DNA from: Streptomyces afghaniensis 772
GTDB taxonomy: Bacteria; Actinomycetota; Actinomycetes; Streptomycetales; Streptomycetaceae
DNA: 32,750 nt
Assembly (NCBI GenBank): GCA_000415505.1
Contig: KE354297.1
Coordinates: 1 to 32,750 of the forward strand
Direction: 5' to 3'
Shown here: positions 1 through 32,750 of the stretch, one piece after another
Layout: each line of letters opens with the position of its first letter
Position numbering within the stretch: the first letter of the stretch is position 1
The notes under the pieces: model-generated
What the model saw: only the letters and a program-made list of their open reading frames with translations
What the model was told of the DNA's origin: nothing
Database searches by the model: none
Program-made: the position numbers and the translations under genes

Positions 1-47
1 GAAGCTGTTCCCCTTTACGTGGTCTTGCTCGCACAACAAATAGGGCG

Positions 48-67
48 ACATACCGAATTCGGTATGT
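48..67. promoter_or_regulatory. 20-bp perfect palindrome, probable repressor operator
   Basis: The sequence ACATACCGAATTCGGTATGT is a perfect 20-bp palindrome. It lies just beyond the 3' end of aspC, next to the left edge. There is no T-run after it and the stem is AT-rich, so a terminator is unlikely. The size and symmetry fit an operator for a dimeric TetR- or MarR-type regulator serving a gene to the left of the window. This is inference, because neither the regulator nor the target gene is visible. Confidence 0.45.
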
Positions 68-90
68 GCCCCAGGCCGACGGAGCGGACG

Positions 91-1315
91 TCAGTCCCGC
101 GCCTCCGCCAGCAGCTTCTGCATCCGGCTCACGCCCTCGACGAGATCCTCGTCACCCAGCGCGTACGACAGCCGCAGATACCCGGGCGTACCGAACGCCT
201 CACCCGGCACCACCGCGACCTCGGCCTCCTCCAGGATCAGCGCGGCCAGCTCGACCGTGTCCTTGGGCCGCCGGCCCCGGATCTCCTTGCCGACCAGCGC
301 CTTGACCGACGGGTAGGCGTAGAACGCGCCCTCCGGCTCCGGGCACACCACGCCGTCGATCTCGTTCAGCATCCGCACGATGGTCTTGCGGCGCCGGTCG
401 AAGGCCTCCCGCATCTTCTCGACGGCGACAGGTCGCCGGAGACGGCGGCCAGCGCGGCGGCCTGGGCGACGTTGGACACGTTCGACGTGGCGTGCGACTG
501 GAGGTTCGTCGCGGCCTTGACCACGTCCTTCGGCCGATGATCCAGCCGACCCGCCAGCCGGTCATCGCGTACGTCTTCGCGACACCGTTCACCACGATGC
601 ACTTGTCGCGCAGCTCGGGCAGCACCGCCGGCAGCGACACGGCGGAGGCGTCGCCGTAGACCAGGTGCTCGTAGATCTCGTCGGTCATCACCCACAGACC
701 GTGCTCGACGGCCCAGCGGCCGATCGCCTCGGTCTCCTGCTCGCCGTAGACCGCGCCGGTCGGGTTCGACGGCGAGACGAACAGGACGACCTTCGTCTTC
801 TCCGTACGGGCCGCCTCCAGCTGCTCGACGGTCACCCGGTAGCCGGTGGTCTCGTCGGCGACGACCTCCACCGGGACACCCCCGGCCAGCCGGATCGACT
901 CCGGGTACGTCGTCCAGTACGGCGCGGGCACGATGACCTCGTCGCCCGGGTCGAGGATCGCGGCGAAGGCCTCGTAGATGGCCTGCTTGCCGCCGTTGGT
1001 GACGAGGATCTGCGACGCGTCGACCTCGAGGCCGGAGTCGCGCAGCGTCTTCGCGGCGATCGCTGCCTTCAGCTCGGGCAGACCGCCGGCGGGCGTGTAG
1101 CGGTGGAACTTCGGGTTCTTGCAGGCCTCGATCGCGGCCTCGACGATGTAGTCCGGAGTCGGGAAGTCGGGTTCACCGGCGCCGAAGCCGATCACCGGCC
1201 GCCCGGCGGCCTTGAGGGCCTTGGCCTTGGCGTCCACGGCGAGGGTGGCGGACTCGGAGATCGCGCCGACTCGGGCGGAGACCCGGCGCTCGGTGGGAGG
1301 GGTTGCAGCGCTCAT
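91..1315 (-). CDS. aspC: Aspartate aminotransferase (class I PLP), with two apparent 1-nt frame breaks
   Basis: Cytosolic PLP enzyme that transfers the amino group between aspartate and 2-oxoglutarate. The reading frame starts at the ATG 1315-1313 ([11 protein letters not shown]; an ATG 9 nt upstream is the alternative). It runs through the substrate and PLP regions, including [12 protein letters not shown] and the PLP lysine in [17 protein letters not shown]. The frame is lost at 532-533, where one G of an expected GGG is missing. A second frame then continues as [18 protein letters not shown] and is lost at 424-427, where one C is missing. A third frame carries [10 protein letters not shown] to the stop at 91-93. 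All three pieces together give a full-length protein of about 408 residues with no missing segment. Two clean single-base losses in G/C runs of an otherwise perfect gene suggest sequence error, but a real pseudogene cannot be excluded from this sequence alone. Confidence 0.9.
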
Positions 1316-1506
1316 GCGCCCCATCGTTTCAGACTGGAAACGTGCGCGGCACGGGGGTTTCACAGACTGAACAACGCCGGGCAAACCCCTGAACAACAGT
1401 CCGGATCGACCGCACGGCCTGGGCGATCTTCAGCCGGAGTCCAGCCGTCCGCACCCTGTTCCGCAGGCGATCTTCCGCCAACGAGGCCCCGCCGGAGCCC
1501 TTTCTG

Positions 1507-1536
1507 TTCGACGACCGGCCGCAGACCACGTACACT
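1507..1536 (+). promoter_or_regulatory. Candidate housekeeping promoter for tRNA-Trp/secE-nusG
   Basis: TTCGAC (1507-1512) and TACACT (1531-1536) are separated by 18 bp, an acceptable HrdB-type promoter. It lies in the 306-bp gene-free stretch between aspC and the tRNA-Trp gene (1316-1621). Nothing else convincing was seen in that stretch; the reading frames crossing it are GC-rich shadows. A second promoter closer to the tRNA is possible. Confidence 0.35.
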
Positions 1537-1621
1537 CTCACCTCGTTGGCCTCCCGCAGGCCGCGCCCGTTCGGTGCACACCAAGCATCCGGACGGATGC
1601 GGTACGTTGGGGGACACACAA

Positions 1622-1694
1622 AGGGTCGTAGCTCAATTGGTAGAGCACTGGTCTCCAAAACCAGCGGTTGGGGGTTCAAGTCCCTCCGGCCCTG
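1622..1694 (+). tRNA. trpT: tRNA-Trp (CCA anticodon)
   Basis: The full cloverleaf can be folded by eye. The acceptor stem pairs AGGGTCG (1622-1628) with CGGCCCT (1687-1693), with one G-U pair and discriminator G1694. The D stem is GCTC/GAGC. The anticodon stem is CTGGT/ACCAG around loop CTCCAAA, with anticodon CCA at 1655-1657. The variable loop has 5 nt and the T arm carries TTCAAGT. The 3' CCA is not encoded, since CTA follows. A tRNA-Trp directly before secE is a conserved arrangement in actinobacteria. Confidence 0.97.
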
Positions 1695-1802
1695 CTACAC
1701 ACACCTTCGCCAGGATGTGTGCGCATGTACGTACAGCAATGCACCGCCGTGCGGCTCAGACCGGGCGCGGCACGGCCACGACCCGGAATCAGGTGAGGAC
1801 GA

Positions 1803-2087
1803 GTGACGGACGCCGTGGGCTCCATCGACATGCCTGATGCCCAGGACGAGGCGCCGGAGTCCAAGAAGGCCCGCAAGGGCGGCAAGCGCGGCAAGAAGGG
1901 CCCGCTCAAGCGGCTTGCCCTCTTCTACCGCCAGATCGTCGCGGAGCTGCGGAAGGTCGTCTGGCCGACCCGCAACCAGCTGACGACATACACGACCGTG
2001 GTGATCATCTTCGTGGTCGTCATGATCGGCCTCGTCACCGTGATTGACTATGGACTCAGCAACGCCGCCAAGTACGTGTTCGGCTGA
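1803..2087 (+). CDS. secE: Preprotein translocase subunit SecE
   Basis: Small membrane subunit that clamps the SecY channel in the SecYEG translocon. The protein is 94 residues with a GTG start preceded by GGTGAGGA. Residues 17-45 are an acidic then Lys/Arg-rich cytoplasmic tail. The SecE signature FYRQIVAELRKVVWPTRNQL leads into a single transmembrane helix (about residues 62-86). The length matches single-span actinobacterial SecE. It sits between tRNA-Trp and nusG, the conserved order. Confidence 0.96.
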   Translation: MTDAVGSIDMPDAQDEAPESKKARKGGKRGKKGPLKRLALFYRQIVAELRKVVWPTRNQLTTYTTVVIIFVVVMIGLVTVIDYGLSNAAKYVFG

Positions 2088-2099
2088 GCCGCCCGCGAA

Positions 2100-2122
2100 G
2101 AGCGCCGAGGTACCCGGCGCTC
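2100..2122 (+). terminator. Hairpin between secE and nusG
   Basis: GAGCGCCG (2100-2107) pairs perfectly with CGGCGCTC (2115-2122) around a 7-nt loop and is followed by CTTTCG. The T-run is weak, so this could be a partial terminator or a processing/stabilising hairpin in the secE-nusG mRNA. Confidence 0.45.
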
Positions 2123-2167
2123 CTTTCGCATGTTCCACCCCTATGTATCCAGGAAGAAGCAGCCACC

Positions 2168-2991
2168 GTGTCTGACCCGAACGTGAACGACGCCATCGAG
2201 CCTGTCGAGTCCGTCGAGGACGAGCTCGACACCGTCGAGGGCGCGGACAGCGAGGACACCGAGACCTCCGCCGAGGTCGAGGCTGCCGACGCCGTCGCGG
2301 ACGACGCCGCCGAGGCGGAGACCGAGGACGCCGAAGAGGCCGCGGAAGAACTCGAGGAAGAGCCCGAGGACGACCGCGACCCGATCGAGAAGCTCGCGAG
2401 GAACTGCGGGTCCTGCCCGGCGAGTGGTACGTCATCCACACCTACGCCGGCTACGAGAACCGCGTGAAGACCAACCTGGAGCAGCGCGCCGTCTCGCTGA
2501 ACGTCGAGGACTACATCTTCCAGGCCGAGGTGCCGCAGGAAGAGGTCGTCCAGATCAAGAGCGGCGATCGCAAGACGATCAAGCAGAACAAGCTCCCGGG
2601 CTACGTCCTGGTCCGTATGGACCTGACGAACGAGTCCTGGGGCGTCGTCCGCAACACCCCGGGTGTCACCGGCTTCGTGGGCAACGCCTACGACCCGTAC
2701 CCGCTGACGCTGGACGAGATCGTCAAGATGCTCGCCCCGGAGGCCGAGGAGAAGGCCGCCCGCGAGGCCGCCGAGGCCGAGGGCAAGCCGGCTCCGCAGC
2801 GCAAGGTCGAGGTCCAGGTGCTGGACTTCGAGGTCGGCGACTCGGTCACCGTCACCGACGGCCCGTTCGCCACGCTCCAGGCGACCATCAACGAGATCAA
2901 CCCGGACTCGAAGAAGGTCAAGGGCCTCGTGGAGATCTTCGGCCGCGAGACGCCGGTCGAGCTCTCCTTCGACCAGATCCAGAAGAACTAG
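2168..2991 (+). CDS. nusG: Transcription elongation/antitermination factor NusG, with one apparent 1-nt frame break
   Basis: RNA polymerase-binding factor that suppresses pausing and couples transcription to ribosomes and Rho. The GTG start at 2168 opens a long acidic extension (about 75 residues, Glu/Asp/Ala-rich) typical of Streptomyces NusG. The frame is lost at about 2395: DPIEKL should continue with [20 protein letters not shown], but CTCGCGAG is read where CTCCGCGAG is expected. The other frame then continues intact ([13 protein letters not shown] onwards) through the NGN domain and the C-terminal KOW domain ([19 protein letters not shown]) to the stop at 2991. Restoring one C gives 274 residues. 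NusG is normally essential in actinobacteria, so a sequence error is far more likely than a true null allele. Confidence 0.93.
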
Positions 2992-3005
2992 CACCACCCC
3001 GGCTT

Positions 3006-3055
3006 CCGAGCAGGTCAGACGGGCTCCTGGAGTCTGCCTGATCTGCTCGGTTTTT
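3006..3055 (+). terminator. Intrinsic terminator after nusG
   Basis: The stem pairs 3006-3018 (CCGAGCAGGTCAG) with 3038-3050 (CTGATCTGCTCGG), 13 bp with one G-U pair, and is followed at once by TTTTT (3051-3055). It is a textbook Rho-independent terminator closing secE-nusG before rplK. Confidence 0.88.
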
Positions 3056-3154
3056 GGCCGCGCATAGATACCCGTTATCGTTGTGCGGTATGCCTCCATC
3101 CGGCTGATCCGGATCGGAGGCTGGAAAACTCTCACTAGGACCCGGAGAGAGCAC

Positions 3155-3589
3155 ATGCCTCCCAAGAAGAAGAAGGTCACGGGGCTCATCAAGCTCCAGA
3201 TCCAGGCCGGTGCCGCCAACCCGGCCCCGCCGGTCGGCCCCGCGCTGGGCCAGCACGGCGTCAACATCATGGAGTTCTGCAAGGCCTACAACGCCGCGAC
3301 CGAGTCGCAGCGTGGCTGGGTCGTGCCGGTGGAGATCACGGTCTACGAGGACCGCTCCTTCACCTTCATCACCAAGACCCCGCCGGCCGCGAAGATGATC
3401 CTCAAGGCCGCGGGCGTGGCGAAGGGCTCGAGCGAGCCGCACAAGACCAAGGTCGCGAAGATCACGCGTGACCAGGTCCGCGAGATCGCCACCACCAAGA
3501 TGCCCGACCTCAACGTCAACGACCTGGACGCCGCCGAGAAGATCATCGCCGGCACCGCCCGTTCCATGGGCGTCACGGTCGAGGGCTGA
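3155..3589 (+). CDS. rplK: 50S ribosomal protein L11
   Basis: L11 binds the 23S rRNA GTPase-associated centre (around A1067), the pocket targeted by thiostrepton and nosiheptide, and is also needed for RelA activation. The protein is 144 residues. ATG 3155 is chosen because GGAGAG lies 5 nt upstream and the protein then starts [19 protein letters not shown]. The N-terminal domain keeps all conserved prolines that contact thiopeptides (P23, P25, P26, P29 in [13 protein letters not shown]), so there is no visible L11-based drug resistance. The C-terminal rRNA-binding domain is intact ([20 protein letters not shown]). It forms an operon with rplA, 76 bp downstream. Confidence 0.97.
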
Positions 3590-3665
3590 GCCCCAACCCC
3601 ATCAGCAGAAGTGGCAGGGCCTGCTCGGCCCGGACCACGACTCCTAAGAATCCACAGGAGCAGTA

Positions 3666-4391
3666 GTGAGCAAGCGCAGCAAGTCCCTTCGCGCTGCGGA
3701 CGCCAAGATCGACCGGGAGAAGCTCTACGCCCCGCTCGAGGCCGTCCGTCTCGCCAAGGAGACCTCCACGACCAAGTTCGACGGCACCGTCGAGGTCGCC
3801 TTCCGTCTGGGTGTCGACCCGCGCAAGGCCGACCAGATGGTCCGTGGCACCGTGAACCTCCCGCACGGCACCGGTAAGACCGCCCGGGTCCTGGTCTTCG
3901 CGACCGGCGACCGTGCCGAGGCCGCGCGTGCCGCGGGCGCCGACATCGTCGGCGCCGACGAGCTGATCGACGAGGTGTCGAAGGGCCGTCTGGACTTCGA
4001 CGCCGTCGTCGCCACCCCGGACCTCATGGGCAAGGTCGGCCGCCTCGGCCGTGTGCTCGGTCCGCGTGGTCTGATGCCGAACCCGAAGACGGGCACCGTG
4101 ACCCCGGACGTGGCCAAGGCCGTGACCGAGATCAAGGGCGGCAAGATCGAGTTCCGTGTGGACAAGCACGCGAACCTGCACTTCATCATCGGCAAGTCGT
4201 CCTTCGACGACACCAAGCTGGTGGAGAACTACGGCGCCGCGCTGGAGGAGATCCTCCGTCTGAAGCCGTCCGCCGCCAAGGGCCGGTACATCAAGAAGGC
4301 CGCCATCACCACCACGATGGGCCCCGGCATCCCGGTCGACCCGAACCGCACCCGCAACCTCCTCGTCGAGGAGGACCCGGCCGCGGTCTGA
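3666..4391 (+). CDS. rplA: 50S ribosomal protein L1
   Basis: L1-stalk protein of the large subunit, and in many bacteria the translational repressor of its own rplKA mRNA. The protein is 241 residues with a GTG start 5 nt after AGGAG. The L1 signature is present around [20 protein letters not shown], followed by [20 protein letters not shown]. Third-position choice with many CGT/GGT codons fits a highly expressed gene. It is the second gene of rplKA and is closed by a strong terminator. Confidence 0.97.
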
Positions 4392-4417
4392 GCCTGACAG
4401 CTCACGCAACCGGTCAC

Positions 4418-4458
4418 GGGCCCCGCACCTCTCACAGGTGCGGGGCCCGTTCCCTTTT
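4418..4458 (+). terminator. Intrinsic terminator after rplA
   Basis: A perfect 13-bp stem (GGGCCCCGCACCT at 4418-4430 with AGGTGCGGGGCCC at 4436-4448) encloses a 5-nt loop and is followed by the T-rich GTTCCCTTTT. It separates rplKA from the lipoprotein genes. Confidence 0.88.
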
Positions 4459-4519
4459 CCGGTACGTACGCCGGTGGCCTGGGTTAACGTGCGGGAACCG
4501 GATGCGAACGGGGGGACGT

Positions 4520-5377
4520 ATGCAGGGCAGGACCGTGCGCAGCGTGGGCCTGGTGCTCGCGGTGGCGAGCGCGCTGACGGGGGTGGCCGCCTGCACCTCC
4601 GCGGACTCCTCCGACGGCCCCCGCAAGGACGACCGCGCCGCCCACGGCCGGTCCGTCGCGGCCCTGCGCTCCGCCGAGCGCGCCACCGAGCGGGCCGGAT
4701 CGGCCCGGGTCGAGTCCACGACGACCATGGGCTCGCTGATGTCCATGACCGCCGACGGCACCCTCGGCTGGGGCGACGGCATCACCGGCACCCTGAGCAT
4801 CACGTACACCGGCGGCGCCCTGGCCGACACGATGCGCAGGCTCGGCAGCACCTCCATGGAGGCCCGCTACCTGCCCGACGCCTACTACGCGCGCATGGGC
4901 GAAAAGTTCGCCGAGCAGGCCGGCGGCAAGCACTGGATCCGGTACGCCTACGAGGACCTGAAGGCCCTCGCCGGGGGTTCCGGAGCCCATCTCGGCGACC
5001 AGATGCGCAGCACCACACCGAACCAGTCCGTGAAGCTCCTGCTGGCCTCCGGGGACGTCAGGAAGGCCGGCGAGGAGTCCGTGCGCGGCCGGCGCGCCAC
5101 GCACTACTCCGGCACCGTGGCCGCCGCGGACGTCACCGACGCCGCCCTGAAGAAGCAGCTCACGGAGGCCGGTGTCACCACCGAGACCGTCGACATCTGG
5201 ATCGACGAGCGGAACCTGCTGGTCAAGAAGGTGGAGAAGGCGCGGATGAGCACGGGCCTGATGACCCAGACCGCGCACTACGGCGACTACGGAGTGCGGG
5301 TCCGGGCCGAGCGGCCCCCGGTGTCCGACACCGGGGACTTCGAGGACCTGATGCGGAAGAAGGCGGGTACGCCCTGA
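4520..5377 (+). CDS. Putative LolA/LppX-like lipoprotein
   Basis: Predicted secreted lipoprotein of 285 residues. ATG 4520 is preferred because GGGGGGA lies just upstream; an in-frame ATG at 4502 would add 6 residues. The signal peptide (VRSVGLVLAVASALTG) ends in the lipobox GVAAC, with the Cys predicted to be lipidated. The mature part has the alternating pattern of a LolA/LppX-type half-barrel: a dummy-substrate core (STTTMGSLMSMTADGTLGWG), VRGRRATHYSGTV, and DIWIDERNLLVKKVE. Its ligand is unknown. A paralogue follows 93 bp downstream. Streptomyces genomes commonly carry such a pair between rplA and rplJ, so it belongs to the conserved block and not to the antibiotic cluster. Confidence 0.85.
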   Translation: MQGRTVRSVGLVLAVASALTGVAACTSADSSDGPRKDDRAAHGRSVAALRSAERATERAGSARVESTTTMGSLMSMTADGTLGWGDGITGTLSITYTGGALADTMRRLGSTSMEARYLPDAYYARMGEKFAEQAGGKHWIRYAYEDLKALAGGSGAHLGDQMRSTTPNQSVKLLLASGDVRKAGEESVRGRRATHYSGTVAAADVTDAALKKQLTEAGVTTETVDIWIDERNLLVKKVEKARMSTGLMTQTAHYGDYGVRVRAERPPVSDTGDFEDLMRKKAGTP

Positions 5378-5470
5378 GCTCCCCGTGAATCCGCATAGAT
5401 CACTTGTGCCCCTCTGGGATAGGCTCACGGCCTTGCTGTGAAGCAACCACGCATTCCTTGGGGGGAATCA

Positions 5471-6298
5471 ATGAAGACATCCATACCTGTCGCCGGGCTG
5501 GGTGCCCTGCTGCTCGCCGCCGGCGCGGTCGGCTGCGGTTCGGAGCAGTCGCCGGAGATGACGCCCGCGGCCGCCGTCGCCAAGGCGGCGAAGAACACGG
5601 AGGACATCACGTCCCTCCGCTACCGCATGAGCGGCACCGTGCCGGAGTCGGGCCAGGTCAAGGGTGAGGCGTCGATGCGCCTGAAGCCCACGATCGCCAT
5701 GAGCATGAAGATGACGGCGCCCGCCCAGGGAGCCACCGAGGCCGTGGAGATCCGCCTCGTCGACAAGGCCATGTACATCGGTGGGGGAGCCGAGATGGCC
5801 AAGGAGATGGACGGCAAGACCTGGATGAAGTTCGACCTGTCCGGGTCCGACGCGGGCAAGGACCTGGACAAACTGGGGTCCACCAGCCAGGCCGAGCAGA
5901 ACCCGGCGGCGGAGTCCACCTTCCTCACGGGCGCCAAGGACGTGAAGAAGGTCGGCTCCGAGAAGGTCGAGGGCGTCGAGACGACCCACTACACGGGCAC
6001 CGTCACGCTCAAGGACCTCCGCGCGTCCCTCAAGGACGGCAAGGCGGACACCCGCGAGCAGCGGGAGAAGAGCATCAAGCAGTACGAGAAGCTGGGCGTC
6101 GACAAGCTCACGATGGACATGTGGGTCGACGGCGACGACCACACCAAGCAGTTCCGGATGAAGGGCGACGCCGACAAGGGCCCGCTCGACATGACCATCA
6201 CTTTCCTCGACTACAACAAGCCGGTGAACGTCACGGCCCCGCCGGCCAAGGACGTCGCCGACCTCGCCGACCTGTTCAAGGAACTCGACGCGAGCTGA
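5471..6298 (+). CDS. Putative LolA/LppX-like lipoprotein (paralogue)
   Basis: 275 residues; ATG 5471 follows GGGGGGAA by a few bases. The signal peptide [22 protein letters not shown] contains lipobox AVGC. The mature region has [37 protein letters not shown] and [18 protein letters not shown], the same three-part pattern as the upstream gene, so the two are paralogues. The fold suggests a hydrophobic-ligand carrier on the outer face of the membrane; that is inferred from the family, and no ligand can be named. It ends just before the rplJ promoter and leader. Confidence 0.85.
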
Positions 6299-6316
6299 TC
6301 CGTCGTACGGGCGGAT

Positions 6317-6346
6317 TTGCTTGACGGCGATCCGTTCCCGTACTCT
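6317..6346 (+). promoter_or_regulatory. Candidate promoter of rplJ-rplL
   Basis: TTGCTT (6317-6322) and TACTCT (6341-6346) are separated by 18 bp, a plausible HrdB promoter about 250 bp upstream of rplJ. This would give the long leader that L10 operons normally have. Confidence 0.5.
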
Positions 6347-6593
6347 CCTACAGAAGCCAAAGACCGCTGGTCGTTTACCGCGCGCTCGGACGAGGGCGCG
6401 GTGGCCGAAGGATCCGCTGAACGGCGGACGGCCCGCGCAGGTGACACTTGGAGAAGCTCCCGTAGTCCGCCGCCCCGTGCGTGCGTGCAAGCGGTCGAGC
6501 TGCGCCCCGTGCCCCTGTGCCGGGGCGTTTCGTTTTCCCCAGTCCTCCTTCGGGTCCGCGCGGTCCGAATCACCCGGAAGGAGGCCGAGGCTC
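6347..6593 (+). ncRNA. L10 leader (5' autoregulatory mRNA element)
   Basis: About 240 nt of conserved-looking, structured, non-coding sequence separates the candidate promoter from rplJ. In bacteria this position holds the L10 leader, bound by the L10-(L7/L12) complex to repress its own operon. I assign it by position, length and the terminator-like hairpin at its end (6503-6536), not by alignment. An Rfam search with the L10 leader model would decide it. Confidence 0.6.
6503..6536 (+). terminator. Attenuator-type hairpin in the rplJ leader
   Basis: CGCCCCG (6503-6509) pairs with CGGGGCG (6521-6527) around an 11-nt loop and is followed by TTTCGTTTT. It lies 57 nt before the rplJ start, so it would terminate the leader transcript unless antiterminated. 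It probably works as the attenuator of the L10 leader. Confidence 0.6.
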
Positions 6594-7124
6594 ATGGCGA
6601 GGCCTGACAAGGTCGATGCCGTCGAGGAGATGCGGGACAAGTTCCGCGACTCCAACGGCGCTGTCGTTACTGCGTACACCGGTCTCACCGTGGCGCAGCT
6701 GCAGCAGCTGCGTCGTTCACTCGGTGAGAACGCTCATTACCGTGTGGCGAAGAACACGCTGACCAAGATTGCGGCCAACGAGGCCGGGATCACCGCGATC
6801 GACGACCTCTTCACGGGTTCGTCGGCCGTCGCCTTCGTGACCGGTGACCCGGTCGAGGCGGCGAAGGGTCTCCGTGACTTCGCCAAGGACAACCCCAACC
6901 TGGTCATCAAGGGCGGCGTCCTTGACGGCAAGGCGTTGTCCGCCGATGAGATCAAGAAGCTTGCGGACCTCGAGTCCCGCGAGGTTCTGCTCTCCAAGCT
7001 GGCCGGTGCCATGAAGGGCAAGCAGTCCCAGGCTGCCTCTGTCTTCCAGGCGCTGCCGTCGAAGCTCGTCCGCACCGTGGACGCGCTCCGTGCCAAGCAG
7101 GACGAGCAGGGCGGTGCCGAGTAA
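6594..7124 (+). CDS. rplJ: 50S ribosomal protein L10
   Basis: Base of the ribosomal stalk; its C-terminal helix carries L7/L12 dimers. The protein is 176 residues. ATG 6594 follows a strong GGAAGGAGG (6577-6585). The sequence shows the L10 core ([43 protein letters not shown]) and the C-terminal stalk helix ([17 protein letters not shown]). It is cotranscribed with rplL 115 bp downstream. Confidence 0.97.
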
Positions 7125-7239
7125 CTCGGCTCGCATCCCGGCCCCCGCTGCCTGAACGCGGAGGCCGTCGCGGGCCAGTAGTACGCCCGCCTCACATGTA
7201 CATCCGGCACCTGCCGATTTAGTGGAAGGACCGCCAATC

Positions 7240-7629
7240 ATGGCGAAGCTCAGCCAGGAAGACCTGCTCGCGCAGTTCGAGGAGATGACCCTCATCGAGC
7301 TCTCCGAGTTCGTGAAGGCGTTCGAGGAGAAGTTCGACGTCACCGCCGCCGCGGCCGCCCCGGTCGTCATGGCCGGTGGCGCCGGTGGCGCCGCCGCCGC
7401 CGAGGCCGAGCCGGAGAAGGACGAGTTCGACGTCATCCTCACCGGTGCCGGCGACAAGAAGATCCAGGTCATCAAGGTCGTGCGTGAGCTGACCTCCCTG
7501 GGCCTGAAGGAGGCCAAGGACCTGGTCGACGGTGCGCCGAAGCCGGTTCTGGAGAAGGTCAACAAGGAGGCCGCCGACAAGGCCAAGGAGTCCCTCGAGG
7601 GCGCCGGTGCCTCCGTCGAGGTCAAGTAA
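7240..7629 (+). CDS. rplL: 50S ribosomal protein L7/L12
   Basis: Multicopy stalk protein that recruits and activates translational GTPases. The protein is 129 residues. ATG 7240 gives the expected N terminus [20 protein letters not shown], with GGAAGGA upstream. The N-terminal dimerisation helices are followed by an Ala/Gly-rich hinge (residues about 35-55) and the C-terminal domain ([38 protein letters not shown]). It is intact and of normal length. Confidence 0.97.
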
Positions 7630-7690
7630 GACCTCCCGGATCCGCCAGGATCCACGACACGTCCCGCTGGGCGTGTAACGCGTAAGCGCG

Positions 7691-7733
7691 GAAGAGCGAT
7701 CATCCATCCGGGTGGTCGCTCTTCGGCGTTTCC
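7691..7733 (+). terminator. Terminator/attenuator between rplL and rpoB
   Basis: A 14-bp stem (7691-7704 with 7711-7724, two G-U pairs) encloses loop CATCCG and is followed by CGGCGTTTCC. The position fits a partial terminator that keeps rplL mRNA more abundant than rpoBC mRNA. Confidence 0.7.
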
Positions 7734-7975
7734 GGGGTCCGGCCACGGTTGCCTTGCACCCTCTGTGGCGGGGGGTATGGTGATCTTCGTCGTGTCTCTG
7801 GGCGGGGCCCCGGTTCGGGCAGGGGGGCCTTGACGAACCGCACGCAGCGCGCAATTCTCAGGACGCGTCGTCACAAGGATCCGAATCCGAGGTATGGATC
7901 GGCGACGAAGAGGGCAGTATCAACGTGCGTTGAGGGCAGCGCCTTGTCGCAGGAGTGGAACAACGAGGGTCAACA

Positions 7976-8023
7976 CGGGTTTCACAACCCGGACTGGACA
8001 TCAGTGTGCCAAGTGGCTACACT
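7976..8023 (+). promoter_or_regulatory. Candidate rpoBC promoter with upstream inverted repeat
   Basis: TGGACA (7995-8000) and TACACT (8018-8023) are separated by exactly 17 bp, close to the HrdB consensus. It would give an RNA leader of about 175 nt before the rpoB TTG start. Just upstream of the -35, CGGGTT-TCAC-AACCCG (7976-7991) is a perfect 6-bp inverted repeat. The rest of the 575-bp gap between rplL and rpoB (7630-8204) shows only the rplL terminator and no credible gene. Confidence 0.6.
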
Positions 8024-8204
8024 GACCCTTTGCGCTGCCTGTTAGCTGTCCCCTGCCCGTCACCAGGGGTCTGCCCTCGCCCGAGCATCGACGACAAGAG
8101 CTGTCTGACCTGGCCTTTAGGCCGGACCGACGCAGCTTGTCTCTGTGTACGGGAGAGGGGCCGGTACGCGCGTAGTGAGTCCGAGCCCTCGGAAGGACCC
8201 CCTC

Positions 8205-11200
8205 TTGGCCGCCTCGCGCAACGCCTCGACCGCGAATACGAACAACGCCGCCAGCACTGCCCCGCTGCGCATCTCTTTTGCAAAGATCAAGGAGCCTCTC
8301 GAGGTTCCGAACCTGCTCGCGCTGCAGACCGAGAGCTTCGACTGGCTGCTCGGCAACACCGCCTGGCAGAGTCGGGTCGAGGAGGCTCTCGAGAACGGTC
8401 AGGACGTCCCCACCAAGTCCGGGCTCGAGGAGATCTTCGAGGAGATCTCCCCGATCGAGGACTTCAGCGGGTCGATGTCGCTGACCTTCCGCGACCACCG
8501 CTTCGAGCCGCCGAAGAACTCGATCGACGAGTGCAAGGAGCGCGACTTCACGTACGCGGCCCCGCTCTTCGTCACCGCCGAGTTCACCAACAACGAGACC
8601 GGTGAGATCAAGTCTCAGACGGTCTTCATGGGCGACTTCCCGCTCATGACGAACAAGGGCACCTTCGTCATCAACGGCACCGAGCGTGTCGTGGTGTCGC
8701 AGCTCGTCCGTTCGCCCGGCGTCTACTTCGACTCCTCCATCGACAAGACGTCCGACAAGGACATCTTCTCCGCGAAGATCATCCCGTCCCGGGGTGCCTG
8801 GCTGGAGATGGAGATCGACAAGCGCGACATGGTCGGTGTCCGCATCGACCGCAAGCGCAAGCAGTCCGTCACCGTCCTGCTCAAGGCGCTCGGCTGGACC
8901 ACCGAGCAGATCCTCGAGGAGTTCGGCGAGTACGAGTCCATGCGCGCCACCCTGGAGAAGGACCACACCCAGGGCCAGGACGACGCGCTGCTCGACATCT
9001 ACCGCAAGCTGCGCCCGGGCGAGCCCCCCACGCGTGAGGCCGCGCAGACGCTGCTCGAGAACCTCTACTTCAACCCCAAGCGCTACGACCTGGCCAAGGT
9101 CGGCCGTTACAAGGTCAACAAGAAGCTGGGTACGGACACCCCGCTGGACGCCGGGATCCTGACCGTCGAGGACATCATCGCGACGATCAAGTACCTGGTG
9201 AAGCTGCACGCCGGCGAGACCGAGACGGTCGGTGACAACGGCACGTCCGTGGTCGTCGAGACCGACGACATCGACCACTTCGGCAACCGCCGCCTGCGCA
9301 GCGTCGGCGAGCTCATCCAGAACCAGGTCCGTACGGGTCTGGCGCGTATGGAGCGTGTCGTCCGCGAGCGGATGACGACCCAGGACGTCGAGGCGATCAC
9401 GCCGCAGACCCTGATCAACATCCGGCCGGTCGTCGCCTCCATCAAGGAGTTCTTCGGCACCAGCCAGCTGTCCCAGTTCATGGACCAGAACAACCCGCTG
9501 TCGGGTCTGACGCACAAGCGGCGTCTTTCCGCGCTCGGCCCGGGTGGTCTGTCCCGTGAGCGGGCCGGCTTCGAGGTCCGTGACGTGCACCCCTCGCACT
9601 ACGGCCGCATGTGCCCGATCGAGACCCCTGAAGGCCCGAACATCGGTCTGATCGGCTCGCTCGCCACCTATGGTCGTGTGAACGCGTTCGGTTTCGTCGA
9701 GACCCCGTACCGCAAGGTGTTCGAGGGCCAGGTCACCGACCAGGTCGACTACCTCACGGCCGACGAGGAGGACCGCTTCGTCATCGCGCAGGCCAACGCG
9801 CCGCTGACGGACGACCTCCGCTTCGCCGAGGCCCGCGTGCTGGTCCGCCGTAAGGGCGGCGAGGTCGACTACGTCGGCCCCGAGGACGTGGACTACATGG
9901 ACGTCTCGCCGCGCCAGATGGTGTCGGTCGCGACCGCCATGATCCCCTTCCTGGAGCACGACGACGCCAACCGTGCCCTCATGGGCGCGAACATGATGCG
10001 CCAGGCCGTTCCGCTGATCCAGGCGGAGTCCCCGCTCGTCGGCACCGGCATGGAGTACCGCTCCGCGGTCGACGCCGGCGACGTGGTCAAGGCCGAGAAG
10101 GCCGGTGTGGTCCAGGAGGTCTCCGCGGACTACATCACCACCGCCAACGACGACGGCACGTACATCACGTACCGCCTGGCCAAGTTCGCCCGCTCCAACC
10201 AGGGCACCTCGGTCAACCAGAAGGTCATCGTGGCCGAGGGCGACCGGATCATCGAGGGCCAGGTCCTCGCCGACGGTCCGGCCACCCAGCGGGGCGAGAT
10301 GGCGCTGGGCAAGAACCTGCTCGTGGCGTTCATGCCGTGGGAGGGTCACAACTACGAGGACGCGATCATCCTGTCGCAGCGCCTCGTGCAGGACGACGTC
10401 CTCTCCTCGATCCACATCGAGGAGCACGAGGTCGACGCCCGTGACACCAAGCTCGGCCCCGAGGAGATCACCCGGGACATCCCGAACGTCTCCGAGGAGG
10501 TCCTCGCCGACCTCGACGAGCGCGGCATCATCCGTATCGGTGCCGAGGTCATCGCCGGTGACATCCTCGTCGGCAAGGTCACGCCCAAGGGTGAGACCGA
10601 GCTGACGCCCGAGGAGCGCCTGCTGCGCGCGATCTTCGGTGAGAAGGCCCGTGAGGTCCGTGACACCTCGCTGAAGGTGCCGCACGGCGAGACCGGCAAG
10701 GTCATCGGTGTGCGCGTCTTCGACCGCGAGGAGGGCGACGAGCTTCCCCCCGGTGTGAACCAGCTGGTGCGCGTCTACGTCGCGCAGAAGCGCAAGATCA
10801 CCGACGGTGACAAGCTCGCCGGCCGTCACGGCAACAAGGGCGTCATCTCGAAGATCCTGCCGATCGAGGACATGCCGTTCCTGGAGGACGGCACCCCGGT
10901 CGACATCATCCTCAACCCGCTCGGTGTCCCGTCCCGAATGAACCCGGGACAGGTGCTGGAGATCCACCTCGGCTGGCTCGCCAGCCAGGGCTGGGACGTC
11001 TCCGGTCTCGCCGACGAGTGGGCGCAGCGTCTCCAGGCCATCGACGCCGACCAGGTCCCGCCGCGGACCAACGTCGCGACGCCGGTCTTCGACGGTGCCC
11101 GCGAGGACGAGCTGGCCGGTCTGCTGGAGCACACCATCCCGAACCGCGACGGCGAGCGCATGGTGCTCCCGTCCGGCAAGGCGCGGCTGTTCGACGGCCG

Positions 11201-11690
11201 CTCCGGTGAGCCGTTCCCGGAGCCGATCTCGGTCGGCTACATGTACATCCTCAAGCTGCACCACCTGGTCGACGACAAGCTGCACGCCCGTTCGACCGGC
11301 CCCTACTCGATGATCACCCAGCAGCCGCTGGGTGGTAAGGCCCAGTTCGGTGGCCAGCGCTTCGGTGAGATGGAGGTGTGGGCGCTGGAGGCTTACGGCG
11401 CCGCGTACGCCCTCCAGGAGCTGCTGACCATCAAGTCCGACGACGTGACCGGCCGCGTGAAGGTCTACGAGGCCATCGTCAAGGGCGAGAACATCCCCGA
11501 GCCCGGCATCCCCGAGTCCTTCAAGGTGCTCATCAAGGAGATGCAGTCTCTCTGCCTGAACGTGGAGGTGCTGTCCAGCGACGGTATGTCCATCGAGATG
11601 CGTGACACCGACGAGGACGTCTTCCGCGCTGCGGAGGAGCTCGGCATCGACCTGTCCCGGCGCGAGCCGAGCAGCGTCGAAGAGGTCTGA
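8205..11690 (+). CDS. rpoB: DNA-directed RNA polymerase subunit beta
   Basis: Catalytic subunit of RNA polymerase. I choose the TTG at 8205 because GGAAGGA (8191-8197) sits 7 nt upstream and it gives 1161 residues starting [13 protein letters not shown], the usual Streptomyces RpoB length; a longer reading frame from 8145 lacks such support. The rifampicin pocket (residues about 419-450, [34 protein letters not shown]) has the wild-type D, S, H, R and S residues. Other core motifs are present: [15 protein letters not shown], the active-site lysine region [13 protein letters not shown], and the C-terminal [14 protein letters not shown]. Intact. Confidence 0.98.
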
Positions 11691-11697
11691 CGGGAGT

Positions 11698-11729
11698 CCG
11701 GCGGGCCTTGGGAGACCAAGGCCCGCCGG
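11698..11729 (+). terminator. Perfect hairpin between rpoB and rpoC
   Basis: CCGGCGGGCCTTGG (11698-11711) pairs over all 14 bp with 11716-11729 around a GAGA (GNRA-type) tetraloop. No T-run follows, so it is more likely an mRNA processing or stability element of the rpoBC transcript than a full terminator. Confidence 0.55.
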
Positions 11730-11786
11730 CCCCAGGACCCCCGTATCAGACCAAAGACTTACAACCCTGAGAGGGATTGACGCATA

Positions 11787-15686
<3,900 letters not shown>

Positions 15687-15701
15687 GCGAGCAGCCATGT
15701 G

Positions 15702-15739
15702 AAGGGCGGCCATCCCTCGGTGAGGGGTGGCCGCCCTTT
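15702..15739. terminator. Bidirectional terminator between rpoC and nosP
   Basis: A 16-bp stem (15702-15717 with 15723-15738, one G-U pair) starts with AA and ends with TTT. It therefore has a short U-run for rpoC transcripts and a weaker one for the converging nosP transcript. It marks the junction between the conserved block and the nos cluster. Confidence 0.8.
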
Positions 15740-15749
15740 GGCGTACAGG

Positions 15750-16577
15750 TCAGAAGGTGGAGACGTCCCAGGTGACGTTGAGCTCGCTGAGCCCGTGGTC
15801 CGAGAGCAGCATGGAGCGCTGTAGGCGCCTGAGCGCCGGCGAGGGTTCGAGGCCCAGTTCGGTGACCAGAGTGGCGCGCATGCGCTGGTAGACGTCCAGG
15901 GCTTCCGATCGGCGCCCCGAGCGGTACAGCGCGAGCATCAGATGCGCGCACAGGCCTTCATGGGTCGGGTGCTGCGCAATGATGCTCCGCAGCTCGCTGA
16001 GCAGCTCGTGGTGCCTGCCCAGGCGAAGGTCGGATTCGATTCTGCGGTCCAGGCAGTTGAGCCGGGCTTCCTCTATCCTCTCCACCTCCCGTTGCAATCG
16101 GGGGCCGGCCTGCACGTCCGCCAGGGCCTGGCCGCGGCAGAGCCCCAGCGCCTGCGCGAAATTCTCCGATGCGGCCTCGAAATCGCCCTTCTCCCTGGCC
16201 CGGTGGCCGGCCGCGGCCAGTTGCTCGAAGTTGTCCAGCACGACTCGCCCGACGGGGGCCCGCAGGAGGTAGCCGCCGGGCAGGGTGACCAGGATGTCCT
16301 TGGCCCCGGGCGTCTTGGCGGGACAGCCGTCGGGATCCCTTCCGGCGGCCGTGGCGATGTTCTTACGCAGATGCAGGATGTAACTCTGCATCGCTGTCTT
16401 GGCGCTGGCAGGCTTCTTCTCCGTCGACCACAGTTCGTCCATCAGGGACGCGAGAGGGACGAACTGGTTGGCCTGCACGGCAAGCATGGCCAGCACGGTC
16501 CGCGGTTTGGCGGCCGTCGGTACGATCGAAGCGGTTTGCTGTGAGACCGCGAGCGGTCCCAGTACATCGACCTCCAT
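15750..16577 (-). CDS. nosP: SARP-family pathway activator NosP
   Basis: Transcription activator of the Streptomyces antibiotic regulatory protein family, 275 residues. It starts at ATG 16577 with GGGGGA upstream. Residues 1-95 form an OmpR-type winged helix (MEVDVLGPLAVSQ start; LAMLAVQANQFVPLASLMDELW; HLRKNIA). Residues about 100-250 form the bacterial transcriptional activation domain (LDNFEQLAAAGHRAREKGDF, LMLALYRSGRRSEALDVYQRMRATLVTELGLEPSPALRRLQ). It is the only regulator visible in the cluster and probably binds the 11-bp-period CGCT array between nosM and nosL. I found no in-frame TTA codon, so direct bldA control is not indicated for this gene. Confidence 0.93.
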   Translation of the reverse strand: MEVDVLGPLAVSQQTASIVPTAAKPRTVLAMLAVQANQFVPLASLMDELWSTEKKPASAKTAMQSYILHLRKNIATAAGRDPDGCPAKTPGAKDILVTLPGGYLLRAPVGRVVLDNFEQLAAAGHRAREKGDFEAASENFAQALGLCRGQALADVQAGPRLQREVERIEEARLNCLDRRIESDLRLGRHHELLSELRSIIAQHPTHEGLCAHLMLALYRSGRRSEALDVYQRMRATLVTELGLEPSPALRRLQRSMLLSDHGLSELNVTWDVSTF

Positions 16578-17147
16578 GGAATTCCCCCGTTGTGAGACAC
16601 ATGCGGTTGATGCCGGCTACTGAGGAAACGTTTTCCCGTGGTGGTGGAGAAACAGACGGGAACGGAGAGCTCACATTGCCTTGGCGCTGAATGCGCAGCC
16701 GGGCCTTGTCGCCGTGGAGGCCGCGGTGGGCTGCGGAGCTCTCAAGGAACTCATTCATCACGTCGGCGATGTTCACGCCGTAGGAACCAAGGACCTGGCC
16801 GACGCTCTGTTTTTCTCTCGCCTGCTCCCGCACGGGCACCTGTCCCCCGACCTGTGGCACATACTGGATGCTTGATCGTATTTGCGACACCTGACATTAC
16901 GTGAAGTTCAGTTGATCTTTCATGGTCATGCGTGGAAAGTGGCCAGCGGGTCATGGCGCAAGGGGAAAGCGATTTCACCGGAGCGCGGTTTAGTGGCCGC
17001 GGGGGTAATCCGCAGATGAGACGTGATATGTGGCCAATGCAGCGATATGCTCGTGCGGTGGCGCTTCGGTGCAGTGGTCGGAGGACAGCGCCCGGATCGA
17101 CCGGCCGCGACTCCCGCCGGGCGGTGTCGTACGGCGTATTTTCCGTC
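16578..17147. other. 570-bp region between nosO and nosP without a convincing gene
   Basis: This stretch is upstream of nosP and is less GC-rich than its neighbours. It should contain the nosP promoter; no -35/-10 pair stands out. A palindrome-like GGAAACGTTTTCC lies at 16624-16636, about 45 bp before the nosP start. A 64-residue open frame on the plus strand (16681-16875, TTG start, roughly three quarters G/C at third positions) and a competing minus-strand frame overlap here. Neither has a good ribosome-binding site or a recognisable family, so I do not call a gene. Confidence 0.4.
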
Positions 17148-18278
17148 TCAAAAGCGATGTACGCCGGCCAGCCCGGAGAGCACCGTCAGGGCGTCCGTCT
17201 CATAGAGGACCTCACAGGCGCGGCTCACCGCGTAGCAGAGGAAGTAGCGCTCCGTGAGGGTCAGCCCTGCACTGTGCAGACCCAGGTACAGCAGGCTGGT
17301 CAGCAGGCGCGCGGCCAGGAAGGCCGGGTCGCGGTTGAGGAAGTCGCGCAGCCCGTCGGACGCGCCGACGATCCGGTGGAAGGCGCTCTCGTCCAGCGCG
17401 GTGGCGTCCTGTTCCTCCTCGTCCCCCAGCAGCCTCAGCTCCGTACCCGACCGGAACAGATCGGTCGCCGTGGGCTTCGCCGGGCGAACGGCCTCGAACC
17501 ACTGCCGGGCGGGTTCGGACACCACCGGTCCACGGCCCTCGCACTGGGTGAGCACCGCGTCGACCAAGCCCAGCAGCGTGGGGGCGACCCGCGCGTACTG
17601 CTCGCTCATCGCCGACCGCGCGGCCTGCGGATTCCGGCTGGTGGCGAGGAACGCCTCCGCGTGCGAGCGGTAGCTGAGGAAGCCGAGCGGCACGCCGTCC
17701 CTGCCCAGCTCGTAGTCCTGTGCGGTCGGCGCCCCCGAGGCGCTGACGCCGCGCAGGTGGGCGGCCATCAGCGCGGCGGCGGCCGCCAGCAGGGCCGGGC
17801 GGCCCGCCTCTCCGGCCGCACCGACCGCGAGGAGGGCCGGGCACAGGTCGGCCAGCACCGTGCGGGTGAACGGCGCCAGGGCAGGACCGTCGAACACGGA
17901 GCCGGTGAGCGGAACGAGCCGGGCGGGCCCCGTCACGACCTGGACTTCCGTGCCGACTCGGCCCCCGGCCCCGGTCCCGGCTCCGGAGCCCAGTCGGCCC
18001 GCCAGCTCCCGTGCTCGTGCGGCGTACTCGCGCGCGGTCTCGCCGTCCTCCGGCCCCAGGGCCAGCTGCACGGACAGGGTGGGCTGCGCCGGACCGGTAC
18101 CGCGTACGAAGAATGCCGGTGTCGGCGCGTCCGTGGCCGGGGGCTCGGTGAGCAGCGGTCGCACGATCCCGGCCAGCAGCAGGTCGGCGGTACCGGGTGG
18201 CGCCGTCAGCGCGATCTCCAGCCATTGCCGATGGTGAGCGGTGCTCCCGGCGTCTGTCCGGGGCGTGGGCGCCGTCAT
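17148..18278 (-). CDS. nosO: NosO, pyridine-forming [4+2] cyclase of thiopeptide synthesis
   Basis: 376 residues. It starts at ATG 18278, which overlaps the nosN stop by 4 nt (ATGA), so it is translationally coupled to nosN. There is no clear transmembrane segment or signal. The sequence resembles the thiopeptide-specific relatives of the LanB elimination domain (QWLEIALTAPPGTADLLLAGIVRPLL at the start, YELGRDGVPLGFLSYRSHAEAFLATSRNPQAARSAMSEQYARV, ALDESAFHRIVGASDGLRDFLNRDP). In known clusters this family (TclM/TbtD type) joins two dehydroalanines into the central nitrogen heterocycle and releases the leader peptide. The product assignment rests on family resemblance and on its position between nosN and nosP. 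Confidence 0.88.
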   Translation of the reverse strand: MTAPTPRTDAGSTAHHRQWLEIALTAPPGTADLLLAGIVRPLLTEPPATDAPTPAFFVRGTGPAQPTLSVQLALGPEDGETAREYAARARELAGRLGSGAGTGAGGRVGTEVQVVTGPARLVPLTGSVFDGPALAPFTRTVLADLCPALLAVGAAGEAGRPALLAAAAALMAAHLRGVSASGAPTAQDYELGRDGVPLGFLSYRSHAEAFLATSRNPQAARSAMSEQYARVAPTLLGLVDAVLTQCEGRGPVVSEPARQWFEAVRPAKPTATDLFRSGTELRLLGDEEEQDATALDESAFHRIVGASDGLRDFLNRDPAFLAARLLTSLLYLGLHSAGLTLTERYFLCYAVSRACEVLYETDALTVLSGLAGVHRF

Positions 18279-19522
18279 ACGAGTTCCGGCTGGGACATCG
18301 CCATCTCGAAGGCGAGCTCGATCAGGGTGAGACCGGCCTGCCGGCGCGGCAGCCGGATGCCCCGGTCGTCCTCGATCAGGCCGCGGCCCCGGAGGAAGTC
18401 GGCGAGCGGGGCGATGGCGGGCCGGGTGAGGACTTCGGCCAGGTCCGTGCCGGTCCGGTAGGACCAGTCCTTCCTCGGTACGCCATCGAACATCGCGAGG
18501 CCCGCCTGGAGGAGCGAGACCAGTACCCGGTCCTGGCCGGCGGGCACATCGATGTCGAAGCCGAGCGGATCGGCGATGTAGGGGTGCAGCAGGCCCTTCG
18601 CATGGGACTGGAACTGCTGGTTGACCAAGGAGATCGCGCCCGAGCCGAGGCCCACGGTGTCGGCTCGCAGCTGGAAGTACATGGCCGCGAACGGCGACAC
18701 CTTGCCGAAGTAACCGTTGGCGTATTCGGTGAGCCCGGAGGCGTCGATGGCCCGGCGGGCGCGGGCGAACAGGACCTGCTGACGCCGCAGATAGTCCCGC
18801 CGCTCGGAGGTCTCCATCCGGCGGCGCATGAAGGTGCCCGGTGTCGGCCGGAACGAATAGAGCGACAGGTGGTTGACGGGCAGTTCCAGGGCCTTGTCGA
18901 CGGTCCGGGCCAGCTCGTCGGCCTCCTGGTCCGGAAAGCCGGACATGAGGTCGATGGACACGTCCTCGAAGCCGGCCTCGCGGGCGGCGTGGACGATACG
19001 GGTGGCCTGCGCGGCGGTGTGCCGACGACCGAGGCGGCGCAGCCGGGTGTCGTCGAAGGACTGCACTCCGCTGGACACCCGGTTGAAGCCCAGGCCGCGG
19101 AAGAACGCCAGCTTCCTCGCGTCCACAGTGTCGGGGCTGCACTCGATGGTGGCCTCGGCGACCTCGCTCAGGTCGAAGGAGGTGCGCAGCGCCTCCATGA
19201 CGGCGGTCGCCTCGCGCTCGTCCAGGCTGCTCGCCGTACCGCCGCCCCAGTAAATGACGTACGGAATGTCCCCGGCAGACCGGTGGGCCGCACCGCGTAC
19301 CTCTATTTCCTTGCACAGTGCGGTGATGTATTTCTGCCGTACCGAATCATCCGGCTTGCGGAGGAGGTCCTTGGTGGGAATCGCCTGGACCCAGTCGCAG
19401 AAGGTGCACTTGGAATGGCAGAAAGGTACGTGCACATAGAGCATCAGCAGGTTCCGCTGCGGAGAGCTGGAGGGGAGTTCCGCGAGTTGAGTGTCCAGTA
19501 GTCGTGTCTCCAGGCCGCCCAT
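18275..19522 (-). CDS. nosN: NosN, HemN-like class C radical SAM enzyme
   Basis: 415 residues. It starts at ATG 19522 with AAAGGA 5 nt upstream. The radical SAM motif C35-HSK-C39-TF-C42 binds a [4Fe-4S] cluster. GGGTAS (SAM binding) and the HemN-like core follow (ATIECSPDTVDARKLAFFRG, RVSSGVQSFDDTRLRRLGR, SIDLMSGFPDQ). The C-terminal HemN-type domain includes GLTEYANGYFG. NosN is known to use SAM as a one-carbon source and to build the side-ring linkage between the indolic acid and the core glutamate of nosiheptide. It is transcribed after nosM, behind the tandem hairpins, and coupled to nosO. Confidence 0.94.
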   Translation of the reverse strand: MGGLETRLLDTQLAELPSSSPQRNLLMLYVHVPFCHSKCTFCDWVQAIPTKDLLRKPDDSVRQKYITALCKEIEVRGAAHRSAGDIPYVIYWGGGTASSLDEREATAVMEALRTSFDLSEVAEATIECSPDTVDARKLAFFRGLGFNRVSSGVQSFDDTRLRRLGRRHTAAQATRIVHAAREAGFEDVSIDLMSGFPDQEADELARTVDKALELPVNHLSLYSFRPTPGTFMRRRMETSERRDYLRRQQVLFARARRAIDASGLTEYANGYFGKVSPFAAMYFQLRADTVGLGSGAISLVNQQFQSHAKGLLHPYIADPLGFDIDVPAGQDRVLVSLLQAGLAMFDGVPRKDWSYRTGTDLAEVLTRPAIAPLADFLRGRGLIEDDRGIRLPRRQAGLTLIELAFEMAMSQPELV

Positions 19523-19561
19523 GGGATTCCTTTCGATGCTGACGCTGCTGAGGACTTGCAG

Positions 19562-19617
19562 CGGTGCCCCGGGCCGGAGATTCGGCCCGGGGCACCGGTC
19601 GGCACATCACTGTGCCG
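19562..19617 (-). terminator. Tandem hairpins between nosM and nosN
   Basis: Reading along the nosM transcript, a perfect 7-bp hairpin (19600-19606 with 19611-19617, loop of 4) is followed within 3 nt by a perfect 15-bp hairpin (CGGTGCCCCGGGCCG at 19562-19576 with 19583-19597, loop of 6). No U-run follows. This fits a partial terminator or 3' stabiliser that lets precursor mRNA exceed nosN-nosO mRNA. Confidence 0.75.
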
Positions 19618-19644
19618 CTGGCTCACCCGACCTGGCGCACCGCG

Positions 19645-19797
19645 TCAGGAGGAGCAGGAGCAGCAGCACTCACAGGTGGTGCAGGAGGCCGACATGACCT
19701 TGGCCACGACCTCGCTGTCCTCGAGGCGGCTGTCGTCCAGGAACTCGGAGATCTCAAGGGCGTCGACGTCCAGCTCGGACAGGTGCACAGCGTCCAC
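19645..19797 (-). CDS. nosM: NosM, nosiheptide precursor peptide
   Basis: 50-residue ribosomal precursor. GTG 19797 is chosen because AAAGGAG (19810-19804) is 6 nt upstream and it gives the expected length; a longer frame to 19848 has no ribosome-binding site. The leader is residues 1-37, acidic and helical (ELDVDALEISEFLDD, DSEVVAKVMSA). The core is residues 38-50, SCTTCECCCSCSS, identical to the nosiheptide core. Its five core Cys besides the indole-bearing one, its Ser and Thr residues and Glu43 match thiazoles, dehydroamino acids, the pyridine and the side-ring ester. Cys45 would carry the indolic acid. It lies alone before tandem hairpins and divergent from nosL. Confidence 0.98.
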   Translation of the reverse strand: MDAVHLSELDVDALEISEFLDDSRLEDSEVVAKVMSASCTTCECCCSCSS

Positions 19798-19830
19798 TGG
19801 AGGCTCCTTTCGTTTCCGGTGAAATGTAGA

Positions 19831-19846
19831 GCGCAATTTTTTGCGC
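19831..19846. repeat. Perfect inverted repeat in the nosM 5' leader
   Basis: GCGCAA-TTTT-TTGCGC is a perfect 6-bp stem with a 4-nt loop, about 34 bp upstream of the nosM start and inside its predicted untranslated leader. It could be an RNA hairpin that stabilises the message or an operator for a second regulator; the sequence does not decide between them. Confidence 0.5.
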
Positions 19847-19890
19847 ACGACTCGGAGGCTATGCGGGTTGGTTTGTCGGCGTCAAGGAAC

Positions 19891-19899
19891 AAGATATTC
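19891..19899 (-). promoter_or_regulatory. Candidate -10 region of the nosM promoter
   Basis: On the minus strand GAATAT (19899-19894) lies 8 bp beyond the last repeat of the CGCT array, and TATCTT (19896-19891) lies 11 bp beyond it. SARP-dependent promoters typically lack a good -35 and have the nearest repeat about 8 bp before the -10. Transcription would start near 19,885, giving a leader of about 85-90 nt. Confidence 0.5.
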
Positions 19900-19907
19900 A
19901 ATTTTCC

Positions 19908-19969
19908 CGCTGCCTTCTCGCTGTGTTGCCGCTAAATCACCGCTAAAGTCGCGCTCAAACGCTGCTGTA
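19908..19969. promoter_or_regulatory. 11-bp-period direct repeat array, putative NosP (SARP) operator
   Basis: CGCT occurs at 19908, 19919, 19930, 19941 and 19952, exactly 11 bp apart, followed by TGCT at 19963 in the same phase. The heptamers are CGCTGCC, CGCTGTG, CGCTAAA, CGCTAAA, CGCTCAA and TGCTGTA. On the minus strand the best units read TTTAGCG, TTTAGCG and TTGAGCG, close to the TCGAGCG-type SARP heptamer, pointing towards nosM. Spacing by one helical turn is the hallmark of SARP binding. The array sits in the divergent nosM/nosL region, so one activator could serve both sides. Confidence 0.75.
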
Positions 19970-20018
19970 CTGCTGGTGTGTTTTCGTCATGGAGTCGGGG
20001 TTCTGGTTTTCCTCTTCC

Positions 20019-20048
20019 TTGTTCCCGCTGCTTTGCGGCAGATATAAA
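20019..20048 (+). promoter_or_regulatory. Candidate promoter of the nosL operon
   Basis: TATAAA (20043-20048) is a strong -10 for this genome, with TTGTTC (20019-20024) 18 bp upstream. It would start RNA near 20,055, about 35 nt before nosL. It lies about 55 bp downstream of the 11-bp repeat array. Confidence 0.5.
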
Positions 20049-20089
20049 TTCAGCGTCTCTTCCGGAGTCCACCGCAGGGAGATCTTCGT

Positions 20090-21277
20090 ATGACGCAGAG
20101 CCCAGAAGCAGTTGCCGGCGACTTCACGCTCCCGGAACTGGAGGACGTACGACGCGAGGCCGCCAAGGTCGACACCCATGCCGTTCTGGCGCTTCCGGAG
20201 AGCGAGGAGCCGGCCTGGTCCAGGGAGGCGATGGCCCTGGCGCTGTGGGAGGACCGGTCGATCAGCACCGAGGAGCTGAAGGCCGCCGCCGAGGCCCGGT
20301 GCGCCGCCCGCACGCCCCGCCTGCACACCTTCGTGCCGCTCTACACGACCAACTACTGCGACTCCGAGTGCAAGATGTGCTCCATGCGGAAGGGCAACCT
20401 CCGCCTCGACCGCAAGTTCTCCGGCCGCAAGGAGATCACCGCACAGCTGGAGATCCTCTACCACCACGAGGGCGTCCGCGGAGTCGGCTTCCTCACCGGC
20501 GAGTACGAGGACAAGCACACCCGGCTCAGCTCGGCCTTCCGGATCGGCTGGGCCATCCGCACCGCCCTCGACATGGGCTACGAGCGGGTCTACTTCAACA
20601 TCGGCAGCATGGAGCCGGACGAGATCGACGTCCTCGGCGAGTGGATCGGCCACGAGGAACCGGTCACCATGTGCGTCTTCCAGGAGAGCTACGACAAGGA
20701 GACCTACGGCCGGTTCATGGGCCAGACCTCCGCCCAGGTCCCCAAGGCGAACTTCGACCGCCGGGTGGTCTCCTTCGACCGCTGGCTCGACGCGGGCTTC
20801 CGGTACGTCAACCCCGGCGTGCTGGTGGGCCTGCACGACGACCTCTCCGCCGAGATCGTCAGCCTGGTCTCCCACGGCGCGCACCTGCGGGCCCGGGGTG
20901 CGGTCGTCGACCTGTCGGTGCCCCGGATGCGCCCCGCGATGACGTCACGGGACACCACCCGGGTCAACGACGACGACTACCTGCGGATGATGTCGGCGGT
21001 CGCCTTCACCTGCCCCGAGCAGCGGCTGGTCCTCACCACCCGGGAACCGCAGGAGTTCCAGGACGTGGCGATGGGCCTGGCCGGGGTGATCTCGCCCGGC
21101 AGCCCCGACGTCGCCCCCTACCGACCGGACTCCCGCGCCCGTAACGACGAGGCCAGCTCGCAGTTCCTGGTGGCGGACCTGCGCAGGCCACGACACATCC
21201 TGAGCCGTATCGAAGCGGGGGGACGCCCGGTCGAACACTTCGTGGACCCGTCCTCGTCGGCTCCCACGGCGGGCTGA
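20090..21277 (+). CDS. nosL: NosL, radical SAM L-tryptophan lyase forming 3-methyl-2-indolic acid
   Basis: 395 residues; ATG 20090 follows AGGGAG (20076-20081). The radical SAM motif C90-DSE-C94-KM-C97 lies in FVPLYTTNYCDSECKMCSMR, in the ThiH/HydG-like subgroup of tryptophan lyases. The barrel contains GVRGVGFLTGEYEDKHTR, RVYFNIGSMEPDEIDVLG, the segment CVFQESYDKETYGRFMGQ and the C-terminal RMRPAMTSRDTTRVNDDDY, where known NosL binds the Trp carboxylate. The enzyme cleaves and rearranges L-Trp with SAM to give 3-methyl-2-indolic acid, the side-ring unit of nosiheptide. It is the first gene of the plus-strand operon. Confidence 0.96.
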   Translation: MTQSPEAVAGDFTLPELEDVRREAAKVDTHAVLALPESEEPAWSREAMALALWEDRSISTEELKAAAEARCAARTPRLHTFVPLYTTNYCDSECKMCSMRKGNLRLDRKFSGRKEITAQLEILYHHEGVRGVGFLTGEYEDKHTRLSSAFRIGWAIRTALDMGYERVYFNIGSMEPDEIDVLGEWIGHEEPVTMCVFQESYDKETYGRFMGQTSAQVPKANFDRRVVSFDRWLDAGFRYVNPGVLVGLHDDLSAEIVSLVSHGAHLRARGAVVDLSVPRMRPAMTSRDTTRVNDDDYLRMMSAVAFTCPEQRLVLTTREPQEFQDVAMGLAGVISPGSPDVAPYRPDSRARNDEASSQFLVADLRRPRHILSRIEAGGRPVEHFVDPSSSAPTAG

Positions 21278-21283
21278 CGTCCC

Positions 21284-22009
21284 ATGGCGGAGGAGACCGC
21301 GACCGGCGGGAAACCGACCGTCTACCTGGTGCACGGCCTGCTCGGTACGGGCTACGCCCACTTCAGCCGGCAGATCGGGGCGTGGCGCGACCGCTACCGG
21401 GTGATCCCGGTGGACCTGCCAGGACACGGCCGCTGCCCACGGGACGCGGAGGAGGACTACTTCGACGGGGCTCTGCGTCACCTCGTCACGCTTGTGCACG
21501 GTTTCGGCCGGGGACGGCTCGTCGGCGCCTCGTACCTGGGCGGTCCGCTCGCCTTCCGCTGCGCGGCCACCCGGCCCGACCTGGTCTCCTCCCTGGTCCT
21601 CACCGGCTTCGCCCCGGATGCCGGCAGGGAGGCCTTCCTCTCACTCATCGCGGGGTTCGACCGGCTGGCCGCGGAGCAGCCGGCTCTGGCGGCCGAGTAC
21701 GAGCGGCTGCACACCGGGCGCTGGAAGCAGACGCTCGCCGCGGTCACGGGGCACTGCGGCCGGGACTTCGAGCGGACGGTGCTCGTGCGCTCGGAGGACC
21801 TCGCCTCCCTGCGCGTCCCCGTGTTCATCCTCAACGGCTCGCTGAAGTCGGCCGAGAAGTCCGCGGCGGAGCGCGCCGACGGCCTGGGCGGGCGAGTGCG
21901 CGGGCGGGTCGTCGAGGGAGCCGGGCACCTGGTCTGCCACGACAGGCCGGAGGAGTTCAACGAGGCCGTGGAGGCCTTCTGGCAGACGAGCGAGAGGGAC
22001 AACGCGTGA
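21284..22009 (+). CDS. nosK: NosK, alpha/beta-hydrolase-fold indolyl acyltransferase
   Basis: 241 residues, starting 7 bp after nosL. Alpha/beta-hydrolase landmarks are the oxyanion region VYLVHGLLGTG (residues 13-23), VDLPGHG (43-49), a nucleophile elbow GASYLGG with Ser83, and the C-terminal EGAGHLVCHDRP with His215. The elbow departs from the usual GxSxG, and the place of the catalytic acid reads ILNGSLK without Asp or Glu. In nosiheptide synthesis NosK moves the indolic acid from carrier NosJ to the peptide thiol, an acyl transfer that fits an altered hydrolase triad. The stop overlaps the nosJ start (GTGA). Confidence 0.92.
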   Translation: MAEETATGGKPTVYLVHGLLGTGYAHFSRQIGAWRDRYRVIPVDLPGHGRCPRDAEEDYFDGALRHLVTLVHGFGRGRLVGASYLGGPLAFRCAATRPDLVSSLVLTGFAPDAGREAFLSLIAGFDRLAAEQPALAAEYERLHTGRWKQTLAAVTGHCGRDFERTVLVRSEDLASLRVPVFILNGSLKSAEKSAAERADGLGGRVRGRVVEGAGHLVCHDRPEEFNEAVEAFWQTSERDNA

Positions 22010-22269
22010 CAGCAGCGACACCACCGCCAGGGACGAAGTCGGGAACGGGGCCGGGAACGGAAACGGAGTCGGAGCTGCGCGCCGGACTCACCGCCCTCCT
22101 TCAGGAGAGCGACCCGCACCGGCAGCTCGACTCGCTCGAAAACGTCGTGGTGAGGGCGTACTTCACCAAGCGCATCCCGGAAGCGGGCGCCGTCCCCGGA
22201 CCCGCCGACGCCCCGAAGACCATCGAAGGGTGGGTGACATGGGCCGTCCGGCGTTCCTCCGGTTCCTGA
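22006..22269 (+). CDS. nosJ: NosJ, discrete thiolation (carrier) protein
   Basis: 87 residues from the GTG at 22006, which overlaps the nosK stop and has GAGAGGGA upstream. The N terminus is low-complexity (Gly/Thr/Glu/Ser, residues 8-22). A short four-helix carrier fold follows (ELRAGLTALLQES), with LDSLENVVV carrying the phosphopantetheine serine, Ser43, in the typical DSL motif. It carries 3-methyl-2-indolic acid as a thioester between NosI and NosK. Its small size, unusual sequence and position between the transferase and the ligase fit the known cryptic carrier NosJ. Confidence 0.9.
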   Translation: MTAATPPPGTKSGTGPGTETESELRAGLTALLQESDPHRQLDSLENVVVRAYFTKRIPEAGAVPGPADAPKTIEGWVTWAVRRSSGS

Positions 22270-23564
22270 CGGGCCGGCAGCACACCGCCGCCGGGACGCC
22301 GCCCACCGGAGTGCGGTGGGACGACGCGTTCGTCACCTGGGACGCCCTGCTGGCTCGCGGCCGTGAACGGTCGTCGGAGGTCCGCCCCGGAGCGACGTAC
22401 GCCGTGGACCCGGCCGCCGGGCCGGAGTCGCTGGCCTCCCTGTTCGCCGTGGCCACCGTCGCCGGCACGGTGCTGCTGTGGGCGTCCCCGGTGACCCTCG
22501 GCGTGCCCCACCGGCAGGTCGCGCCGGCCCTGTTCGAGGTGGCGGACGGTGAGCTGCCGCTGCCCCGCGAGGACCACCGCCCGCTGTGGGGCGTGTGCAC
22601 TTCCGGCAGCTCCGGCCGGCCCAAGGCGGCGATCGGCTACGCGGACGAGTGGGAGCTCATCGCCCTGCACTGCGAGGCCGCGATGTACGGGGACGTCTTT
22701 CCCGGCGGCCCGCCCGAGGTCCTCGCGACGTGCCTGCCCCTGGGCTTCTCGGCCGCCTTCTTCATGTCCGTGCTGCCCGCCCTGTACTTCCGCCGCGACC
22801 TGCTCGTCTTCCCGGCGCACGACTGGAGGCCGCTGTACGAGCTGGCGGCCGGCCGGCGCGTGCTGGCGCTCGGCGTGCCGGCCCTGGCCGCCGCCGCCTG
22901 CCTGACCGAGGAGTCCGCCGTCGACCTGAGCTCCGTCGCCCTGTTCCTCGGCGGCGGGCATCTGAGCGCCCCCCGGGTGGACCTCATCAGGGAGCGGTTC
23001 ACCGGCGTGGCCGTCAGCAACCTGTACGGCACCGCGGAGACCGGCGCCATCGCTCTCGACCACGACCCCGGACACAACCGGCACGTCGGCCGCCCGGTGC
23101 CCGGCAAGGCCGTCTGGGTGCGGGACGCCGACCAGCGCGGCATCGGAGCCCTCGCCGTGGACGGGCCGGGCCGCTGCCATCACCTGTGGCGTCCGGGTAC
23201 GGACCCGGTCGCCAGCCCGCCCGGCCACGCCACCGGCACCGACTACGCCCGGTTCGACGCCGACGGCAACCTCTGCCTGGAAGGGCGCGTCGACGGTGGC
23301 GAGAAGCTGGCCGGCGTCCTGGTCTACCCGCGCGAGATCGAGCGCCACGTCCTCGACCTCACCGGCGTCAGCGATGTACGGGTCACCGTCGAACGCGCGC
23401 CCACCGGCCTGGAGTTCCTGACCGCCAAGGTCGTCGGCAGCGTCGACGCGCACACGGTGCGCGAGCACTGCGCCGCCCTCCCGGAACGGAGCCGGCCCGC
23501 CCGTATCACCTGCGCGTCCGAGCGCGAGGCCGCATCCGCCTACAGCACGCACGGAAAGCTCTGA
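22239..23564 (+). CDS. nosI: NosI, 3-methyl-2-indolic acid adenylating ligase
   Basis: 441 residues from ATG 22239, with GAAGGG 9 nt upstream; a GTG at 22230 is the alternative. Either start overlaps the nosJ end. Adenylate-forming motifs are present: TSGSSGRPK (121-129, P-loop), NLYGTAETG (261-269), the hinge GRVDGGEKLAGVLVYPREIE (349-368) and the C-terminal lysine in STHGKL. The N-terminal region is shorter than in typical acyl-CoA ligases of about 500 residues. It activates the indolic acid from NosL and loads it onto NosJ. nosH begins one base after its stop. Confidence 0.93.
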   Translation: MGRPAFLRFLTGRQHTAAGTPPTGVRWDDAFVTWDALLARGRERSSEVRPGATYAVDPAAGPESLASLFAVATVAGTVLLWASPVTLGVPHRQVAPALFEVADGELPLPREDHRPLWGVCTSGSSGRPKAAIGYADEWELIALHCEAAMYGDVFPGGPPEVLATCLPLGFSAAFFMSVLPALYFRRDLLVFPAHDWRPLYELAAGRRVLALGVPALAAAACLTEESAVDLSSVALFLGGGHLSAPRVDLIRERFTGVAVSNLYGTAETGAIALDHDPGHNRHVGRPVPGKAVWVRDADQRGIGALAVDGPGRCHHLWRPGTDPVASPPGHATGTDYARFDADGNLCLEGRVDGGEKLAGVLVYPREIERHVLDLTGVSDVRVTVERAPTGLEFLTAKVVGSVDAHTVREHCAALPERSRPARITCASEREAASAYSTHGKL

Positions 23565-23565
23565 C

Positions 23566-25572
23566 ATGGCATCAGGCATGGCACCAGACGAGGCAACCGA
23601 CACGACGCGCACCGCGACGACGCCCGGTCCGGCCGCGGCCGCCGACCCGGGGCTGAACAGGACCTTCCGCGTCCGCGCCGACGCCTTCTACGTACGCCAG
23701 CAGGACGGCGTATGGCTGGGCAACAACACCGGCTCCTTCTCCGTACGCGGTCAGGGGGCGTACGAGCTGGTCAGCTCCCTCTTCGCGGGCCTGGACGGCG
23801 AACGCACCCTGCTGGACATCTACGGCAACGTCCCGGAACGGGCCCGTCGCTCGGTGCTCAGCGTGGTCAACGCGCTGCTGCGCAACGGCCTCATCAAGGA
23901 GGTCTCGCACCCGGCTGAACCGGTCCCCGCGTGGATGCGCGAGCGGTACGCCACCCACCTCGCCTTCCTGGAGCACCACGCCGACCGGCCGGTCACCCGG
24001 CTCCAGCGGGTCCGCACCGGCCGCGTGGTGTGCGCCGGGCGGGGTACGGCGCTGCGCGCCCTCCTCGACGCGCTCCGCGACTTCGGCATCGCCCGGGTGG
24101 ACGTCCTGGCCGACGGCGACCCCGGTCTGGAGCCGCTGCTGGCCGACACGGCCGCGGCGGATCCCGGCGCGCGCTGGCGCCTGCACGACGGCCTCGGCCC
24201 GGCCGCCCCGGCCGCCGTCGCGGACCATCCCACAGTGGCCGGGGCCGACGTGGTCCTGCTGGCCTACGACTATGCGGACGCGGCCGGGCTGGCCCGGGCG
24301 CAGCGCGCGCTGTGGGCGGGTGGTGCCGCCGTCGGCGTGCTGGCCGGGTGCGGTGACTTCGTGACCGCCGTGGCACCCGGCCGGGACACGCCCTGGTGCT
24401 GGGAGTGCGTCCACCGCTCCGTGGCGGGCAGGGCTGTCGGGGAGACCGAGGGACTGGAACCGGCCGTCGCACCGTCGGCCGTCGGCGCCCTGCGGTTGGC
24501 GGAGCACACCTTCGTCCTCCTGGCCGGAGTCGAGCCCGTCGACGGGACGCCGCTCGACGGGAAACCGGTGACCACGGTGGAACCGCTCGCCCCGGTCGTA
24601 CGCAACCACTCCGTGGCGCGCCACCCGTGCTGCCCCCACCATCCACCGCTGCGGCCCGTGCCGGCGGACGCCTCGCCCCGGGTGGTGACGCCGGAGGACG
24701 CGGTACGGCCCGACATACCCGCCCCGGAGGACCCGCCGACCCGGGTCGAGGTCTCGGACCGCATCGTCGCCGTGAGCGCACGCCTCACCGACCCGCTCAC
24801 CGGCCCGCTGCTCGCCCTCGGCGAGGACGACCTCGGTCAGCTGCCGCTGTCGGCGAGCGCCTGCCGGATCGCCGACCCGGCGCACGACGCCGCCGACCCC
24901 GGCGGCCTGCGGGTGGTGTGCCGGGCGCTGGCTCCCCGCGAGGCCCGCAACCAGGCCGTGCTGTTCGCGTTGGAGTGGCTGGCCGAACGGGTCGCCCGGG
25001 AGAACGGGCTCGCCGCGGCCGCCGCTGCCGGCGCGGCCGCTCCGGGCCAGGGCTACCGGTTCGGCGCCGGATGGTCGTCCGCCGAGGCACACTGCAGGGC
25101 CCGTCTGAACGCCGCGCTCGCCGCGCCGGCCGGCGTCCTGGACTGGGCACCGGCTCCCGGCGGCTCGGACGTCGGCGGGCCGGAGTCACGGTTCCTCGCC
25201 GGGGCGCTGACCGTGGAGGGCGACCCGTGGAAGGCGACGGCGGTGGAGACGCTGCCCCACGGTGTCGTCCGCGCGCACGTCCGTACCGGAAGCGGAGCCA
25301 CCGTCACCGGCGTGGGTACCCACCGCGACCAGGCGGTCGGGCACGCCCTGGCCCGCGCCGTCGCACGGCACGCCGCCACGGGCGCGGGCGGCACCGCCGG
25401 GGCGGACGACCGGGAAGTGGTGGCGTTCCTCGCCCCGCCCGTCGCGACCTGGACCGACACGCTGCGCGAACCCGGACCCGACGGTGCCCTGGAGTTCACC
25501 GCCATGCTGCCGTTCCTCGGCTCCGGCGGCCCCCATGTCGTCGCCGTACCGTCGCCGGAGGTGCCCGCATGA
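23566..25572 (+). CDS. nosH: NosH, leader-binding E1-like (ocin-ThiF) partner of the azole cyclodehydratase
   Basis: 668 residues. Residues about 35-115 look like a RiPP recognition element (FRVRADAFYVRQQDGVW, GAYELVSSLFAGLDGERTLLDIY, VVNALLRNGLIKEV), a winged helix that binds the precursor leader. The middle is ThiF/E1-like (GRGTALRALLDALRDFGIARVDVLADGD), with CWEC at 278-281 and HPCCPHH around 353-359 that may form a zinc site. The C-terminal part is Ala-rich and without a motif that I can name. By family it captures the NosM leader and delivers the core to NosG. The stop overlaps the nosG start (ATGA), implying coupled, stoichiometric translation. Confidence 0.9.
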   Translation: MASGMAPDEATDTTRTATTPGPAAAADPGLNRTFRVRADAFYVRQQDGVWLGNNTGSFSVRGQGAYELVSSLFAGLDGERTLLDIYGNVPERARRSVLSVVNALLRNGLIKEVSHPAEPVPAWMRERYATHLAFLEHHADRPVTRLQRVRTGRVVCAGRGTALRALLDALRDFGIARVDVLADGDPGLEPLLADTAAADPGARWRLHDGLGPAAPAAVADHPTVAGADVVLLAYDYADAAGLARAQRALWAGGAAVGVLAGCGDFVTAVAPGRDTPWCWECVHRSVAGRAVGETEGLEPAVAPSAVGALRLAEHTFVLLAGVEPVDGTPLDGKPVTTVEPLAPVVRNHSVARHPCCPHHPPLRPVPADASPRVVTPEDAVRPDIPAPEDPPTRVEVSDRIVAVSARLTDPLTGPLLALGEDDLGQLPLSASACRIADPAHDAADPGGLRVVCRALAPREARNQAVLFALEWLAERVARENGLAAAAAAGAAAPGQGYRFGAGWSSAEAHCRARLNAALAAPAGVLDWAPAPGGSDVGGPESRFLAGALTVEGDPWKATAVETLPHGVVRAHVRTGSGATVTGVGTHRDQAVGHALARAVARHAATGAGGTAGADDREVVAFLAPPVATWTDTLREPGPDGALEFTAMLPFLGSGGPHVVAVPSPEVPA

Positions 25573-27539
25573 GCCCGGTGACCGCACCGGCCGTCGTCGG
25601 CAGGGGAGTGCTCGCCGACCACCTGGCCGAACGGTTCGCCGCCGGCGAAGCCGGTCACCGTACGGCACAGGGGGCGGCACAGGGCATGGCACTGGGGGCG
25701 GCGCACGGCGCGGCACCCGCGACGACGGTGCTGGTGGCCGAACTCGACGGGATCGGTGACTTCCAGGACACCGTGGTGGACTGCCTGGTGACGGGCGGTC
25801 CGCTCCTGTTCGTCGGCACCTGGCGGTCGCTGGCCTACCTGGGACCGATGTGGGTTCCCGGCTCGCAGGGCTGCTGCCCCAACTGTCTGGTGACCCGGAC
25901 CGCGAACTCCCCGTTCGGCCCCGACCTGGTGGGCGACGACTTCGCCGAGTCCTGGTCGCACGGGCCCGAGGTCCGCGTGTGGGGGCCGGGCGTGCTGCGC
26001 CTGGTCGAGCACCACGTCCGGGCCTGCCTCGCCCGGCGGCGCCCGGACCCCGGCGGGAGGGTCGTCGTGGTGGACGGCGCCACCGGGACGGTCGAGGAAC
26101 AGACCCTCCTCGCCGACTCCGCCTGTCCGAGCTGCGGTGTGCTGCGCGGGGACACGGCACCCGCCCTCACCCCGCGCGACGTACCGCTCACCAAGATCAC
26201 CCCGTCCGTGCTGCGTACGCGCGAGGTGGACCAGGAGACCGTACGCCGCGACTACCTCTATCCCGGGCTCGGCCTGTTCAAGGAACTCCGCCAGGACCTG
26301 CAGAGCCCCTTCGGCGCCTGCTCGGTGGAGCTGCCGGCCCGCTGGGGCCGCCGCGAACCCGCCATCGGCCGGGCCGCCGACTACCGGACGAGCCGCACCA
26401 TCGCCGTACTGGAAGGGCTGGAGCGGTACGCCGGCCTCCACCGCGGCGGCGCCGCACCGCCCGTACGGGCGCGGTACGCGGACATCGCGGACCGCGCGCT
26501 GTACCCGCCGGACCTGGGCACGCACCCCGAGGAGAGCTACCGGTCGGAAGGGTTCCGCTACCGCCCTTTCGACCCGGACACCGAGGTCGACTGGGTCTGG
26601 GCGTACTCCTTCCGCAGGGACGACCGCGTCCTCGTACCGGAGCGGGCGGCGTTCTGGGGACCGCGCCACGACGACGAGGTCTCGTTCTTCTACGACACCT
26701 CCAACGGCTGCGCGCTGGGCAACTCGGTGGAGGAGGCGGTCCTGCACGGCCTGCGTGAGCTGGCCGAGCGGGACGCCTTCCTGCTCACCTGGTACCGCGA
26801 ACTGGATCTCCCCGAGGTCTCCATGGAAGGCGCCGACCGAACCCTGGACCATCTGCTCGCCAAGGCTCGGCTGTTCACCGGGTTCGGGTTCCGCTGCTTC
26901 GACGCCACGATGGAGTACGGCATCCCCGCCCTCGTCCTGACGGCCGAGAACGAGGACGCCGCAGGCCCACGGATCTTCGCGGGCTGCGGCTCCCACCCCG
27001 ATCCCGTACAGGCGGTCGCGGGCGGGTTGCAGGAGCTCGTCGGCACGATCCTCGCCACCCGCGACGCCTACGAGCGCCGCCGGCCCGAGGCCCTGCGCAT
27101 GCTCGACGACCCGTACCTGATACGGCGCATGGAGGACCACTCCACGGTGGGGGCCCTGCCCGAGGCACGCGAACGGTTCTCGTTCCTCCTCGACCGGGAC
27201 GACGGCGGACAGGGCCCCGGTCCGGTGCCGCTGGCCCGGGTGCCGAAGACGCTCCGCTCCGACGCGCCCGATCTGAGGGCGGATCTGTTCACCGCCGTGT
27301 CCGGGATCCTCGACCGCGGCCTGGACGTGCTGGTCGTCGACCAGACCATGCCCGAGCTGGGGCGCAACAGGCTGAGCTGCGTACGGGTCCTGGTCCCGGG
27401 GCTGATCCCGATGACCTTCGGCCACCGCAACCGGCGCACTCGGGGCCTGCCCCGGCTCACGGAGGGAACGGGGCTGCCCTACCGCAGCAGGCTCGCGCCG
27501 GAGCGCGAGATCGGCTCCGTCCCGCACCCGTTCCCGTGA
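25569..27539 (+). CDS. nosG: NosG, YcaO-domain azoline-forming cyclodehydratase
   Basis: 656 residues; ATG 25569 follows GGAGGTG. The N-terminal part (1-200) is E1-like, with zinc cysteines C103/C106 (CPNC) and C186/C189 (CPSC). It contains an odd Ala/Gly/Gln/His low-complexity insertion at residues 29-50. The YcaO domain follows: SRTIAVLEGLERY (275-287), NGCALGNSVEEAVLHGLRELAERDAF (379-404; ATP/Mg binding) and QELVGTILATRDAYERR. The protein ends in the proline-rich PHPFP typical of azoline-forming YcaO enzymes. It uses ATP to activate amide carbonyls so that core Cys residues cyclise to thiazolines. It works with NosH and NosF. Confidence 0.95.
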   Translation: MSPVTAPAVVGRGVLADHLAERFAAGEAGHRTAQGAAQGMALGAAHGAAPATTVLVAELDGIGDFQDTVVDCLVTGGPLLFVGTWRSLAYLGPMWVPGSQGCCPNCLVTRTANSPFGPDLVGDDFAESWSHGPEVRVWGPGVLRLVEHHVRACLARRRPDPGGRVVVVDGATGTVEEQTLLADSACPSCGVLRGDTAPALTPRDVPLTKITPSVLRTREVDQETVRRDYLYPGLGLFKELRQDLQSPFGACSVELPARWGRREPAIGRAADYRTSRTIAVLEGLERYAGLHRGGAAPPVRARYADIADRALYPPDLGTHPEESYRSEGFRYRPFDPDTEVDWVWAYSFRRDDRVLVPERAAFWGPRHDDEVSFFYDTSNGCALGNSVEEAVLHGLRELAERDAFLLTWYRELDLPEVSMEGADRTLDHLLAKARLFTGFGFRCFDATMEYGIPALVLTAENEDAAGPRIFAGCGSHPDPVQAVAGGLQELVGTILATRDAYERRRPEALRMLDDPYLIRRMEDHSTVGALPEARERFSFLLDRDDGGQGPGPVPLARVPKTLRSDAPDLRADLFTAVSGILDRGLDVLVVDQTMPELGRNRLSCVRVLVPGLIPMTFGHRNRRTRGLPRLTEGTGLPYRSRLAPEREIGSVPHPFP

Positions 27540-27582
27540 CGCGCATCGGACCGGCAGGCTCCGGAAGGGAGAGCACACAGTG

Positions 27583-28527
27583 ATGAACGAGCCGCGCACA
27601 CCCGCGACCGGCACGGCGACCGGCGCACCGGCTGCCCTCACGGCGGACGAGGCGTACGCCTACACCTCCGGGCTCCGGCTCGACCCCCGGACGGCCAACC
27701 CGGAGGACTGGCGGGTCGACTGGCACGACGGGCCGTGGCCGGTCAAGGTCTACACCGGCGGACGCCGGCTGCGGCTGGGGCCGGACGGCGCCCCGCACCT
27801 CGCCGCCCTGCACCGGCTGCTGTACGACGCCTTCGCGATCAGCCGGGTGCGCGCCGACCCGGCGGGCGGAGTGCACGCCACCCCGTCCGACCCACGGCCG
27901 CACCGGGGCTCCAGCGTGCAGCTGCGCCGTCCGATCCCGTCGGGCGGGTCGATGTACCCGACGGAGGCGTACACCGTCCTCACCGGCGAGGACCTGGGAT
28001 GCCACTACGACCCCTACCGGCATGAGCTGACCCGCGTGCGGGGCCGCGGGACGGTCCGGGCCGTCCGTACGGCCCTGGGCATGTCCGCCCACGAGCCCCT
28101 CCCGCCCGCGCTGCTCGTGATCACCAGCCGCTTCTGGAAGAACTTCTACAAGTACGGCGACTTCTCCGCCCGGCTGGGTGCGGTCGACGCCGGTGTGGCG
28201 GTGGGACGGGCCGTACGGCTGGCCCGCGCCGCCTTCGGACACGCCGATGTGCGCTCGGCGTTCGACGACACGGCGCTGCACGCCTGCCTGGGCCTGGACG
28301 AGACGGTGGAGAACGTCCTCACGGTCATCGGCCTCGGCCACCCGGTCACGGGCACCGGCAAAGGCGCCACGCCGGCTGCCGCCCCCGGACCCGTGCCCGC
28401 CGTACTGGAGCGCTCGCGTGTGATCAAGCGCTCCGTCCGTTTCGACGCGCTCCAGCGGGCCGCTCGCGCCCCAGGCCGGACGCCGCCACGCCCGCCGAGT
28501 TCCTCCCCCCACCGTCCCGGCCGATGA
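27583..28527 (+). CDS. nosF: NosF N-terminal part: FMN-dependent azoline dehydrogenase (SagB/McbC-like), frame broken at its 3' end
   Basis: Oxidises thiazolines to thiazoles using FMN. ATG 27583 (or GTG 27580) follows GGAAGGGAG. Nitroreductase/SagB features are RRPIPSGGSMYPTEAYTVL, KNFYKYGDFSARLGAVDAGVAVGRAVRLA and LHACLGLDETVENVLTVIGLGHPV. The annotated frame ends at TGA 28525-28527 with an atypical Pro/Arg/Ser tail. From about 28,461 the +2-shifted frame is far more Streptomyces-like at third positions (PDAATPAEFLPPPSRPMT) and stops at 28530-28532. One missing C in the CCCC at 28469-28472 would explain this. Alternatively one extra C in the C6 run (28505-28510) splits a single 533-residue two-domain gene. 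Confidence 0.85.
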   Translation: MNEPRTPATGTATGAPAALTADEAYAYTSGLRLDPRTANPEDWRVDWHDGPWPVKVYTGGRRLRLGPDGAPHLAALHRLLYDAFAISRVRADPAGGVHATPSDPRPHRGSSVQLRRPIPSGGSMYPTEAYTVLTGEDLGCHYDPYRHELTRVRGRGTVRAVRTALGMSAHEPLPPALLVITSRFWKNFYKYGDFSARLGAVDAGVAVGRAVRLARAAFGHADVRSAFDDTALHACLGLDETVENVLTVIGLGHPVTGTGKGATPAAAPGPVPAVLERSRVIKRSVRFDALQRAARAPGRTPPRPPSSSPHRPGR

Positions 28528-28528
28528 C

Positions 28529-29182
28529 GTGACCCTCGGCCTGCCCGCACCGCACCGACCCGACCTGCTGGCCGCGCCCGTGCTCGCCCGGCGCGCCTCG
28601 CGCGGGCGGCTGTTCACCGGTTCCGAGGTGACCGGAGAGCGGCTCGCGACCGTGCTGCACCACACCGCCGAGGGGCTGCGCGAGCTGGCACGCGACTGTC
28701 CCGACGGACTCGGCGCGCGAGCGGCGGAGACGGCGCTGTACTGCGCGGTGCACCGCGTCCACGGTGTCGCCCCGGGCTGGTACCGCTACCTGGCGGGTCC
28801 GCACGCCCTGCTGCCGGTCGGCGCGGGAGCCGACCCGGACTGTGCGCGGCGGGTCCAGGAGGCTCTGTTCGCGGCCTCCTTCAACGCCGAGCTGGCCGCC
28901 TTCACGGTGCACGTGGTGACCCCGCTCGACTGGCGCGGCGCGGTGGGGGCGCGGCCCTACCGCGAGCAGCAACTGGCCGTCGGCGCGGCGGTCGAGGGCG
29001 TGACGCTCTGCGCGGCGGCCGCGGCGGAGGACCTCAGCGGGCACGCCGTGCTCGGGTTCGACGTGACGGCGATGGACCGGGCCTACGGCCTCGAAGACAG
29101 CGGCAGCGGCACACAGGCGCAGGTCTGCGTGGGGGCGTTGCGCTCCGATCCGAACTGGGAGATTGCGGTGATTCCGCGGTGA
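28529..29182 (+). CDS. nosF: NosF C-terminal part: second nitroreductase-like domain, or separate small dehydrogenase subunit
   Basis: 217 residues from a GTG at 28529, or the downstream half of a fused nosF. It starts like a SagB/nitroreductase domain (LAAPVLARRASRGRLF, LATVLHHTAEGL), continues with YRYLAGPHALLPVG and EEDLSGHAVLGFDVTAMDRAYG-like segments, and ends QVCVGALRSDPNWEIAV. No Shine-Dalgarno sequence precedes the GTG, so separate translation would need coupling to an upstream stop. If the upstream frame is repaired by one C, that stop (28530-28532) overlaps this GTG as GTGA, the same junction as nosK/nosJ and nosF/nosE. The stop of this frame overlaps the nosE start. Confidence 0.82.
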   Translation: MTLGLPAPHRPDLLAAPVLARRASRGRLFTGSEVTGERLATVLHHTAEGLRELARDCPDGLGARAAETALYCAVHRVHGVAPGWYRYLAGPHALLPVGAGADPDCARRVQEALFAASFNAELAAFTVHVVTPLDWRGAVGARPYREQQLAVGAAVEGVTLCAAAAAEDLSGHAVLGFDVTAMDRAYGLEDSGSGTQAQVCVGALRSDPNWEIAVIPR

Positions 29183-32019
29183 CGACGACCGACCATGACA
29201 CGCCACATCACGCAGCAGCGCGGGACGCAGCAGCGCTGCGCAGCTCAGCGCAGGACGTCACGGCACGCGACCGGGCACAGCAGGCGGCCGGATTCAGCCC
29301 GTACTACCTCTTCCGCCGCGGCACGCTCGGCCTGCCCGCGCTGGAAGGGCTGGCACCGAGCCGGACGTGGCCGCTCCTGGCGGAGGCCGAGCGCGCGAGG
29401 GCTCGCCGCGAGGAGCTGCGCGACCGGCTGGAGGACGCGCTGTACGAAGCCGTACCGGCGCTGGCCACCGAGGAGCGGCACGAGATCCTGGGGCTGCGTC
29501 GTGCCATCCACAACGACCGCCTCCCCGACGCCCCGGACGCCGTCCGGCTCCTGGAGGACGAGCCGCGCGAGCTGCTGGAGGCATGGCTGCGGCACCGCGC
29601 CGACGGCACGCGGCTGATGCGGGAGGCGGAGGCCGCGCTCGCCGCCGAACTGGACGCGGGCCGCCGTGTCCTGGCGGACACCGCCCACCAGGAGGACTTC
29701 CAGCGAGGGCTCCAGCTGTCGGACGAGCGCACCTGGCGGACCGTGCTCGACTACGCCGCCGATCCGTTCTCACCTCGCCGCAAGCCCAGCCGGAGACGCC
29801 GCGTCGAGAACACCCTGACCAGCTTCGCGTACCGGGTCGTCTTCAAGCCCTCGCCGTTCGCGTCCTTCACCGAGATCGGCGCCGCCCCGTGGCAACCGGG
29901 CACCACCGAGCACCAGCCGGAGCCCGCGCCGAAGGGACGGCCCGTGCAGGCGCGGCTCAGCGCCGGCCTGCTCTCCTGGATGGCGTACGAACTGCACCGG
30001 CTCGACCGCGCCGACGAGCTCATGCGCATCCGGCTCAACAACTCGCTGACCGCGCGGGGCGACCGGGTGTTCTGCGTCCAGCGCGCCCCCGACGGCGCCG
30101 AGGAGGCCGCGTACGGCACCTCGCGCGTCGTCAGCGCCCGCGACACCGCCTTGCTGCACCTGCTGCGGCAGCTGCTCGCGGACGGCGAACGGCCCGAACG
30201 GTACGTCCGCGACAGGCTGGTGGCGGCCGGACTGGCCCCGCAGGCCGCGGCCAAGGCCCTGGACCAGCTCGTCCGGGCCGGTATCTGCCACCGTGGACTC
30301 GGGCTGCCGGACCAGCACCCGCGTCCGGCTCAGGCCATCGCCCAGCGGCTGCGCGGACTGGGCACCGACCAGGCGGGCGGTTGCGCCGTGGTCTTCGAGC
30401 GCCTCCAGGCCATCGAGGACGGTTTCTCCGCCGCGACGGCGCGGCGCCGTGCCGCGCTCCTGGCCGAGGTACGGGAACAGGTCGACGCCTTCGTGGCCGC
30501 CGTCGGCTGCCGGGCACCGGCCCCCGAGGCGATGCGCTCCACGCTGTACGAGGACGTCGGCACCCGGGAACCCGCCCGCACCTGGCAGCCAGCGCTCCTG
30601 GAGGAGAACCGCTGGGCCCTGGAGCTGTTCCAGCGGGTCGTCCCCGTGCTGGACGACGCGAGCATCGAGAAGGCGGGCCTGTACGCCTTCTTCACCGGCC
30701 GGTACGGGGAGCCGGCGGCCGACGTGCCGTTCACCGAGTTCTACCGGGCCTTCTCCGAGCTGTCCCCGGCCGAGGCGAGCGCGGTCGCCGGCGGCCTCGG
30801 CGATCCGCACTGCGACGACATTCGCCGGCTGCGCCGGGAGTTCGCTGATCTGCTGCGTACCGAACTGCGTACCGGACCGCGTACCGAACTCCGCCTCGAC
30901 CCGGACCGGTTGCGCGCGTTCGCGGACCGGCTGCCCCCGGCCCTGGCCCCCTGGCGGTCCGCCGCCTACCGCGTGCAGTTCGCCGCCGACCCCGGCCGGC
31001 GGATCGCCGTCGTCAACGGCGTCACCACCGGACACGGCGTGTTCTTCTCCCGCTTCTGCGAACTGCTGGAGCCGGACCGGCCGGACACCTGGAGCCTCAC
31101 CGAGGCTCTGCGCGACCGGATCGCCGAGACGACACCCCGGCAGTGCGACATCACGGCGGTGCTCGGCCTCAACTTCAACCTGCACCCACGCCTCAGCCCG
31201 TACGAACTCGTCTACCCCGGCTCCGTCCCGCACACCGCCGCCGACCGCGACCACACGCTCACCCTCGCGGACCTCGTCGTCCGGCCCGATCCGGCGCGGC
31301 GCGTGCTGACGCTGGTCAGCGTCCGGGACGGGCAGCCGCTGGACCTCGTACCGCTCAACTTCCTCTACCCCGCGGCGGCGCCCGCCCTCTACCGGCTGCT
31401 GTGCGCGTTCGCCCCCACGCGTACGTACCGGGGCGGGCTGTGGGACCAGCTGGACCGGGCCGACGCCCTCGCGGGACGGGCCGCCGGGCACACCGGCGCA
31501 CCGACGGCCGAGCGGACGCGGCCGCGCGTACTCCTCGGGGACATGGTGCTCGACCGCGCGTCGTGGCGGTGTCCCACCGATGCCGTTCCGGCCGGGGAGG
31601 GTCTGGAACGCCAGGAGGCCGGCGCCCTCGCCGCGTTCGACCGCTGGCGCCGGGACCGGGGCATACCCCGGCACACCTTCTTCCGCATCACCGCGGCACC
31701 GGCCGTCGCGCCGGGCGAGCACGACCTGCTGGCGGAGACCAGGCGGTGGGCTCTCGAAGCGCGCACGGCCAGGCTGCACAAACCGCACTACCTCGACGCC
31801 CGCAACCCCTTCCTGCTCCAGATCCTGGCCCGGCAGCTCGCGGAGGCCGGCGACGGGGCCACGGTCACCTTCCACGAATGCCTGCCGCACGCCGAGGACT
31901 ACGACGGACGGGACGGCCGCCCCACCGGCGCCGAGGAGTTCTTCGTCGAGCTCACCCTCGGACCCTCGGCGGCCGACGCGGCCCCGCACACCCGAGGGGA
32001 CGACGATGTCAACGACTGA
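29179..32019 (+). CDS. nosE: NosE, LanB-type dehydratase, tRNA-dependent glutamylation subunit
   Basis: 946 residues from the GTG at 29179, overlapping the preceding stop (GTGA). It matches the large N-terminal part of class I lantibiotic dehydratases: FSPYYLFRRGTLGLPALEGL at the start, the segment RVENTLTSFAYRVVFKPSPFASFTEIG, AAYRVQFAADPGRRIAVVNGVTTGHGVFFSRFCELL, and near the C terminus DARNPFLLQILARQLAEAG. In thiopeptide clusters this subunit uses Glu-tRNA(Glu) to glutamylate core Ser and Thr, and the eliminase is a separate protein, here NosD. A short internal repeat, LRTELRTGPRTELR, lies near residues 558-571. The 3' end overlaps nosD by 14 nt. Confidence 0.93.
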   Translation: MTTTDHDTPHHAAARDAAALRSSAQDVTARDRAQQAAGFSPYYLFRRGTLGLPALEGLAPSRTWPLLAEAERARARREELRDRLEDALYEAVPALATEERHEILGLRRAIHNDRLPDAPDAVRLLEDEPRELLEAWLRHRADGTRLMREAEAALAAELDAGRRVLADTAHQEDFQRGLQLSDERTWRTVLDYAADPFSPRRKPSRRRRVENTLTSFAYRVVFKPSPFASFTEIGAAPWQPGTTEHQPEPAPKGRPVQARLSAGLLSWMAYELHRLDRADELMRIRLNNSLTARGDRVFCVQRAPDGAEEAAYGTSRVVSARDTALLHLLRQLLADGERPERYVRDRLVAAGLAPQAAAKALDQLVRAGICHRGLGLPDQHPRPAQAIAQRLRGLGTDQAGGCAVVFERLQAIEDGFSAATARRRAALLAEVREQVDAFVAAVGCRAPAPEAMRSTLYEDVGTREPARTWQPALLEENRWALELFQRVVPVLDDASIEKAGLYAFFTGRYGEPAADVPFTEFYRAFSELSPAEASAVAGGLGDPHCDDIRRLRREFADLLRTELRTGPRTELRLDPDRLRAFADRLPPALAPWRSAAYRVQFAADPGRRIAVVNGVTTGHGVFFSRFCELLEPDRPDTWSLTEALRDRIAETTPRQCDITAVLGLNFNLHPRLSPYELVYPGSVPHTAADRDHTLTLADLVVRPDPARRVLTLVSVRDGQPLDLVPLNFLYPAAAPALYRLLCAFAPTRTYRGGLWDQLDRADALAGRAAGHTGAPTAERTRPRVLLGDMVLDRASWRCPTDAVPAGEGLERQEAGALAAFDRWRRDRGIPRHTFFRITAAPAVAPGEHDLLAETRRWALEARTARLHKPHYLDARNPFLLQILARQLAEAGDGATVTFHECLPHAEDYDGRDGRPTGAEEFFVELTLGPSAADAAPHTRGDDDVND

Positions 32020-32750
32020 GTGGTACGGCCTGCACATCCACCGCTACACCGAGCAGGACGCCTTCCTGGTGGACGCGGTGGCCCCGGCCGTCGCCCCGCT
32101 GTACGACTCGGGGGTCCTGGAGCGCTCCTTCTTCCTCCGCTACTGGCAGGGCGGCCACCACATCCGCCTGCGACTGCGTCTCGCCGGGCCCGACCCCGAG
32201 TCCGGGGAGCGGCACGTACGCGAGGTGGCCGGCCGGCTCGCCGCCCACCTGGCCGAGTTCCCCGGAGGCACCGGTCCCACCGCCGAGGAGTTCCGGGACG
32301 CCCAGGCCACCATGGCGGCGCTGGAGTCGGAGACGCCCGACGAGCTGCGCCCGCCGGACTCCATCCACCGGGTCCCGTACACGCCGGAGTACGGCAAGTA
32401 CGGGGGAGAGGACGGTGTCGCCATCGCCGAGCGGTTCTTCGACCGCAGCAGCGCGGTGGCGCTGGCCGCGCTGCGCGCCATCGACGGGTCCTCCGCCAAG
32501 CGGCTCGGCACTGCCTTCTCCATGATGCTGCGCGGTCTGGGCGCCGCCCGGCTGTCCCCGGCCGACATGGCGGCCTTCTTCGCCCACTACTGCCTGGTGT
32601 GGTCGCCGTACGTCTTCGACCGGTTCCTCGACACCTGGCCGGACCTGCTGAGCCGGCGCCGGGCCCCCACCGCCGCGCACGCCGCACGGCTGCTGGGCCT
32701 GCCGCACCCGCCGGACGCGCCGTCGGACCCGTTCGGCCGGGCCGTGCACG
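32006..32750 (+). CDS. nosD: NosD, LanB-type glutamate-elimination subunit (partial, runs off the right edge)
   Basis: The first 248 residues of an open frame that has no stop before the window ends. ATG 32006 lies inside the end of nosE. The N terminus MSTTEWYGLHIHRYTEQDAF and SFFLRYWQGGHHIRLRLRL match the thiopeptide/lantibiotic dehydratase C-terminal (SpaB_C, thiopep_ocin) family. IHRVPYTPEYGKYGGEDGVAIAERFFDRSS is the conserved region where glutamate elimination occurs in LanB enzymes. It should complete dehydration of NosE-glutamylated Ser and Thr to dehydroalanine and dehydrobutyrine. The expected nosC, nosB and nosA genes lie to the right and cannot be seen. Confidence 0.92.
   Translation, partial: MSTTEWYGLHIHRYTEQDAFLVDAVAPAVAPLYDSGVLERSFFLRYWQGGHHIRLRLRLAGPDPESGERHVREVAGRLAAHLAEFPGGTGPTAEEFRDAQATMAALESETPDELRPPDSIHRVPYTPEYGKYGGEDGVAIAERFFDRSSAVALAALRAIDGSSAKRLGTAFSMMLRGLGAARLSPADMAAFFAHYCLVWSPYVFDRFLDTWPDLLSRRRAPTAAHAARLLGLPHPPDAPSDPFGRAVH

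Follow-up and report, generated by a model that had tools for sequence, protein, structure and literature searches.

The nosM-nosL intergenic region and its repeat array

The DNA analysed here, which we call the window, is a stretch of 32,750 nucleotides that carries a nosiheptide-type gene cluster in two divergent halves. The minus-strand half contains nosM (19645..19797), which has a GTG start and encodes the precursor peptide with the core SCTTCECCCSCSS, a HemN-like radical SAM gene, and nosP (15750..16577); the plus-strand half opens with nosL (20090..21277), the gene for 3-methyl-2-indolic acid synthase, which matches TIGR04158 above the cut-off. The nos names follow those of the nosiheptide pathway. 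NosP is a small SARP activator with a BTAD domain and has the AfsR chains as its best solved relatives (E 3.5e-32); the same genome holds seven further SARP-like matches at 1e-20. NosP is described in a review as activating the biosynthetic genes by binding intergenic sequence and as responding to nosiheptide and an intermediate (PMC10972967), and deletion of nosP is reported to silence the biosynthetic genes and to raise the activity of nosP's own promoter (PMC11632069).

The cluster directly adjoins rplA, rpoB and rpoC (window 3666-15750), with 63 bp separating the end of the rpoC frame from that of nosP. The same pairing of rpoC and nosP is seen in S. griseosporeus (L005, L009) and in S. 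sp. XM83C (L010); the remaining NosP loci that were tested, most with flanks of no more than 1.5 kb, did not show rpoC. Between rplA and rpoB, at 4502-6298 on the plus strand, lie two neighbouring frames with matches to LppX/LprAFG lipoproteins, the first below and the second above the Pfam cut-off.

Between the divergent halves of the cluster, with nosM on the minus-strand side and nosL on the plus-strand side, lies an array of six 8-bp units at an 11-bp pitch, one turn of the helix (19908..19970, minus strand), which is probably the operator of NosP. Read on the plus strand, the units are CGCTGCCT, CGCTGTGT, CGCTAAAT, CGCTAAAG, CGCTCAAA and TGCTGTAC. The exact 11-bp ladder described in the initial annotation is real: CGCT stands at 19908, 19919, 19930, 19941 and 19952 and TGCT at 19963, with one further CGCT at 19960 out of phase. 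On the minus strand the units read towards nosM as heptamers of the TTTAGCG type, and the two heptamers singled out earlier, TTTGAGCG and TTTAGCG, were both found; they are close to TCGAGCG, a heptamer of known SARP sites, and may be of the same kind. When any tetramer repeated at a constant interval of 5-20 was allowed, the observed ladder of five compared with a maximum of four, reached in 4 of 3000, among dinucleotide shuffles of 19799-20089; none of the 3000 shuffles gave five.

A search for four CGCT tetramers at this pitch (CGCT-N7 x4) gave two overlapping matches in the 9,848,108 bases of the strain's own genome, both of which are this array, and the reversed control gave none in the same 9.85 Mb. 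Among 238 Streptomyces genomes the pattern was matched in 64, the strain's own included, many of the matches being perfect tandem repeats, and the reversed control likewise matched many. These counts mean that the pattern alone is not diagnostic in Streptomyces, and that the place and the conservation of the array carry the weight. Within the window no other 11-bp array scored above 14, the best array at another period reaching 16.1; the absence of a second comparable 11-bp array agrees with one operator serving two divergent operons.

An alignment of 46 units from 10 loci, in which L029 and L030 were omitted and only two L004 units were used, shows a unit of eight informative positions followed by three free ones: columns 1-8 hold 0.42-1.52 bits, a range flattered by the choice of units that fitted, and columns 9-11 hold 0.06-0.14 bits.

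Arrays of the same pitch also occur away from the nos region. Among eight stretches with NosP paralogues, L052 and L055 carry three 11-bp units each, scoring 19.1 apiece against 18.1 for the best match at another period. The units of L052 (10764-10805, Streptomyces sp. XM83C) are of the CGCT type and occupy a divergent intergenic region, with a NosP paralogue of 54% identity encoded about 3 kb away; the reverse reading contains TTCGAGCG, close to the classical SARP heptamer, and the site is a candidate for an ordinary three-unit operator. A possible second array in the Micromonospora locus L003 (407-447; GAACACAG, CGTTAAAA, CGCTCAAA, AGCTTCAG), with units opposite in orientation to those of the nosM array, has its end 27 bp upstream of TTGACA-17-TAGACT, a pattern that precedes genes for methyltransferase and glycosyltransferase; its score of 18.1 is near that of other-period matches (18.5 in L004). 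A recurrent four-unit array of the CGCTNACG type is found at about 1500-1545 in L064, L087 and L088, from several Streptomyces; in L064 and L088 it lies close to the 3' terminus of a flavohaemoglobin-like gene. L067 and L086 show other rows of four units. No second nos-like array was seen in the 13 inspected of 29 new CGCT x4 loci from the 238 Streptomyces genomes.

Conservation of the 11-bp phase in related clusters

Eleven distinct NosL clusters besides that of the window were obtained and all were analysed. They came from five loci in named genomes and from searches of sets of 392, 396, 390, 354 and 199 genomes. Two are from Streptomyces (L002, L005), one from Actinokineospora (L004) and two from the family of the latter (L029, L030); the others are from Actinoplanes (L006), from Micromonospora (L003) and from the family of L006 (L036, L032, L033, L034). 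In the 392 Streptomyces genomes, the 396 genomes of the phylum and the 199 genomes near L005, NosL was found only in the strain's own genome and in that of L005, and plasmid searches found nothing.

A matrix built from the six units of the window alone and run between the nosM -35 and nosL selects 11 as the best of the periods 8-15 in nine of the eleven relatives, with p values against shuffles of 0.0005 (L002, L005, L006, L036, L033), 0.0010 (L034), 0.0020 (L003), 0.0025 (L004) and 0.0035 (L032). No such result was obtained for L029 (p 0.22) or L030 (p 0.06). A de novo test that uses no matrix, applied to the window and to the relatives except L032 and L034, gives period 11 as best at four, five and six units in the window, L002, L005, L004, L006 and L036 (p <=0.003), and also in L029, where it is significant at five units (p 0.005) and at six (p 0.001). 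In L003 it favours period 12 at four and five units, with period 11 best only at six (p 0.02), and in L033 it prefers period 10. The de novo test lacks specificity when taken by itself, as it gave a 12-bp periodicity (p 0.01 at four and five units) in L030, which served as a negative. The initial annotation had named loss of the 11-bp phase in related clusters as an outcome that would count against it; the phase is kept, in nine of the eleven relatives by the matrix and in a tenth, L029, de novo.

The length and quality of the row differ between clusters. Counted by eye, L006 has five units, S. griseosporeus has about nine and L029 has up to about eleven phased positions; only two or three units are clear in L004. 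The L029 units, such as CGGAGAAC and TTGAGAAC, occupy about eleven phased 11-bp turns upstream of the nosM -35, several of them poor by eye; the array has drifted in sequence and kept its pitch.

The array and a NosP orthologue occur together. Orthologues of 51-77% identity are present in the ten relative genomes that have an array; the genome of the eleventh (G794, with L030), the only such case among the eleven, has no NosP orthologue at E 1e-50, and its nosM-nosL region shows no 11-bp array by matrix or de novo. In the NosP set the residue that matches AfsR R92, in an alignment made by eye, is H in the window, L009, L010 and L012, S in L011, L013 and L046, G in L047-L049, and Q in L050, the orthologue from the L029 genome (G786), as well as in the paralogue L014. 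Coevolution of the NosP recognition helix with the drifted L029 units was considered and set aside, the changes at this position being too few for a call.

Promoters on either side of the array and alternative readings

The nosM side carries a complete promoter on the minus strand, with a -35 of TTGACG (19880..19885) and a -10 of TAGCCT (19856..19861), and a predicted start near 19849. The underlying pattern, TTGACN-18-TANNNT, was first spotted by eye and then tested; it is present in 11 of 11 NosP clusters, ending 48-65 nt before the nosM codon that was searched, one codon downstream of the actual nosM start codon in the window, L002 and L005. In L030 the match lies 155 nt away and may be due to chance. 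The nosM promoter is near consensus and might fire without NosP. Because this conserved pair of elements lies further downstream, the array does not cover the -35 but stops 22 bp above it in the window, and 33-37 bp above it typically in the relatives. The intervening 22 bp (19886..19907) are 68% A+T in the window; a role for them as a general UP element was rejected, as A+T richness is not conserved in the relatives.

The distance from the start of the array to the nosM -35, 22 bp in the window with the second unit at 33, is 34 bp in L002, L005, L003, L032, L033 and L034 and 35 bp in L006 and L036, so that the window and these eight relatives all have a unit 33-35 bp above the -35. L002 and L005 have an additional unit at 23 bp, weak in L002; the best array of L004 lies at 46 bp, with a poor unit at 35, and that of L029 at 37 bp. 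Taken modulo 11, the gap of the best array is 1 or 2 in all nine matrix-positive relatives, 0 in the window and 4 in L029. Pooled over six lineages, the phases are moderately concentrated (Rayleigh test: nosM p 0.022, nosL p 0.061; registers and lineage pooling assigned by us).

On the other side a weaker pattern, TTGNNN-18-TANNNN, provides a candidate nosL promoter on the plus strand, with a -35 of TTGTTC (20019..20024) and a -10 of TATAAA (20043..20048). By raw count the pattern occurs exactly once in 9 of 12 intergenic regions (window, L002, L005, L004, L006, L036, L032, L033 and L034) and is absent from those of L029, L003 and L030; L029 has a version with a 17-bp spacer. On the nosL side the array lies 5 bp from the promoter in L006 and L036, 48 bp in the window and more elsewhere. 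Thus the distance to nosL varies widely and that to nosM is nearly fixed, which indicates that the array keeps its place relative to nosM. We also considered CGCTGCTT at 20026, 9 bp before TATAAA, as a canonical SARP site for nosL, and rejected it, as by eye the relatives are without it.

The initial annotation had read GAATAT (19899-19894, minus strand) as a SARP-type -10 that lies 8 bp from the nearest unit. In such a canonical promoter NosP would take the place of a -35 and the transcript would begin near 19887. The distance of 8 bp holds exactly in this strain and agrees with the rule given for SARPs, in which the 3' repeat is 8 bp from the -10 (PMC10936776). The relatives do not share this geometry, however: with two or three units tried in each, none of ten has TANNNT at 7-9 bp from the array, which rules out GAATAT as a generally conserved -10. 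The weak form NANNNT, the only one that GAATAT itself passes, is found at these distances in 6 of 10 relatives, about the level of chance given up to nine places tried; two of these, L006 and L036 (AAAAAT), have it at exactly 8 bp, measured one repeat below the first unit. With a full -35/-10 pair conserved elsewhere in 11 of 11 clusters, we regard a canonical promoter at this site as unlikely. The earlier reading is thus retained for a multi-unit SARP-type operator, most likely that of NosP, to which the phase and the distance to nosM kept in the relatives point, and is not supported for GAATAT as a -10 in canonical geometry.

Another regulator with an OmpR-type domain could occupy the array, with NosP acting elsewhere in the region. 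The seven further SARP-like proteins of the genome provide candidates, as do response regulators such as PhoP, since response regulators of the OmpR-type fold also use 11-bp direct repeats. Against this, array and NosP orthologue co-occur in ten relatives while the eleventh has neither, and no array elsewhere in the window rises above the noise seen at other periods; we consider this reading somewhat less probable still than the canonical promoter. Less probable again is a primary action of NosP at nosL, with the row as an upstream nosL operator and a constitutive nosM promoter. The recurrence of the weaker nosL pattern in 9 of 12 regions and the 5 bp between row and nosL promoter in L006 and L036 speak in its favour, but the contrast between the variable nosL and the nearly fixed nosM distance does not, nor does the loss of all biosynthetic transcripts without NosP that reviews report (PMC11632069). 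That the array is a chance or slipped tandem repeat with no regulatory role can be practically dismissed: 11-bp CGCT tandem repeats do exist in other Streptomyces genomes, but the units here share eight positions and not the other three, and their phase is conserved in distant clusters.

A model of NosP action and its relation to known systems

We propose, with a probability of about two in three, that the array is a NosP operator which holds six protomers and activates nosM and the divergent nosL promoter from upstream in class I fashion. Each 11-bp unit would bind one NosP protomer, with eight bases contacted and three free, and six NosP molecules would therefore form a row along a single face of the DNA; we infer that they bind cooperatively. 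Counted from the predicted nosM start, the row spans about -59 to -121. It lies upstream of the complete promoter TTGACG-18-TAGCCT, at a nearly constant distance from the -35 and probably in a nearly constant register to it. From such a position upstream of a complete promoter, NosP would recruit RNA polymerase in the class I manner, through contact with the C-terminal domain of the alpha subunit. At the divergent nosL promoter it would act from the other end of the array, at about -92 to -147; activation of nosL from this far side is possible. A more far-reaching version, which we offer tentatively and consider doubtful, treats NosP as a filament of about five to eleven protomers on the upstream array, its length dependent on the species, which recruits polymerase class I to both divergent promoters and is disassembled by nosiheptide and peptide ligands, with the number of units setting the steepness of feedback.

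SARPs frequently serve as activators of antibiotic clusters. In the accepted picture of SARP action two or three repeats lie over the -35, and a review gives two or three as the usual number of units (PMC10972967). As the initial annotation had pointed out, a row of five or six units exceeds this number, and the nos array differs from the standard operator both in having more units and in lying upstream of an intact promoter, the position having a precedent in PimR. The open-licence literature searched names no six-unit SARP operator; the nos repeats, their number or the promoters may already be in the original NosP paper (Li et al. 2018). If the proposed operator is correct, a small SARP can also be a class I activator. 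Cooperativity and ligand feedback could be measured across the relatives, whose arrays form a natural length series, and the promoter map for nosiheptide-type clusters would be useful for expressing silent ones.

A comparable row is known outside the SARPs: six OmpR molecules are reportedly aligned at ompF, which resembles the proposed arrangement in having six proteins of the OmpR fold in tandem upstream of a promoter. OmpR differs from NosP in being a response regulator with another recognition sequence, and not a SARP. The proposed arrangement also agrees with the published account of NosP, in which the protein binds intergenic sequence and is controlled by nosiheptide and an intermediate (PMC10972967, PMC6930871, PMC11632069).

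The closest parallel in position is PimR at pimM of Streptomyces natalensis, where 11-bp direct SARP repeats likewise lie in a divergent intergenic region (PMC3367932) and upstream of the -35 with no overlap, the main triplet 55 nt and a weak doublet 18 bp above it (PMC3367932, PMC5930380). Class I activation was proposed there, and an upstream site was described by the authors as having no precedent among SARPs (PMC3367932). PimR is, however, a large SARP-LAL that recognizes CGGCAAG heptamers in a 3+2 arrangement with the doublet at a 10-bp pitch (PMC3367932, PMC5930380), whereas the small SARP NosP has a single continuous row of six CGCTAAAG-type units and a near-consensus -35 in its promoter. 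PimR gel shifts are reported to agree with a stoichiometry of one monomer to each heptamer and a required minimum of two heptamers; a triplet with one extra heptamer gave no gain in production, and two triplets raised pimM transcription almost five-fold (PMC5930380). The extra heptamer without benefit argues against a general gain from additional units.

The units themselves are closest to the AfsR box at afsS of Streptomyces coelicolor, where the homologous AfsR contacts the first 8 bp of each 11-bp direct repeat, leaves the last 3 free and binds as side-by-side protomers, as we propose for NosP (PMC10936776). The AfsR box has two repeats centred at -29.5 that overlap the -35, and sigma R4 docks on the SARP (PMC10936776); the nos array has six repeats upstream of an intact -35. 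The nos array combines AfsR-like units with a PimR-like place in a longer row, and we consider it most probable that NosP protomers in a row recruit polymerase in the class I manner.
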